Positions 1 to 64,000 of a DNA stretch of 64,000 nt are shown in pieces (within the stretch, counting starts at the first letter, position 1; each line of letters starts with the position of its first letter). The translations under genes were made by a program, and so were the position numbers. The DNA lies in contig JAAYEJ010000064.1 of assembly GCA_012728835.1 (NCBI GenBank), forward strand, positions 1 through 64,000, written 5' to 3'. The notes under the pieces were generated by a model. The model worked only from the letters and a program-made list of their open reading frames with translations, did no database searches and had not been told where the DNA came from. The DNA is from Candidatus Brocadiaceae bacterium. Lineage in GTDB: Bacteria; Planctomycetota; Brocadiia; SM23-32.

Positions 1-75
1 GACGTCCAGCGCCGGACCACCCCTGGCGCCAAGGCTACCAGAACATGCCCGCGCATTTATAGCTGCGGCAACAAC

Positions 76-118
76 CGGACATTTCTATCTGCCGTGTATA
101 GCGGACATTTCTATCTGC
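76..118. repeat. Pair of 17-bp direct repeats, possible IS end or operator
   Basis: The 17-mer CGGACATTTCTATCTGC occurs perfectly at 76-92 and 102-118, a 26-bp period. The second copy abuts TTGACA at 121. Read on the minus strand the arrangement is TGTCAA, then two copies of AGATAGAAATGTCCG, which resembles the multi-repeat termini of IS21-like insertion sequences. On that reading the element body would lie to the left, outside or at the edge of the window, and no transposase is visible in the 75 bases present. Alternatively the repeats could be regulator sites for the adjacent promoter. The repeats are seen directly; the mobile-element reading is an inference. Confidence 0.55.
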
Positions 119-143
119 GGTTGACACACAGCGCCGGCGGCGC

Positions 144-172
144 TTGACAGGACGCCGGGGTTGGGCTAAGTT
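144..172 (+). promoter_or_regulatory. Putative sigma-70 promoter for the TPR gene
   Basis: TTGACA (144-149), a 17-bp spacer and TAAGTT (167-172). The -35 is perfect and the -10 is weak (three of six). It ends 49 bp before the chosen ATG. A second TTGACA at 121-126 has no good -10 at the right distance. Confidence 0.45.
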
Positions 173-221
173 ATAAAGCCTTGCCGTTTGCTGGGAAACG
201 CCAGCCGCGAGGGGATTGCCC

Positions 222-1577
222 ATGGCCGTCGAAGATCTCTACACCAAGGCGTGTGACGCAGTCGAGCGGGCCAACTACGACTACGCGGTCGAGCTGTTCC
301 GCGAAGTGCTGCGCCATACCCCGGATTACCCCAATGCGCGCATGGCATTGCGGGGCACCGAGAGGCGGAGGATCCAGGAGAAGGGCCGTTCGGTCGGCGC
401 GTTGCTGACCGGCCCGCTGCGGGCCGCCGTCACGGCGCTGAAGGGCGCCGCCGCCAAGGCGCCGAAGAGGATCGAGATCTTCGAGGACTACCTGGAGACG
501 AACCCCAACTCCTTCTGGGCCCTGAGCCGCGTCGCGGCGGCCGCCGTCAAAGCGGGCCACAAAGAGGAGGGCGTTAACCTCTACCGCGACGCGCTGAAGG
601 TCAAGCCCACCGACAAGGCCGCGCTGCGCGCCGTCGGCGACGTTCTGATCGACATGGGCCAGCACCAGGAGGCGCTGAAATACCTGAACCGCCTTGCCGG
701 GCTGGACCCGAAGGACAGGGACCTGCAGAGGGAAGTGCGCGATCTGTCCGCCACCCAGCACATGGTCTCGCACGACATGGAGAGCGCCGAGAGCTTCCGC
801 GACATGATCCGCGACAAGACCATGGCCGAGCAGCTCGAGGCGAAGGGCCGCATGGCCGTGACCATGGACGACCTGCGCCGCAGCATCGAGGAGGCCGAAC
901 GCGAACTGGCCGAGCACCCCACCAACGTCCCCCGCATCCTGGGGCTCGCCCAGAAGTACCTGGACACCGGGCAACTGCCGAAGGCCCAGGCGTTCCTGCG
1001 CGAGAAGCACAAGGCGCTGCCCGACAACTACGAGGTCCGCGAGAAGCTCGGCGACGCGCAACTGCTGGCCCATGAGGCCACCGTGCGAGCGGCCCAGGAG
1101 GCCGCCCGGGCCAACCCGGCCGACGAGGCCGCCGGGCAGAAGGCGCGGGACCTGCAGCAGCGCCTGCGGGCGTTCAGGATCAAGGAATACAACTGGCGCC
1201 TCAGCCAGCACCCGACGGACCGGCACATCCAGTTGATGCTGGGCCGTGCATACTTCGACGACGGGAAGTATAATGAGGCGATCGCCGCCTGCCAGATCGC
1301 CGCGCAGGACGCACGCTTCGAGCTGGAGAGCTTCAAGATCCTCGGCCAGGCGTTCCTGCACAAGAAGCAGTTTGACCTTGCCCTGGAGCAGTTCGGCCGG
1401 GCCATCGCCAGCCACGGCGAGATGGACGACGAGGGCAAGGACCTCTACTACTGCCAGGCGGAGGCGTTGGAAGCGATGGGCAACCGAGAGGAGGCCCTGA
1501 AGGTCTATAAGCGTATCTACAGCCAGGACATCAACTTCCGGGACGTCGCCGCGAAGGTGGACGCGCTCAGCGCCTGA
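222..1577 (+). CDS. Tetratricopeptide-repeat protein, function unknown
   Basis: This 451-residue protein is made largely of helical pairs with TPR spacing. Clear repeat units lie near the N-terminus (tandem A/Y-rich helices around residues 5-40), around 95-165, 235-290, and at the C-terminus (about 335-450, with motifs such as GRAYFDDGKYNEAI and ALEAMGNREEALKVYK). There is no signal peptide or membrane segment, so it is probably a cytoplasmic scaffold. The start is placed at ATG 222, which has GAGGGG about eight bases upstream; an in-frame TTG at 216 is too close to that ribosome-binding site. rpsT follows after 33 bp on the same strand and may be co-transcribed. Partners cannot be told from sequence. 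Confidence 0.85.
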   Translation: MAVEDLYTKACDAVERANYDYAVELFREVLRHTPDYPNARMALRGTERRRIQEKGRSVGALLTGPLRAAVTALKGAAAKAPKRIEIFEDYLETNPNSFWALSRVAAAAVKAGHKEEGVNLYRDALKVKPTDKAALRAVGDVLIDMGQHQEALKYLNRLAGLDPKDRDLQREVRDLSATQHMVSHDMESAESFRDMIRDKTMAEQLEAKGRMAVTMDDLRRSIEEAERELAEHPTNVPRILGLAQKYLDTGQLPKAQAFLREKHKALPDNYEVREKLGDAQLLAHEATVRAAQEAARANPADEAAGQKARDLQQRLRAFRIKEYNWRLSQHPTDRHIQLMLGRAYFDDGKYNEAIAACQIAAQDARFELESFKILGQAFLHKKQFDLALEQFGRAIASHGEMDDEGKDLYYCQAEALEAMGNREEALKVYKRIYSQDINFRDVAAKVDALSA

Positions 1578-1610
1578 CGCGCAGCGGCCCCGGCCCCAAG
1601 GGAGAACCCC

Positions 1611-1889
1611 ATGCCTCACCGTGCCTCAGCCAAGAAGAGACTGCGTCAGGATCAGAAGCGGCGCTTCCGCAACAAGAGCGTGAAGAGCCGCCTGCGCACC
1701 GAAGAGAACAAGCTGAACCGCATGGTCGAACGCGGTGACGTCGAGGCGGCCGCCGTGCAGAGCCGGCTGCTGACGAAGCTCCTGCAGCAGGCGGCCGCCG
1801 GCGGCGTGGTCCACGCCAACCGCGTTGCCCGCAAGCAGGGGCAGATCGACCGTTGCCTGGACACCCTCGCGAAGCCCCGGGCATCCTGA
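1611..1889 (+). CDS. rpsT: 30S ribosomal protein S20
   Basis: A 92-residue, very basic all-helical protein. The N-terminus (MPHRASAKKRLRQDQKR) and the distal A-x-GVVHANRVARKQGQ segment match bacterial S20, which binds the 5' and 3' minor domains of 16S rRNA early in 30S assembly. Length is normal. A purine-rich AAGGGAG precedes the ATG. It follows the TPR gene closely and faces dprA, whose 3' end is 13 bp away on the opposite strand. rpsT is usually autoregulated, but nothing specific for that is visible here. Confidence 0.95.
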   Translation: MPHRASAKKRLRQDQKRRFRNKSVKSRLRTEENKLNRMVERGDVEAAAVQSRLLTKLLQQAAAGGVVHANRVARKQGQIDRCLDTLAKPRAS

Positions 1890-1902
1890 CCGCCCGCGCG
1901 GC

Positions 1903-2856
1903 CTACTCGAACAACCGGGCCTGGTCCGGGCGGGGAGGGGGGCGGTACTCCGCCGCCAGGCGGGCCAGTTCCTGCGCGGTGGGCATGCACGCCAGGTCCA
2001 GCGCGCACGCCCCCAGGCGCACCAGCTTCCGAACCGCGCGTGCGTGCTCGTCCCGGCGGCCGCCGGCCGCGATGAACAGCGGCCGGCCCATCCGCAGCGC
2101 CCAGCGGCTGGTGTGCCACGTCCCCCCCACGTCGCGCGGCTCGAAGGCCACGACGGCCTCGCTGAGGGCCACGATCGTGCGGTTGCGGATCAGTGCCTGA
2201 GGCGTGCGCCAGCGCGATTGGGGCGGGAACTGCCCCAGGCAGAACCAGCCCGCCCGCGCCAGTTCCCAGGCCGCCAGCCCCCGGCGCCGGAACCGGGCCA
2301 GCCCTGCGGCCGGCACGGCGAGCGTGCCGCCCGCCCGTGCCGCCGCAGTGTGGGCGGCCATGTCGATGCCGTCGGCGCCTCCGCTGACGACCGCGATCCC
2401 ATCCTCTGCCAGGCTGCAGGCCAGGGCTCGGGCGGCGGCGACGGCCGCCGGCGACGGCCGCCGCGACCCCACGACGGCGACGCGCCGCCGCCGCAGCAGG
2501 GCCGGGTCCCCCGTGGTGAACAGCACGGGCGGGGCGTGCGGACCCAGGAAGCGCGCCAGGTCGGGGGGGTAGCCGGGGTCGCCGGTCAGGACCACGCGGA
2601 CGCCCAGGGGCTCCATGCGCTGGAGCAGGGCGCGGCCCGTGCCGAGCGGGTCTTCGGCGGCCGCCAGCGCGGCGGCGGCGGGCGCCGTGAGGGCCAGCTC
2701 GCGCCGGAGTCGATCGGCCGGCCAGGCGGCGACGCAGTGGAGGGGTGCGCCGAGCTGCCGGGCGGCCCGCTTCAGGCGGGCGACGGTCGCCGGCCCCACC
2801 CCGTCGACCGCACACAGGCCGATCATGCACAGGCGTTCGGGCGTGTCGCTGGCCAA
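1903..2856 (-). CDS. dprA: DNA-processing protein DprA/Smf
   Basis: A 317-residue Rossmann-fold protein of the DprA/Smf family, which binds incoming single-stranded DNA and loads RecA during natural transformation. The N-terminus contains a helix-hairpin-helix-like segment (DGVGPATVARLK). The core shows VVGSRRPS, the hallmark SGGADGIDMAAH, and RNRTIVALSEAVVAFE, which correspond to the nucleotide-binding and GSR signatures. The protein stops soon after the Rossmann core with a short R/P/D-rich tail, so the C-terminal winged-helix domain of many DprA proteins seems absent. It is encoded alone, convergent with rpsT and divergent from the tRNA operon. No other competence gene is in the window. 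Confidence 0.9.
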   Translation of the reverse strand: MASDTPERLCMIGLCAVDGVGPATVARLKRAARQLGAPLHCVAAWPADRLRRELALTAPAAAALAAAEDPLGTGRALLQRMEPLGVRVVLTGDPGYPPDLARFLGPHAPPVLFTTGDPALLRRRRVAVVGSRRPSPAAVAAARALACSLAEDGIAVVSGGADGIDMAAHTAAARAGGTLAVPAAGLARFRRRGLAAWELARAGWFCLGQFPPQSRWRTPQALIRNRTIVALSEAVVAFEPRDVGGTWHTSRWALRMGRPLFIAAGGRRDEHARAVRKLVRLGACALDLACMPTAQELARLAAEYRPPPRPDQARLFE

Positions 2857-2960
2857 TGTCTGAGCCTCCGGTGCGGGTATAGACTACACGTGCGACGGGC
2901 GGAATGCAAGCGGCGGGGCGCGGCGCCGGGCCGGCGGTGCACGGGGTCTCGGACGGGCAC

Positions 2961-2989
2961 TTGAAACGGGCGGGGCGGTCGTATATAAC
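2961..2989 (+). promoter_or_regulatory. Sigma-70 promoter of the tRNA-tuf operon
   Basis: TTGAAA (2961-2966), a 17-bp spacer and TATAAC (2984-2989). Predicted transcription would start about 4 bases before the mature 5' end of the first tRNA. Confidence 0.7.
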
Positions 2990-2999
2990 CGGGGGGAGC

Positions 3000-3074
3000 G
3001 CTAGTGTAGCTCAACGGCAGAGCAGCGGTTTTGTAAACCGCAGGTTAGGGGTTCAAGTCCCCTCACTAGCTCCA
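3000..3074 (+). tRNA. tRNA-Thr (anticodon TGT)
   Basis: Acceptor arms GCTAGTG (3000-3006) and CACTAGC (3064-3070) pair fully. A five-base-pair anticodon stem encloses loop TTTGTAA with anticodon TGT at 3032-3034. The T loop is GGTTCAAGTCC-like. Discriminator T and CCA (3072-3074) are encoded. It reads ACA codons and is first in a cluster of four tRNAs ahead of tuf. Confidence 0.97.
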
Positions 3075-3129
3075 CCGTCGGATACGTGTCGGCCGGGCCC
3101 GCGGGGCACGGCGGCCACAGAGGCGCGAT

Positions 3130-3214
3130 GGGCAGGTTCCCGAGCGGCCAAAGGGGACAGACTGTAAATCTGTTGGCGATGCCTTCGGAGGTTCGAATCC
3201 TCCCCTGCCCACCA
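3130..3214 (+). tRNA. tRNA-Tyr (anticodon GTA)
   Basis: Acceptor arms GGGCAGG (3130-3136) and CCTGCCC (3204-3210) pair. The anticodon loop CTGTAAA carries GTA at 3164-3166. The long variable arm and 85-nt length are typical of bacterial tRNA-Tyr. ACCA follows at 3211-3214. Confidence 0.97.
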
Positions 3215-3223
3215 GAACGGGAC

Positions 3224-3298
3224 GCGGGCGTAGCTCAACGGCAGAGCGCCGGCCTTCCAAGCCGGCCGTTGTGGGTTCGAGTCCCATCGCCCGCTCCA
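3224..3298 (+). tRNA. tRNA-Gly (anticodon TCC)
   Basis: Acceptor arms GCGGGCG (3224-3230) and CGCCCGC (3288-3294) pair. The anticodon stem CCGGC/GCCGG encloses loop CTTCCAA (anticodon TCC). CCA is encoded at 3296-3298. It lies only 9 bp after tRNA-Tyr. Confidence 0.97.
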
Positions 3299-3321
3299 CC
3301 ATCCGAACGTGGCGTTTCTTC

Positions 3322-3350
3322 TTGACTTGTTCGAGTGCGCGTGCTAAGAT
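3322..3350 (+). promoter_or_regulatory. Internal promoter ahead of tRNA-Thr(GGT)-tuf
   Basis: TTGACT (3322-3327), a 17-bp spacer and TAAGAT (3345-3350), inside the 169-bp gap between tRNA-Gly and the second tRNA-Thr. It would allow separate transcription of tRNA-Thr(GGT) with tuf. Apart from this the gap shows no gene. Confidence 0.55.
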
Positions 3351-3467
3351 TTCTGCATTCGATGGTGTGTACGGCGTGCGTCGTCGCAAGGGGTGGTTAC
3401 CCTGTCTTCCGGGCCAGTCCCGCCATTGTGATGAACTGACCGCGCGGCCGTAGTGTTGCGTACCCAA

Positions 3468-3542
<75 letters not shown>

Positions 3543-3719
3543 TCCGCCCGTATCTGACGGCGGTTCTCCGAACGGCGTCGGACCGTCGGACTTTGAGGAG
3601 CTGAACGTGCAGCAGGACGCCGGGGGGCCGCGTCGGGTTGCCTCAGAATCGGCCGAGACGGACTCGTTTTCGTGCAGACCGTGAGAGAAGACGACACTTA
3701 CCGGAGGTAGAACTGGACA

Positions 3720-4913
3720 ATGGCCAAGGAGATCTTCAAGCGAACGAAGCCCCACGTCAACGTCGGGACCATCGGCCACGTTGACCACGGGAAGACCACC
3801 CTGACCTCGGCGATCACGCAGTATCTGAGCAAGAGGGGGCTGGCCGAATCCCGCAGCTTCGACAGCATCGACAACGCTCCGGAAGAGCGCGAGCGCGGCA
3901 TCACCATCCAGACGCAGCACGTCGAGTACCAGACCGAGAACCGCCACTACGCCCATGTCGACTGCCCCGGGCACCGTGACTACATCAAGAACATGATCAC
4001 GGGCGCCGCGCAGATGGACGGCGCGATCCTGGTGGTCAGCGCCGCCGACGGCCCGATGCCCCAGACCAAGGAGCACGTGCTGCTGGCGCGCCAGGTGAAT
4101 GTGCCCGCCATCGTCGTTTTCCTCAACAAGGTGGACCAGCTTGACGACCCCGAGCTGCTGGAGCTGGTCGAGCTGGAAGTGCGCGACATCCTCAACGCCT
4201 ACCAGTTCCCGGGCGACGACATCCCGTTCGTGGCCGGCTCGGCCCTGAAGGCCATGGAACAGCCGGACGACGAAGAGGCCACGCGCTGCATCAGCGAGCT
4301 GATGAAGGCCCTGGACGAGTACGTCCCGGAGCCGGTCCGGCCGGTCGACCAGCCGTTCCTGATGCCCGTCGAGGACGTCTTCAGCATCAAGGGGCGCGGC
4401 ACGGTGGGCACGGGGCGCATCGAGCGCGGCGTGGTTCGCGTGGGCGACGACGTCGAGATCGTCGGCCTGACCAGCGAGGTGCGCAAGACGGTTGTCACCG
4501 GCGTCGAGATGTTCCGCAAGACCCTCGATTCGGGCCAGGCGGGCGACAACGTCGGCGTGCTCCTGCGCGGCGTCGAGAAGGACGAACTCTCGCGCGGCGA
4601 GGTGCTGGCCAAGCCCGGCTCGATCACGCCGCACACGAAGTTCGAGGCGAACGTCTACGTGCTGACGGCCGAGGAAGGCGGGCGCCACAAGCCCTTCTTC
4701 CCGGGCTACCGCCCGCAGTTCTACTTCCGGACGACCGACGTGACCGGCAGCATCTCCCTGCCGGAAGGCGTGGACATGGTCATCCCCGGCGACAACGTGA
4801 CGCTCGAGGTGGAGCTGATCACGCCGATCGCCATGGAAGAGCAGCTCCGGTTCGCCATCCGCGAGGGCGGCAACACGGTCGGGGCGGGCGTTGTGACCAA
4901 GGTCCTCCAGTAG
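3720..4913 (+). CDS. tuf: Elongation factor Tu
   Basis: This 397-residue GTPase delivers aminoacyl-tRNA to the ribosome. Visible motifs are the P-loop GHVDHGKT (19-26), switch I RGITI (59-63), G3 DCPGHRDY (81-88), NKVD (136-139) and SALK (174-177), followed by the two beta-barrel domains ending in [11 protein letters not shown]. Two residues are unusual for bacterial EF-Tu. The G3 motif has Arg at 86 where bacteria normally have Ala (HADY); archaeal and eukaryotic EF1A have HRD. The C-terminal GGRTVGAG motif reads [14 protein letters not shown] lies 12 bases upstream of ATG. It sits in a tRNA(4)-tuf-rpmG-tRNA-Trp-secE context and is the only tuf seen; the str operon downstream has none. Confidence 0.98.
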
Positions 4914-4926
4914 CGGGTTCCGGCCG

Positions 4927-5076
4927 ATGCGCGAACACGTGACCATGGAATGCACCGAGTGCCACCGCGAGAACTACCGGACGTCGAACGAGACCCGCGG
5001 CGGCAAGCGGCTGGAGTTGAAGAAACACTGCCCCCAGTGCCGACGGCACACGGTCCATCGGCAGAAGCGCAAGTAG
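4927..5076 (+). CDS. rpmG: 50S ribosomal protein L33
   Basis: A 49-residue basic protein. MECTECHRENYRTS and HCPQCRRHTVHRQKRK give two CxxC pairs, so this is the zinc-binding (C+) form of L33, a late-assembling 50S protein near the E site. It starts 13 bp after tuf and has only a weak ribosome-binding site, so translation probably depends on read-through coupling with tuf. The position between tuf and secE is common in bacteria. Confidence 0.93.
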   Translation: MREHVTMECTECHRENYRTSNETRGGKRLELKKHCPQCRRHTVHRQKRK

Positions 5077-5144
5077 AAGAACCCTGCGCGTGCCCCCCGG
5101 GCGTCTCCCTCGGGGCACGCGTGCCGACCTGTGAGGCTCAGTGC

Positions 5145-5220
5145 AGGCCAGTAGCTCAATTGGTAGAGCACCGGTTTCCAAAACCGGCGGTTGGGGGTTC
5201 GAGTCCCTTCTGGCCTGCCA
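5145..5220 (+). tRNA. tRNA-Trp (anticodon CCA)
   Basis: Acceptor arms AGGCCAG (5145-5151) and CTGGCCT (5210-5216) pair. The anticodon stem CCGGT/ACCGG encloses loop TTCCAAA (anticodon CCA). The 3' GCCA is encoded (5217-5220). Its place between tuf/rpmG and secE is shared with many bacteria. Confidence 0.97.
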
Positions 5221-5293
5221 GCCGGCATTGGGGCCGGCGCACGCCGTGCGGATGCGACAGCGCTCAACATACCTTCATGTGGTGACCTGAGGC

Positions 5294-5734
5294 TTGGCTG
5301 CCTACCGACCCGAACAGGGAGTCTACGCGCGGTTTGTTGCCGGCGCAGCGGCGCTGCTGCTGGCCTTGTTCGCCAGCGTGCGCGTCTACCAGGAGCTGTA
5401 CGAAGCCGAGTCGACGGTGGCCCTGTTCGGCGCCGATGTGCCCGTCTCGGCCGTGTGGGCGTCCGTGCTGTTCATCATCCTGGCCGCCCTCACGTTCGTG
5501 TTCACCTACGGGGTACACACGGGGTTCAAGGCCCTGGACAGGACGAGCCGTGCCCTGATCGACCTGCTCATCGACACCCAGATGGAGCTGAGCAAGGTCT
5601 CATGGCCGGGCTCCGACGTGCTGATTCGATCCACGTCTGCGGTGCTCATCTCGATCGTCCTGCTGGGTGTGTTCCTGGTGGGCGTGGACTCGCTGGTGGC
5701 CAGCGCCCTCCGTTTTCTGGGCGTGCTGCCTTGA
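5294..5734 (+). CDS. secE: Preprotein translocase subunit SecE
   Basis: A 146-residue membrane protein. Hydrophobic segments lie at about 13-29, 52-72 and 115-135, the three-helix form also found in enterobacteria. The conserved SecE signature ELSKVSWPG (98-106) precedes the last helix, which clamps the two halves of SecY. The start is TTG 5294; a stop codon lies just upstream in frame and there is no ATG or GTG nearby. GAGG at 5289-5292 is very close to the start, so initiation may be weak. nusG follows after 28 bp, the usual secE-nusG pair. Confidence 0.9.
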   Translation: MAAYRPEQGVYARFVAGAAALLLALFASVRVYQELYEAESTVALFGADVPVSAVWASVLFIILAALTFVFTYGVHTGFKALDRTSRALIDLLIDTQMELSKVSWPGSDVLIRSTSAVLISIVLLGVFLVGVDSLVASALRFLGVLP

Positions 5735-5762
5735 CCTCCCGGAGCGGCGAGGGACCCGATCT

Positions 5763-6347
5763 ATGACCGACACGGCACATGAGCCGGAGAATGCGGCCGC
5801 CGAAGCGCGATGGTTCGTTCTGCGCGTGCAGAGCAACCGTGAGGAGAGCGTGCGCGTCAACCTCGGCAAGCTGCTCGAGCTGGAGAAGGTCCGCGACCGC
5901 GTCCCCCAGATCCTCGTGCCGACCGAGGCCATTACCGAGGTGCGGGGGGGCAAGCGCCACGTCGTCCAGCGCAAGCTCTACCCGGGCTACGTGATCGTGC
6001 AGGTCGTCGTGGACGAGCAGGGGACCATCCCGCAGGACCTGTGGCAGTTGATCCGCGAGACCGGCGGGGTCGGCGACTTCATCGGGGCCGAGAAGCCCTG
6101 GCCGATGTCGGACGGCGAGGTGGCCCGGATCCTCGGGCAGACCGAGGAGGTCCAGGAAGAGGCCCCGAAGCTGAAGATCGACCTGAAAGAGGGGCAGATG
6201 ATCCAGATCAAGGAGGGCCCCTTCAAGAGCGTCGAGGGATACGTCGAAGAGGTGAACCCTGCCAGCGGGAAGGTCAAGGTCGTCATCAACATCTTCAACC
6301 GGGCAACACCGGTCGAACTGGAATACTGGCAGGTGCAGGTGCTGTGA
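5763..6347 (+). CDS. nusG: Transcription termination/antitermination protein NusG
   Basis: A 194-residue protein. The N-terminal NGN domain (about 16-125) begins ARWFVLRVQSNREE and includes YPGYVIVQ; it binds the RNA polymerase clamp. The C-terminal KOW domain (about 140-194) includes EGPFKSVEGYVEEV and ends NRATPVELEYWQVQVL; it contacts S10 or Rho. The start is ATG 5763, in agreement with family length; longer in-frame starts overlap secE. It leads the rplK-rplA ribosomal genes as in most bacteria. Confidence 0.96.
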   Translation: MTDTAHEPENAAAEARWFVLRVQSNREESVRVNLGKLLELEKVRDRVPQILVPTEAITEVRGGKRHVVQRKLYPGYVIVQVVVDEQGTIPQDLWQLIRETGGVGDFIGAEKPWPMSDGEVARILGQTEEVQEEAPKLKIDLKEGQMIQIKEGPFKSVEGYVEEVNPASGKVKVVINIFNRATPVELEYWQVQVL

Positions 6348-6392
6348 GCGGCCCTCTGAGGGCCTGCGGCAACCCTACGGGAAGAACGTCCA

Positions 6393-6827
6393 ATGGCAAA
6401 GAAGAAGCAGCCGACCGCCGTGGTGAAGGTGCTGGTGACCGGAGGGCAGGCGAACCCCGCTCCGCCTCTCGGCCCTACCCTCAGCCAGCACCGCGTGAGC
6501 ATTTCGGAGTTCATCAGCAAGTTCAACGAACGCACCCGCGACCAGATGGGCGTGCCGCTGCCGGCGATCGTCTATGTCTACCGGGACGGGTCGTTCGATT
6601 TCGAGGTCAAGACGCCGCCGGCGTCCTATCTGATCAAGCGCGCCGCCGGGGTCGTTCAGGGATCCGGCGCCGCGGGGCGCACCTCGGCCGGGACCATCAC
6701 GCGCAGCGCGTTGCGGCAGATCGCCGAGCAGAAGATGACGGACCTGAACACCGACGACGTGGAGGCCGCCATGCACGTCATCGAGGGGACCGCCCGGAGC
6801 TGCGGCGTCCAGGTCGTAGACGACTGA
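6393..6827 (+). CDS. rplK: 50S ribosomal protein L11
   Basis: A 144-residue protein with the L11 N-terminal domain (ANPAPPLGPTLSQH, about 25-38, the proline-rich hinge that binds thiostrepton-type drugs) and C-terminal rRNA-binding domain ending EGTARSCGVQV. It forms the GTPase-associated centre stalk base with L10/L12 and is needed for stringent-response activation. It lies 45 bp after nusG and 42 bp before rplA. Confidence 0.97.
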   Translation: MAKKKQPTAVVKVLVTGGQANPAPPLGPTLSQHRVSISEFISKFNERTRDQMGVPLPAIVYVYRDGSFDFEVKTPPASYLIKRAAGVVQGSGAAGRTSAGTITRSALRQIAEQKMTDLNTDDVEAAMHVIEGTARSCGVQVVDD

Positions 6828-6869
6828 GCCGGCGGCCCGCCATACACCATATCGCCAGGAACGAACGCC

Positions 6870-7574
6870 ATGCCGCGCACGAGTCGCAGATACAGGGAAT
6901 CGCAGACGCACGTCGAGAGCGGCCGCCTCTACACGCTCACGGACGCGCTGGCCGCGCTGAAGACCATGGCGCCGGCGCGGTTCGACGAGACCGTGGAGTG
7001 CGCCGTGAAGCTGGGCATTGACCCGCGCCACAGCGACCAGCAGGTTCGAGGCAGCTTCAGCCTGCCGCACGGCACCGGCAAGACGCGCGTGGTGGCCGTC
7101 TTCGCAGAAGGCGAACGGGCCGAGGCCGCCCGGGCCGCCGGGGCCGACGTGGTCGGCTCCGACGACCTGATCGAGAAGGTCCAGGGCGGGTTCACCGACT
7201 TCGACGTGGCGCTGGCCAGCCCGGACATGATGGGGCGCATCGGTCGGCTGGGCCGCGTGCTCGGCCCCCGCGGCCTGATGCCTTCGCCCAAGGCCGGCAC
7301 GGTCCGCGAGGACGTCGGCGAGGCCGTCAAGGAGTTCAAGGGCGGGCGCATCGAGTTCCGAAACGACGCGACCGGGAACATCCACGTGCCGGTCGGCAAG
7401 GTGTCCTTCTCCGTCGAGGCGTTGGCGGAGAACGTCCGCGCCGTGCTGGACCAGCTCGTGAGGTCCAAGCCGCCGGCGGCCAAAGGCCGGTACATTCAGA
7501 AGGTCTACGTCAGCTCGACCATGAACCCCGCGCTGCAGGTCGAGGCGGGTTCGTCAGCACCGGGAGCAAACTGA
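6870..7574 (+). CDS. rplA: 50S ribosomal protein L1
   Basis: A 234-residue protein with the L1 signature region [20 protein letters not shown] and the downstream [11 protein letters not shown] segment. L1 builds the mobile L1 stalk that moves deacylated tRNA out of the E site, and commonly represses its own L11-L1 mRNA. It is separated from rplJ by only 3 bp, so the two are probably translationally coupled. Confidence 0.97.
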
Positions 7575-7577
7575 GAG

Positions 7578-8123
7578 ATGCCCCAGCAAGTCAAGGAACT
7601 GATGCTCAAGGAACTGACCGAGGAGTTCCGCGACATTCGGCGCACGGGGTGCGTCGTCGTGGGCTACCACGGCATGAAGGCCGACGAAAGCCGCCTGGTC
7701 CGTCAGGAAGCGCGGCGTCAGGGCAGCCGGATGATGGTGGTGAAGAACTCGCTGTTCGCCCGGGCGGCCAGCGATCTGGGTGCCTGCGGCCTGAGCAGCC
7801 TGCTGGACGGCCCCACCGCCGTCGTGCAGGGCCCCAGCGCGGTGGAGGCCGCGCGAGCCGCCCAGGCGATGGCCAGGGCCTGTGCTGCGCTGGAGGTGAG
7901 GGGCGTCTACGTCGACGGCCAGGTGCTGGGCCCCGAGGGCGTTCGCAAGCTGGCCGACATACCCAACCGCGAGACGCTTCTGAGCATGTTCGCCGGCGCC
8001 CTGATGGCGCCGCTGCGTCGGCTGGCCGGCGGCCTGCTGGACAGGCCCCGGGCGCTCCTGAACGTGCTGGAGCAGATGAAGGACCGCAAGGCCGGAGGAA
8101 GTGCGGATTCGCAGCGGGAGTGA
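7578..8123 (+). CDS. rplJ: 50S ribosomal protein L10
   Basis: A 181-residue protein. The N-terminal rRNA-binding domain includes VVVGYHGMKADESRLVRQEAR and VVKNSLFARA; the C-terminal helix (from about residue 145) is the platform for L7/L12 dimers. It lies directly after rplA and 63 bp before rplL. The close rplA-rplJ junction leaves no room for a separate L10 leader of the E. coli kind. Confidence 0.95.
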   Translation: MPQQVKELMLKELTEEFRDIRRTGCVVVGYHGMKADESRLVRQEARRQGSRMMVVKNSLFARAASDLGACGLSSLLDGPTAVVQGPSAVEAARAAQAMARACAALEVRGVYVDGQVLGPEGVRKLADIPNRETLLSMFAGALMAPLRRLAGGLLDRPRALLNVLEQMKDRKAGGSADSQRE

Positions 8124-8186
8124 CCCCGCGCACTTGTCAACAGGGATCATTTAGAGACTCTCGCAGTACACAGGAGGCCCTGGAGC

Positions 8187-8615
8187 ATGTCGGATGCAAC
8201 GGAAGCGACCGCCACTGCGGAATGCCCCGCAAAGGTGCAGGAAGTGCTGGACAGGATCAGCGAGTTCACGCTGCTGGAGCTCTCCGAGCTTGTGAGCGCG
8301 TTTGAGAAGCGGTTCGGCATCACCGCCGCCGCCCCGGTGGCCATGGCCGCCATGGCCCCGGGTGCCGCCGCGGCGGAGGCCGAGGAAGACGCCGAGCCCT
8401 CGTCGTTCAAGGTCGTCCTGAAGGGCTTCGGCGACAACAAGATCCAGGTCATCAAGGCCGTTCGCGCCGTCACCAATCTGATGCTGAAGGAAGCGAAGGC
8501 TGTGGTCGAGGAAGTGCCCTCCACCCTGAAGGAAGGCCTGTCCAAGGAGGAAGCCGAGAAGTGCGTTGCCTCGCTGGTCGAGGCCGGTGCTGAGGCGGAG
8601 ATTCAGCCCGAGTAG
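8187..8615 (+). CDS. rplL: 50S ribosomal protein L7/L12
   Basis: A 142-residue acidic protein with an N-terminal dimerisation helix (about 13-46), an Ala-rich hinge (AAAPVAMAAMAPGAAAAEAE) and the C-terminal factor-binding domain (FKVVLKGFGDNKIQVIKAVR to EAGAEAEIQPE). The N-terminus is longer than usual by some 12 residues rich in Thr and Ala. L12 recruits EF-Tu and EF-G to the ribosome. A strong hairpin lies 12 bp after its stop, before rpoB. Confidence 0.96.
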   Translation: MSDATEATATAECPAKVQEVLDRISEFTLLELSELVSAFEKRFGITAAAPVAMAAMAPGAAAAEAEEDAEPSSFKVVLKGFGDNKIQVIKAVRAVTNLMLKEAKAVVEEVPSTLKEGLSKEEAEKCVASLVEAGAEAEIQPE

Positions 8616-8627
8616 CGGCAGGGGGGG

Positions 8628-8651
8628 GCGGGGCGGGTGATCTCGCCCCGC
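8628..8651 (+). terminator. Hairpin between rplL and rpoB (possible partial terminator)
   Basis: GCGGGGCG (8628-8635) and CGCCCCGC (8644-8651) form an 8-bp stem with an 8-nt loop, preceded by a run of eight G. There is no U tract. In E. coli a partial terminator at this junction sets the ratio of ribosomal protein to RNA polymerase transcription; a similar role is inferred here. Confidence 0.45.
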
Positions 8652-8724
8652 TCGCCCACAGAAGGCGGACCGTCCGCGCACGACGGGCGGGCGGCCGTTC
8701 TACAGGCGATCAGGGGAGCGAAAG

Positions 8725-11700
8725 GTGAACATGGACATCCGCAACTTCTCCAAGGTCGGGGCGGTCATGGACGTGCCTGACCTGACCAGCATCCAGAGGG
8801 ATTCCTACAGGGAATTCCTGCAGCTGGATGTGCCGCCGGATCGCCGCGAGGATGTCGGCCTGCAGCACATACTGGGCGAGGTGTTCCCGATCGTGAACGA
8901 GGCGAAGCGCATCCGCCTCGACCTCGTCAACTACCGCCTGGGCAAGCCGCGCTACATGCCCGAGCAGTGCCTGCAACTGCGGCTCACCTATGGCCGGCCC
9001 TTCTACGTGCGCGTGCGCCTCACCAAGGAAGACGAAGTCATCGAGGAAGACGTCTACCTGGGCGAGATGCCCATCATGCTCGGCGGCGGCGAGTTCATCA
9101 TCAACGGGGCCGAGCGGGTCATCGTCACTCAGCTTCACCGTTCGCCCGGGTGCGACTTCTCCCGCGAGATCGTCGGCGACCGTTCCCTCCATGCCTGCCG
9201 CATCATCCCCCAGCGGGGAAGCTGGCTGGAGATGGAGGTCAACCGGCGGGATTCGCTGGCGTGCCAGCTCGACCAGAGCGGCAAGATCCCCGCCACCCTC
9301 GTGCTGCGGGCGCTGAGCCCGGACCGGGCCACCGACGAGGCGATCCTCGGCATCTTCTACCAGATCGAGACCGTCCGGTTCACCCAGGGGACCGCCGGGT
9401 CGAAGCTCAGGGACCGTGTCAGCGCCGGGGCCGTGACTGCTGCGGACGGCGAACTGACCCTCGTCGAGGCCGGCGAGCGGATCACCGAAGAAGCCGCCCA
9501 GCAACTGGCCCAGGCCGGCCGCAAGAGCCTGCGCGTGCTCCCGACCGGGTTCGATCCCCTGATCCTCAACACCCTGGCCGAAGACCGCAGCTACGACCAC
9601 GAATCGGCCGTCAAGGAACTCTACGGCAAGCTCAGGCCCGGCACGCCGTTCACCTACGAGAAGGCGCGCCAGACCATCTGGGAGAAGTTCTTCGACCCGA
9701 ATCGCTATCAGCTCGGCGCCGTCGGTCGGTTCCGCATGAACAGGAAGTTCAACGATGAGGTCCCCGTCGAGCAGCAGACCCTGCGCCCGGACGACATCGT
9801 CAACGCCATCCGCTACATGATGGCCCTCCGCGAGGGGCATGGGCACGCCGACGACATCGACCACCTGGGCAACCGGCGCGTGCGCACAATCGGCGAACTG
9901 GCCGCCGACCAGCTCCGCAAGGGCTTCCTGAAGATGCAGCGCACCGTGCAGGACCGCATCAACCTGAAGGACCCCAAGGGGTTCACGCCCAGGAACCTGA
10001 TCAACAGCAAGACGGTGAGCGCGGCGATCAACTTCTTCTTCGGCCGCAGCGAGCTGTCGCAGATCGTCGACCAGACCAACCCCCTGAGCCAGTTGACCAA
10101 CGAACGCCGCCTGAGCGCCCTCGGACCGGGCGGGCTGAACCGGAAGCGGGCCGGCTTCGACGTGCGCGACGTTCACATCAGCCACTACGGGCGGATCTGC
10201 CCGATTGAGACCCCAGAAGGCACGAACATCGGCCTGATCACCTCCCTGGGGCTCTACGCCACGGTCGACGAGTTCGGGTTCCTGGTCACCCCCTACCGCG
10301 TGGTCAGGGACGGGCAGCCGACCGACGAGATTCGTCTGCTGCGGGCCGATGAGGAGGAAGACGCCTACATCGCGCCGGCCGATGCCCGCCTGGAGGACCA
10401 CAAGGGGACCGACACGGTCAAGGTGCGGCACCGGGGAGACCTGATCGAGACGCGCGCGCGCGACATCCAGTATGCCGACGTCTCTCCCCAGCAGATCGTG
10501 GGCGTCAGCGCCAGCCTGATCCCCTTCCTGGAGCACAGCGACGCGAACCGCGCCCTGATGGGGTCGAACATGCAGCGCCAGGCCGTGCCGCTTCTGCGGT
10601 GCGAGCCGCCCCTGGTGGCGACCGGCGCGGAGAAGCCCGTCGCCGCCAACTCCGGCATGGTCGTCGTGGCCGAGGCCCCGGGCACGGTGACCTTTGCGGA
10701 CAGCACGCGGGTCGTGGTCGACAGCAAAGCCTACCGGCTTCGCAAGTTCCGCGGGCTGAACCAGAAGACATGCCTGAACCAGCGGCCGGTCGTCCGGGTG
10801 GGGCAGAAGGTCAAGACGGGCGACGTGCTGGCCGACGGCGCCGCCACCAAGGGCGGCGAACTCGCCCTGGGCAGGAACGTCATGGTCGCCTTCATGCCCT
10901 GGGAGGGCTACAACTTCGAGGACGCGCTGCTGATCAGCGAGAGCCTGCTGGAAGACGACGCCTACACGTCGTTCCACATCGAGGTGTTCGAGGCGGAGAT
11001 CCGCGAGACCAAGCTGGGCAAGGAGGAGTTCACCCGGGACATCCCCAACGTGTCCGACCAGCAGCTCCGCAACCTCGACGCCTCGGGCATCATCCTGGAG
11101 GGCACGTGGGTCGCCCCGGGCGACATCCTGGTCGGCAAGGTCGCGCCCAAGAGCCGCAGCGAACTGACGCCGGAGGAGAAGCTGCTCTACGCCATCTTCG
11201 GCAAGGCCGGCGAGGACGTCAAGAACGACTCGCTCGTCGTGCCTCCCGGCGCGGACGGCGTCGTGGTCGAGACGCAGAAGTTCAGCCGCCGGTCCTACCT
11301 GAGCGAGCAGGAGCAGGAGGAGGTCAACGAGAGGTCCGACGCGATCAACGCCGAGTACGGCCGCAAGATCGCGGCCCTGTTCGCCGAGGCGACCGCGGCG
11401 ATGGAGCGGGAGATCGGCCGGTCCCTGGTCGATACCCGCAGCGGGCGGGCCTTCGAAGTGACCCAGACGATGGACTGGGAGGAGGTGCTCGAACTGGAGG
11501 AGCAGTTCGAGCCCGGCGTGATGGAGTTCGAAGGCGCGCGGGACAGCGCGCGGATCGCGAGGATCTACGAGCCCTACGCCGACCAGATCGAGGAACTGAA
11601 GGCGGAGCGCGACGGCCAGTTGGTCGAGTTCATCAGCGGCGACGAACTGCCCAGCGGCGTGCTCGAGATGGTGAAGGTCTACATCGCCACCAAGCGGAAG

Positions 11701-12396
11701 CTCTCGGTCGGCGACAAGATGGCGGGGCGCCACGGCAACAAGGGCGTCATCGCCAAGATACTGCCCCGCGAGGACATGCCGTTCCTGGCCGACGGGACGC
11801 CGGTGGACGTGGTGCTGAACCCGCTGGGTGTGCCGAGCCGCATGAACGTCGGGCAGATACTGGAGACCCACCTCGGCTGGGCCGCCAGGGTGCTCGGGTT
11901 CCAGGCCGTCACGCCCGTCTTCGACGGCGCCTCCGAGGAGGAGATCCGGGCCTGCCTGCGCGAGGCCGGGCTGCCCGAAGACGGCAAGACGGTGCTCTAC
12001 GACGGCCGCACCGGGGAGCCGTTCCATCAGAGGGTCACCGTCGGGCACATGTACATCATGAAGCTCGGACACCTGGTGGACGACAAGGTCCATGCGCGGG
12101 CCACCGGGCCCTACAGCCTCATCACGCAGCAACCGCTCGGCGGGAAGGCGCGCAGCGGCGGCCAGAGGTTCGGAGAGATGGAGGTCTGGGCCCTGGAAGC
12201 GTACGGCGCCGCGCACATCCTGCAGGAGCTGCTCACGGTCAAGAGCGACGACATCGAGGGCCGCACGAAGATCTACGAGTCCATGGTCAAGGGCGAGAAC
12301 GTGCTCGAGGCCGGTGTCCCCGTCGCCTTCGAGGTGCTGTGCAACGAGATCAAGGGGCTGTGCCTGAACATCCGCCTGGAGAAGGAAGGCATATAG
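8725..12396 (+). CDS. rpoB: DNA-directed RNA polymerase subunit beta
   Basis: A 1223-residue beta subunit of RNA polymerase with the usual lobes, fork loop and C-terminal clamp. Landmarks are the rifampicin-pocket region (440-466), [35 protein letters not shown], the late [21 protein letters not shown] and the end [13 protein letters not shown]. In the rifampicin pocket the residue matching E. coli His526 is Asn (459), Lys527 is Glu and Phe514 is Ile, so resistance to rifampicin is predicted. The start is GTG 8725, six bases after GGGGAG; ATG 8731 is an alternative. rpoC follows after a 120-bp gap holding a perfect hairpin. Confidence 0.98.
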
Positions 12397-12405
12397 CGCG
12401 GCGAC

Positions 12406-12433
12406 CTTCGGGGCGGCGCGCGTCGCCCCGAAG
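12406..12433 (+). terminator. Perfect hairpin in the rpoB-rpoC gap
   Basis: CTTCGGGGCG (12406-12415) and CGCCCCGAAG (12424-12433) form a perfect 10-bp stem with an 8-nt loop. No U tract follows, so this may be an mRNA processing or stability element rather than a terminator. It starts 9 bp after the rpoB stop. Confidence 0.45.
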
Positions 12434-12516
12434 ACGCTGCGAGACGCATGGCGGCGCGGCGCGCCCGCCGCCGCACGGAGTCGGATTTCCCGGTGTCTTA
12501 CCGGAGGCAATCGGAC

Positions 12517-16617
<4,101 letters not shown>

Positions 16618-16664
16618 AATACACGTTCCGTCGAATCCGGAAGACCAACGAGCGAGATGCGTGC

Positions 16665-17036
16665 ATGGCAACGATCAGTCAGCTGGTGAAGAGGGGCCGC
16701 AAGGCTCCGCAGAAGAAGACGCAGAGCCCCGACCTGATGAAGTGCCCCCAGAAGAGGGGCGTCTGCCTGTATGTCAGCACCCGCTCGCCCAAGAAGCCGA
16801 ACTCGGCCCTCCGGAAGGTGGCCCGCGTGCGACTGAGCAACGGGCGCGAAGTTACGGCCTACATCCCGGGCGAATCCCACAACCTGCAGGAGCACAACAT
16901 CGTGCTCGTTCGCGGCGGGCGCGTCCGTGACCTGCCGGGCGTTCGCTACCACATCGTGCGCGGCACGCTGGACGCCATGGGCGTTCCCGGCCGCCGGAGC
17001 AGCCGGTCCAAGTACGGCGTCAAGGCGGGCAGTTAG
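16665..17036 (+). CDS. rpsL: 30S ribosomal protein S12
   Basis: A 123-residue protein of the decoding centre. Motifs are [20 protein letters not shown] (Lys43 kept), HNLQEH and [14 protein letters not shown]. Position 88 is Arg (CGT at 16926) where most bacteria have Lys; K88R is a known streptomycin-resistance substitution, so intrinsic resistance is predicted. It starts the rpsL-rpsG-fusA (str) group, 47 bp after rpoC. Confidence 0.97.
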
Positions 17037-17075
17037 GCCGGCCGCGCGCCTTCGTCCACAGGAAACAACTGATCC

Positions 17076-17555
17076 ATGACGCTGACCTACGACTTCCCCG
17101 ATCCGCACCTCGAGCCGGACCCCCGCTTCAAGAGCAAGCTGGTGGGCAAGTTCATCAACTGCCTGATGCACCGGGGGAAGAAGAGCGTCGCCGAAGCCAT
17201 CTTCTACCGGGCCATGGACGTCGTGGCGGAACGCACCGAACGCGAGAACGCGCTCGAAGTCTTCGAAACCGCCCTCGGCAACATCGCGCCCATCATCGAA
17301 GTGCGCTCCCGCCGCGTCGGCGGCATGACGTACCAGGTCCCGACCGAGGTGAGCGGAAAGCGCCGCGTCTCCCTGGCCATCCGCTGGATCCTGGAGGCGA
17401 CGCGCAACAAGAAGGGGCGGCCCGTCTACCTGCGTCTGGCCGACGAATTGACCGACGCCTATCGCCGCCAGGGCACGGCCTACGAACGCCGGGAGAACAC
17501 CCACAAGATGGCCGAAGCCAACCGCGCGTTCGCTCACTTCTCGAGGCGCCGCTGA
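17076..17555 (+). CDS. rpsG: 30S ribosomal protein S7
   Basis: A 159-residue protein with family motifs KLVGKFINCLMHRGKKSVAEAIFY, RSRRVGGMTYQVP and the C-terminal AEANRAFAHFSRRR. S7 nucleates assembly of the 30S head and lines the E site. It follows rpsL by 39 bp. A large stem-loop after its stop may separate its expression from fusA. Confidence 0.97.
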   Translation: MTLTYDFPDPHLEPDPRFKSKLVGKFINCLMHRGKKSVAEAIFYRAMDVVAERTERENALEVFETALGNIAPIIEVRSRRVGGMTYQVPTEVSGKRRVSLAIRWILEATRNKKGRPVYLRLADELTDAYRRQGTAYERRENTHKMAEANRAFAHFSRRR

Positions 17556-17570
17556 GCGTCCCCGCACTGA

Positions 17571-17626
17571 GGAAGGCAGCCAGGCTGCTCCCATGCCCGG
17601 GAGGGGTCGGCTGCCTTCCGTGTTTT
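17571..17626 (+). terminator. Terminator-like stem-loop between rpsG and fusA
   Basis: GGAAGGCAGCC (17571-17581) and GGCTGCCTTCC (17609-17619) form a perfect 11-bp stem. Its 27-nt loop holds a smaller CTCCC/GGGAG stem. GTGTTTT follows directly. This could be an intrinsic terminator or attenuator that sets fusA expression apart from rpsL-rpsG. Confidence 0.55.
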
Positions 17627-17663
17627 GCGGGCCCGGCGCCCTCCCATGCGACCGGATGAAGCG

Positions 17664-19739
17664 ATGAACCTGGACAGACTGCGCAACATCGGCATCGCCG
17701 CCCACATCGACGCCGGCAAGACCACCGTCTCGGAACGGATCCTCTACTACGGCGGCCGCCTCCACCGCATGGGAAGCGTCGACGAGGGCACCGCCACCAT
17801 GGACTGGAAGCCCCAGGAGCAGGAGCGCGGCATCACCATCGTCTCAGCCGCCACCTCGTGCTTCTGGACGCCGCGCCCCTACGACCCCCAGGCCCGCGAA
17901 CAGCAGTACCAGATCAACGTCATCGACACGCCCGGGCACGTCGACTTCACCATGGAAGTCGAACGCTGCATGCGCGTCCTGGACGGCGTCGTCGTCGTGT
18001 TCTGCGCCGTCGGCGGCGTGCAGGCACAGAGCGAGACCGTCTGGCACCAGGCCGAGCGCTACCGCGTGCCGCGCATCTGCTTTGTGAACAAGATGGACCG
18101 TGCCGGCGGCGACTTCCTGCAGGTCGTCGACGAGATACGCACGCGCCTGGGCGGCCACCCCGTGCCCGTGCAAATGCCGCTCGGAGAAGGGGCCGACTTC
18201 GCCGGGGTGATCGACCTGATCGGCCGGCGCGCCATCCTGTTCAACGACGAGTCCCTCGGCGCGCGCTGCGAACTCCAACCCGTCCCTGAGGAACTCGCCG
18301 GCGAGGCCGAACACCGGCGCGCCCTGCTGGTCGAAGCGCTCTGCGAGAACGTGGACTGGCTGGGTGACAAGTTCCTGGCCGAAGAGCCCATCGAACCGGC
18401 CGACCTGATGCGTGCGGCCCGCCAGGCCTGCATCGCCGGAACCGTGCACCTGGTCTTCTGCGGTGCCGCACTGCGCAATCGCGGCATCCAGCCCCTCATG
18501 GACGCCGTCTGCGACTACCTTCCCGCGCCCGACGACGTGCCGGCCATCGCCGGCACCGAACCCGGCTCCGAGAAGCCTGCAGCCCGCCACGCCCGGCCGG
18601 ACGAACCGCTCAGCGCCCTGGTCTTCAAGGTGCAGGCCGAGAAGCACGGCGACCTGTTCTACGCCCGCGTTTACAGCGGCACCCTGGCCGAGCGCTCACG
18701 CGTCTACAACGCCAACCAGGACAAGATGGAGCACGTGACTCACCTCTATCGCCTGCACGCGAACGCGCGCGAGCCGATCACCGAGGCCGGGCCGGGCGCC
18801 ATCGTGGGCGTCACCGGGCTGCGATGCTCCGTTACCGGCGACACCCTCTGCGACCGGCGCCACCCCATCGTCTACGAGCGCATCGACGTGCCGGCCACCG
18901 TCATCTCCATGGCCATCGAACCCCGCAGCCAGGCGGAGAAGAAGAAGCTCGACGAGGCCCTCGACGCGCTCGCGCGCGAGGACCCCACCTTCCAGCGGGC
19001 CGTCGATGCGCAGACCGGCCAGTTGCTCGTCAGCGGCATGGGCGAACTGCATCTGGACATCATCCGGGACCGGCTGCTGCGGGAGTTCAACGTGGACGCG
19101 CGCGTGGGCGAGCCGCGCGTGTCCTACCGCGAGAGCCTGAAGGAGCCCGTGACCGTCGACGAGACGTTCCAGAAGGAACTCGAGGGGCGCGGGCAGTTCG
19201 CGCGCGTCGTCATCCGGTTCGAGCCGTCCCCGACGGCGGGGGTCGTGGAGTTCCACAACGAGGTGCCCAAGGAAGCCCTGGCCCCCCACCTGGCCCGCGC
19301 CGTGCAGCGGACGCTGATGCAGAGCCCGTCGGGAATCCTGTACGGTTTCCCGCTCATCCACGTGCGGGCCACGCTGCAGGAGGCGACCGTGCATCCGGTC
19401 GATTCCACGGAACTGGCCTTCGAAGCGGCCGCCACCCTGGCTCAGCGCCGGGCGCTGGAGAGGGGCGGGTGCGAACTCTACGAGCCGTTCATGCGCCTGG
19501 AGATCGTGATCCCGGAGGACGACATCGGCGAGGTCATCGGCTACGTCAACGGCTGTCGGGGCGCGATTCAGGAAGTCATCGCACGCGACTCCCTGCAGGT
19601 CCTGCGCGCGGTGGCCCCCCTGGCCTCCCTGTTCGGCTTCGCCACCCGGCTGCGGTCCCTCACCCAGGGCCGCGGAACCTACAGCATGGAGCCGCTCGAG
19701 TACAGGCCCGCGCCGCCCGGCACGCTTGACTTCGTCTGA
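17664..19739 (+). CDS. fusA: Elongation factor G
   Basis: A 691-residue translocation GTPase. G motifs are AHIDAGKT, ERGITI, DTPGHVDF, NKMDR and CGAAL, followed by domain III (EPRSQAEKKKLDEAL, GELHLDI), domain IV (RGQFARV, HPVDSTELAF) and domain V (VIPEDDIGEVIG, LRSLTQGRGTYSME). Domain I contains a short insertion (PRPYDPQAREQQ) before the G3 motif. The start is ATG 17664, giving MNLDRLRNIGI; ATG 17646 is possible and would add six residues, and neither has a strong ribosome-binding site. It ends the cluster; no tuf follows, unlike the classic str operon. Confidence 0.95.
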   Translation: MNLDRLRNIGIAAHIDAGKTTVSERILYYGGRLHRMGSVDEGTATMDWKPQEQERGITIVSAATSCFWTPRPYDPQAREQQYQINVIDTPGHVDFTMEVERCMRVLDGVVVVFCAVGGVQAQSETVWHQAERYRVPRICFVNKMDRAGGDFLQVVDEIRTRLGGHPVPVQMPLGEGADFAGVIDLIGRRAILFNDESLGARCELQPVPEELAGEAEHRRALLVEALCENVDWLGDKFLAEEPIEPADLMRAARQACIAGTVHLVFCGAALRNRGIQPLMDAVCDYLPAPDDVPAIAGTEPGSEKPAARHARPDEPLSALVFKVQAEKHGDLFYARVYSGTLAERSRVYNANQDKMEHVTHLYRLHANAREPITEAGPGAIVGVTGLRCSVTGDTLCDRRHPIVYERIDVPATVISMAIEPRSQAEKKKLDEALDALAREDPTFQRAVDAQTGQLLVSGMGELHLDIIRDRLLREFNVDARVGEPRVSYRESLKEPVTVDETFQKELEGRGQFARVVIRFEPSPTAGVVEFHNEVPKEALAPHLARAVQRTLMQSPSGILYGFPLIHVRATLQEATVHPVDSTELAFEAAATLAQRRALERGGCELYEPFMRLEIVIPEDDIGEVIGYVNGCRGAIQEVIARDSLQVLRAVAPLASLFGFATRLRSLTQGRGTYSMEPLEYRPAPPGTLDFV

Positions 19740-19754
19740 CAGCGGGAGTATCGT
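19726..19754 (+). promoter_or_regulatory. Putative promoter for the RACo gene
   Basis: TTGACT (19726-19731), a 17-bp spacer and TATCGT (19749-19754), overlapping the end of fusA and 35 bp before the next ATG. It suggests the downstream gene can be transcribed apart from the ribosomal cluster. Confidence 0.5.
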
Positions 19755-19789
19755 CCGGCGTTCCGTCCCCTTGTCCAGCGAGACGCCCC

Positions 19790-21634
19790 ATGTCCAGACA
19801 AACGGTGCGCGTGACGTTCCAGCCGGAAGGCCGGGCAGTCTTCGTGCTCGCCGGCACCACGTTGGTCGAGGCCGCCGGTCAGGCGGGCATCGTGCTGAGC
19901 CAGCCGTGCGGCGGTGAGGGAACCTGCGGGAAGTGCCGGGTGGAGGTGCTCGAGAACGCCCCCGAGCCCACCGACGCCGACCGACGGCATCTGAGCCCCT
20001 CCGAACTGGCCGCCGGATGGCGCCTGGCCTGCCAGCTCTCCGTCGGCGCCGACCTGGTCGTCAGCGTGCCGCAGGAGACGCGGTTCTTCGAGCAGATGAT
20101 CCTGTCGGAGGGCGAGAGCTGCCAGTATCCTTTCCAGCCCAACCTGCGCAAGCAGCTCATCGACGTGCCGCCGGCCAGCATCGAGGACCAGCGGAGCGAC
20201 CTGGACCGCCTCAAGGCCGCCATCGGCAACGGCGCCCTCAGGGCCGACCTGTCCCTGATCCGCGCCCTGCCCGGCCTCCTGCGCAGCGGCCCGCAGCCGC
20301 TCACGGCCGTCCTGGAAGGCGATGAGATCCAGTGGCTCGAACCCGGCGATACCACGGGTGGCCTCTGGGGCATCGCGTTCGACATCGGCACCACCAGCGT
20401 TGTCGGCACCCTGATGGACCTCACGGACGGCAGCTCGCGGTGCGTGGCGTCCCGCACGAACCCCCAGGTTCATTTCGGCGACGACGTCGTCACCCGCATC
20501 GGCTTCGCCGAGCGCACGCCGGACGGGCTGGACAGGCTGCGCAAGCGCCTGCTGACCGGCCTCAACGAGATCATCGAGGAGGTCTGCGACACCGCGCAGA
20601 TCGAGCCGGAGGCCGTCTACGAGGTGGTCGCCGTGGGCAACACGACGATGAGCCACATCTTCCTCGGCATCGACCCCTCGCCCATCGCTCATGCTCCCTA
20701 CGTGGCCGTCTGCCGCGGGGCCGTGGACCTGAAGGCTGTGGAGGCCGGCCTGGAGGTGAACGGCAACGCCAACCTCCACGTCCTGCCCAACATCGCCGGG
20801 TTCGTCGGCAGCGACACGGTCGCCGTGGTCCTCGCCTCCGGCATGGCCCTGCGGGACGAGCCGACGCTGGCGATCGACATCGGCACCAACGGCGAGGTCG
20901 TCGTCGGGAACCGGCGCCGGCTGATCGCCTGTTCGTGTGCCGCCGGGCCCGCCTTCGAAGGTGCCCGCATCCGCCACGGCATGCGGGCGACCGACGGCGC
21001 CGTCAGCAAGGTCGTCCTCAACGCCGGCATCGAGGTCGGCGTCATCGGCGGCGGGCGGGCGGCCGGCATCTGCGGGAGCGGCCTGGTCGATGCCGTTGCC
21101 GAGCTGCTCTCCGCCGGGGTGATCGACGAGACCGGGCGCATCGCCGACCCGCAGTCCGCCGCGCACCTGCCGGACCGCCTGCGCCGGGCCATCCTCGAGT
21201 TCGAGGGCCAGCCCGCCGTGGTCCTCGTCGAGGCGGCCGACAGCCGCACGGGGCAGCCCGTGTTGCTCACCCAGAAGGACGTGCGCGAGGTGCAGCTTGC
21301 CAAGGCCGCCGTGCACGCGGGCATCGAGGTCGTCTGCCGCGAGCTGGGGCTGGACCCCCGGGAGGTCCCCCGGGTGCTGATGGCGGGAGGCTTCGGCACC
21401 TTCATCCGCCGCTCGCAGGCCCAGAGAATCGGCCTGCTGCCGGCGGTGCCGACCGACCGGATCGAGTCCATCGGCAACGCGGCGGCCGCAGGGGCCAAGG
21501 TCGTGCTCGCCTGCACGAAGTGTCGGGCCGAGGCCGAACGGATCAGCCGGGAGACCGAGTATGTGGAATTGGCGGCGCGCCCCGACTTCCAGACCGCCTA
21601 CATGGAGGCGATGACGTTCCCGCCGCGCGCCTGA
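19790..21634 (+). CDS. RACo-type corrinoid-activating ATPase (ASKHA domain, [2Fe-2S])
   Basis: A 614-residue protein. The N-terminal plant-type [2Fe-2S] domain (about 5-95) has ligands C40, C46, C49 and C81 (CGGEGTCGKC plus ACQ). A linker leads to an ASKHA ATPase half with FDIGTTSVVGTL and AIDIGTNGEVVVG phosphate loops and a late AGGFGTFIRR motif. This is the layout of RACo/RamA proteins (DUF4445), which use ATP and a reduced ferredoxin centre to reactivate oxidised Co(II) corrinoid proteins in acetyl-CoA synthesis or methyltransferase systems. No corrinoid protein, methyltransferase or CODH gene lies within the window, so the partner is unknown. It faces frr, 47 bp away. Confidence 0.85.
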   Translation: MSRQTVRVTFQPEGRAVFVLAGTTLVEAAGQAGIVLSQPCGGEGTCGKCRVEVLENAPEPTDADRRHLSPSELAAGWRLACQLSVGADLVVSVPQETRFFEQMILSEGESCQYPFQPNLRKQLIDVPPASIEDQRSDLDRLKAAIGNGALRADLSLIRALPGLLRSGPQPLTAVLEGDEIQWLEPGDTTGGLWGIAFDIGTTSVVGTLMDLTDGSSRCVASRTNPQVHFGDDVVTRIGFAERTPDGLDRLRKRLLTGLNEIIEEVCDTAQIEPEAVYEVVAVGNTTMSHIFLGIDPSPIAHAPYVAVCRGAVDLKAVEAGLEVNGNANLHVLPNIAGFVGSDTVAVVLASGMALRDEPTLAIDIGTNGEVVVGNRRRLIACSCAAGPAFEGARIRHGMRATDGAVSKVVLNAGIEVGVIGGGRAAGICGSGLVDAVAELLSAGVIDETGRIADPQSAAHLPDRLRRAILEFEGQPAVVLVEAADSRTGQPVLLTQKDVREVQLAKAAVHAGIEVVCRELGLDPREVPRVLMAGGFGTFIRRSQAQRIGLLPAVPTDRIESIGNAAAAGAKVVLACTKCRAEAERISRETEYVELAARPDFQTAYMEAMTFPPRA

Positions 21635-21681
21635 CCGACGCCCCTCGGGCAACCGGGACGCGTTGCGGCCTCAGCGGGCTC

Positions 21682-22242
21682 TCAGACCTCCATCAGGTCC
21701 TTGGCCTTCTTCTCCAGCAGGTCGTTGACCTGCCCCTCGTACTGGTTGGTCAGCTCCTGCACGTCGTCCCTGGCGCGGCGGCACTCGTCCTCGCTGATCG
21801 CCGAGTCCTTCTCGTCCTTGTCGAGCTGGCGGTTGGCGTCGCGCCGGATGTTGCGCACGGCCACGCGCGCCTCTTCGGCGAGCTGGCGGATGCGCGTCAC
21901 CAGTTGCTCCCGGCGTTCCTGGCTCAGACCCGGCACGGACAGGCGCACCACCTTGCCGTCGTTCTGGGGGTTGATGCCGATGTCGCTGGTCTGGATGGCC
22001 TTCTCGATGGCGCCCAGGCACGAGGGATCGAACGGTTTGATGACGATCAACTGCGGGTCGGGGATGGCGATCTGGGCCAGTTGCCTGAGCGGAGTCGGCG
22101 AGCCGTAGTACTCGACCCGCACGCCCTCGACCAGGCCGCTGCTGGCGGTGCCCGTGCGGATCACCCGCAGGCCGTCGGCGAAGACCTGCACCGCCTTCTC
22201 CATGCGTTCCTCGGCGTCCAGCAGCACGTCGTCGATGGCCAT
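21682..22242 (-). CDS. frr: Ribosome recycling factor
   Basis: A 186-residue protein with the RRF two-domain layout: a long three-helix bundle interrupted by a beta domain. Motifs are ADGLRVIRTGTASSGLVEGV, VEYYGSPTPLRQLA and NIRRDANRQLDKDEK. It splits post-termination ribosomes with EF-G. It is the last gene of rpsB-tsf-pyrH-frr, only 4 bp after pyrH. Confidence 0.97.
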   Translation of the reverse strand: MAIDDVLLDAEERMEKAVQVFADGLRVIRTGTASSGLVEGVRVEYYGSPTPLRQLAQIAIPDPQLIVIKPFDPSCLGAIEKAIQTSDIGINPQNDGKVVRLSVPGLSQERREQLVTRIRQLAEEARVAVRNIRRDANRQLDKDEKDSAISEDECRRARDDVQELTNQYEGQVNDLLEKKAKDLMEV

Positions 22243-22246
22243 CGCA

Positions 22247-22966
22247 CTATCCTTCCATAAGGGTGCCGACGTCCTCGCCCGCCACGGCGCGGCGCAGGTT
22301 GCCCGGCCGGCCGTAGTTGAAGACGCGTACGGGCAGGCTGTGCTGAAGGCAGAGGCTGACCGCCGTCAGGTCCATGACCCCCAGACGCCGTCGAAGCACG
22401 TCCGCGCAGGAGATGCGTTCGATGCGCTCCGCACCGGGCGTCGTCTCCGGGTCGGCCGTGTAGACGCCGTCCACGCGCGTCGCCTTCAGCACCAGGCCGG
22501 CCCCGATCTCGATGGCGCGCAGCACGGCGGCCGTGTCGGTGCTGAACAGGGGGCAGCCGGTGCCGCCTGCGAGCAGGACGAGCCGGCCGGCGTCGAGGTC
22601 CGCGATGCAGCGTGCCGGCTCGAACGCCTCGGCGATGCGCGGCACGGGGAATGCCGAGTAGTGGACGACCGGCAGGCCCAGGTCTTCGAGCCGCTGCCGG
22701 AGCACCAGGGCGTTGATGACGGTGGCCATCATGCCCGCGTAGTCCGCCCGCAGCCGGCCGGCGCCCTCCGGGTAGAAGCTGGCCCCGCGCAGGACGTTGC
22801 CGCCTCCAAGGACGACGGCGATGCGGGTGCCGGTGGACCGCGCGTCGGCCACCTGGCCGGCGATGTAGGCGAGGGCCTGTTCGCCGAACGGCGTGCCCTG
22901 GGGCCCGGACAGCGCCCCGCCGCTCAGCTTCAGAAGGACGCGCTCTGGCTTGCCCCTGGACGGCAT
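22247..22966 (-). CDS. pyrH: Uridylate kinase
   Basis: A 239-residue amino-acid-kinase-fold enzyme that phosphorylates UMP to UDP. Motifs are VLLKLSGGALSG at the N-terminus, VLGGGNVLRG, the UMP-binding MMATVINALVL, and GTGCPLFSTDTAA, with KATRVDGVYTADP near the C-terminal half. Bacterial UMP kinases are hexamers inhibited by UTP. It follows tsf by 44 bp in the conserved rpsB-tsf-pyrH-frr order. Confidence 0.96.
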   Translation of the reverse strand: MPSRGKPERVLLKLSGGALSGPQGTPFGEQALAYIAGQVADARSTGTRIAVVLGGGNVLRGASFYPEGAGRLRADYAGMMATVINALVLRQRLEDLGLPVVHYSAFPVPRIAEAFEPARCIADLDAGRLVLLAGGTGCPLFSTDTAAVLRAIEIGAGLVLKATRVDGVYTADPETTPGAERIERISCADVLRRRLGVMDLTAVSLCLQHSLPVRVFNYGRPGNLRRAVAGEDVGTLMEG

Positions 22967-23010
22967 GTCTGGCCTCCGGCACAGGCAGTGGGCGGCCCCG
23001 GCCCGGGTCC

Positions 23011-23604
23011 CTACGCGGAGTCGCCGCCCAGCTCGAGCCGCACGAACCGGCGCACCTTGATGTTCTCGCCGAGCTTCGCGATGGCGTCGTTGACGATGTC
23101 TTCGACGCGGCGCGAGTCGTCCCGCACGTATTCCTGCTTGAGCAGGCAGACCTGCGAGTAGTAGGCTTCGAGCTTGCCTTCGACGATGCGCTCGCGAACC
23201 GGCTCCGGCTTGTCGGCGAACTGGCTGCGGTAGACGGCCCGTTCCGCCTCGAGCGCCTCCTGGGGGAGGTCTTCGGGGGCGACGACGAGGGGGCTCATCG
23301 CGGCGACCTGCATCGCCAGGTTGTTGGCCAGCTCGGCGAACTCCTCGTTGCGCGCCACGAAGTCGGTCTCGCAGCTCAGCTCCAGGAGCACGCCCAGCCG
23401 GCCCTTGTGGACGTAGGAGGCGATCAGGCCCTCACTGGTCTCCCGGCTGCCCTTCTTGGCGGCCTGGGCCAGGCCCTTCTCGCGGAGGAACTGGACCGCC
23501 TTCCCTTCGTCGCCGGCGGCCTGGACGAGGGCGCGCTTGCAGTCCATCATGCCCGCACCGGTCTTCTCGCGCAGTTCCCTGACCTGCTGCGCCGTGATCT
23601 CCAT
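23011..23604 (-). CDS. tsf: Elongation factor Ts
   Basis: A 197-residue protein, a shorter form of EF-Ts. The N-terminal UBA-like module contains VRELREKTGAGMMDCKRAL; the core holds SYVHKGRLGVLLELSCETDFVA with the TDF motif that inserts beside the EF-Tu Mg2+ site. The short length (E. coli has 283) reflects loss of the second core subdomain, as in Thermus and many other bacteria. It lies 98 bp after rpsB. Confidence 0.95.
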   Translation of the reverse strand: MEITAQQVRELREKTGAGMMDCKRALVQAAGDEGKAVQFLREKGLAQAAKKGSRETSEGLIASYVHKGRLGVLLELSCETDFVARNEEFAELANNLAMQVAAMSPLVVAPEDLPQEALEAERAVYRSQFADKPEPVRERIVEGKLEAYYSQVCLLKQEYVRDDSRRVEDIVNDAIAKLGENIKVRRFVRLELGGDSA

Positions 23605-23702
23605 GGGGGTGCTCCGTGAATCAGTGGTCGAAACGAATCCGCCGCCGGCCCGCCGGCCGTGTCTCGCGCACGCAACGGGTCGGTCGGGCGGCGCCGGGTA
23701 TG

Positions 23703-24581
23703 TTACACGCCGTCGGCGGCGGGGCCCTCGGCGTCCGGATCGCCTTCGGTCGAGGCTCCCTCGGGGGCCGCCGCAGCCGGCACGGACGGGCTGCCGGCGC
23801 CGTCCGCCGTCGGGGTTGCCGGCGCCGTCTCCGGCTCTGCGGGCGCCGCGGCCCTGGGCGCCTCCGGCTCCGCTTCGGCCTTCGGCGGAGTGCCGGCCCG
23901 TGGGGCGCTGCCGGCGACGATCGCCTCGGAGACCGTCTTCAGGAAGATCTCGACGGCCCCGTACGAATCGTCGTTCCCCGGCACCACGACGTCGAGCCAG
24001 TTCGGATCGCCGTCGGTGTCCGTCAGGGCCACGACCGGAATGGCCAGCTTGCGGGCCTCCTTGACGGCGATGTGCTCGCGCGCCGGGTCGATGACGACCA
24101 GCAGGCTCGGCAGCCGGTCCATGTTGCGCACACCGCCGAGGTTGCGCAGGATCTTCCGCTTCTCACGCCGGAGCGACGAGAGCATCTTCTTGCCGTACAG
24201 CTCGATCTGGCCGGTCTCCTCGAGTTCCTCGAGTTCGGCCAGCCGATCCAGCCGCTGGCGGATGGTGACGAAGTTGGTCAGGAGCCCGCCGGGCCAGCGC
24301 TCCGCCACGTACGGCATGCCGCAGTGCTGGGCCTCGCGCTGGATCACCTCGGCCGCCTGCTTCTTCGTGCCGACGAAGAGCACGTACTGCCGCCGTGCGG
24401 CCACGGCCTGGGCGACCTTCCGGGCCGTCAGCAGCCCGCGCAGCGTTGCCCGCAGGTCGATGATGTGGATCAGGTTGCGCCGCTTGAAGATGTACGGCGC
24501 CATCTTCGGGTTCCAGCGGCTCGTCCGATGGCCGAAGTGAAACCCCGCCTTGATCAGGCTCTGAATACTGACTGGCTCCAA
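23703..24581 (-). CDS. rpsB: 30S ribosomal protein S2
   Basis: A 292-residue protein. The S2 core (about 1-225) has FHFGHRTSRWNPKMAPYIF, the coiled-coil RLAELEELEETGQIELYGKK, and VVIDPAREHIAVKEARKL. The last 65 or so residues form an Ala/Pro/Glu-rich low-complexity tail not needed for the fold. The start is TTG 24581, six bases after GGGAG, giving MEPVSIQSLIKAGFHFG. A consensus promoter about 160 bp upstream implies a 5' leader of about 156 nt, long enough for S2 autoregulation. Confidence 0.95.
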   Translation of the reverse strand: MEPVSIQSLIKAGFHFGHRTSRWNPKMAPYIFKRRNLIHIIDLRATLRGLLTARKVAQAVAARRQYVLFVGTKKQAAEVIQREAQHCGMPYVAERWPGGLLTNFVTIRQRLDRLAELEELEETGQIELYGKKMLSSLRREKRKILRNLGGVRNMDRLPSLLVVIDPAREHIAVKEARKLAIPVVALTDTDGDPNWLDVVVPGNDDSYGAVEIFLKTVSEAIVAGSAPRAGTPPKAEAEPEAPRAAAPAEPETAPATPTADGAGSPSVPAAAAPEGASTEGDPDAEGPAADGV

Positions 24582-24743
24582 GGTCGTCTCCCGTCACTGG
24601 GGCATATGCCGTGGCAGTCTACCTGACCGGCCGTCTCCCCCGGCGAAGCACAGCGCCGGCATATTGGGTACGCATTGCGCCCCGCTGCAGGGAAGCGGCT
24701 GAATGCACGGATGGCGAGCAAACGCCGAAAACACGACTCACAC

Positions 24744-24773
24744 AGTATACCGGACGCCCCCTCAGACTGTCAA
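24744..24773 (-). promoter_or_regulatory. Sigma-70 promoter of rpsB-tsf-pyrH-frr
   Basis: On the minus strand, TTGACA (24773-24768), an 18-bp spacer and TATACT (24749-24744). Predicted start is near 24737, leaving about 156 nt of untranslated leader before rpsB. Confidence 0.75.
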
Positions 24774-24844
24774 GCTGGAGGACGCGTTGCCGGACTCTCC
24801 ACGTCTGTGGGGGGGGGCGGAGGGTCGCCCCGAACGTCGGCTTG

Positions 24845-24853
24845 TGGTATCAT
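24845..24853 (+). promoter_or_regulatory. Possible extended -10 promoter for the kinase gene
   Basis: TGG followed by TATCAT (24848-24853) matches an extended -10. The hexamer at the -35 distance (TCGCCC) is a poor match. It lies about 80 bp before the kinase ATG. Confidence 0.35.
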
Positions 24854-24932
24854 TGGGGCGCCGATGCTCGCCAACGAAGATGCGACTGGCCCCACACGCC
24901 GAGTACCTCTTGCCGCACACGCGGGGGAAGCG

Positions 24933-26786
24933 ATGGTGTCTGACCCACGTTCCCGTCTGCCTTGGGCTCCGACGCCGGACGCGGTGCAGGAGCTTCTGGG
25001 GGGTCCGCACGTCTGGCTGATGGCCCTGGACCGGGCCGGCCGGGCGCTGCTGTGGAGCGAGGGTGCCGAGCGTCTCAGCGGCTGGCCGGCATCGGACGTG
25101 GTGGGCGGCGACGCGTTCTGGGAGCGGCTGTTCCCCGACCCGCGCTACAGCGGGTTCGTGCGGGACGGCTGCCTCTGCTCGCCCGGCGCGTGCGGCCTGG
25201 AGGTGGCGATCTGCCGGCGGGACGGATCCGCCTGCGTCCTGCAGTGGCACGTGTTCCCTCCGGCCGACGGGGCGGATGGGGTGCGGCTGGTCGTCGGACA
25301 CGAGAGGCGCGACCGCGCGACCGTGGTGCGCACGATCGAACACCCGGAGCGGTTCTTCGAGAAGTTCCTGGCCGGCCTGAGCGTCGGCGTCTTCCAGGTG
25401 CGCCGGCAGGGGGCGCGTCTCGACAAGGCGGCGAACCCGACCCTGGCCCGGATGCTGGGCTTCGGGAGCACCCAGGAACTGCTGGACTTCGACCACGACC
25501 TGCTGGTGCCCGCCTCCGAGCGGGCCAGGGTGGAGGAACTCCTGAACCTGCACGGCTCCGTGCGCGACTCAGAGGTTGACCTTGTCCGTCGGGACGGCAC
25601 GGTGCTGCAGGCGAGCATCAATGCGCGGGTGTTGCGCGACGCCGATGGGCGCCTGCAGATGGTGACCGGCACGGTCGAGGACACCGCGGAACGCCGAGCC
25701 GCCCAGCAGGCGCTGAAGGCCAGCAAGGAGAAGTACCGCCAACTGGTGGAGGGCGTGGGCGAACCCATCCTGACCGTCGATGAGCACGGAGTGTGTCTGG
25801 CCATGAACCAGGTCGCCGCGCGCTACGCCGGAGGGGACGCGAGCACGTTCGAAGGGCGGCCGCTCCGGGACATCTTCCCCCTGGATGCCGCCAACGCCTT
25901 CCTGCGGATTGCCCGGAGCGTGATCGACACGGCCCGCCCGCAGAGACACGAGCTGCAGGTGATGCTGCAGGGGAAGGAGACGTGGCTCCAGATGCGTGCC
26001 TGCCCGGTGCGGGGCGTCGGGGGCGAGGCGCGGGTCCAGATCCTGGCGCTGGACATCACCGACCGGAAATCGGCCGAAGGCGAAGTGCTGCTCTACCAGC
26101 AACGGCTCCGCGCGCTGGCTTCCCGGCTCTCGGACACTGAGGAGCGCGAACGCCGGCGCCTGGCGGCTGACCTTCACGCCAACATCAGTCAGTCGCTGGC
26201 GCTCGCCATCATGAACCTGGGCGTCCTGCGGGGCTCGGCGACCCGGCCGCGGGAGGCCGACGGGCTGCGGACGATCCAGGACCTTGTGGAACAGGCCCTG
26301 CTGGCCGCCCGGACGCTGACCTGCGAACTGAGCCCCCCCGTGCTGTCGGAACTCGGCTTCGAGGAGGCGCTGGAGTGGCTTGCGGAGATCACCGGCGAGC
26401 GGTACGCCCTGGCCGTGCGCGTGGAGCACGACGGCCTGCCCCTGGTTATCTCCGAACACGCCCGGACCGTGCTGTTCAAGGCCGTCCAGGAACTGCTGAC
26501 CAACGTGGGGCGGCACGCCGCGGCCAGGGAGGCGGTTGTGGCAGTGCGGGCGGACGCCAGCGACGTGGTGGTGAGCGTCAGCGACGATGGCTGCGGGATG
26601 CGCGAGGGCTCGGACGCCGCCCGGCCGGCCCGGGGAGGCGGATTCGGCCTCTTCAACGTCAGGGAGCAGATCCGGCAGCTCGGGGGCGCGGTCCGCGTGC
26701 GGTCACGGCCGGGTGAGGGCACGTGCATCCTCCTGACGCTGCCTCTGCGCGATGCCGAGGCCGACGGCCAGGGAGCGCCCGCATGA
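24933..26786 (+). CDS. PAS-domain sensor histidine kinase (NarX/DegS-like HisKA_3)
   Basis: A 617-residue kinase without membrane segments, so probably a cytoplasmic sensor. Three PAS-like modules span about 15-135, 145-260 and 265-385; the last ends in the PAC-like VQILALDITDRKSAEGE. The dimerisation/phosphoacceptor helix has LAADLHANISQ with His415. The usual acidic residue after the His (LHD/LHE) is Ala, which may affect phosphatase balance. The HATPase domain shows VQELLTNVGRHAAA, VSVSDDGCGM and GGFGLFNVREQI. The start is ATG 24933, with a purine-rich GGGGGAAG before it; ATG 24864 in frame is possible. It overlaps the response regulator by ATGA. Confidence 0.88.
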   Translation: MVSDPRSRLPWAPTPDAVQELLGGPHVWLMALDRAGRALLWSEGAERLSGWPASDVVGGDAFWERLFPDPRYSGFVRDGCLCSPGACGLEVAICRRDGSACVLQWHVFPPADGADGVRLVVGHERRDRATVVRTIEHPERFFEKFLAGLSVGVFQVRRQGARLDKAANPTLARMLGFGSTQELLDFDHDLLVPASERARVEELLNLHGSVRDSEVDLVRRDGTVLQASINARVLRDADGRLQMVTGTVEDTAERRAAQQALKASKEKYRQLVEGVGEPILTVDEHGVCLAMNQVAARYAGGDASTFEGRPLRDIFPLDAANAFLRIARSVIDTARPQRHELQVMLQGKETWLQMRACPVRGVGGEARVQILALDITDRKSAEGEVLLYQQRLRALASRLSDTEERERRRLAADLHANISQSLALAIMNLGVLRGSATRPREADGLRTIQDLVEQALLAARTLTCELSPPVLSELGFEEALEWLAEITGERYALAVRVEHDGLPLVISEHARTVLFKAVQELLTNVGRHAAAREAVVAVRADASDVVVSVSDDGCGMREGSDAARPARGGGFGLFNVREQIRQLGGAVRVRSRPGEGTCILLTLPLRDAEADGQGAPA

Positions 26787-27436
26787 GCATCCGAATCCTG
26801 CTGGTGGACGACCACAAGATCATGCGGCAGGGGCTGCGCGCCCTGATCGAGAACGAGCCGGACCTCAAGGTCGTGGGGGAGGCCGCCAACGGCCGCGAGG
26901 CCGTCGGCATCGCCCGGACATGCCTGCCCGAGGTCATCCTGATGGACGTGGCCATGCCCGAACTGAACGGTGTGGAGGCCACCCGGCAGCTCCGCATGGC
27001 CATCCCGGCCAGCCGCGTGGTGGCCCTGTCCATCCACCACGACCGCCGGTTCGTCACCCACATGATGCGCGCCGGCGCCTCCGGCTACGTTCTGAAGGGC
27101 TGCAGCTTCGAGGAACTGGTCCGGGCGGTGCGGGCCGTGGCCGGCGGGCACACCTACCTGACCCCCGCCGTGGCCGGCGCGTTGGCCGAGGGCTATGCCG
27201 ACGCCCTGGCCTCCCGCGGCGATCTGCGCAGCGGCCAGCTCAGCCCTCGCGAGCGCGAGGTGCTTCAACTGCTCGCCGAGGGCCTGAACACAAAGGAGGC
27301 CGCCGCCCGCCTGGGCATTCAGCCCAAAACGGTAGCCGTCCACCGCCACCGGATCATGCGCAAACTGGGCGTGGACACGGCGGCCGAGATGGTCAGATGG
27401 GCCATTCAGGACGGCCTGACGTCCATCGGGACGTGA
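26783..27436 (+). CDS. NarL/FixJ-family response regulator
   Basis: A 217-residue two-domain regulator. The receiver domain (1-120) has acidic VDDH (8-11), phosphoacceptor Asp55 in LMDVAMPELNG, and Lys in YVLKGC. The LuxR-type helix-turn-helix (about 150-205) contains LSPREREVLQLLAEGL and PKTVAVHRHRIMRKLG. Its ATG overlaps the kinase stop (ATGA), so kinase and regulator are translationally coupled and form one system. The signal and targets are unknown. An 18-bp palindrome lies 40 bp downstream, but no link to this regulator can be shown. Confidence 0.93.
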   Translation: MSIRILLVDDHKIMRQGLRALIENEPDLKVVGEAANGREAVGIARTCLPEVILMDVAMPELNGVEATRQLRMAIPASRVVALSIHHDRRFVTHMMRAGASGYVLKGCSFEELVRAVRAVAGGHTYLTPAVAGALAEGYADALASRGDLRSGQLSPREREVLQLLAEGLNTKEAAARLGIQPKTVAVHRHRIMRKLGVDTAAEMVRWAIQDGLTSIGT

Positions 27437-27475
27437 TGAAAAGGCCCCACATCGATGGCAGCTATACGGATGTTT

Positions 27476-27493
27476 TGTAAATAATTATTTACA
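27476..27493. promoter_or_regulatory. 18-bp perfect palindrome in an AT-rich island
   Basis: TGTAAATAATTATTTACA is fully self-complementary and stands in an AT-rich stretch (about 27470-27515) within very G+C-rich DNA. It lies just upstream of a promoter (27515-27543). Shape and position suggest an operator for a dimeric regulator; which one is unknown. Confidence 0.6.
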
Positions 27494-27514
27494 CGGTTTT
27501 GAATAAACAGCCAA

Positions 27515-27543
27515 TTGCGCGAGGCCCCTCCGTGCCGTATTCT
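27515..27543 (+). promoter_or_regulatory. Putative promoter of the candidate small RNA
   Basis: TTGCGC (27515-27520), a 17-bp spacer and TATTCT (27538-27543), each four of six to consensus. Predicted start is near 27550. No protein gene follows on this strand. Confidence 0.45.
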
Positions 27544-27549
27544 ACCGGT

Positions 27550-27777
27550 GCTTGACGGAGGCAAGCCTGGACTGGCACCTGGGCCCCTCCGGCGGGCTCT
27601 GGACCTTTGGGACCTGATCGGCCGGCTTCGGCCGGTCGTGCTTGGGCATACACCGTTGGCAGAAGGGTCCATAGGCAGCCGGGGTGAGGCCGGGCAACCG
27701 GCCGGAATCCTCGGAGAGGATGGATCTCGGCGACTCTCCGGGGAGGCGGATTGGCTAACAGGGGCAGCCGATCCGCC
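27550..27777 (+). ncRNA. Candidate structured small RNA, unrecognised
   Basis: No credible reading frame occupies the 364-bp gap between the response regulator and the convergent tRNA-binding protein gene. Instead there is a series of stable stems. A GGTGC/GCACC stem is at the start. A 9-bp stem (27600-27608 with 27663-27671) encloses an 8-bp hairpin closed by a C-TTCG-G tetraloop (27619-27638). A 6-bp hairpin has a GCAA loop (27688-27703), then an ATCCTC/GAGGAT hairpin (27707-27721) and a 12-bp terminal stem (27745-27777). UUCG and GNRA loops are typical of real structured RNA. It does not match tmRNA, SRP RNA or RNase P motifs I know; 6S-like RNA cannot be excluded. Confidence 0.45.
27745..27777. 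terminator. Stem-loop between convergent transcription units
   Basis: GGCGGATTGGCT (27745-27756) and AGCCGATCCGCC (27766-27777) form a 12-bp stem with one G-U pair and a 9-nt loop. No U tract is present on either side. It lies 24 bp beyond the stop of the minus-strand gene ending at 27801 and could end transcription from both directions. Confidence 0.45.
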
Positions 27778-27800
27778 ACCACCCCGCTGTTCGCGCCCGC

Positions 27801-28151
27801 TCAGAGCACGGTCGAGCCGGGCGCCACGTCCGCATCGGGCGTCAGCACCGACACCGTCTCGCCGTCCTGTGCCGCCAGCAGCATGCCGTTGCTGGCCACG
27901 CCCCGCAGTTGCGCCGGCTCCAGATTCGCCACCACGACGACCCGCCTGCCTTCGAGCTGTTCCGGCCTGTAGTACGGCTTCAGGCCGGCCACAAGCGTCC
28001 GCGGCGTCTCCTCGCCCAGGTCCACACGGATCACCAGCAGCTTGTCCGCGTTCGGATGGTCTTCGACTGAGAGCACCTTGCCGACCTTCAGTTCCACCTT
28101 CTTGAAGTCCTGATAGCTGATCATCGCCTCGTCCCCGTTTTCTGTGGTCAT
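27801..28151 (-). CDS. tRNA-binding (MetG C-terminal/EMAP-like) domain protein
   Basis: A 116-residue OB-fold protein. It begins MTTENGDEAMISYQDFKK and shows the family pattern KVELKVGKVLSVEDHPNADKLLVIRVDLGEE, then VAGLKPYY and the SNGML segment near the end. Such free-standing domains match the C-terminal part of methionyl-tRNA synthetase and CsaA/Trbp111, which bind the outer corner of tRNA as dimers; annotation pipelines often call them methionine-tRNA ligase beta subunit. The start at 28151 overlaps the aroB stop by ATGA, indicating coupling; an internal ATG at 28124 is possible. No metG is seen here. Confidence 0.85.
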   Translation of the reverse strand: MTTENGDEAMISYQDFKKVELKVGKVLSVEDHPNADKLLVIRVDLGEETPRTLVAGLKPYYRPEQLEGRRVVVVANLEPAQLRGVASNGMLLAAQDGETVSVLTPDADVAPGSTVL

Positions 28152-29263
28152 TGCGGTCCGCCGGCCGGAGCCAGCACTTCGCGTGTCGCCGCCCGGATCA
28201 TGTCCTCCGGCACGTCCTCGCGCGCCGTCCACTCCCCGATGCCGCTCAGCAGCACGAAGCGGTTGCGGCCGGTCACGAACTTCTTGTCGTGTGCCATGTG
28301 TCCCTGCACGCGGTCGATGTCCAGTCCGGGCGCCCGTGTGGGCAGGCCGGCCGCCGCGATGACCGCTTCGAGCCGTTCCCGCACGTCCGCACCGCACAGG
28401 CCGCTGTCGACCGACAGCCGCGCGGCCGCCATCATGCCCACCGCCACGGCTTCTCCGTGCGTCAGCCGGCCGTCAGCGGCCTTCTCGACGGCATGGCCGA
28501 TCGTGTGGCCGAAGTTCAGGCAGATGCGTACGCCGCGTTCCTCCCGCTCGTCCTGGCGCACGACGGCGGCCTTGACACGCACGTTCCAGGGCACGAGCCG
28601 CACCAGCAGGTCGGCGTCCGGATCGGCCGCGTCCTTCGCGCGGTCCTCCAGGAGTTCGAACAGCTTCCCGTCCAGCACGGCGCCGTGCTTGATGATCTCC
28701 GCCAGCCCCGAACGCACCTCCCGCCGGGGCAGTGTGCGCAGCGTGCCCACGTCGGCGTAGACAAGGCGCGGCTGGTGGAAGGCCCCCACCAGGTTCTTGC
28801 CCTCCGGCAGGTTGACCGCCGTCTTGCCGCCCACACTGCTGTCGACGGCGGCCAGGAGCGTCGTCGGCACCTGCACGAAGTCAACGCCGCGACGGAACGT
28901 TGCCGCTGCGAACCCGCCCAGATCGCCCACGACGCCTCCGCCCAGAGTGACGACGAGCGGCTTGACGGACGGATCGGGCGCAGACTGCGCCAGGTACCTG
29001 ACCGCCCGGCAGAAATGGTCCAGGTCCTTGTGTGCCTCGCCGTCGGGGATGTCGTGCCGGCCAACGCTGGCGGCGCCGGCCTCGGCCAGGCTTCGCGCGA
29101 CGGGTGCATAGTAGTGCGCGCCGACGACCGGGCTGGTGAAGACGGCGACGTTGGCCCGAAGGAGCCCGCGCCGTGCCAGTTCCGGGCCGAACTGGTCGAG
29201 GATGTCGCACCCGACCACGACGTCGTAGGACCGTCCGCCCAGCTCTACGTGTACCGTCTCCAT
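28148..29263 (-). CDS. aroB: 3-dehydroquinate synthase
   Basis: A 371-residue NAD- and zinc-dependent enzyme for the second shikimate step (DAHP to 3-dehydroquinate). Motifs are the NAD-binding VTLGGGVVGDLGGFAAATF, QVPTTLLAAVDSSVGGKTAVN, GLAEIIKHG and the metal-binding FGHTIGHAVEKA with HGEAVAVGM. Length is normal. It ends in an ATGA overlap with the tRNA-binding protein gene. The first-step enzyme, DAHP synthase, lies 5 kb away on the other strand with its own attenuator. Confidence 0.97.
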   Translation of the reverse strand: METVHVELGGRSYDVVVGCDILDQFGPELARRGLLRANVAVFTSPVVGAHYYAPVARSLAEAGAASVGRHDIPDGEAHKDLDHFCRAVRYLAQSAPDPSVKPLVVTLGGGVVGDLGGFAAATFRRGVDFVQVPTTLLAAVDSSVGGKTAVNLPEGKNLVGAFHQPRLVYADVGTLRTLPRREVRSGLAEIIKHGAVLDGKLFELLEDRAKDAADPDADLLVRLVPWNVRVKAAVVRQDEREERGVRICLNFGHTIGHAVEKAADGRLTHGEAVAVGMMAAARLSVDSGLCGADVRERLEAVIAAAGLPTRAPGLDIDRVQGHMAHDKKFVTGRNRFVLLSGIGEWTAREDVPEDMIRAATREVLAPAGGPQ

Positions 29264-29360
29264 GGCGTTCGCCCTTCCGGCAGAGAGGCCAGGTCGAGAT
29301 GGTAGCCTTCCGGCTCGCCATCGTCAACGGCGGCGCCCGGGCGGCCGGGCGTCGGCGGTG

Positions 29361-30161
29361 TCAGAACAGCGGGCCGGGCCGCAGCCGCCGGTGCGCAATC
29401 GCCACGTACTGCGGGTCCTTCTCGAAGCCCACGTAGCGGCAGCCCAGGCGAACGGCCGCCGCCGCCGTCGTGCCCGTGCCCAGGAACGGGTCCAGAACAA
29501 CCAGCGGCGGGGCCTCCCGCAGGCCGTGCAGCCGGATGCACATCTCCGGCAGTCTGTCCGGGAACGCGGCCGGGTGCGCCTTGGCCTCCTGGACGGTTTC
29601 ATAGGGGATATACCAGGTGTTGCCGCGGTCCCGGATGTCGCGTCCGGCGGCCTTCCAGCGCCCGATGTTGCTCTTGTCCTGATAGGGGACGCCGATGGCC
29701 AGCTTGTCGAGCGGCACCCGGCCGGCGCGCGAGAGGTGGAAGATGTACTCCTGGCAGTTGTTGAGGAAGCGCGGGCTGTTCACCGGCTTGTAGTGGCCCA
29801 TGTTGACGCCTTCCTCGGGGGCGGCGATGGACTTGACCCAGTGGATGGTGTTCTGGAGGCGCAGCCCGGCGGCCAGGAAGCGCTCCACGATGCGCAGGGA
29901 GCGGAGTTCGTCGGAGGGCCGGTCGCCCACGTTCAGGAAGAACGAGCCGTCCGGCCGCAGGACGCGCCGGCACTGCTCGGCCACGCGCCCCATCCAGTCG
30001 AGGTACTCGCCGAAGGGCATGTCGTCGCGATGGGTGTTGTAGCGGATGCCGATGTTGTAGGGTGGCGAGGTCACGATCACGTCGATGGCCTCGTCGGGCA
30101 GGCGCGCCGCCATGCCGTCCACGCAGTCCTGACAGAACACGCAGTCGACGAATTCACACAT
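29361..30161 (-). CDS. Solitary DNA methyltransferase (N4/N6 amino-type, beta order)
   Basis: A 266-residue methyltransferase. The catalytic motif IV TSPPYN lies near residue 31 and the AdoMet motif I DPFLGTGTT near the C-terminus, so the order is beta-class, as in CcrM and many N4-cytosine or N6-adenine enzymes. The middle (NSPRFLNNCQEYIFHLSR, DKSNIGRW) is the usual target-recognition area of this family. No restriction endonuclease is adjacent, so it is an orphan enzyme that could act in regulation or protection. The start is ATG 30161, five bases after GGTGA; GTG 30170 is an alternative. Target sequence cannot be read from the protein. Confidence 0.88.
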   Translation of the reverse strand: MCEFVDCVFCQDCVDGMAARLPDEAIDVIVTSPPYNIGIRYNTHRDDMPFGEYLDWMGRVAEQCRRVLRPDGSFFLNVGDRPSDELRSLRIVERFLAAGLRLQNTIHWVKSIAAPEEGVNMGHYKPVNSPRFLNNCQEYIFHLSRAGRVPLDKLAIGVPYQDKSNIGRWKAAGRDIRDRGNTWYIPYETVQEAKAHPAAFPDRLPEMCIRLHGLREAPPLVVLDPFLGTGTTAAAAVRLGCRYVGFEKDPQYVAIAHRRLRPGPLF

Positions 30162-30254
30162 AGGCGTCACCGCAGGACCCGCGAGAACACAAGGGGCCCC
30201 CGTGACCTGGCGGCCTTCGCGGGCAAACGTCCCTTGTGTCTCCGAGCCCGCCCT

Positions 30255-30707
30255 TCATTCGAGCGGCGCCTGGTCCGGTTCTTCGGCCGGGGGCGGCGGG
30301 GCGTCTGCGGGCGTTGGCAAGGGCGTGGTGCCGCAGTAGCGCTCCGTGAAGCCCAGCAGGCCGACGCGCAGCCGCCACTGGAGCACCGGGGGCCCGCCCG
30401 GCGTGCGCGGAGCGATGACCTCGCCCTCGGCGGCCGCCCAGGGGAGGCCGTGCGTGCTGACCACGACCGACGGTGCGGGCGGGTCGCCGCGCCAGTCGGC
30501 GTGCGCCTGCACCCAGGCCAGGTCCCTGCCGACCATGCGCACGGCCTGGCGCACGGAGGTGACCTCCGGTCCGGCCGCCAGTTCGGCATGTGGCGTTGCG
30601 TACATCAGGAGCAGCACGGACGGCACCAGCAGCACGACGAGCGTCAGAACCAGCAGGATGATCAGACAGCCGAGTTCCGAGCGGCCATTGCGATCCTCTT
30701 CGCCCAT
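30255..30707 (-). CDS. Small single-pass membrane protein, unknown
   Basis: A 150-residue protein not recognised. It begins MGEEDRNGRSELGC and has one strong hydrophobic segment (about 13-36), then a soluble part with a VGRDLAWVQAHADW region and a Pro/Ala/Glu-rich C-terminal tail. The start at 30707 has GGGAGG eight bases upstream, a clear site. It lies between the methyltransferase and pmbA genes on the same strand, 87 bp after the former's start, and may share their transcript. Upstream, CCCAT is repeated three times in tandem at about 30736-30750. Confidence 0.65.
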   Translation of the reverse strand: MGEEDRNGRSELGCLIILLVLTLVVLLVPSVLLLMYATPHAELAAGPEVTSVRQAVRMVGRDLAWVQAHADWRGDPPAPSVVVSTHGLPWAAAEGEVIAPRTPGGPPVLQWRLRVGLLGFTERYCGTTPLPTPADAPPPPAEEPDQAPLE

Positions 30708-30795
30708 GACGGCGTCCTCCCGAAAGAGCCGACGTCCCATCCCATCCCATACCACCGCCGCCACTTACGACCCGCCCGCCCACGGTCGAGGGCGG

Positions 30796-32112
30796 TCAGC
30801 CCTGGGCGGCCAGCTTCAGCCCGCCCACCATCAGGGGCGGGGCGCAGGTGCCGCCCAGCCAGCGGGCCTCGCTCCCGACTGCCTCCAGTTGCCTGAGGAT
30901 TTCGTAGACGTTGCCGGCGACCATGCAGTCCTTCACGCGGCCGACGACGCGGCCGTTCTCGACCAGGAAGCCCAGGTCGAGGTTGACGCTGAACTCGCCG
31001 GCCAGCACGTTGCTCTGGCCGCTGCCGAGCGTCTGGTCCACGACGACGCCGCGCTTCATGCCGGCGATCATGTCGTCGAGCGACGTGTCGCCGGGGGCGA
31101 CGATCACGTTGCTGGAGGACGGCACCGGGCGGCTGGAGTAGCCCCGGGCGGCGTTGGCGCCCGGCTCCACGCCCAGCAGGGCGGCCGTCTGCAGGTCGGT
31201 GCGGAACGTCTTCAGGACGCCTCGGTCGAACAGGTGCGTGCGGCGCGCGGGCAGTCCCTCGTCGTCGGTGGCGCGTGTTCCGGCCGCAAAGGGCACCGTG
31301 GGGTCGTCGGTGAGGGTGATGCGCGCGTCGAGTATCTGCTCGCCCAGCCGGCCGCGCAGAACGCTGGAGCCCTTGTGGACGTGCTTGCCGTTGAGGGCGA
31401 CCGAGAGCGGGGCCAGCAGGTTGCCGAGGGCTTTGGGGGTGAAGATCATCGGCATGGCCTCCAGTCGCGCGGGCACGACGACGGAGGCGTCCCGCATCTT
31501 CTGCAGGGTCTCCCTGGTCAGGTCGGCCACGGAGTCGATCACGCGACCGGAGGTTGTGTATTCGTAGACCTGGAGGAAGCCGGCCTCGGAGATCTCCTGG
31601 ATGCCGACGCTGGCGGACATGCTGGTGGCCCGCTGCCGGACGTCGAGCCCGGCGGAGTTCAGGATTCGCTGGCTCCCGGTCGCCCGCGACACGCCGCAGC
31701 CGTAGAGGTATTCGGGGCTGGCCCGGAGGCTCATCTCGAGTCCCTCGCGGCCCATCTCAACCAGCCGGGCGGCCTGCACGGCCGGGACGTCGTCGTCCCA
31801 CGTGGCGGGGGCCTCGATGCCGGCGGGCTGTGTGGGGAACGCGAAGCGGGCCTCGTCGCCGAACTCGGCGCTGGCCCCGGCCATGTCGACCAGGCGGGCG
31901 GGGTCGCGCAGGTCGGTCGTGGAGGCGAACCCGATGCGGCCGTCGCGGATGACGCGCAGGCCGATGCCGCGCACCTGCACGGTGGTGATTTCCTTGAGAC
32001 GGTTGTCCTCGAAGCTGACCTCGATGGCCTCGCTGGTTTCCTCGAAGACCTCGGCATGGCCGAAGCGCTTGGCCGCGGCCTCCAGGATGGCTTCTGCTGC
32101 GCCGTCTGTCAT
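30796..32112 (-). CDS. pmbA: TldE/PmbA-type protease partner
   Basis: A 438-residue member of the PmbA/TldD family. It contains the N-terminal EVFEETSEAIEVSFEDNRLKE module, a central SVALNGKHVHKGSSVLRG and a C-terminal GGTCAPPLMVGGLKL end. It lacks the HExxxH metal motif, so it is the non-catalytic TldE/PmbA subunit that pairs with TldD to degrade unfolded peptides and mature some microcins. It lies 26 bp after tldD on the same strand, the usual heterodimer pair. Confidence 0.93.
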   Translation of the reverse strand: MTDGAAEAILEAAAKRFGHAEVFEETSEAIEVSFEDNRLKEITTVQVRGIGLRVIRDGRIGFASTTDLRDPARLVDMAGASAEFGDEARFAFPTQPAGIEAPATWDDDVPAVQAARLVEMGREGLEMSLRASPEYLYGCGVSRATGSQRILNSAGLDVRQRATSMSASVGIQEISEAGFLQVYEYTTSGRVIDSVADLTRETLQKMRDASVVVPARLEAMPMIFTPKALGNLLAPLSVALNGKHVHKGSSVLRGRLGEQILDARITLTDDPTVPFAAGTRATDDEGLPARRTHLFDRGVLKTFRTDLQTAALLGVEPGANAARGYSSRPVPSSSNVIVAPGDTSLDDMIAGMKRGVVVDQTLGSGQSNVLAGEFSVNLDLGFLVENGRVVGRVKDCMVAGNVYEILRQLEAVGSEARWLGGTCAPPLMVGGLKLAAQG

Positions 32113-32138
32113 GGGATTCCTCGTTGGAAGGGCCGGCC

Positions 32139-33500
32139 TCAGCGGCCGCCGATGACCACGTTGCGTATGCGGCAGTGGGGGCCGCCGTCGCCGACGCGCA
32201 GCGGGCTCTGGCCGCCCTTGCCGCAGCCTCCGAGGCCGCCGTGCATGCGGAAGTCGTTGCCCAGGCAGTCGATGTTCCGGAGCGTCTGGAACACGTTGCC
32301 CGTCAGCACCACGTCGCGGACCTTCTCGGCGATCTTGCCGCCGCGGATGCGGTAGGCCTCCTCGGCGCTGAAGGTGAACATCTCCATGTTCGTCTGTCCC
32401 CCCAGCATGCCCACGCAGTAGAGGCCGTCGTCGGTATCGGCCAGCATCTCCTCGAACGGCGTCTCTCCGGGCTCCATGAACGTGTTGGTCATGCGCACGA
32501 TCGGCGGATGGCGGTAGGAGATGGCGCGGGCATTGCCCGTGGGCGCCTCGCCCATCTTGGCGGCCGTCTCGCGGTTGTGCAGGCGGCCGGTCAGGACGCC
32601 GCCCTCGATCAGCGGCGTGCGCGAGCCGGGCACGCCCTCGCTGTCGAAGGCGATGAAGCCGGCCTCGCCCTGCCGCGAGCCGTCGTCGATGATGTTGAGG
32701 AACTCGGGGCCGAACCGCCGCCCGATCTGCATGATCTCCTTCAGGCGGGGGTTCTCATACAGGAAGTCGGACTCGCTCAGGTGCCCGAACGCCTCGTGGA
32801 CGAACACGCCGCAGAGCTTCGGATCGACGATGACGGTGTAGGTGCCGGCCTCGACCGGCCGGGCGTCGAGCGATTCGACCGCGCGGCGGACCGCACGCTC
32901 GCAGTCGGCCTCCATGGCGGTCACCTTTGCGAACCCGCGCAGGTCGCCGTTGGACTCGAACGCGCGCTGGATGTTGGAGCCGTCGACGGCGATGGCGCCG
33001 ACGAGTGCGCCGCAGAAGACGTATTCCTGCTCGATCAGGCTGCCCTCGGAGCTGGCGAACCAGGAGGTGCCGCGGCTGTCGCGGTAGACCACCATGCTCG
33101 TCTGCACGCGTGCGCTGCCCAGTATGAGGCGGTTGTAGCGCTCGCACATCCGCTGCTTGTCTTCCAGCGGGACGTCGGCCGGATCGCTCTCCACCTGCGT
33201 TCGGTAGGTCTGCCGCACGGGCTCGACGGGTGCCAGGGCGAACTTCTGCCCGCCGACCAGCTCCGCCTGCCGGACGGCCATGCGGGCATAGCGCTCCACG
33301 TCGTCCAGATCGTTGAACGTGGCGAAGCCCCATCCGCCGTTCTTGAGCACGCGCACGCAGCCGCCGCGCGACGTGCGCTCGCCGATGTCCTCCAGCTCGC
33401 GGCCGGAGTAGTTGATGCTGGTCGAGGTGCCTTCGTGGATGCGCGCGTCCGCGTAGTCGGCCGGCAGACTCGCGCACAGCTCCCGGAGCTTCTCTTTCAT
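32139..33500 (-). CDS. tldD: Metalloprotease TldD
   Basis: A 453-residue zinc protease subunit. HEAFGH (235-240) is the HExxxH motif, followed by LSESDFLYENPRLKEI; a late GGCGKGGQSPLRVGDGG supplies the third Cys ligand typical of TldD. It forms a heterodimer with TldE/PmbA (the next gene) that cleaves small unfolded peptides inside the enclosed cavity. Start ATG 33500. The roughly 320 bp between this start and the downstream leader peptide contain the divergent aromatic promoter and no other gene. Confidence 0.95.
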   Translation of the reverse strand: MKEKLRELCASLPADYADARIHEGTSTSINYSGRELEDIGERTSRGGCVRVLKNGGWGFATFNDLDDVERYARMAVRQAELVGGQKFALAPVEPVRQTYRTQVESDPADVPLEDKQRMCERYNRLILGSARVQTSMVVYRDSRGTSWFASSEGSLIEQEYVFCGALVGAIAVDGSNIQRAFESNGDLRGFAKVTAMEADCERAVRRAVESLDARPVEAGTYTVIVDPKLCGVFVHEAFGHLSESDFLYENPRLKEIMQIGRRFGPEFLNIIDDGSRQGEAGFIAFDSEGVPGSRTPLIEGGVLTGRLHNRETAAKMGEAPTGNARAISYRHPPIVRMTNTFMEPGETPFEEMLADTDDGLYCVGMLGGQTNMEMFTFSAEEAYRIRGGKIAEKVRDVVLTGNVFQTLRNIDCLGNDFRMHGGLGGCGKGGQSPLRVGDGGPHCRIRNVVIGGR

Positions 33501-33748
33501 GTTCTCTCACTCACAAGGGGCGCGGCCCGCATCCGGCGCCGCCGGGCCCGGGCGCGTGTCACAGGCCATTGTGCCCGCTGGGGCGCGTCGAATACAAGTG
33601 CTGCTCGGCGCGAGAACGTGCGCACACGGCCGTGGCTCTCGCTGTGGTTGCCTTCCGGGCTCCCGGCGTGAACGCCGCCCCCGCCGTCTCCCCGCGTCCA
33701 CGCCAGACATTTTGTTCAACGGCCGCGAACAGACAGGAAGTGCGAGGG

Positions 33749-33777
33749 TTGACACCGTCGTCGGCCGGCGGTATCAT
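33749..33777 (+). promoter_or_regulatory. Consensus promoter of the aromatic leader and DAHP synthase
   Basis: TTGACA (33749-33754), a 17-bp spacer and TATCAT (33772-33777). Predicted start near 33784, about 40 nt ahead of the leader-peptide ATG. Confidence 0.8.
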
Positions 33778-33823
33778 TGGGCGTGTGACGGAACTTACAG
33801 TCTCCGCACGGGGCAGGCTCGAC

Positions 33824-33922
33824 ATGGAGCACATCGACCGGCACGGTTGGTCCGCGGTTCGCCCGACGGGGGCGTCCTGCGGTGGTGGTGTGTTCTGGTA
33901 TTTCTATTTTACGCTCCGTTGA
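33824..33922 (+). CDS. Aromatic leader peptide controlling DAHP synthase
   Basis: A 32-codon reading frame starting at ATG 33824, six bases after a modest CAGG site, and ending at TGA 33920-33922. Residues 24-29 are Phe-Trp-Tyr-Phe-Tyr-Phe, coded at 33893-33910, with a further Trp at residue 9, so all three aromatic amino acids are sampled by consecutive codons just before the stop. Its stop lies 3 nt before an antiterminator arm and 44 nt before a strong intrinsic terminator, upstream of the DAHP synthase gene. This is the layout of classical ribosome-mediated attenuators (trpL, pheL). Stalling for want of any charged aromatic tRNA would leave the antiterminator arm free. I infer the function; the sequence features are direct. 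Confidence 0.85.
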   Translation: MEHIDRHGWSAVRPTGASCGGGVFWYFYFTLR

Positions 33923-33925
33923 GGA

Positions 33926-33983
33926 GGCTGCTTCCGGGCACATAGCCTGAGACGGCGAGAAGACCCGAGCCCCGAAGTCAGCC
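33926..33983 (+). promoter_or_regulatory. Antiterminator stem of the aromatic attenuator
   Basis: GGCTGCTTCCGGGC (33926-33939) can pair with 33969-33983, which is the 5' arm and loop of the terminator, with one C-C mismatch and one bulged base. The two structures exclude each other. The arm begins 3 nt after the leader-peptide stop, so a ribosome finishing the leader would cover it, while one stalled on the aromatic run would not. Confidence 0.7.
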
Positions 33984-34003
33984 GACTTCGGGGCTCTTTT
34001 TTT
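33967..34003 (+). terminator. Intrinsic terminator (attenuator) before DAHP synthase
   Basis: GAGCCCCGAAGTC (33967-33979) and GACTTCGGGGCTC (33984-33996) form a perfect 13-bp stem with loop AGCC, followed by seven T (33997-34003). It is the strongest terminator in the window and lies between a promoter and the gene it serves, 31 bp before the ATG. Confidence 0.93.
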
Positions 34004-34034
34004 GTGCCCTGACCATAGCAGAAGGAGACATGCC

Positions 34035-35048
34035 ATGATCATCGTCATGCAGCCGACAGCGAGTGAGGACGAGGTGCAGCACGTCGTCGAGCGCGTCGAG
34101 GAGGCCGGCCTGGAGGTTGTGCGCCTCCGCGGCGAGAAGCGCAACGTCATCGCCGCCATCGGCGACCGCCGCGATCTGGTTACCGACCGCTGGCTCGCGC
34201 TGCCGGGGGTCGAGCGCGTCGTGCCCATCCTGAGCCCCTACAAGCTGGCCAGCCGGGAGGCCGCACCGGGCGCCACGCCGGTGCGCATCAACGGGAGTGT
34301 GCTGGGAGGCCGCGCCGTGCAGGTCATCGCCGGGCCCTGCGCCGTGGAGGACTACGATTGCACGCTGCGCATTGCACGTTGCGTGAAGGCCGCCGGCGCC
34401 GTGGGCCTGCGCGGAGGCGCCTACAAGCCGCGCACGAGCCCCCACAGCTTCCAGGGGCTGGAGGAGGACGGGCTGAAGATCCTGCACGCGGTCGGGCAGG
34501 AGGTCGGACTGCCGATCATCACGGAGGTGCTCAGCCCCGACCAGGTGGATACGGTCTGCCGGTACGCCGACGTGCTGCAGGTAGGCGCCCGCAACATGCA
34601 GAACTACTCGCTCCTGAAGGGGCTCGGCCGCATCGACAAGCCCGTGCTGCTCAAGCGGGGCATCAGCGCCACGGTGGACGAACTCCTCCTGGCTGCCGAG
34701 TACATCCTCAAGGGCGGCAACCCGCGCGTGATCCTGTGCTGCCGCGGCATCCGCACCTTCGAGGACCACATGCGCTACACGCTCTCGCTGGGCACGGTCG
34801 CCCACCTGAAGGAGGTGACGCATCTGCCCGTGATCGTCGACCCGAGCCATCCCGCAGGGCGTCGCAGCCTGGTGGCGCCGATGGCGAAGGCGGCGGTGGC
34901 GTGCGGGGCCGACGGCCTGCTGATCGAGGTGCACCCCGCCCCGGAGACCGCGCCGGTGGACGGACGCCACACCCTGACCTGCGAGGGCTTCGAGACGCTG
35001 ATGGGCGAGCTGCGCCTGGTAGCGGAGGCGGTGGGGCGGACGATGTGA
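34035..35048 (+). CDS. aroF: 3-deoxy-7-phosphoheptulonate (DAHP) synthase with N-terminal regulatory domain
   Basis: A 337-residue type I-beta DAHP synthase that joins phosphoenolpyruvate and erythrose 4-phosphate, the entry to aromatic synthesis. An N-terminal ferredoxin-like domain (1-65) precedes the barrel. The barrel has AGPCAVE (Cys102), GGAYKPRTSP, DPSHPAG (His272), Glu298 and Asp309, the metal-ligand set and numbering I recall for the Thermotoga maritima enzyme, whose N-terminal domain mediates feedback inhibition by Tyr/Phe. The start is ATG 34035, seven bases after AAGGAG. Expression is probably set by the leader peptide/attenuator upstream, so enzyme level and activity may both answer to aromatic supply. 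It faces proB. Confidence 0.96.
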   Translation: MIIVMQPTASEDEVQHVVERVEEAGLEVVRLRGEKRNVIAAIGDRRDLVTDRWLALPGVERVVPILSPYKLASREAAPGATPVRINGSVLGGRAVQVIAGPCAVEDYDCTLRIARCVKAAGAVGLRGGAYKPRTSPHSFQGLEEDGLKILHAVGQEVGLPIITEVLSPDQVDTVCRYADVLQVGARNMQNYSLLKGLGRIDKPVLLKRGISATVDELLLAAEYILKGGNPRVILCCRGIRTFEDHMRYTLSLGTVAHLKEVTHLPVIVDPSHPAGRRSLVAPMAKAAVACGADGLLIEVHPAPETAPVDGRHTLTCEGFETLMGELRLVAEAVGRTM

Positions 35049-35077
35049 GGCAGCCGAAGGCTGGGCCGAGGATCCCG

Positions 35078-36220
35078 TTAGCTCAGCAAGGCCATATTGT
35101 CCCGGTGTACGACCTCATCGTAGTGCTTGTACCCGAGTATCTTCTCGATGCGGCTGGTATGGCAGCCGCGGATTCGTTCGATCTCGTCGCGCGAGTAGTT
35201 GCAGAGGCCGCGGGCGATTTCGCCACCGGTGGGGCCCTTGATGCGCACAACGTCGCCGCGGGTGAACTCGCCTTCGACCGCCGTCACTCCGCTCGGCAGA
35301 AGGCTCTTGCCACGTGCGGCCAGCGCCGCCTGGGCGCCGGCGTCGACGTGGACGGTGCCCCGTGGCCGGCTCGTGAACCGAAGCCAGCGTTTGCGGCTGC
35401 TCAGCCGATCCGGCGCCGGCAGGAATAGCGTGCCGAGCCGTTCACCGCTCATCAGCCTTGGCAGCACGTCGGGCAACCGGCCGTCGGCGATGACGGCCGC
35501 TTCACCCGCTTCGGTCGTCACGCGGGCGGCCTCGATCTTGCTCCGCATCCCTCCGACGCCGAGAGCGGTCTTCTCGTCAAAAACCAGCCCCCGCACCCTG
35601 TCGTCGACGCGCTCGACGACCTCGAGCACGTCCGCCGGCCGGCCCGCCCCCGGTGGCTCAAGACACAGCCCCGGCGCGGAGGTGAGCAGCACCAGCAGCT
35701 CGGCGCGGATCAGATGCGTCAGGAGCGCCGCCAGCCGGTCGTTCTCCCCGAACTGGATCTCGGCCGTGCTGATCGTGTCGTTCTCATTGACCACCGGCAC
35801 GCAGGGCAGCTCGAAGAGAGCGTGGATCGTATTGCAGGCGTTCAGATAGCGTTCGCGGCTGTCAAAGTCGTCGTGCGTGAGCAGGATCTGGGCTGCGTGG
35901 AGGCCGTGGCGGCGGAAATGGCGCTCATAGTGGGCCATCAGGACGCCCTGGCCGACGCTGGCGGCCGCCTGGCTCATCGGCAGCGTGGCCGGCCGTCTCT
36001 TCAGGCCCAGTTCCGCCATGCCGCAGCCGATGGCGCCGCTGGTCACCAGGGCGACCTGCCGGCCTTCTCGCATCAACGCTGCGATCTGGCCGGTCAATGA
36101 GGCAATGCGATCCTCACCCAGCGCCGTCCCCGGGCCGCCCAGAACGTTGGTCCCTACCTTGACGATGACACGGCGGGCCATGCAGACGTGCCTGCGTCTG
36201 AGTTCTGCGGGGTCGGACAA
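35078..36220 (-). CDS. proB: Glutamate 5-kinase
   Basis: A 380-residue enzyme catalysing the first step of proline synthesis. The amino-acid-kinase domain has VIVKVGTNVLGG, VTSGAIGCGMAELG, VVNENDTIS and GVGGMRSKIEAA; the C-terminal PUA domain includes GVTAVEGEFTRGDVVRI. I place the start at TTG 36220, seven bases after GAGGAGG; the first ATG (36181) would cut off the conserved leading helix and has no comparable site. proA is not in the window. It faces the DAHP synthase gene, 29 bp away. Confidence 0.95.
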   Translation of the reverse strand: MSDPAELRRRHVCMARRVIVKVGTNVLGGPGTALGEDRIASLTGQIAALMREGRQVALVTSGAIGCGMAELGLKRRPATLPMSQAAASVGQGVLMAHYERHFRRHGLHAAQILLTHDDFDSRERYLNACNTIHALFELPCVPVVNENDTISTAEIQFGENDRLAALLTHLIRAELLVLLTSAPGLCLEPPGAGRPADVLEVVERVDDRVRGLVFDEKTALGVGGMRSKIEAARVTTEAGEAAVIADGRLPDVLPRLMSGERLGTLFLPAPDRLSSRKRWLRFTSRPRGTVHVDAGAQAALAARGKSLLPSGVTAVEGEFTRGDVVRIKGPTGGEIARGLCNYSRDEIERIRGCHTSRIEKILGYKHYDEVVHRDNMALLS

Positions 36221-36308
36221 GGGGATGCCTCCTCTGCGCGGGCGAAAGGCGGTCAGTCTATGCCAAATCGACGCGGCCATTCAAGATTCGCAAGGGCCGC
36301 TCCGGAGG

Positions 36309-36665
36309 CTACTCGGGGTAGCGCAGGTGGAACTCCGGAGAGCCCGTCAGCGGCCAGAGCACGGCGAAATGGTGGAGCAGGTCGGCAAGCGCCAGGCCGG
36401 CGCCGACGATCATGAGCCCGCGGCCGAGACGCCCCGCGCGGCAGAAAAGCCCGGCAGTGAACAGCAGAACACCGATGTAGCCGTGGTGGATGCGCCAGCC
36501 GAACGTGAAGGCGGCCATCCAGCCGGTGCTCTCAGCGGCCGTCATATGGGCGGCGAAGCGAAGGAGACAGGTGAGTGCTTCGATCGCAAGGGCGAGCAGG
36601 ACGCCGGCCCACAGCGCCTGACGAAGGGACAGACGGGAGAGCCATTCCGCTGCCTTGCTGAGCAT
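36309..36665 (-). CDS. Small integral membrane protein, unknown
   Basis: A 118-residue protein, not recognised. Three or four hydrophobic segments cover most of it (about 14-38, 45-75 and 83-106). Conserved-looking His residues lie in WRIHHGYIG and ADLLHHF, which could bind a metal or haem, but this is speculation. The start is ATG 36665, six bases after GAGGAG. It lies upstream of proB on the same strand, 88 bp away. Confidence 0.6.
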   Translation of the reverse strand: MLSKAAEWLSRLSLRQALWAGVLLALAIEALTCLLRFAAHMTAAESTGWMAAFTFGWRIHHGYIGVLLFTAGLFCRAGRLGRGLMIVGAGLALADLLHHFAVLWPLTGSPEFHLRYPE

Positions 36666-36725
36666 ATCCGGCTCCTCGGCGGATCGGACGCGAAACCACA
36701 CGGCCAGGGCCGGCGCGCGCGGTAG

Positions 36726-36755
36726 TTGCATTACGGCGGGCCGGCGCGCTATAGT
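36726..36755 (+). promoter_or_regulatory. Promoter of the cupin lipoprotein gene
   Basis: TTGCAT (36726-36731), an 18-bp spacer and TATAGT (36750-36755), about 58 bp before the ATG. Confidence 0.55.
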
Positions 36756-36813
36756 CTGGCCGATCGTCCGGTGCCGTATCTCCTGATTATACGCGAGACG
36801 GACGGACCGCCAA

Positions 36814-37269
36814 ATGAGAAGCATGACGAAGTGGGGAGTCCTGGTCGCCGCCCTTTCGCTCTGCCCGGCAGGCTGCCTGACCCCGCGGCAGCAGGCGGAG
36901 CTGGATGTGTTCCCTCGGAACCGCGTCTTCCATCCCGGCGACGTGGCCCCGCTCGGTCCGGAGCGCAGCTCGTTCCTGGGGGAGTACGACAGCGGGGCGG
37001 GGCAGAACATCTGCATCCTGCAGCTTGCGTCGAGCACCCGGCTGCAGAAGCGCTACCACACCGGCAGCGATCTGACGATGGTCGTGGTGCAGGGGACGGG
37101 GGTCGTGCAGGTCGAGGAGACCCGTTACCGTGTCGAGCCGGGTTCGGCCGTTCTGCTGCCGCGCCTGACCGCCTACGCGGTCCTGCCCGATGCGGGGGAG
37201 ACGGAGTTCAGGGCGCTTCTGGTCTGCTCGCCGCCGTTCCGGGGCCTGGACGTGGTGGTGGAGGAGTAG
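36814..37269 (+). CDS. Cupin-domain lipoprotein
   Basis: A 151-residue exported protein. A signal peptide ends in a lipobox-like LCPAGC (Cys21), so it is probably lipidated and held at a membrane. The mature part is a small cupin barrel: KRYHTGSDLTMVVVQGTGVVQVEETRYRVEPGSAVLLPRLTAYAV keeps the glycine pattern of cupin motif 1 and 2, but only one His is evident, so metal binding is uncertain. Ligand unknown. ATG 36814 has no clear ribosome-binding site; ATG 36823 is an alternative. It faces the prepilin gene. Confidence 0.75.
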   Translation: MRSMTKWGVLVAALSLCPAGCLTPRQQAELDVFPRNRVFHPGDVAPLGPERSSFLGEYDSGAGQNICILQLASSTRLQKRYHTGSDLTMVVVQGTGVVQVEETRYRVEPGSAVLLPRLTAYAVLPDAGETEFRALLVCSPPFRGLDVVVEE

Positions 37270-37291
37270 GGGGGCCGGCCGCCGTCGGCGC

Positions 37292-38137
37292 CTACGAGTC
37301 CGCGGTCGGCGTGGGCCGGCAGTGTTCCTTCCAGCCGTCGCCGGTCGGGCCGCTCAGATACACGGCATGGTGGGCGCCGAGGTTGACGACATGGTCGGTG
37401 GGCTTGAGGTCCTCGCTGGTGTGGTAGAAGCAGCGCACCACGGGAATGCAGGTGCCGTAGGCTTCCGCCTTGCCGTAGCCCTTCATCTCGACGACGGTCT
37501 TCTGCTCGCGCCATGAGACGACGCCGTCGCCGTTGCCGCCCAGGGTGGCCCGGTCGGCGTCGTTGTTGTCGGCCCAGTAGCAGCGGGCGACGCTGAACTC
37601 GTAGATGTAGGAGCAGGCCTCGATGGACTCGTTGCGCAGCTTGTAGGGTTCGATGGATCGGCGCAGGCCGGGGATGCGGACCTTGTAGCCTTCGCGCGTG
37701 ATCGTGAAGGCGGGCTGTGTGCGCCATTGCGGCACGGTATAGGTCCAGTTGTCCTCGCCGGTCCGGTTGATGGCCAGGTCGTCCGTCTCGCGGAATTGGC
37801 CGCTGTACGGCGGGTCGTGGGACTTGTTGTAGTAGCAGTCCCAGGGGGGCTTGCCGCCCTCGGTGCCGTCGTAGGGATCGCCGGGGCAGACGTAGACCTT
37901 CTTCTGGTCGATGAACTCCGGGTACAGGCTGCTCAGCCAGGGGCACTCCACCCGGTAGGCGAGGAGGTACATCTCCTTGGCCTTGGCGATCTGCTGCAGG
38001 TTGTTCATGCAACTGGTACGCCGGGCGCGATCGGTGGCGGACTTCAGCGCGGGCATCAGCAGTGCGGCCAGGATCGCGATGATCGTGATGACCACAAGGA
38101 GTTCGATCAGTGAGAATCCCTGTCTCCGCGGTGTCAT
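37292..38137 (-). CDS. Prepilin-like protein with N-methylation motif
   Basis: A 281-residue protein beginning [25 protein letters not shown], cut here at its start: G^FSLIE is the type IV prepilin/pseudopilin cleavage and methylation site, followed by the hydrophobic helix. The long globular part is typical of the large pseudopilin families of Planctomycetota and Lentisphaerota. Near residues 213-230 an EF-hand-like loop ([19 protein letters not shown]) suggests calcium binding. Its role could be in type II secretion or pilus-like fibres; no other pilus gene is near. A consensus promoter lies 70 bp upstream. Confidence 0.85.
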
Positions 38138-38205
38138 GGCAGCGCCCTTCGGGTATGCACGGGCCGGCCGTGCGGTGCCAGAATCTGTACCTTTCTGCGC
38201 TTTCC

Positions 38206-38234
38206 AGTCTAATGGAAGTGCCGGCGCGCTGCAA
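38206..38234 (-). promoter_or_regulatory. Promoter of the prepilin gene
   Basis: Minus strand TTGCAG (38234-38229), a 17-bp spacer and TAGACT (38211-38206). It stands back to back with the dnaE promoter. Confidence 0.55.
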
Positions 38235-38270
38235 GGGGTGCGGGCGGCTGCGCGGCTCGGCCGCCTCGGC

Positions 38271-38299
38271 TTGACGCGTGCGGGCCACGTCCTTAGAAT
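38271..38299 (+). promoter_or_regulatory. Promoter of dnaE-ruvC
   Basis: TTGACG (38271-38276), a 17-bp spacer and TAGAAT (38294-38299). Predicted start near 38306, about 60 nt before the dnaE ATG. Confidence 0.65.
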
Positions 38300-38364
38300 T
38301 GGGCGGTCCGACCCGCGGGCGGGCGCGCAGGCGCGCCGCCGCTGACCCGAAGGGGGTGCACAGG

Positions 38365-41300
38365 ATGTCTGCTCCGTCTTTCTGCCACCTGCACGTGCAC
38401 ACCCAGTACAGCCTCCTGGACGGCGCCTGCCGCATCGCCCCCATGGCGGAGGCGGCCGCGCGCATGGGCATGCCGGCCGTGGCCGTGACCGACCACGGCA
38501 ACATGTACGGCGTCGTCGACTTCTACAAGGCCATGCGGGCGGCGGGCGTCAAGCCGATCATCGGCTGCGAGGTCTATTACACGCCGGGCGACCGCCGCGC
38601 GCGCGAGCGCGGCACCGGCGCCGACGGGCTCTCGCACCTGACGTTGCTGGCGGCCGACGCGACCGGCTACGCGAACCTGCTGAAGCTGGCCAGCCTGGCC
38701 TATCTGGAGGGGCTCTACTACAAGCCGCGGGTGGACTGGGAGCTGCTCGCGGACTGCGCCGAGGGGATCGTGTGCCTGAGCGGCTGCCTGCAGAGCCGCC
38801 TGAACCAGTTCCTGCTGCGCGGCGCACACGACGCGGCCGAGCGGTGGCTGGGCGACCTGCGCGGCCTGTTCGGGCCCGAACGCCTCTACGTGGAGGTGCA
38901 GGACCACGGCATCCCCGAGCAGAGAGAGGTGCTGAGCCCGGGCGTGGAACTGGCCCGGCGGCTGGGCATCCCGCTGGCGGCGACCAACGACTGCCACTAC
39001 CTGGAGGCGGCCGACGCCTCGTGGCACGACGTGCTGCTGTGCATCAGCACCCGCACGACGCTGGACGACCCGAACCGGCTGCGCATGTCCAGCGAGCAGT
39101 TCCACTTCAAGTCTCCGGAGGAGATGGCCCGGACGTTCGCCGACCTGCCGGAGGCGCTGTCGAACACCGTGCGCATCGCCGAGATGTGCAACGTCGAGCT
39201 GGACGTCGGCCGCAAGTACCCGGCCTTCCGCCGGGAGGGCACCGACCCGGAGGAGCACGCGGCCCTGCTCCGCCGCCTGGCCGAGGAGGGGCTGCGGGAG
39301 CGCCACGGTGAGCTGTCCGACCCGATGCGCCAGCAGCTCGAATACGAGCTGTCGGTCATTGAGAAGATGGGCTACGTGGACTACTTCCTGATTGTCTGGG
39401 ACCTGATCCGGTTCGCCCGGGAGAACCGCATCCCGGTGGGGCTGCGCGGCAGCGGCGGCGGCAGCCTGGTCGTGCACGCGCTGCGGATCGGCGACCTGAA
39501 CCCGCTGGACTACGACCTGATCTTCAACCGTTTCCTGGACCCCGAGCGCAAGGAGGCGCCGGACCTGGACATCGACGTGTGCGAACTGCGGCGGGGCGAG
39601 CTGATCGACTACGTGCGCGGGCGTTACGGCAGCCAGAGCACCGCCCAGATCATCACCTTCGGCACCCTGAGGGCCCGCAACTGCGTCCGCGACGTCGGGC
39701 GCGTCCTGGGCATGGAACTGAAGGAGGTGGACAGGATTGCGCGGCTGATGCCGCAGGCCCCGAAGCAGACGATCGAGAACGCCCTCGAGGGCGCCCCCGA
39801 GCTGGTGAAGATGGCTCGTGAAGACCAGGCGGTCGGCCGCCTGCTCGACTACGCGCGCAAGATCGAGGGGCTGCCCCGGCACGCGAGCACCCACGCCGCC
39901 GGCGTCGTGATCGGCGATCGACCCCTCTGGGAGATGGTGCCCCTGTGCCGTCTCAGCGAGGGCGAGGCGATGACGCAGTGGTCCATGGACGAGCTGGCCG
40001 CCGTGGGCATGCTCAAGATGGACTTCCTGGGCCTGCGCGCCCTGACGATCGTCGACAAGGTCTGCCGCGTGATCCGCCAGAGCGGCCGCCAGGCGCCGGA
40101 CCTGCGCGTGGGCATGCTCGACACGAACGATGCCGCCACCTACCGCCTGATCCGCGAGGGCCTGACCCAGGGCGTCTTCCAACTGGGCAGCGGCGGCATC
40201 CGCCGCCTGCTCAAGCGCCTGGAGCCGAGCTGTCTGGAGGACCTGATCGCGGCCGTGGCCCTCTACCGGCCCGGGCCGCTGCAGAGCGGCATGGTGGAGG
40301 ACTTCATCAACCGCCGGCACGGGCGCGAGCAGATCTCGTATCCCGACCCGGCCTTCGAGCCCATCCTGAAGCCCACCTACGGCGTGATCGTCTACCAGGA
40401 GCAGATCATGCGCATCGCCCAGCGGATCGCCAGGATGCGCATGGGCGACGCCTACACGATGATCAAGGCGATCGGCAAGAAGGCCGAGGCCGTCATCCAG
40501 CGCTACTGCGAGCAGTTCATCACGGGCGCGGTCGAGAACGGCGTGGACCGGGGCACGGCCGAGGAGATATTCGGGCTGATCCTCCACTTCGCCGGGTACG
40601 GCTTCAACAAGGCGCATGCGGCCGCCTACGCCTACCTGTCGTTCGTGACCGCCTACCTGAAGGCCCACCACCCCACCGAGTTCATGGCGGCCAGCATGAC
40701 GTGCGAGATGGACAAGACGCACGAGGTGGTGGCCCTGATGGAAGAGGCGCCGCGGCTGGGCATCGAGGTGCTGCCGCCCGACATCAACGAGAGCGGGGCG
40801 GAGTTCACGCCGGTGGCGCCGGGCAAGCTGCGCTTCGGGCTCGGGGCGGTCAAGAACGTCGGGGCGCGCGCCGTCGAGAGCGTCATCGCCGCGCGGGACG
40901 CCGGCGGCCCGTTCCTGAGCCTGTTCGACTTCTGCGAGCGCGTGGACCCTCACGAGGTCTCCCGCGGGGCGCTCGACGCGCTGATGAAGGCCGGCTGCTT
41001 CGACGGCCTGCCCGGCAGCCGGGCCCAGCAGATGGCGCTGCTGGACACGGCGATCAAGGTGGGCACACGCGCCCGCAAGGACCGGCAGTCCGGCCAGGCC
41101 AGCCTGTTTGCGGACGTCTCCGAGCCCGACCCCGACAAGCGTATGGCCGCCAACCTGCCGGACGTTCCGCCGCTCTCGCCCCGGGAACTGGCGCGCCAGG
41201 AGAAGGAGGCCCTGGGCCTCTACGTGCGTTGCGACCCCCTGGTGGAGCACCGCGGGCGCCTGGCCCGGTTCTGCACCGCGCTGAGCGACGAGCTGGCCTC

Positions 41301-41877
41301 CCTGCCCGACGAGCGCGAGGTGGTCGTCGGCGGCCTGATCGAGGAGGTCAAGCGCCGCACCACCCGTGCCAAGGACCCCATGGCGGTCCTGAAGGTGCTG
41401 GACATCCACAACTCGCTGGAGTGCGTGTTGTTCCCGCGCGCCTTCGAACGCTTCAGCGACCAGGTGGTGGAGGGCGCCGTTCTGCTGTTCGCGGGCCGCG
41501 TGAGCCACACCCGCGCCACCAGCGTGCAGGTCGAGGAGGTCATCGCCATCGAGCAGGCCCAGGCGCGTCTGGCCGAGGGCGTGCGCATCCGGCTGCCGGC
41601 CGACGAGGCCGACGGGGCGGTCTGGCGCCGGCTGCGGGAGGTGCTGGAGCGCCATCCGGGGCGGGCGCCCGTGCACGTCGAGCTGGTGGCCCAGGAGTTC
41701 CGGCTCCTGGCCCGCGTCGCCAACGGGTTCACGGTCGATGCCTCCGAGCCCCTGGCCCGGGAGATCGAGGAGGTGGCGGGGGAGGGCTCCGTGCGGTTCG
41801 ACATCCGCTCCGGGCTGGGGCGCGACCGGGCCCCCAACCGCTGGAAGGGGAAGCGCGATGCGCATACTGGGCATTGA
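38365..41877 (+). CDS. dnaE: DNA polymerase III subunit alpha
   Basis: A 1170-residue replicative polymerase. The N-terminal PHP domain keeps metal-binding residues (HLHVHT, His10/His12; TDHGN). In the palm the usual GPGRGSxAGS loop reads GLRGSGGGS (359-367), one residue shorter, and PDFDIDF reads PDLDIDV (399-405); catalytic Asp402 and Asp404 remain. [15 protein letters not shown] carries the third Asp. The helix-hairpin-helix and a C-terminal OB fold ([15 protein letters not shown]) follow. The Gly-rich variant resembles what I recall of planctomycete DnaE proteins. The start is ATG 38365. It overlaps ruvC by 20 bp. Confidence 0.96.
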
Positions 41878-42328
41878 CCCCGGCACCCGGGTCTGCGGCT
41901 ATGCCGTCATCGAGGTGAACGGACCGGATGCCCGTGCGGTGGACTACGGTGTGGTGCGGGCCGGGGGGGATTCACTGGCCCGGCGCCTCCAGGCGGTCCA
42001 TGACGGCCTGCGGACCATCATCGACCGCTTCGGTCCCGGCGTGGCGGCGCTGGAGGGGGCCTTCTTCGGCAAGAACGCTCTGTCGGCGCTCAAGATCGGC
42101 GAGGGGCGCGGCGTGGCGCTCCTGGCGGCGGCCGAGGGCGGGCTCGAGGTGATCGAGTACGCGCCGGCCGAGGTCAAGAAGGCCGTCACGGGCAACGGCC
42201 GGGCGCAGAAGGGCCAGGTGCAGCAGATGGTGCGCGTCCTGCTGAATCTGCCGGAGATTCCCCAGCCGGAAGACGCCGCCGACGCGCTGGCGATCGCCCT
42301 GTGCCACTTCCACCGTCTGCCGCGCTAA
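41858..42328 (+). CDS. ruvC: Crossover junction endodeoxyribonuclease RuvC
   Basis: A 156-residue Holliday-junction resolvase. The four acidic catalytic residues are present: Asp7 (GIDPGT), Glu66 (LEGAFFGKN), Asp139 and Asp142 (PEDAADALA). It cuts four-way junctions as a dimer with RuvAB, which are not in the window. ATG 41858 lies inside the dnaE 3' end (20-bp overlap), after GGAAGGGG, so the two are translationally coupled. The stop overlaps the stop of the convergent gene by 4 bp. Confidence 0.96.
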   Translation: MRILGIDPGTRVCGYAVIEVNGPDARAVDYGVVRAGGDSLARRLQAVHDGLRTIIDRFGPGVAALEGAFFGKNALSALKIGEGRGVALLAAAEGGLEVIEYAPAEVKKAVTGNGRAQKGQVQQMVRVLLNLPEIPQPEDAADALAIALCHFHRLPR

Positions 42329-42645
42329 TCGTCGGCATTGCGGGGCGGTTCCTCGGGCCGGACGGGTGCGGCGTCTCGGGCCATGCCGTCGTCGGCCTGG
42401 TGGCTGATGAGCGCCACGACTTCGTTCACGCCGTTTCGGTCGAGCATGCCGACCAGTTCGAGGACCTTCTCGGGCTCGCCGCGGACGGTGTAGAAGATCA
42501 CGTTGTCGCGCCGGAACGCCTGCATGCCCGGCACGACGGCCGAGACGCCGTAGGTCGGCACCAGCGCACCGGCCGGTTCGCTGCCCTGTGGTTCGGGGAG
42601 CGGGTCGGCGGGCGGCTTCTGCGGCTTTCTGGGTTTGCGGGACAT
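42325..42645 (-). CDS. Conserved-looking small protein, unknown
   Basis: A 106-residue protein, not recognised. It has a basic, Pro-rich N-terminus (MSRKPRKPQKPP), a central folded-looking part (VIFYTVRGEPEKVLELVGMLDRNGVNEVVALIS) and an acidic Pro-rich tail. No signal peptide or membrane segment. ATG 42645 is chosen, although ATG 42705, eight bases after the predicted transcription start, would give a longer form with a short leader. It has a near-perfect promoter of its own and ends in ruvC. Confidence 0.55.
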   Translation of the reverse strand: MSRKPRKPQKPPADPLPEPQGSEPAGALVPTYGVSAVVPGMQAFRRDNVIFYTVRGEPEKVLELVGMLDRNGVNEVVALISHQADDGMARDAAPVRPEEPPRNADD

Positions 42646-42719
42646 GCGATCGCGTCCGTTCGCCCCTTGTCGGCGGGCCGCCGGGGACTGCCTTTGCGGC
42701 CCCATTGCCCGAAAGGTGC

Positions 42720-42748
42720 ATTATATCGGTGCCATGCGCCGCCTGCAA
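42720..42748 (-). promoter_or_regulatory. Near-consensus promoter of the small unknown gene
   Basis: Minus strand TTGCAG (42748-42743), a 17-bp spacer and a perfect TATAAT (42725-42720). Confidence 0.7.
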
Positions 42749-42827
42749 GGCTCGCGGGAGGCCGACGCCCGGGTGCGCGCCGGCGGGGCTGTCACGATGG
42801 GCTCGCAGGCCGGGGGCGGCTCGTTGG

Positions 42828-42856
42828 TTGCGACGCGGGGGCGGCCATGCGATAAT
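42828..42856 (+). promoter_or_regulatory. Promoter of the phosphoesterase gene
   Basis: TTGCGA (42828-42833), a 17-bp spacer and GATAAT (42851-42856), 86 bp before the ATG. Confidence 0.5.
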
Positions 42857-42941
42857 GGAGCGGCGGCCCGATGTAGGGAACCGCAGACCCCATTCTGCAT
42901 CCAACGGCGCGGTTTGGCCGCGCGTCAGGTGATTTCCAGCG

Positions 42942-43700
42942 ATGGCGATGAAGGCTCTGATTTCGGACATCCACGGCAATCTCGAAGCGCTCGAAGCCGT
43001 GTTGAGGGAGATACGCCATCAGGGCATCGACGAGGTCTGGTGCCTGGGCGATGTCGTGGGCTACGGTCCGAACCCGGTCGAATGCGCGGACCTGATCCGG
43101 AAGAACTGCTCCCTGGCCCTGATGGGGAACCACGACTGGGCGCTGCTGAACAGCCCGGTGGGGTTCAACACGCTGGCCACGGCCATGATCTACAAGACCA
43201 AGGAGTGGATGCGGATCACCGACAGTTCGACGGAGCAGGACAAGGAGCGCTGGGACTTCCTGTCCCAGCTCCCGCTCAGCGCCGAGGTCGACGGCATGTT
43301 CCTGGTTCACGCCTCCCCGCGGGCCGAGCTGAGCGAGTACATCCTGCCGTCCGACGTCTCGCACGACCCGCAGAAGTTCGAAGAGATCTTCAGCATGATC
43401 GACCGCGTCTGCCTGGTCGGGCATTCGCACGTGCCCTGCTGCATCACCGAAGGCCTGGGAGTGTCGACCGTGCGGGGCGAGAACGTGACGATCGAACTGG
43501 ACGACCGCAAGCGCATCATCAACATCGGGTCGGTCGGCCAGCCGCGCGACGGGGACAACCGCGCCTGCTTCGTGACGCTGAACGACGAGATCCTCCGCTA
43601 CTCGCGCGTCCCCTACGACTACCGCCGCACCATGGAGAAGATCACGAAGCTTGGCGAGGAGTTCCAGATGCTCGGCTACCGGCTGGGGCTGGGACGTTGA
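42942..43700 (+). CDS. Calcineurin-like metallophosphoesterase
   Basis: A 252-residue enzyme. The metal-binding motifs of the family are in order: SDIHGN (near 8-13), GDVVGYG, GNHDWA, LVHASPR, and GHSHVP, followed by NIGSVGQPRDGDNRA. This set matches the YfcE/diadenosine-tetraphosphatase-like group of cytoplasmic phosphodiesterases, which have two-metal centres. The physiological substrate is unknown. The rnfB-like gene follows after 31 bp on the same strand and may be co-transcribed. Confidence 0.88.
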   Translation: MAMKALISDIHGNLEALEAVLREIRHQGIDEVWCLGDVVGYGPNPVECADLIRKNCSLALMGNHDWALLNSPVGFNTLATAMIYKTKEWMRITDSSTEQDKERWDFLSQLPLSAEVDGMFLVHASPRAELSEYILPSDVSHDPQKFEEIFSMIDRVCLVGHSHVPCCITEGLGVSTVRGENVTIELDDRKRIINIGSVGQPRDGDNRACFVTLNDEILRYSRVPYDYRRTMEKITKLGEEFQMLGYRLGLGR

Positions 43701-43731
43701 GTCCGCCTGTGGCGCCTTGGGAGCACCCATC

Positions 43732-44574
43732 ATGGTTCTGACTGCCGTCGCGTCGATGCTCGTGCTGGGAGTCCTGTTCGGGTTCGGGCTGTCCATCGCG
43801 GCGCGCCGGCTGCGTGTGGACGAGGACCCGCGCATCGAGCGCGCACTGGCCGCCCTGCCGGGCGTCAACTGCGGCGCCTGCGGCTTCTCCGGCTGCCGCG
43901 GCTACGCCGAGGCCATCGTGGGCGGCGAGAAGGTGACCTTGTGCACGGCCGGCGGGCCGGGCGCCGCGGCCGTGCTGGCCGAACTGATGGGTGTGGAGGT
44001 GGACGCCACGGTCCGGCGCCGGGCCGTCGTGCACTGCCGCGGCGGCGCCGACTGCTGCGGGGACGCCTTTGACTACGTCGGAGAGCCGGACTGCCGGGCC
44101 GCGCAGTTGATCGGCGGAGGGCCGAAGTCCTGCGCCTACGGGTGCCTCGGGTTCGGCACCTGCGCGTCCGTCTGTCCGTACGGAGCCATCACGATGAGCG
44201 AGCAGCGCCTGCCCGTCATCGACGCCGACAAGTGCACCGCCTGCGGGCTCTGCGTCCGCGCCTGCCCCCGCAGGATCCTGTCGCTGCTTCCGGTGCACTA
44301 TACCACCTACCTGGGCTGCGCGTCGCGTGAACGCGGCAAGACCGTCAAGGCCGTCTGCTCGGTGGGCTGCATCGGCTGCGGCCTCTGCGCGCGCAAGGAC
44401 CCGAACGGCGCCATCGAGATGGTCGACAACCTGCCGGTGCTGGACTTCGAGAAGGCGGGAGGCGACTTCTCGGCGGCCGCCGAGGTCTGCCCGACGCACT
44501 CCTACGTGGTCGAGGCGCACGCGGTCGCGCCGGCCGATGCGGGGCCGGCTGAGCGCCAGGTTCAGCCGGTGTGA
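43732..44574 (+). CDS. rnfB: RnfB-like electron-transport iron-sulfur protein
   Basis: A 280-residue protein. A hydrophobic N-terminal anchor (1-25) leads to the four-Cys domain NCGACGFSGCRGYAEAI with a following Cys, as in RnfB and FdhB-like ferredoxin:NAD oxidoreductase subunits. Then come a CAYGCLGFGTCASVCP cluster motif and further ferredoxin motifs CTACGLCVRACP and CIGCGLCARKDP. RnfB feeds electrons from reduced ferredoxin into the Na+/H+-pumping Rnf complex. None of rnfA, C, D, E or G is adjacent, so it is either an outlying Rnf gene or works in another chain. The start is ATG 43732, eight bases after GGGAG. A separate small ferredoxin gene follows. Confidence 0.87.
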   Translation: MVLTAVASMLVLGVLFGFGLSIAARRLRVDEDPRIERALAALPGVNCGACGFSGCRGYAEAIVGGEKVTLCTAGGPGAAAVLAELMGVEVDATVRRRAVVHCRGGADCCGDAFDYVGEPDCRAAQLIGGGPKSCAYGCLGFGTCASVCPYGAITMSEQRLPVIDADKCTACGLCVRACPRRILSLLPVHYTTYLGCASRERGKTVKAVCSVGCIGCGLCARKDPNGAIEMVDNLPVLDFEKAGGDFSAAAEVCPTHSYVVEAHAVAPADAGPAERQVQPV

Positions 44575-44582
44575 GCATCCCC

Positions 44583-44611
44583 TTGACACCCTGCCCGTCG
44601 GATGGCCTAAT
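44583..44611 (+). promoter_or_regulatory. Promoter of the small ferredoxin gene
   Basis: TTGACA (44583-44588), a 17-bp spacer and CCTAAT (44606-44611), 45 bp before the ATG. Confidence 0.6.
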
Positions 44612-44656
44612 GGCGGCGTTGGGCCGGTCTCATTCACAGTTCTCAAGGAGGTTCTC

Positions 44657-44827
44657 ATGGTCGTCGTAGACGAACAGGAATGCACGGGCTGCCAGACGTG
44701 CGTGGACGTGTGCCCCGTCGGCGCGATCTCGATGGTCGACGGCGTCGCCCACATTGACCCCGAGGAGTGCAGCGGGTGTCTGGCGTGCGTCGAGGAGTGC
44801 CCGGTCGAAGCCATTTCAGAGAAATAG
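44657..44827 (+). CDS. 2[4Fe-4S] ferredoxin
   Basis: A 56-residue clostridial-type ferredoxin with two CxxCxxCxxxCP motifs (CTGCQTCVDVCP and CSGCLACVEECP) in an internally repeated fold. It carries low-potential electrons in the cytoplasm. A perfect AAGGAGG lies five bases before ATG 44657, and it has its own promoter, so it is likely strongly expressed. It directly follows the RnfB-like gene, its likely partner. Confidence 0.95.
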   Translation: MVVVDEQECTGCQTCVDVCPVGAISMVDGVAHIDPEECSGCLACVEECPVEAISEK

Positions 44828-44967
44828 GCTTCTGCGTTCCGGACATGCGCGGGCCGGGCGGGTCAGCCCCTTCCGGCCCGTTTCTTTCGGGGCGCCCTGC
44901 CGTCCCTGAGCCTTCGCCGGCGGGGCATACGCGCAGCAGGCGCACAGGCATCTCCCGGGGTCGCCGC

Positions 44968-45768
44968 ATGGGCAGTGTCCATCTGCTTGTCCTTCTGATG
45001 CTCTGCATCCCGTCGGCCGCGCAGGCCGGCACGGCGCCGCCCCCGCAGCGCATCTGCAAGACGGGTCCGGACACCTACCGCATCGGCAGCGTCGACCTGG
45101 ACGCCGCCCGACGCGAGATCCGCTGCAGCGGCCGGGTCAACATGGCCGAAGGGGGGCCGATCGAGCTTCTGGCCTGCCTCCCGCACGGGAAGACGCACGA
45201 GACCGTCCTCACGCTGGACCTCGTGCCCATGGACCTGCAGCTCTCCCTGCTGCTGCTCGGCCTCTCGCCCGGCCGGAACCCGGCCGTCCACTATCGCCCC
45301 GGAAGCCCGTCCGCGCAGCGTCCGCCCGGCGACACGGTGCTGTTGTCCGTCCAGTGGCGCACGCCCGGGGACGACGGAGCGGAGCCCGCCGTGCGGACGG
45401 TGCCCGCCGAGTCGCTGCTCCTGAACGTCCAGACGGGGAAGCCGGCCGCCGGTGTTCGCTGGGTCTTCCTGGGCAGCCGCCTGGCCGAGGGCCGCTTCGG
45501 GGCCGACCTGGACGGGTCGATCATCACGACGTTCCACGACCCCCTGGCCATCCTGGAGATCGCCGAGGAGACGGCCAACGACGACATCTACTACAACGCC
45601 AATGCCGACCTGTGCCCGCCGGTGGGCACGCCCGTCGTGCTGATCATCCGGGTCCCGCCGGCCGAGGACGCCCCGGCCCAGGGCCCCAGGGACGAACCGT
45701 CCCGGGTGCCCCCCGTTCCCGAAGAGAAGGAGGAGCATCATGCGCAGGACGTCGAGGGTGGTGGTTAG
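44968..45768 (+). CDS. YdjY-domain exported protein
   Basis: A 266-residue protein. A signal peptide (MGSVHLLVLLMLCIPSAAQA) ends in AQA. The next 75 or so residues match the YdjY pattern: RREIRCSGRVNM, GGPIELLACLPHGKTHETVL and LLLGLSPGRNP. The C-terminal half is a folded-looking extension with a conserved WVFLGSRLAEG and ends in a Pro/Glu/His-rich tail. Function is unknown. It overlaps the next gene by 29 bp, and both belong to families common in Planctomycetota. ATG 44968 has a weak site. Confidence 0.75.
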   Translation: MGSVHLLVLLMLCIPSAAQAGTAPPPQRICKTGPDTYRIGSVDLDAARREIRCSGRVNMAEGGPIELLACLPHGKTHETVLTLDLVPMDLQLSLLLLGLSPGRNPAVHYRPGSPSAQRPPGDTVLLSVQWRTPGDDGAEPAVRTVPAESLLLNVQTGKPAAGVRWVFLGSRLAEGRFGADLDGSIITTFHDPLAILEIAEETANDDIYYNANADLCPPVGTPVVLIIRVPPAEDAPAQGPRDEPSRVPPVPEEKEEHHAQDVEGGG

Positions 45769-46891
45769 CGTGGCCCTGCTTCTGACGATGGCGGCGGCCC
45801 GGGCTCCGCAGCGCGATCCGTCGATGTTGCTCGAGTCGAAGGCCGCCATGGCGCGCGGGCTGGCCTATCTGAAGGGCGCCCAGCGCGAGGACGGCTCGTT
45901 CCAGGGCCATCCGGCGATCACCGCCCTGGCGGTGACCGCGATGGTCGGCAGCGGCGACCCCGACCACGGCCCGCGGAGCCCCCACGTCGCCCGCGCGCTG
46001 GGCTACATCCGGGCACATGCCCGGCCGGACGGCGGCATCTACGCCGGCATGTACCCCAGCTACAGCACGAGCGTCTGCACCATGGCGCTGGTGGAGGCCG
46101 GGCTGCCGGAGGACCGCGAACTGCTTGCACGCGCGCGCACGTTCCTGCTGGGCGCCCAGGCGGACGAGAGCGAGGGCGTCGGCCCGGAGAACATCCAGTA
46201 CGGGGGCTGGGGCTATGAGAGCCAGGCCGGCCAGGACGAGATGCACCGGGCCGACCTGTCGAACACGCAGTTCGCCCTCGAGGCCATCCGCGCCCTGGAG
46301 GCCATCGCCGAGGAAGACGCCGCGGCCGCCGGGACGGGGCGGGGCGAGCAGACGCGTACGGAACTGGCCTACGAACGCGCCATCACTTACCTGTCGCGTT
46401 GCCAGAACCTGGAGGCGACCAACGATCAGCCCTGGGCCGGAAACGACGGGGGCTTCGTCTACCGGCCCGGCGAGAGCAAGGCCGGCGAGGACCCCGACGG
46501 CGGCCTGCGCAGCTATGCCGGCATGACCTATGCCGGGCTGAAGAGCATGATCTACGCGCGCCTGCCGCGCAACGACCCACGCGTGGTGGCCGCCTGGGAA
46601 TGGGCCTGCCGGCACTGGGACGTGACCCTGAACCCGGGCCTCGGCGAGCAGGGCCTCTACTACTACTACCTCACGATGGCGCGGGCGCTCAACGCGATGG
46701 AGGAAGAGGTCATCGTCGATGCCGCAGGCCGACGCCATGATTGGCGCGTCGAGCTGACGGGCCAACTCCTCAAGATTCAGCGGGCGGACGGCTCGTGGGC
46801 CAACGAAAACGGCCGCTGGATGGAGCAGATGCCGGAGCTGGTGACCGCCTACAGCCTGCTGGCGCTCCAGCACGCCGGACGCGGCTGGTGA
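45740..46891 (+). CDS. Prenyltransferase/squalene-cyclase-fold exported protein
   Basis: A 383-residue protein with an N-terminal signal-like helix (about 5-22) and alpha/alpha-toroid repeats of the terpene cyclase/prenyltransferase superfamily. QW-like motifs are seen at QREDGSFQGH, GGWGYES and QRADGSWAN; similar Gly-Asp loops recur every 50-60 residues. The DxDD or DCTAE catalytic motif of squalene-hopene cyclases is not evident, so it may be a non-enzymatic binding protein. AAGGAGG lies five bases before ATG 45740. It overlaps the YdjY gene and ends 6 bp from the convergent oxidoreductase gene. Confidence 0.8.
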   Translation: MRRTSRVVVSVALLLTMAAARAPQRDPSMLLESKAAMARGLAYLKGAQREDGSFQGHPAITALAVTAMVGSGDPDHGPRSPHVARALGYIRAHARPDGGIYAGMYPSYSTSVCTMALVEAGLPEDRELLARARTFLLGAQADESEGVGPENIQYGGWGYESQAGQDEMHRADLSNTQFALEAIRALEAIAEEDAAAAGTGRGEQTRTELAYERAITYLSRCQNLEATNDQPWAGNDGGFVYRPGESKAGEDPDGGLRSYAGMTYAGLKSMIYARLPRNDPRVVAAWEWACRHWDVTLNPGLGEQGLYYYYLTMARALNAMEEEVIVDAAGRRHDWRVELTGQLLKIQRADGSWANENGRWMEQMPELVTAYSLLALQHAGRGW

Positions 46892-46897
46892 GGCCCG

Positions 46898-47974
46898 TCA
46901 GCGAGCACGCCGTTTCGGGAGCGGGTTCTGTCGGCGGCATTCTTCGATGACGGCGATCTGCCGGCGGACCTGTTGCGGTGTGATCACCAGCGGCGCGCCC
47001 TCCGTGAGCGCTTCGTGCAGACGGTTGTAGAAGATGCGGGCCATCACCGGGAACATGTTCGCCTTGCTCTTCGGCACGGTCCAGGTCTTCTCGACCCAGG
47101 GGAGTTCTTCGCGGCACCACTTGCGTCCCGGCAGGGGAGTGCGGCTGAGCGCCTGCTTCGGCGCCTTCTCCGGCCGGTAGTAGCGCCACTTCGCCTCGCC
47201 CCGAGTGGCGACCAGGCCGCCGAGCGTGCCGTAGACCTTGTACAGGAAGGGCGACGGATAGGCGGCGCAGTGGGAGATCTCCAGGTCGATGGTGGGGCGG
47301 TTCCTGCCCGTCAGGAGCACCTTGACGTGGTCGTCGGCGTCGCCGAACGGGTTGGCGCGGTCCATGGCGCACTTCACCTCGGGCATGCCCTTGCCGTAGA
47401 GCTGCAGGAGCTGATCCAGCATGTGCGCGCCGGTGTTGAGCAGGCAGCCGCCGGCATACTCCTGCAGAACCTGCCAGTCCCACCGCCGGGAGAACGTGTT
47501 GACCACGACCTTGATCATGACGATCCGGCCCAGAACGCCGGAATCGATCACCTTGCAGACCTGCGAGTAGTAGGGGGCGAACCGCGACTGCTGGTAGATG
47601 GCCAGCAGCCTGCCAGCCCGCTTCGAGGCCGCGATCATCCGATCCACGTCGCGCACGGTCGGCGCCAGGGGCTTCTCGCAGAGCACGTGAAGGCCCGCCT
47701 TGAACGCGTCGAGCGTCATGGGCAGGTGCAGATGGGACGGCGCGGCGATGACGGCCAGGTCCAGGTCGTCCCGTTCGAGCAGGCGGCGGTGGTCTTCGTA
47801 GGCGTCGACCTTCAGGTCCTTCTCGGCCTCCGCCCGCATCTCGGCCACCGGATCGGCGACGGCGACGACCTGGTAGCGGCGGTCCCGCCGGATGTGGTGG
47901 ACGTGGATGTCGTAGCCGCTGCGACCGAGCCCGATGATGCCGACGCGGATGGGGTCCCGCTTCGCCTTTGCCAT
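46898..47974 (-). CDS. Gfo/Idh/MocA-family oxidoreductase (copy 2)
   Basis: A 358-residue NAD(P)-dependent oxidoreductase. The Rossmann domain has GIIGLGRSGYD (residues about 12-22), VVAVADP and the family EKP (CEKPLAP); the C-terminal half is the substrate-binding sheet. It resembles the next gene (48061-49143) along its whole length, with shared blocks such as YQQSRFAPY, VIDSGVLGRIVMIK and DHVKVLLTG, so the two arose by tandem duplication. Such enzymes act on sugars or inositols; the substrate is unknown. The start at 47974 gives MAKAKRDPIRVG. It lies 86 bp after its paralogue. Confidence 0.88.
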   Translation of the reverse strand: MAKAKRDPIRVGIIGLGRSGYDIHVHHIRRDRRYQVVAVADPVAEMRAEAEKDLKVDAYEDHRRLLERDDLDLAVIAAPSHLHLPMTLDAFKAGLHVLCEKPLAPTVRDVDRMIAASKRAGRLLAIYQQSRFAPYYSQVCKVIDSGVLGRIVMIKVVVNTFSRRWDWQVLQEYAGGCLLNTGAHMLDQLLQLYGKGMPEVKCAMDRANPFGDADDHVKVLLTGRNRPTIDLEISHCAAYPSPFLYKVYGTLGGLVATRGEAKWRYYRPEKAPKQALSRTPLPGRKWCREELPWVEKTWTVPKSKANMFPVMARIFYNRLHEALTEGAPLVITPQQVRRQIAVIEECRRQNPLPKRRAR

Positions 47975-48060
47975 GGCGTCTGCTCCGCAGAAGGGAAGGG
48001 CCGGCGGGGGCATGGGCCGCCGGCCCGAAGACGAACACTCATCCTGGCTATGGTGCGGCC

Positions 48061-49143
48061 TCAGACGCCCCAGCCCCGCCGCTTCGAGAGCGGGTTCTGC
48101 CGGTGGCACTCCTCCATGACGGCGATCTGCCGGCGCACCTGTTCGAGGGTGACGATCAGCGGCGTCCCCTCCGTCAATGCGTTGTAGAGCTGGGTGTAGA
48201 ACGCCTTCGCCATGGTCGGGAAGAGGTGCGCCCTGCCCTTGGGCACGGTCCAGGTCTTCTCGACCCAGGGCAGCTTCTCCCGGCAGTACTGGCGCCCTTC
48301 GAGCGGCGTGCGGATGAGCGTCTGCTTCGGCGCCCTAACCGGGCGGAAGTACTTCCACTTCGCCTCGGTCGTCGTCGCCGTCAGGCCGCCCTTCGTGCCA
48401 TAGACCATGTAGGTGTAGGGCGAATAGGCGGCGCACGAGGAGATCTCCAGATCGATGGTCGGGCGGTTCTTGCCGGTCAGCAGCACCTTCACATGGTCCT
48501 CGGCGTTGCCCCACGTGTTGGCCCGGTCCATGATGCACTTCACTTCGGGCTTGCCGTCCCCGAAGAGCTGGAGCACCTGGTCCATCGGGTGCGGGCCCGT
48601 GTTGAGCAGGTTTCCGCCGTGGTTCTCCTGCAGCGTCTGCCAGTCCCACCGGCGGGCAAACCCGTTGAAGGCGCACTTGATCATCACGATGCGCCCGAGC
48701 ACGCCGGAGTCGATGACCTTCTTCACCTGCTCGAAATACGGGGCGAAGCGCGACTGCTGGTAGACGGCCAGCAGCTTGCCGGCGCCCTTGGCGGCGCGGA
48801 TCATCCGGTCCACGTCGCGCACGGTGCGTGCCAGCGGCTTCTCGCACAGTACGTTGTGGCCGGCCTTGAACGCCTCGAGGGCGATCGGCACGCGCAGGTG
48901 CGATGGCGAGGCATTGACCACGAGGTCAAGATCATCGCGAGCCAGCAGGTCGGCGTGGTCCGCGTAGCCGTCCGCCCCCAGTTCGTTCACGGCGTCCGCG
49001 CGCTGCCGTTCCAGGGGGTCTGCGACGGCGACGACCTTGAAGCGCCGATCCGTCCGCAGGTGCCCAACGTGAATGTCGTACCCGCTGCGTCCCTGTCCGA
49101 TGACGCCGACCCGAATCTGCTTTCGCTTCTTCGCCTTCGCCAT
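48061..49143 (-). CDS. Gfo/Idh/MocA-family oxidoreductase (copy 1)
   Basis: A 360-residue oxidoreductase with GVIGQGRSGYD, VVAVADP, SPSHLRVP and CEKPLARTVRDV in the nucleotide-binding half, then a beta-sheet domain with RRWDWQTLQENHGGNLLN and WVEKTWTVPKG. It is the upstream member of a tandem paralogous pair and carries the promoter (49225-49253). The start at 49143 has GGGAGC eight bases upstream. Substrate unknown; conservation of EKP in both copies suggests both are active. Confidence 0.88.
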   Translation of the reverse strand: MAKAKKRKQIRVGVIGQGRSGYDIHVGHLRTDRRFKVVAVADPLERQRADAVNELGADGYADHADLLARDDLDLVVNASPSHLRVPIALEAFKAGHNVLCEKPLARTVRDVDRMIRAAKGAGKLLAVYQQSRFAPYFEQVKKVIDSGVLGRIVMIKCAFNGFARRWDWQTLQENHGGNLLNTGPHPMDQVLQLFGDGKPEVKCIMDRANTWGNAEDHVKVLLTGKNRPTIDLEISSCAAYSPYTYMVYGTKGGLTATTTEAKWKYFRPVRAPKQTLIRTPLEGRQYCREKLPWVEKTWTVPKGRAHLFPTMAKAFYTQLYNALTEGTPLIVTLEQVRRQIAVMEECHRQNPLSKRRGWGV

Positions 49144-49224
49144 GGTCTCAGCTCCCGATGGTCTGCGGCGCCGTTCCTGGGCAGCGGGACGGCGCGCGGT
49201 CAGAGAACCCACAAAAGCGCCCGG

Positions 49225-49253
49225 AGTATGGCACAGTCGCCGGGCCGATGCAA
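49225..49253 (-). promoter_or_regulatory. Promoter of the tandem oxidoreductase genes
   Basis: Minus strand TTGCAT (49253-49248), a 17-bp spacer and CATACT (49230-49225). It lies 130 bp inside the gap and overlaps the end of the iron-sulfur flavoprotein transcript region. Confidence 0.5.
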
Positions 49254-49273
49254 ACGGCCTGCCGGCCCCTGCG

Positions 49274-49852
49274 CTATGCGCCGACGTCGCCCAGCAGCTC
49301 GGCGGCCGCCGTGCGCGCATCGGCCAGGTACTCCGGGCGGGCACGCACGAGGGCGTCGGGCGCGTCCACGCCGCCGTAGAAGCGGCTGACGGCGCACGCC
49401 ATGTTCAGGCACGACAGCCACGTCTTGACGATCGTCAGCGTGCACCGGTAGTAGCGCTCGCGGTCCATTGCGCCGACACACAGGAACATGCCCCGGCGGC
49501 GCGCCCGGGGCCCCTGCTTGAGCCGGTAGGTGCGCACCCAGTGGGCCTGGAAGCGGTCGACCAGCACCTTCAGGTGGCCCGGCAGGGACGTGAAGTAGAG
49601 CGGCGCCGCCACCACGACGTGGTCGGCGGCGTCGAAGCGGGGGTACAGGTCCTGCATCTCGTCCCGGATGACGCACCGGCCCGTTTCCCAGCACGCGTTG
49701 CACGAACGGCACGGGGTGATGGACATCCGATACGGGTAGAGGACGGAGACGTCGGCGCCGCGCTCGCGCAGGGCGTCCAGCGCGGCCTCGAGCACGGCGT
49801 CGCTGTTTCCCTCGCGCCGTGCGCTGCCGGCAACGGCCAGAACGGTGGTCAT
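49274..49852 (-). CDS. Iron-sulfur flavoprotein (flavodoxin-fold, compact Cys motif)
   Basis: A 192-residue FMN-binding reductase. The N-terminus [15 protein letters not shown] is the FMN phosphate loop; [21 protein letters not shown] is the flavin edge. [13 protein letters not shown] fits the compact C-x2-C-x2-C-x5-C motif that binds [4Fe-4S] in archaeal-type iron-sulfur flavoproteins (Isf), which pass ferredoxin electrons to oxygen or peroxide in anaerobes. Start 49852 overlaps the queC stop (ATGA), so the two are coupled. It is the last gene in the run from the V/A-ATPase operon. Confidence 0.82.
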
Positions 49853-50580
49853 GGTTGCGTCTCCTCCGGCGGGGCGGCGGCATAGGGGGTGGGGTCCGGC
49901 ACACCGGCGTCGGCGAACCCTCGGGCGCGCAGACGGCAACTGTCGCACCGCCCGCAGGCGCGGCCGTGGGAATCGGCGTCGTAGCAGCTGATCGTCAGGG
50001 AGTAGTCCACGCCAAGGCGGATTCCCGTGCGGATGATATCGGCCTTGGTCATGCCGATCAGCGGCGCGGCGATCTGCGTGGGGCGCCCCTCGACGGCGCG
50101 CTTCGTGGCCAGGGCGGCGAGGCGTTCGAATGCTTCGATGAACGCCGGCCGGCAGTCCGGGTAGCCGCTGTAGTCCACCGCATTGACGCCCACGAAGACG
50201 GTGTCGGACCCCGTCACCTCCGCGCAGGCGAGCGCGAAGGCCAGGAAGATCGTGTTGCGCGCGGGCACGTAGGTGGGGGGGATGGCCGGCGCGGTGTCGT
50301 GGGCCGACCGACCCGCCGGCAGGGGAGCGGCCGGGTCCGTCAGCGCGGAGCCGCCCAGTTCGGCGATGGGCAGGTCCAGCACGCGGTGCTCGACGGCGCC
50401 GAGGGACGCGGCGACGAGCCGGGCGGCCTGGAGTTCCACCTCATGCCGCTGGCCGTAGCGGAAGCTCAGCGCGCGGCACTCGTAGCCCCGGTGGACGGCC
50501 ACGGCCAGCGCGGTCGCCGAGTCGAGCCCGCCGCTCAGCAGCACGACGGCCCGCCGCCCGGATGTGTTGTCGTTCGCCAT
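49849..50580 (-). CDS. queC: 7-cyano-7-deazaguanine synthase
   Basis: A 243-residue ATP-dependent enzyme that makes preQ0 from 7-carboxy-7-deazaguanine in queuosine synthesis. The PP-loop is [29 protein letters not shown] and GMTKADII are family motifs; the zinc site is formed by Cys in [21 protein letters not shown] 50580 is chosen; a GTG at 50604 would add eight residues. queD, queE and queF are not in the window. It follows the ATPase subunit D gene by 52 bp and is fused by ATGA to the flavoprotein gene. Confidence 0.94.
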
Positions 50581-50632
50581 GTGCCTCCGGCTCCATGCAG
50601 GCACCGGCCCTCCTCGCGCCGTCGCCCTGCGC

Positions 50633-51295
50633 CTACCCGACCCCGGCGTGCCGGGCGGGGAGTTCCTCTCGCTGGCGGGCGGCGCGCATCTCCTTGATCT
50701 TCATCAGGCGCACCGTGTTGCCGCGCTCCAGTTCCTCCAGCTTGCTGCGGATGGTGCGCATGGCTTCGCGCAGTTGCGGGATCATGACGTATTCGAGCGC
50801 GTTGACGCGTCGGCGCGTGCGCTCGATCTCGGCGATGAGCAGCCAGACGGCGTGCTCCATCTCGGCCAGTTCGATGATGCGGGGCACGAAGTGCCGGAGC
50901 CCCTCGACGGCTTCGTCGAACTCCACGGCCGTCTGCAGGAGGCTGTAGCCGCCGGCGGACTGGATGCGGGGTTCGATGACCGGCACGTTCACGCCCGTGA
51001 TGTTGCGCGTGGTCACCGTCAGGCCGATCTCGCTGCGGCTCTGCTCCAGCGCGGCCTCGACGGCGCCGGGGGCGCTGCACAGCCCTGCCAGCACGAAGCC
51101 CTTGAGCACTTCGGGAAACTCCGCATCGAAGGCCCGACGGGCCGTTTTGTAGCGGTCCAGGAGGCCGAGGAACTCCTTCATCATGCCGTCAAGCTTGTCC
51201 TTCAGCAGGCCGTGTCCGCGCGTGGCCGTGGCCAGGCGCGAGCGCACCTGCAGCAGCGCCATCCGGGTGGCCGTCACGTTCATCTGCTGTGCCAT
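50633..51295 (-). CDS. atpD: V/A-type ATPase subunit D (central shaft)
   Basis: A 220-residue coiled-coil protein. The N-terminal [32 protein letters not shown] is the start of the long shaft helix, and the C-terminal half ([20 protein letters not shown]) returns along it. Subunit D rotates inside the A3B3 head, like gamma of F-ATPase. It is the last of nine ATPase genes, 28 bp after subunit B. Confidence 0.95.
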
Positions 51296-51323
51296 CGCGA
51301 GGTTCCTTCCCCGGTGCCGCGCG

Positions 51324-52724
51324 TCATTCGGTCCGCACGGCGTGGCTCGGCCGCGACTCGGTGTAGTGCTGGTCGATGAACTCGTCGTGGACGCGTTTCA
51401 GTTCGGCGCGCGGCAGCATGCTGAGCAGGTTCCAGCCGATCTCGAGGGTGCGCTCGATGCTGCGGTCTTCGTCCTCCCCCTGCTGGATGTACTGCTCCTC
51501 GAATGCCTCCGCGAAGCGCACGTAGCGCACGTCCATCGCACTGAGGGCCGATTCGCCGAGTACGACGGCCAGCTCCTGCGCGTTCTTGCCGCGCGCGTAG
51601 GCGCTGTAGAGCTGGTTCATGACGTCGGCGTGGTCGGCGCGGGTCTTGCCTTCGCCGATGCCCTTGTCCTTCAGGCGCGAGAGCGACGGCATCACGTCGA
51701 TCGGGGGGTAGATGCCGGCGCCGTGGAGGGGCCGGTTCAGGATGATCTGGCCCTCGGTGATGTAGCCGGTCAGGTCCGGGATCGGGTGCGTCTTGTCGTC
51801 CTCGGGCATGGTGAGGATCGGCAACTGGGTGATGGACCCCCCCTTGCCGCGGATGCGGCCGGCCCGCTCGTAGATGGTGGCCAGGTCGGTGTAGAGGTAG
51901 CCCGGGTAGCCCCGCCGGCCCGGCACTTCGCGCCGCGCGGCGGAGACCTCGCGCAGGGCCTCGCAGTAGTTGGTCATGTCGATGAGGATGACCAGGATGT
52001 GCAGGTCATGCTCGAAGGCGAGGTACTCGGCGGCGGTCAGCGCCATGCGCACGACGCTGATGCGCTCGATGGTCGGGTCGTCGGCCAGGTTGACGAACAG
52101 GACGGCGCGTTCGATCGCGCCCGTGCGCTGGAAATCGCTGATGAAGTAGTTGGACTCCTCGAACGTGATGCCCATGGCGGCGAAGACGACGGCGAACTTC
52201 TGGCCGGACTTGCGCACCCTCGCCTGGCGGGCGATCTGCGCGGCCAGCCGTGCGTGCGGCAGACCGGATGCGGAGAAGATGGGCAGCTTCTGGCCGCGCA
52301 CCAGCGTGTTGAGGCCGTCGATGGCCGACACGCCGGTCTGGATGAACTCGTTCGGGTAGTCGCGCGTGAAGGGGTTCAGCGGGCTGCCGTTGATGTTGAG
52401 CCGCTTCTCCGGGATGATCTCCGGCCCGCCGTCGATGGGCCGTCCGGCCCCGTCGAAGACGCGCCCGAGCATCTCCATCGAGACGCCCAGCTCCTGGCCG
52501 CGCCCGAGGAAACGGACGCGCGTCTGGTCCGTCTTGATGCCGGATGTGCCCTCGAAGACCTGGATGAGCGCCTTGTCTTCATTGATGTCCAGCACGCTGC
52601 CGCGGCGCGTCTGGCCGTCGGAGAGCCGGATCTCCACGAGTTCTCCGTACGTCACGCCCTCGACCTGCTCCGCCAGCAGCAGCGGGCCGACGAGTTCCTT
52701 GACCGTCAGGTATTCCTTGGACAC
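51324..52724 (-). CDS. atpB: V/A-type ATPase subunit B
   Basis: A 466-residue non-catalytic nucleotide-site subunit. It has [32 protein letters not shown], the [26 protein letters not shown] segment and [21 protein letters not shown]. As in other B subunits the P-loop GxxxxGKT is absent. It alternates with A subunits to form the hexamer head. It starts 5 bp after subunit A, indicating tight coupling. Confidence 0.97.
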
Positions 52725-52729
52725 GGCGT

Positions 52730-54565
52730 CTACTCCTCCTGGCCTTCCTCATCGTCGGACGGTTTGCCCGGTTCGCCCCCGGCCCCGGTCAGGGCGTTGA
52801 TCTCCTTGTCGACCTGCGTCATCAGCGCGTCGAACCTGTCCAGCTCGTCCTCGGCGATGCGCTTGGCGCGCGCGATGCCTTCGATGACGGGCAGTTCCGT
52901 CAGGCTGTCCAGGTCCGCTCCGTCCTCCAGGGCGTTGCGTGCCCGCTCGTGATACCGCAGGATGAGCGCCAGCAGGCGGAACTGCTTCGGGAGACTGGTG
53001 TAGGTGTCGATGTCGTCGAAGGCGTTCTGGTGAAGGAAGTCCTCGCGGATCATGCGTGCCGCCTCCATCAGGAGGCGGTCCGCCATGGAGAGCGCGTCGA
53101 TGCCGACCAGGCGCACCAGTTCCTCCAGCTCGGACTCGCGCTGGAGGATGCGCATGGCCTCCTTGCGGTTCGCTTCCCAACCGGGGGCGACGTGCTCGTT
53201 CGCCCATGCGTCGATGGCCTGCTGGTAGAGCGAGTAGCTGCGCAGCCACGAGATCGCCGGGAAGTGGCGCGCCGCGGCCAGGCTGGCTTCGAGGCTCCAG
53301 AAGACCTTGACGACGCGGAGCGTGGACTGCACGACGGGCTCCGAGAGGTCGCCGCCGGGGGGGGAGACGGCGCCGATGACGGTCAGGGTGCCCTGGCGGT
53401 CCGGCGCGCCCTGGCAGTCGACGAAGCCCACCCGCTCATAGAAGGCGGCGATCCGGCCGGCCAGGTACGCGGGGTAGCCCTCCTCGCCCGGCATCTCCTC
53501 GAGCCGTCCCGAGACCTCGCGCATCGCCTCGGCCCAGCGCGACGTCGAGTCGGCCATCAGGGCCACGTTGTAGCCCATGTCGCGGAAGTACTCCGCCATG
53601 GTGATGCCCGTGAACACCGAGGCCTCGCGGGCCGCCACGGGCATGTTGGACGTGTTGGCCACCAGGACGGTGCGCCGCATCAGCGGCTCGCCGCTGCGCG
53701 GGTCGTGCAGCTCGGGGAACTCCAGCAGGACGTCGGTCATCTCGTTGCCGCGTTCGCCGCAGCCGAGGTAGACGATGATGTCGGCGTTCGACCACTTGGC
53801 CAACTGGTGCTGCACCACCGTCTTGCCGCTGCCGAACGGGCCGGGGATGCAGGCCGTGCCGCCCATGGCCACCGGGTAGAGCATGTCCAGCACGCGCTGG
53901 CCCGTCACCAGGGGCACGACGGGCGGATGTTTGCGCGCCACCGGCCGGCCCGTGCGCACGGGCCAGACCTGCATCATCGTCACGGGCACCTCGCCGCCGT
54001 CGGACTCGAGCACGGCGACGGGGTCCGTGACGGTCGCCTCGCAGGCCTTGATGGAGCGGACACGCCCGCGCACGCCGGGCGGCACCATGACGCGATGCTC
54101 GACGACGGGCGTCTCCCGGACGGTGCCGATGATGTCGCCGGGGCCCACCTGGTCACCTTCCTTCACGGTCGGGACGAACGACCACCGCTTCTTGCGGTCG
54201 AGGGCGGGCGCGTCGGCGCCGCGCACGATGTAGTCGCCGTACTTCTCCGCCAGCACGCGCAGGGGCCGCTGCACGCCGTCGTAGATGCTCTCGATCAGGC
54301 CGGGGCCCAGTTCGACGCTCAGCGGGTTACCCATGGGGAAGACGGGCTCGCCGGGGCCGACCCCTTCGGTCTCTTCGTAGACCTGGATCGAGTAGGCATC
54401 GCCGCGGATCTCGATGACCTCGCCGAACAGCCGGGCCTCGCCGATGCGCACCAGTTCATACATCTTGGTGCCGGACAGGCCCTCGGCCACCACCAGCGGA
54501 CCGGAGACCCGCATCACGCGGCCGGGCGCTCGCTCCTGCGATTCCTGCGCAGCTTGTTCTGCCAT
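52730..54565 (-). CDS. atpA: V/A-type ATPase catalytic subunit A
   Basis: A 611-residue catalytic subunit. Walker A is GPFGSGKT within [18 protein letters not shown]; Walker B and arginine-contact regions follow ([36 protein letters not shown]). The inserted bulge (about 110-200) typical of V/A-type A subunits is present. The start is ATG 54565 with AAGGAA close upstream. It works with B, driven by the Na+ or H+ flow through the I-K ring. Confidence 0.97.
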
Positions 54566-54645
54566 GGTTCCTTCTCGCAACGTTGCTCTAAGTGGGCGGG
54601 CGGCGGCGGGACTGTGGAAAACATGTCTCGGCCATCTCAGTGGTC

Positions 54646-54996
54646 TCACCCGCCCTGTGAAGCCGCCGGATCGTCACCCAGAAGGTTCACGCCGACCGAC
54701 TGCTCCAGCACCCGCCGCATGTGCGACAGCGTGCTGCCCGTGCTTCCCCGGTGCGAGGGGACGACCAGCACGACCGCGCCCGTCGCACGGCGCACCTCGT
54801 CGACCACGTCCGGCCGGTCGCCGGCGACGGTCTCGCTCAGCAGCGTCAGCCCGACGGCCGCGTCGCCCATCGCCCGGCGCAGAGGGGCTTCCAGGTCCTC
54901 GCCGGCCTCCAGCGGCACAAACTCCATGCCGGCCTCCCGGAGGTACAGCATCTCATCCCGGGGACCGATCGCCACGACCCTCTTTGTCACCGCCAT
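54646..54996 (-). CDS. atpF: V/A-type ATPase subunit F
   Basis: A 116-residue Rossmann-like subunit that sits on the central shaft with D. It has VVAIGPRDEMLYLREAGMEFV, a central GLTLLSETVAG, and VLVVPSHRGSTGS. The family is short and variable; position between C and A in the operon supports the call. Confidence 0.88.
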   Translation of the reverse strand: MAVTKRVVAIGPRDEMLYLREAGMEFVPLEAGEDLEAPLRRAMGDAAVGLTLLSETVAGDRPDVVDEVRRATGAVVLVVPSHRGSTGSTLSHMRRVLEQSVGVNLLGDDPAASQGG

Positions 54997-55011
54997 CGGC
55001 GTTCCCGTTCG

Positions 55012-56019
55012 TCAGACGTAGCCGGGGCGCAGCCGCTCCAGGAGCAGCTCGGGCGCCACGCCGGCCCAGCGCCCCCCGAGCACCAGTTTCAGGTTGAACA
55101 CTTCCGTGTGCATGCCGATCGCATAGGCGAACACGCGCTCCGGCCCGAAGGCCACCGAGCGGGCGCCGCGCAGGTACTCGGCGAGGCCCTCCTCGGCCTG
55201 CCGCACGAACCCGCGCACGCGCGTGGCGCCGTCCAGGTCGCGCAGGCGGGAGGGCGCCACGCCCGCCACGGCACCGCCCAGCAGGTCCGGCCAGTCGGCC
55301 AGGTCCGCCCGCGTCAGGGCACCGGCCAGGCCGGCGTCCGGCAGCTCGGCCGCCACGGCCTGCTGCACGTCCGGCTTGTGTTCCAGCAGGCGTGCCCGCC
55401 AGAGCGACTCGACCCCGAGGATCGCGCGGCTCCGCCGCCAGTAGCCCGTGATGAAGTCGTTCCCGCGCCGTTCGGCTTCGCGTGCGAGCGCATCCAGGCA
55501 CTCGGCGTCGATGACGGCGTCCAGGAGTTCGGGCCGGTCGGCGGCGGTCGGCAGGACGGCGCGGACGCGCTGTACGCCCCGGCGCACGTACTCCGGCACA
55601 TCGGCGGGCAGGTCGTCCCACACGCGGGTCCAGAGGTCGTCGGCCTCCGGGGCCTTGCGTCCGGAGGCCCCTCGGTCGGGCTCGGCCCTCCGGTCTGCGA
55701 CGAAGCGGCGGAGTCCGTCGAACGCGTGCTGCACGTCGACGTGGAACGTGGCGAGGTCCGACGGGCTCACGGCGCGCAGCTCGGCGGCGCAGTCGGCCAG
55801 CGTCTCTGCGGCGATCCGGTCGAGGTGCCGCACGGCGGCCGCATCCGGGACGCGGTCCTCGAGCGCCGTTCCGCTCAGCCGTTGCAGGAGGGCGCCCGGT
55901 TCCGGTTCGGCCACCAGTTGCCGGAAGGCGTCGTGCGTGAGCAACCGGCCCTCGCGGGCGGCCACCAGGCCGCTCACGTAGGTCCACGCCGCCGGGGATT
56001 CACGCCGCGCCATGTCCAT
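55012..56019 (-). CDS. atpC: V/A-type ATPase subunit C (rotor-ring adaptor)
   Basis: A 335-residue, mostly helical protein of the V-type C/d family, the socket between the K ring and the D-F shaft. It starts WTYVSGLVAAREGRLLTHDAFRQL and has repeated three-helix segments; FAYAIGMHTEVFNLKLVLGG near the end is the conserved part. Sequence drift in this family is high, so the call rests partly on position between E and F. Confidence 0.87.
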   Translation of the reverse strand: MDMARRESPAAWTYVSGLVAAREGRLLTHDAFRQLVAEPEPGALLQRLSGTALEDRVPDAAAVRHLDRIAAETLADCAAELRAVSPSDLATFHVDVQHAFDGLRRFVADRRAEPDRGASGRKAPEADDLWTRVWDDLPADVPEYVRRGVQRVRAVLPTAADRPELLDAVIDAECLDALAREAERRGNDFITGYWRRSRAILGVESLWRARLLEHKPDVQQAVAAELPDAGLAGALTRADLADWPDLLGGAVAGVAPSRLRDLDGATRVRGFVRQAEEGLAEYLRGARSVAFGPERVFAYAIGMHTEVFNLKLVLGGRWAGVAPELLLERLRPGYV

Positions 56020-56037
56020 GCTCCTGCCGGGGGTGTC

Positions 56038-56637
56038 TCAGACGGTCACCTGTTGCGGGAACAGCAGCTCGGCCACCTCGGGCGCGAGCGTCTCGCGCAG
56101 TCGCCGCAGGCGGGACTCGATCGAGAGGTCGATCTCGAAGCGGCCGGCACGGAACAGCACGCCGCCGCTCAGGGGGCCGTCGTGCCGCTCCAGGCGCAGC
56201 CGGGCGTCTGCGGCACGGTGCTCGTTCATGCGTTCCACCAGGGGGGCCAGGCGCTCGGCGTCGCGCTCATTGCACAGAACCCGGCCGCCCACGTCCGCCG
56301 GCAGGGATTCCATCCACCGGCCGACCACGGCGCAGTAGTCGTCGTCCGGCAGCGCGGCCAGGCGTTCGGCCGCCCGGTCGAACAGGGAGTTGAGCATCTC
56401 GTTGCGCTGCTTGAGCAGGGCCAGGTTGTGCTCGGCCCGGCGGGCGACGATCTCCCGGTCGGCCCGCTGCCGCAGTTCATGCTCCGCCCGGCTGCGGCGG
56501 CGTTCGAACTCCATCGTCAGCGCCTCGCGGGCGGCCTCCAGCCGCTGGCGCTTGTGTTCCTCCGCCGTGGCGAGGATGCGCTCGGCCTCGGCGCGCGCCT
56601 CGGCCAGGATGGTCTCGCGTATGTGGTCCAGCGACAT
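56038..56637 (-). CDS. atpE: V/A-type ATPase subunit E (peripheral stalk)
   Basis: A 199-residue protein. Residues 1-90 form a charged heptad-like helix (ILAEARAEAERILATAEEHKRQR), then a globular C-terminal domain ending FEIDLSIESRLRRLRETLAPEVAELLF. It pairs with the small coiled-coil subunit H/G to form the stator. It lies between K and C in the operon. Confidence 0.93.
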   Translation of the reverse strand: MSLDHIRETILAEARAEAERILATAEEHKRQRLEAAREALTMEFERRRSRAEHELRQRADREIVARRAEHNLALLKQRNEMLNSLFDRAAERLAALPDDDYCAVVGRWMESLPADVGGRVLCNERDAERLAPLVERMNEHRAADARLRLERHDGPLSGGVLFRAGRFEIDLSIESRLRRLRETLAPEVAELLFPQQVTV

Positions 56638-56658
56638 CGGTGCGCCCTTCCTCGGCTC

Positions 56659-57234
56659 TCAGCCGGCCGTCAGGGGGTTTGTCACGGTCAGCCCGTCTGC
56701 GGTCAGCCAGAGCGTCATCAGGATGGCGGCCAGCAGCGCCACGACGGCGTAGGTCTCCACCAGCGCGGGCATGATGATGGCGCGGCCGCCCTGTTCGGGC
56801 CGGCGGGCCACCAGGTTCATGCACGCGGCCGACGTCTCGCCCTGGTAGACGGCGCTGCGCCACAGGACCGACCCGAGCGCGATGCCCACGAACAGCAGGG
56901 CGACGCCGACGATGGGCGCCACGGTCACGCCGCCGGCCAGCAGGTTCACGCGCAGGGCGATGATGATGGCGCCGATGAACCCGTAGAAGCCCTGCGTGCC
57001 CGGCAGCGCCATCAGGACGAGCATCTGGCCGAACAGCTCCGGCTTCTCCGAGAGCACGCCCGCCGACTGGCCGGCGGCCAGCCGGATGCCGCGCGCCGAG
57101 CCCACGCACCCGCCGAGCACGGCCAGCATGGCTCCGGCCATGGCCCAGCCGAGCCCCGTCTGCACGAAGTACTGATTCAGCAGAACGTCCAGCGTCTGCA
57201 GAACGTTCAACGCCTCGCCCAAATTCGGTTCCAT
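56659..57234 (-). CDS. atpK: V/A-type ATPase proteolipid subunit K, Na+-type
   Basis: A 191-residue, four-helix (double-hairpin) proteolipid. The first hairpin ends LPGTQGFYGF without a carboxylate; the second has ALVETYAV with Glu160. By alignment to Enterococcus hirae NtpK, all five Na+ ligands (L61, T64, Q65, Q110, E139 there) are matched by Leu77, Thr80, Gln81, Gln131 and Glu160. That predicts Na+ rather than H+ transport, with one ion site per subunit. It lies between I and E. Confidence 0.94.
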   Translation of the reverse strand: MEPNLGEALNVLQTLDVLLNQYFVQTGLGWAMAGAMLAVLGGCVGSARGIRLAAGQSAGVLSEKPELFGQMLVLMALPGTQGFYGFIGAIIIALRVNLLAGGVTVAPIVGVALLFVGIALGSVLWRSAVYQGETSAACMNLVARRPEQGGRAIIMPALVETYAVVALLAAILMTLWLTADGLTVTNPLTAG

Positions 57235-57256
57235 ACTCGTCTCTCCTCTGGCCGGA

Positions 57257-59269
57257 TCAGTCGCCCTCGCCGGGCACCACGAGCACCTTGCCGGTGCTCA
57301 ACGACAGCGGACGGAACGGCACCCCGTCGGCGCTGTAGAACCTGCTGAAGAACTCCAGGAAGATCAGGCGCGCCGAATGCACGAACGCGCCCAGGATGCA
57401 CACGGCGAAGTTGAACGTGTGGCCCAGCACCAGCACGCCCACGAACAGTGCCGTGCCCACCACGGGCGTGCCGCGCACCAGGTCCGCCATGATGTTGATC
57501 GACATGCCGATGATGCCGGTCGTCAGGCCCAGGGCCAGCAGGCGGGCATACGAGAGCATGTCGCCGATGAACGTCACGTAGCCGTAGCCGCCCAGGATGC
57601 CGTAGAGGCTGACGAGGCCCGTGATCGCCTTCGCAACCAGCGTCTCCTCCCTGCGCCCCTGCGTCAGCACCAGCCCGACGCAGCACAGGCCGAACACGAT
57701 GGCCGCCGCCCGGAACACCGGGGCGGGCACCGCGAAGAAGAGCTTCGAGACCACCACAAGGAACGCCGGCAGGGCCACAACCCACAGGCCCGCGTCGAAC
57801 AGCGCCCCCGCCACGTCTCCCCGCCGAAGCAGGCCGTAGCCCTTCAGCACGATCCCGTAGAGCTGCGTCAGCACCCCCAGCCCGAGCGTCACGATCAGCA
57901 TCAGGATGGCGCGTTCCAGCGGGTCCACCAGGGCGAACGTCTCCTTGATGCGGAGCAGCCGGTTGTCCTCGCCCAGGTACTGCGGCTGCCACAGGTCGCC
58001 CGCCCACGTGCCCGTCAACGCGCCGACCGCCATCGTGGCCAGCCCGCCGTACAGGAACAGCACGCACAGGTCGTAGTGGCCTTCGTAGCGGCGGGCCTTC
58101 CATGCCAGGAACCCCGCCACGACACACAGCATCGCGCCGTAGACCACGTCGCCGAAGCAGAAGCCGAAGAACAGCAGGAAGCTGAAGGACAGGTACGGCG
58201 TGGGATCGAACGAGAAGTAGTCCGGCAGTCCGAACATCTTCACCAGGAACCGCATCGGCCGCACGACCGGGTTCAGGCTCAACTCCACCGGCACCCGGTC
58301 TTCCGGCGCCGGATCCTCCAGCAGGACGGCAGCCCGGGGGAAGCGCTTCGCCAGGGCCGCGCGCAGCGCCTCGGCGTTCCGTGCGCGCACGAAGCCCGTC
58401 AGGATGACGATGCGCGCGGTCGCAGCGGCGCCGTTGAGCGCCTCCACGCGCGCGAGCTGCGCCTCCCAGTGGGCGCGCAGCAGGGCCAGTGGGCGACGCC
58501 CCGCGGCCAGTCCGGCGATCCGCGCCGCCTGCTCGTCCGCCCGGGCACGCAGGTCCCTCACCTCGGCGTGCAGGCCCTCGATCCGCTCCGCCTCGGGCTC
58601 ATCCAGGTCCGGCAGGGGCCGCACGACGGCCTCGAACCGCCTCAACACGGCCGCGGCCTCGTCGGCTTCGGCCGGGTGGGCGACCACGCACACGTTCACG
58701 GTGCCGCGGGCGCGCGACACCTCCTGGAACGCCAGATGCTCAACGGCCCACTCGTCCGACTCCAGTCCGTCCCAGTGCGCCTCGGTCAGCCGCACCACCC
58801 GGACCCACACGCGGTTCAGGGCCTTCAGGTCGGCCAGTCCGAAGGGGAGTTGCGAGAAGAACGTGAGCATCTCGATCTCGGCTTCTCGCGCCTCGATCTG
58901 CCGCTGGAGGCGGCGGCAGGCCTCGGCCGCGCGTCGACTCTCGGAGGACACGGAGGCCAGATCGACGGTGCGCGTCGCCTCCCGTACCTCGGCCTCCGTT
59001 GCGCGGAGCGGCGTGTTGACCAGCCCGGCGAGGAACCCCTCGCGGGCCGGGGCGAATTCGTCGAAGATGCTCTCGATCTGCTCGATCTGCTTCAGGTGGG
59101 CGCGGGCGTCCTCGGCGGACTCGCGCAGGCGGTCCTGCGCGTCGGCCGGCAGGCGCTCGGCGAGGTCCTCCACGTGCACCATTCCCAGGGTTTGCAGGAA
59201 CCCCGGCAGGTCCTCGGCCACGTCTCTGGGCGCCAGAAATGTGGCGCGCTGCATCCGGCTGATCGCCAC
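57257..59269 (-). CDS. atpI: V/A-type ATPase subunit I (membrane stator)
   Basis: A 670-residue protein, equivalent to subunit a. The N-terminal half (1-330) is cytoplasmic with long coiled-coil helices that hold the peripheral stalks. The C-terminal half has about seven or eight membrane segments, beginning near LSFSFLLFFGFCFGDVVYGAMLC, and includes HTFNFAVCILGAFVHSARL, the region carrying the conserved charged residue for ion transfer. It starts 2 bp after subunit H. Confidence 0.94.
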   Translation of the reverse strand: MAISRMQRATFLAPRDVAEDLPGFLQTLGMVHVEDLAERLPADAQDRLRESAEDARAHLKQIEQIESIFDEFAPAREGFLAGLVNTPLRATEAEVREATRTVDLASVSSESRRAAEACRRLQRQIEAREAEIEMLTFFSQLPFGLADLKALNRVWVRVVRLTEAHWDGLESDEWAVEHLAFQEVSRARGTVNVCVVAHPAEADEAAAVLRRFEAVVRPLPDLDEPEAERIEGLHAEVRDLRARADEQAARIAGLAAGRRPLALLRAHWEAQLARVEALNGAAATARIVILTGFVRARNAEALRAALAKRFPRAAVLLEDPAPEDRVPVELSLNPVVRPMRFLVKMFGLPDYFSFDPTPYLSFSFLLFFGFCFGDVVYGAMLCVVAGFLAWKARRYEGHYDLCVLFLYGGLATMAVGALTGTWAGDLWQPQYLGEDNRLLRIKETFALVDPLERAILMLIVTLGLGVLTQLYGIVLKGYGLLRRGDVAGALFDAGLWVVALPAFLVVVSKLFFAVPAPVFRAAAIVFGLCCVGLVLTQGRREETLVAKAITGLVSLYGILGGYGYVTFIGDMLSYARLLALGLTTGIIGMSINIMADLVRGTPVVGTALFVGVLVLGHTFNFAVCILGAFVHSARLIFLEFFSRFYSADGVPFRPLSLSTGKVLVVPGEGD

Positions 59270-59271
59270 GG

Positions 59272-59589
59272 TCAGTCCTTGCGAAGGTGCGTCAGGATCA
59301 GTTCGGCCGCCTGTCCGGCGGCCTCCGAGGAGGCTGCCGACCGCAGGGAGCCCGCGATGCCGGCGGCCTGTTCGTCCAGTGCGGTCCGCTCGCGAGCCAC
59401 CCGTTCCTCTTCGTCCCTGCGGACGGCCGCCACGCCGCGCTCGAACTCCTCCTCGAACTGCCTGCGGAGCGCGTCGGCCTCCCCAGAGATCGACTGCTCC
59501 GTGTCCCGCGCGGATGCCCGCGCCTCCTCAACGATCGCGTCCGCCTCGGCTTCCAGCGACTGTACCTTGCGGATAATGCTATCGACCAT
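59272..59589 (-). CDS. atpH: V/A-type ATPase subunit H/G (coiled-coil stalk)
   Basis: A 105-residue, almost wholly helical charged protein (SIIRKVQSLEAEADAIVEEARASARDTEQ) of the AhaH/NtpF type, the peripheral-stalk partner of subunit E. It is the first gene of the operon, whose promoter lies about 80 bp upstream. Confidence 0.82.
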   Translation of the reverse strand: MVDSIIRKVQSLEAEADAIVEEARASARDTEQSISGEADALRRQFEEEFERGVAAVRRDEEERVARERTALDEQAAGIAGSLRSAASSEAAGQAAELILTHLRKD

Positions 59590-59666
59590 GGCGATGTCGT
59601 CGTGATTCGAGGAGAAGGGGGGCCGGCAGCCGATGCACCATCGGCAATGGAATGCGCCCTCTCTCC

Positions 59667-59695
59667 ACTGTAGCGGATGCCCGGCGGGAGTTCAA
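59667..59695 (-). promoter_or_regulatory. Promoter of the V/A-ATPase operon
   Basis: Minus strand TTGAAC (59695-59690), a 17-bp spacer and TACAGT (59672-59667). It is back to back with the promoter of the permease gene 24 bp away. Confidence 0.6.
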
Positions 59696-59718
59696 ATCAC
59701 CGCCGCCCCGACACGGAG

Positions 59719-59748
59719 TTGCCCGAATCCTCCGGGGTCGATTACAAT
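59719..59748 (+). promoter_or_regulatory. Promoter of the LptF/G-like permease gene
   Basis: TTGCCC (59719-59724), an 18-bp spacer and TACAAT (59743-59748), about 68 bp before the ATG. Confidence 0.55.
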
Positions 59749-59815
59749 GGGGCGCGTTCATGGCCCCCGGGCGTCCGTTCTGCGCCCTGTGCCCACGCGT
59801 CTCCGATGGAGCAGT

Positions 59816-61411
59816 ATGAAGCGGCTTCAACGATACGTCCTGGTCAACGTCTTCAAGGCCTTCGTCCCGGCGTTCACCGCGCTGGTGCTGCTGATGGCCG
59901 TGGGCGTCTGCCTGCAGTTGCTGAACGAGGGGCTGGACGTGGTGCGCGTGGCGTCGCTCGTGCGCCTGGTCCTGGCCTACTCGGTGCCGATGGTGCTGCC
60001 GTCGGCGTTCCTGACCGCCGTGATCCTGACGTTCGGGCGGCTGGCGGGCGACAACGAACTGACGGCCGTGCGGGCCGCCGGCATCCCCATGTTCCGCGCT
60101 GTGCACCCGGTGCTGTGGGCGGCGTGCGGCCTGGCGGTCCTGGCCGCCTACTTCCAGTTCGAGACGGTGCCCAGGTCGCAGGGGGCCCTTCGGGCACTCA
60201 AGTACAAGGCATTCAAGCAGATACTGCTGGACAAGGCGGCGCTGAGCTGGTCGCGGCAGTTCTCCTTCCCGCCCGTTCACATCATGTACGACGACTTCCG
60301 CGACGGCGTCATGCACAACGTCGTGGTCCTGCACGCGGGGCCCCGCCGGGTCGAGCAGATCACCACCGCCCGCACTGCCACCATCGAGGACGACGCCGTG
60401 CGGCCGGAGCGGATCGTCTTCCGGATGAACGACTGCGTTATCACCGACTTCGAGTCGCAGAAGGGCGGCATGCCCCGAAGCGCGCAGGCGACGCCGATCC
60501 TCTACTGGGTCAAGGCGGTGACCAGCTCGGAGGACGTGCTCTCCCGGCGGCGCTACTTCCCGCTGATGGAGCTGATCTCCGACATGCGGCTCCTGAAGGC
60601 CGCGGTCGCCGGGCACCCGGCCCGACGGGATGCCGACATCGAGTCGGCCCGCAAGGACCGGCGCAGGAAGCTGCGGCTTCTCCAGGGCGAGACGGCGGAC
60701 CACCATACCGTCGTGGAGTCGAAGCGCAAGGACTACGACAAGGCCACACTCCGCGCCCACGAGCACAGGAAGACCGAGGAGCTTGCCGAAGCGGCCATCC
60801 TGGACGCGGGCCGCGTGCTGGACGAACTCCAGGTTCAGATGAACGACTGCCGGCGGGAGCTGGAGGCGGCGCCGGACGTGGAGCGGATGATGCAGCTTCA
60901 GCAACGGCAGGCCGACATCGTGCACAGGATCACGGCCGCCAGGGAGAGCATCGGAGACGCCGAGGCCCGGCGCGACCAGGCGCGGCGCGATCAGGCCCAG
61001 AGCGCGCGGACCGTCGGGCAGTTGGAGCGGGAGATCGCCATCCTGAACGAGCGCAGCCGGCAGTTGATGGCCGGCCAGGCGGAGATCCGCCGGCAACTGC
61101 GGATTGTCGAGGACCAGGACAACCTGCGGGACGTGGAGATCCGCATCCACAAGCGGCTCTCGCAGGCCGTGTCCGTCCTTACCTTCGCGCTGCTGGGCAT
61201 CCCCCTGGGGGTGACGGGCGGCCGGCGGAACGTCATGGTAGCCTTCGGGCTCAGTTTCGCGATCGTGCTGCTCGTTTTCTACCCGCTGCTGATCCTCGGG
61301 GAGGTGGCCGCCGAGGCGGGCAAGCTGCCGATCGTCCCCGCCATCTGGGGCGGCAACGTCCTGACGCTGGGCATCGGTCTGGTTCTGAGTCTCAAGACGC
61401 TGAGCCGCTGA
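59816..61411 (+). CDS. LptF/LptG-family LPS export permease with coiled-coil insert
   Basis: A 531-residue inner-membrane protein. Membrane helices at about 13-33, 50-70 and 97-118 are followed by a periplasmic beta-rich domain (about 120-260), as in LptF/G, which with LptB2 extract LPS from the inner membrane. A charged segment with heptad character (about 265-440, for example RKDRRRKLRLLQGE, QLQQRQADIVHRI and RSRQLMAGQAEIRRQLR) then precedes the last helices (about 450-530). This coiled-coil insert of some 170 residues is not usual in the family. ATG 59816 follows GGAG. Only one permease is visible; its partner is elsewhere. Confidence 0.85.
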   Translation: MKRLQRYVLVNVFKAFVPAFTALVLLMAVGVCLQLLNEGLDVVRVASLVRLVLAYSVPMVLPSAFLTAVILTFGRLAGDNELTAVRAAGIPMFRAVHPVLWAACGLAVLAAYFQFETVPRSQGALRALKYKAFKQILLDKAALSWSRQFSFPPVHIMYDDFRDGVMHNVVVLHAGPRRVEQITTARTATIEDDAVRPERIVFRMNDCVITDFESQKGGMPRSAQATPILYWVKAVTSSEDVLSRRRYFPLMELISDMRLLKAAVAGHPARRDADIESARKDRRRKLRLLQGETADHHTVVESKRKDYDKATLRAHEHRKTEELAEAAILDAGRVLDELQVQMNDCRRELEAAPDVERMMQLQQRQADIVHRITAARESIGDAEARRDQARRDQAQSARTVGQLEREIAILNERSRQLMAGQAEIRRQLRIVEDQDNLRDVEIRIHKRLSQAVSVLTFALLGIPLGVTGGRRNVMVAFGLSFAIVLLVFYPLLILGEVAAEAGKLPIVPAIWGGNVLTLGIGLVLSLKTLSR

Positions 61412-61459
61412 CCCGCGCGCGGGCGCCGCCCGGGTGTCCGCCGGCCCGACCCAAGGGAG

Positions 61460-63160
61460 ATGGTCACTGTGGAGGATCCGCGAAGCGGTAACGGCCGCCG
61501 GCCCGAGCGGGGCCCGTCGGCCCGGCTGCGGGCCGTCTGGCCGCACCTGACGGCCTCGGCGGTCTCCGGCCTGCTGCTCTACCTGTCCTTCCCCCCCTTC
61601 GATCTCGGTCCGGCGGCGTTCGTGGCGCTCGTGCCCCTGCTGGTGGCCGTCGGCCGGGCGCCCGGGTATGTCACGGCCGCCGTCTGCGGGTGGCTGGCGC
61701 TCCTGGTCGCCGGCCTGGGGGGATTCGCCTGGCTGGCCTCCGTGGCGGTGCCGGGCTGGCTGGGGCTGGCCCTGTACGTGAGCCTGTACGGCGCCCTGGC
61801 GGCCCTGTCGATCCGGTGGATGCGGGAGCATCTGCCGGCGGCCTGGCCGGCGACGGCGGCCTGCGCCTGGGTGGCGCTGGAACTGGTGCGGGCCGAACTC
61901 GGCCCCGGCTTCCCCTGGCTGTTCATCGGCTACACGCAGTACCGGGCGACGTGGCTGGTGCAGACGGCGGCGCTTGGAGGGGTCTATGCGGTGGGGTTCG
62001 TCGTGTTCCTGACGAACGCCGCCCTGGCGGCCGTTGCGGAGCGCATGTCCGCCCTGCGGCGGGCCGAAGGCCTGGGCCCGGGCGCATGCCGGGCGGCCAT
62101 CCTCGGCGTGGCCGTGCTGGGTCTCGCCTGCGTCGGCGGTGCGGTCGCGTGCCGTCGCGTGGAGATGCGGCAGGGGCCGAGGGTGGGCGTCGTGCAGCAG
62201 AACATCCCCCGCCTGATGTCCGAGATCTTCGACCCGGACAAGACGGCGGCCGACTACTACCGCGAGCGCCGGGACGAGGTGCAGTTGTGTGCGCAACTGA
62301 CGGCGCGCATGCGCGAGCGCGGCCTGGACCTGGCCGTCTGGCCGGAGAGCACCGCGCCCGTTCCGCTGGACCTGCCGCCGGCCGCCTTCGCCATCCCGGA
62401 GGAACGCCGGCTCCACGGGCAGACGATGGGCTATCTGCGCGAACTGGGCGAGGACATGGGCTGCCACTTCCTGATCGGGGCGCCCTCCTACGTCTCCCGC
62501 GAGGCCGCCCGGTCGTTGCTCTACGGCGTGAGCGCCACGCCGCAGTTCGCCAACTCGGCGGTCTTCCTCTCCCCGGGCGGGCAGGTGCTGGACCGGTACG
62601 ACAAGATGCGGCTCGTCCCGTTCGGCGAGTACGTGCCCGGCCGCGCCCTCCTGCCGTTCCTGGCGGCGCTCACGCCCATCCCCCGCGAGATCACGCCGGG
62701 CCGCCAGGAGGTGATCTTCACGCTGCCGGACGGGGCGGGGACGCGGTTCGGCGCGCTGGTCTGCTACGAGGACGTCTTCCCCGATCTCTGCATCGAGTTC
62801 CGCCGGCGCGGGGCGCAGTTCCTCGTCAACCTGACCGACGAGGGCTGGTACCTGATCGCCGGCGAACTCCGCCAGCACCTGGCCATGGCCGTGTTCCGGG
62901 CCGTCGAGACGCGCACGACCGTCGTGCGGTGCGCGAACACCGGCATCTCCTGCTTCATCGACCCGAGGGGCGAGGTCTACGCCGCCCTGAAGCCGTGGAC
63001 GCAGGGGACGCTGAGCGCGCCCGTGCGGCTGTCCGACCGGGTGACGCCGTACGTGCGGTTCGGGGACGCCTTCGCCGTCGCCTGTCTCATGCTGACGATC
63101 GCGGCTCCCGGTCTGCGGCTCGCCCTCAGGCGGGAGGGAAGAACTCCGCATTGTCGGTGA
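61460..63160 (+). CDS. lnt: Apolipoprotein N-acyltransferase
   Basis: A 566-residue inner-membrane enzyme that adds the third acyl chain to lipoproteins. The first half (about 28-230) has six to eight hydrophobic segments. The C-terminal nitrilase-like domain carries the catalytic triad: Glu296 (WPESTAP), Lys382 (YDKMRLVPFGEY) and Cys435 (VCYEDVFP). Presence of Lnt implies a diderm envelope with triacylated lipoproteins. ATG 61460 directly abuts AAGGGAG, so GTG 61469, nine bases after it, may be the true start. The 3' end overlaps the convergent gene by 35 bp. Confidence 0.95.
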   Translation: MVTVEDPRSGNGRRPERGPSARLRAVWPHLTASAVSGLLLYLSFPPFDLGPAAFVALVPLLVAVGRAPGYVTAAVCGWLALLVAGLGGFAWLASVAVPGWLGLALYVSLYGALAALSIRWMREHLPAAWPATAACAWVALELVRAELGPGFPWLFIGYTQYRATWLVQTAALGGVYAVGFVVFLTNAALAAVAERMSALRRAEGLGPGACRAAILGVAVLGLACVGGAVACRRVEMRQGPRVGVVQQNIPRLMSEIFDPDKTAADYYRERRDEVQLCAQLTARMRERGLDLAVWPESTAPVPLDLPPAAFAIPEERRLHGQTMGYLRELGEDMGCHFLIGAPSYVSREAARSLLYGVSATPQFANSAVFLSPGGQVLDRYDKMRLVPFGEYVPGRALLPFLAALTPIPREITPGRQEVIFTLPDGAGTRFGALVCYEDVFPDLCIEFRRRGAQFLVNLTDEGWYLIAGELRQHLAMAVFRAVETRTTVVRCANTGISCFIDPRGEVYAALKPWTQGTLSAPVRLSDRVTPYVRFGDAFAVACLMLTIAAPGLRLALRREGRTPHCR

Positions 63161-63773
63161 ACACGCGGGCGGCCTCCTCGGCGGAGAGCCCGGCCCCGCA
63201 CAGGATGCGCTCGGCCTGGGCGCGGTCGGGGTAGTCGCCGGGCTCGTGTCCGTCCGAACCGAAGCTCAGCAGTGCGCCGTGCCGGAGCGCCAGGCGGGCG
63301 ACGTGCCCGTTGGTCAGCCCGTGCCCCTTGCGGCCGCTGATCTCCAGGCGGACGCCGGCCTCGGCGGCCAGGGCCGCGTCGCCGGGCGCGATCAGCCCCG
63401 GGTGGGCCAGCACGTCGCAGCCGGCCTCGATGGCGGCGCGGTTCGTGCCGGGCGCCACCGGCTCCACGATGGTCTCTCCGTGGACGAGCACGACCTCCGC
63501 CCCGGCCTCGCGGGCGGCCTCCACCATCGCGCCGATCAGAACGGGCGGCACGTGGGTGATCTCGCAGCCGGGCAGGATCTGCATCTCGCCGTATGCGCCG
63601 GCCACCTTCTCGCAGAACCGCGCCAGGCTCACCACCACGTACTCCAGGTTGGCCTGGTCGCAGTGGTCGCTGATGACCAGGCCGCGATAGCCGAGCGCCT
63701 GGCAGCGCCGGGCCAGTTCGGCCGGGACGAGCCCCCCGTCACTGAAGATGCTGTGCGTGTGCAGGTCGATCAT
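63126..63773 (-). CDS. PHP-domain metal-dependent phosphoesterase
   Basis: A 215-residue protein of the PHP fold. IDLHTHSIFSDG at the N-terminus supplies the first metal ligands; ISDHCDQANLEYV, PGCEITHVPP, VLAHPGL and SFGSDGHEPGD give the rest. The pattern is close to histidinol-phosphatase/YcdX-like enzymes acting on small phosphates; the substrate is unknown. The start at 63773 has GAGGT five bases upstream. It overlaps lnt tail-to-tail by 35 bp. Confidence 0.88.
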   Translation of the reverse strand: MIDLHTHSIFSDGGLVPAELARRCQALGYRGLVISDHCDQANLEYVVVSLARFCEKVAGAYGEMQILPGCEITHVPPVLIGAMVEAAREAGAEVVLVHGETIVEPVAPGTNRAAIEAGCDVLAHPGLIAPGDAALAAEAGVRLEISGRKGHGLTNGHVARLALRHGALLSFGSDGHEPGDYPDRAQAERILCGAGLSAEEAARVFTDNAEFFPPA

Positions 63774-63876
63774 GCGGACCTCGTGTCTGGTGTGCGCGGC
63801 CGGGTCGTCCGGCCCGGGCGCATTTATAGCAGACGCGCGGCCGGCGCGCCACGGCCGGCGGGCGGCGTGTGCGTTG

Positions 63877-63905
63877 TTGACCGGCAGGCATGTGCGGCCT
63901 ACAAT
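63877..63905 (+). promoter_or_regulatory. Consensus promoter of trpD
   Basis: TTGACC (63877-63882), a 17-bp spacer and TACAAT (63900-63905), 33 bp before the ATG. The short leader leaves no room for an attenuator. Confidence 0.7.
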
Positions 63906-63938
63906 ACGGCGGTTTCCCGATCCAGCCGCGGAGGCACC

Positions 63939-64000
63939 ATGCTCCAATCCTGTCTTGCCAGGCTTGTGGAGGGCACGGACCTGTCCGTGACGGAGGCGCG
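63939..64000 (+). CDS. trpD: Anthranilate phosphoribosyltransferase, start only (truncated by the window)
   Basis: Only 20 codons are inside the window. MLQSCLARLVEGTDLSVTEA matches the N-terminal helices of TrpD (typically MxxxLxxLxxGxxLxxxEA), which transfers phosphoribose to anthranilate in tryptophan synthesis. GGAGG lies four to five bases before ATG 63939, with a consensus promoter upstream. The call rests on a short segment, so it is moderate. Confidence 0.65.
   Translation, partial: MLQSCLARLVEGTDLSVTEA

Follow-up and report, generated by a model that had tools for sequence, protein, structure and literature searches.

A putative transcription attenuator with phenylalanine, tryptophan and tyrosine control codons upstream of the DAHP synthase gene of a planctomycete

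The window, by which we refer to the entire analysed stretch of 64,000 nucleotides on contig JAAYEJ010000064.1 of a Candidatus Brocadiaceae bacterium, contains a gene for 3-deoxy-7-phosphoheptulonate (DAHP) synthase preceded by a compact set of regulatory features (Table 1). The encoded protein matches PF00793 and the ferredoxin-like domain PF18152 and scores above the cut-off of NF006421 and TIGR01361. Upstream of it, we find the intrinsic terminator and the short reading frame that had been described in a first-pass annotation of this DNA. The promoter that this annotation had ascribed to the frame is present as the single sigma-70-like site between positions 33300 and 34600, where 0.0 are expected by shuffling, and it would place the start of transcription near 33784. 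The downstream neighbour of the DAHP synthase gene encodes a glutamate-5-kinase-like protein (AA_kinase and PUA domains) on the minus strand, and on the other side two adjacent genes for TldD/PmbA-type metallopeptidases are located on the minus strand at 30799-33500, divergent from the DAHP synthase gene. Since both flanking genes reside on the minus strand, the leader and the DAHP synthase gene appear to form a unit of one gene under a dedicated promoter.

Table 1. Features of the leader region and the DAHP synthase gene, with positions referring to the window.
Feature	Position	Strand	Remarks
Sigma-70-like promoter	33749..33777	+	TTGACA-17-TATCAT; 11 of 12 consensus bases
Region 1	33810..33829	+	covers the putative ribosome-binding region and start of the leader; from the minimum-energy fold of 33784-34010, proposed role
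Leader peptide ORF, MEHIDRHGWSAVRPTGASCGGGVFWYFYFTLR	33824..33922	+	ATG to TGA, 32 codons; counterparts at equivalent position in relatives
Control codons Phe-Trp-Tyr-Phe-Tyr-Phe	33893..33910	+	codons 24-29; aromatic block kept in L003 and L004
Region 2, GGCTGCTTCCGGGC, 5' half of antiterminator	33926..33939	+	imperfect copy of terminator loop and 3' arm
Intrinsic terminator hairpin	33967..33996	+	13 pairs followed by T7 (33997-34003); -26.1 kcal/mol; recurs in relatives
3' half of antiterminator	33969..33983	+	overlaps terminator 5' arm and loop
DAHP synthase gene	34035..35048	+	337 residues, ferredoxin-like N-terminal regulatory domain; identified by family matches

The leader frame carries a weak Shine-Dalgarno sequence and contains, at the coordinates given previously, the six consecutive aromatic codons TTC TGG TAT TTC TAT TTT. 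The run had been placed just before the stop codon, which is correct with respect to its presence but not to its adjacency, as three codons for Thr-Leu-Arg intervene. It is the sole run of at least five aromatic codons in the six frames of the whole window, and no run of this length appeared in any of 60 windows simulated with an order-2 Markov model. The next-longest aromatic run in the window, YYYY at 46658-46669, is part of a long ordinary open reading frame (45740-46891) and not of a leader. AT-rich DNA does yield short aromatic frames by chance, and the arrangement could in principle combine a coincidental run of this kind with a normal terminator that ends a transcript from upstream. We regard this as a negligible prospect in a window with a GC content of 69%, where the upstream gene is divergent, the terminator consequently serves only transcripts originating from the leader's own promoter, and coincidence is contradicted by the conservation and pairing statistics described below.

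The region between the leader and the DAHP synthase gene can adopt competing structures. Besides the terminator, we identified an antiterminator helix in which region 2 engages with the 5' side of the terminator hairpin in 13 pairs (within the segments GCCC, GAAG and CAGCC) containing one mismatch and one bulge. The duplex has a predicted energy of -23.0 kcal/mol and is matched by 0.6% of shuffled sequences (p 0.006) if the terminator loop is included, and by 12.5% (p 0.125) with the stem arm alone. The calculated fold of the nascent RNA at 33923-33985, which corresponds to a ribosome at the last Phe codon and a polymerase just past the 5' side of the hairpin, is the antiterminator, whereas the segment 33935-34003, which remains uncovered when the ribosome has come to the stop codon, folds into the terminator. 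In the untranslated leader, the 5' part pairs with the area of region 2 and the terminator forms. At equilibrium, the terminator prevails in the fold of the whole segment 33923-34003, and the antiterminator must therefore form first, as it does in other attenuators. A ribosome extends about 12 nucleotides past the codon that it is reading (PMC4833913). With this edge, a ribosome at codon 29 reaches position 33922, just short of region 2, whereas one that has arrived at the stop codon extends to 33934 and into region 2. Stalling at any of the six aromatic codons would thus keep region 2 accessible. As judged by folds, pairing and geometry, the antiterminator is a competitor of the terminator and becomes available only upon a stall at the control codons. 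This element was absent from the first-pass annotation and it strengthens the proposal made there of a layout of the trpL/pheL type, alongside the leader, the terminator and their conservation.

Based on the computed parts, their spacing, the competing structures and the conservation of these features, we propose, with a probability of roughly 0.87, that transcription of the DAHP synthase gene is attenuated here in a ribosome-mediated manner, by means of a leader whose control codons cover Phe, Trp and Tyr. In such a mechanism, transcription would proceed from about 33784, with a ribosome translating the leader behind the RNA polymerase. If charged tRNA-Phe, tRNA-Trp or tRNA-Tyr were in short supply, the ribosome would stall at codons 24-29 with its edge at or before about position 33922, leaving region 2 free to pair with 33969-33983, so that the terminator would not form, the polymerase would read through and DAHP synthase would be made. 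If all three charged tRNAs were plentiful, the ribosome would advance to the stop codon at 33920-33922, cover the RNA up to about 33934 and block region 2, in which case the hairpin would form and transcription would end. If the leader were not translated, pairing between regions 1 and 2 would also favour termination as the default outcome.

When the regions upstream of DAHP synthase genes in related genomes were compared, aromatic codons and terminator were found to be conserved. The lack of conservation that the first-pass annotation had named as grounds for refutation was thus not observed. In two other genera of the same family, the leaders end in GGGAFWYFYFGSEQEAD with the run FWYFYF (L003) and in RAFFYFYFGSEGEAG with the run FFYFYF, which lacks Trp (L004). 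Both are followed by a terminator of the same core, and among these two leaders and that of the window, the aromatic block is conserved whereas the rest of the peptide is not. A second family of the same class, f5, which is presumably the main anammox family, contains a leader of the type FYW-V-FYYF-R-YY...GGS in nearly all genomes examined, together with a terminator of the form GCCCTRAAACC-loop-GGTTTTAGGGY T8. Its region 2, GGTTCTTAGGG, usually embeds the leader stop codon TAG and forms ten pairs with the terminator 5' arm around a bulged C. In this family, 96% of the cells are paired in the terminator and 84% in the antiterminator, both above slid controls, in helices that are too conserved to display double changes, and the alignment thus documents conservation rather than covariation. 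The aromatic codons of the same family differ mainly at the third base (TAT/TAC, TTT/TTC), which is a mark of translated sequence. This substitution pattern points to coding and suggests that the leader is translated.

We extended this comparison to 224 distinct loci, comprising 66 from the class, 80 from the remainder of the Planctomycetota and 78 named ones from mixed phyla (a set that again includes Planctomycetota), all picked by similarity to the DAHP synthase of the window and thus not a random sample of bacteria. A layout was counted if a terminator of at least 10 pairs was located within 280 bases and a reading frame ending near it contained at least five aromatic residues in eight codons. 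Terminators are present in 87 of the 224 loci and such leaders in 64 of these 87, compared to 0.9 expected from dinucleotide shuffles. At a threshold of six in eight, the number is 46, compared to 0.1 expected. The layout was found in 30 of the 66 loci of the class, 23 of the 80 from other Planctomycetota and 11 of the 78 from the mixed set, and FWY ranks first among all residue triads by the number of loci with six of eight residues. Outside of the class, leaders with terminators include LWSYYRFYFSPPG (L080), RWYFDLFYFWFIYQKGG (L082), FGFWGFFYFGTPAGG (L085), YYFWFYFAPAG (L087), FWFSYRFWYSHRD (L102), YGFFGYFWFTSG (L141) and FYFDGFFWFARP (L145). Named Planctomycetota with both elements belong to Thermoguttaceae (L162), Planctomycetaceae (L163), Planctomicrobium (L165) and Rhodopirellula (L239). 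Beyond the phylum, both are present in Calditrichota (HFFGFYFGYYYWTQ, L167), in two loci assigned to delta/Syntrophaceae (GFYGYWFYTYF, L174 and L183) and, with multi-aromatic leaders, in Desulfuromusa (L192) and Acidobacteria (L231), and a looser scan recovered leaders in Geomonas (L188), Geobacteraceae (L212), Pelobacter (L195) and Bryobacterales (L210).

These numbers also bear on the idea that a riboswitch or T-box precedes the gene, accompanied by a chance reading frame. The leader RNA is strongly structured, with a z-score of -4.1 for the minimum-energy fold of 33784-34010, as such an element would be. Still, we consider this explanation very improbable because neither the locus of the window nor 12 relatives match a T-box model or, at gathering score, any leader family in Rfam (Trp, Phe or others), and because a chance frame is at odds with the 64 leaders found and with the third-base variation that indicates coding.

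The pairing that would form the antiterminator also recurs across lineages. The stretch following the last aromatic codon pairs with the terminator 5' arm better than shuffled sequences (p at most 0.05) in 41 of the 64 loci, where 3 are expected. Terminator sequences vary from family to family, and a test for compensatory change is therefore provided by ranking, for 36 diverse loci, the region 2 of each locus against those of the others for pairing with its own terminator. With the loop included, the native region 2 is among the best tenth in 24 of the 36 loci (3.6 expected, p 4e-16), and without the loop in 16 of 36 (p 1e-7). The Calditrichota locus exhibits the full four-region anatomy of a textbook attenuator, with a long and near-perfect helix between regions 2 and 3 visible in the sequence. 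Within L167:1310-1475, CTACTGAGAGG is found at the start of the leader and again in the terminator, and its complement follows the leader stop codon.

Across lineages, the order and identity of the aromatic residues vary freely while their density is kept. This behaviour argues against an arrest peptide that, like TnaC, would respond to a free aromatic metabolite within the exit tunnel of the ribosome instead of to charged tRNA, since arrest of the TnaC type requires fixed residues at fixed places. The C-terminal segment, which is dense, rich in aromatic residues and conserved in part (FYYFRYY in family f5), would suit such a peptide, but the spacing between leader and region 2 fits stalling upon starvation and we view arrest as improbable.

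Assuming attenuation by starvation, it is relevant which amino acids would be sensed. In the genome of the window, we found one DAHP synthase. The sole other match, at 36% identity, is a short and distant homologue that lacks the N-terminal domain and most likely represents a KDO8P synthase, and a type II DAHP synthase was found neither in this genome nor in 73 of the 74 other genomes of the class. A sensor that covers every end product would be a sensible arrangement for a genome with just one such enzyme. Together with the finding that no leaders of this kind were detected before trpE and pheA of this genome, this suggests that control by the three products is exerted at the entry step of the pathway. 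Across the leaders, the control codons total 205 for Phe, 196 for Tyr and 62 for Trp. The lower count of Trp codons, the run without Trp in L004 and the response of a mixed Phe-Tyr-Phe leader of Corynebacterium glutamicum to Phe only (PMC11802643) would each be compatible with an attenuator whose regulatory effect originates from one or two amino acids, with Phe alone or Phe together with Tyr as the likeliest candidates and with no contribution from the Trp codon. We consider this version a real but clearly less probable possibility, as all three aromatic residues are present in 46 of the 64 leaders and as Trp accounts for about 13% of the residues other than Phe and Tyr in and around Phe/Tyr blocks, compared to about 3% expected, even in loci selected on Phe and Tyr alone (p 6e-12 and 1e-7 at two thresholds). 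Trp codons have thus been kept more often than by chance, which supports a sensing of Trp, and we lean towards a response to all three aromatic amino acids.

Leaders of related anatomy are known from other bacteria. In trpL, pheL and pheM of Enterobacteria, control codons also precede the leader stop codon and an antiterminator competes with the terminator, but each of these leaders samples just one amino acid, and the genes under its control belong to a terminal branch or encode a synthetase, whereas the system described here would control the entry enzyme. A common feature with ilvL, ivbL and thrL is that the end products of a shared pathway are sampled jointly by a single leader, although these pathways concern branched-chain amino acids or threonine and isoleucine instead of aromatic ones. 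The same applies to similar multi-amino-acid attenuators such as the ilvB upstream frame of Corynebacterium (PMC11109978). The closest known system is aroR, which precedes the aroF (DAHP synthase) operon of C. glutamicum. Experiments are reported to show ribosome-mediated attenuation for this Phe-Tyr-Phe leader (Neshat et al. 2014, as described in PMC11802643 and PMC4046766), with expression raised by limitation of Phe, while supply of Tyr is without effect despite the Tyr codon (PMC11802643). In both systems, a leader with mixed aromatic codons immediately precedes the DAHP synthase gene. Leaders this short seldom reveal common ancestry between phyla. The aroR leader is actinobacterial, has no reported Trp codon, and operates in a host with two DAHP synthases (PMC4046766), whereas the system of the window has about six aromatic codons including Trp, a single DAHP synthase and conservation across a phylum. 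With regard to the statement in the first-pass annotation that known leaders usually sample one amino acid, mixed aromatic codons before a DAHP synthase gene are not unprecedented. In Acholeplasma, the uORFC-13-1 motif before aroF combines a candidate upstream frame containing at least one Phe codon with a terminator, in 24 sequences from one genus and environmental DNA (PMC8632094), and shares this arrangement with the window, with no mixed aromatic block reported.

A survey from 2010 listed leader-peptide systems as known only in Proteobacteria and Actinobacteria, to which Firmicutes were then added (PMC2965389). The open literature that we searched, with subscription papers outside its scope, contains no description of leader-peptide attenuation of aro genes in planctomycetes or Geobacter, in provisional agreement with the earlier remark that no case had been described in a planctomycete-like bacterium. 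We regard the attenuator as real, functional-looking and well conserved, of a mechanistic kind that is known but in a three-amino-acid and deeply conserved form that is new. In Enterobacteria, three isozymes share the control of DAHP synthase, and each of them responds to one of the aromatic amino acids. A bacterium that has only one such enzyme must combine the three signals, which a leader with mixed codons would do without a regulatory protein. On balance, we favour the view of a widespread class in which a single leader peptide reads the charging of tRNA-Phe, tRNA-Tyr and tRNA-Trp jointly and adjusts the expression of the entry enzyme accordingly, common in Planctomycetota, including the class of Scalindua, and present in several other phyla. 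This class may be ancient or have arisen repeatedly. If correct, it would extend amino-acid attenuation to Planctomycetota and provide a natural three-input sensor, with the same solution recurring over several phyla. The presence of similar leaders in a Geomonas isolate, in other Geobacteraceae-type records and near cultured Planctomycetes renders these predictions testable.

Within the class, the layout is not uniform. It is lacking in two loci of the window's own family (L005 and L006) and in most loci of the Scalindua group, which belongs to family f7 of the class. In family f6 (L014, L032 and the reverse strand of L007), the segment from -70 to -17 before the DAHP synthase gene contains a terminator-like hairpin, GGCCCTGA...TCAGGGCC T6, and no clear aromatic leader; it may be another sensing element or a decayed attenuator. 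Finally, a metagenome-assembled genome titled Kuenenia stuttgartiensis contains a GC-rich DAHP synthase region (L161, CAMDFJ010000115.1) that contrasts with the AT-rich loci found in f5 and f7, and its contig is possibly a contaminant.
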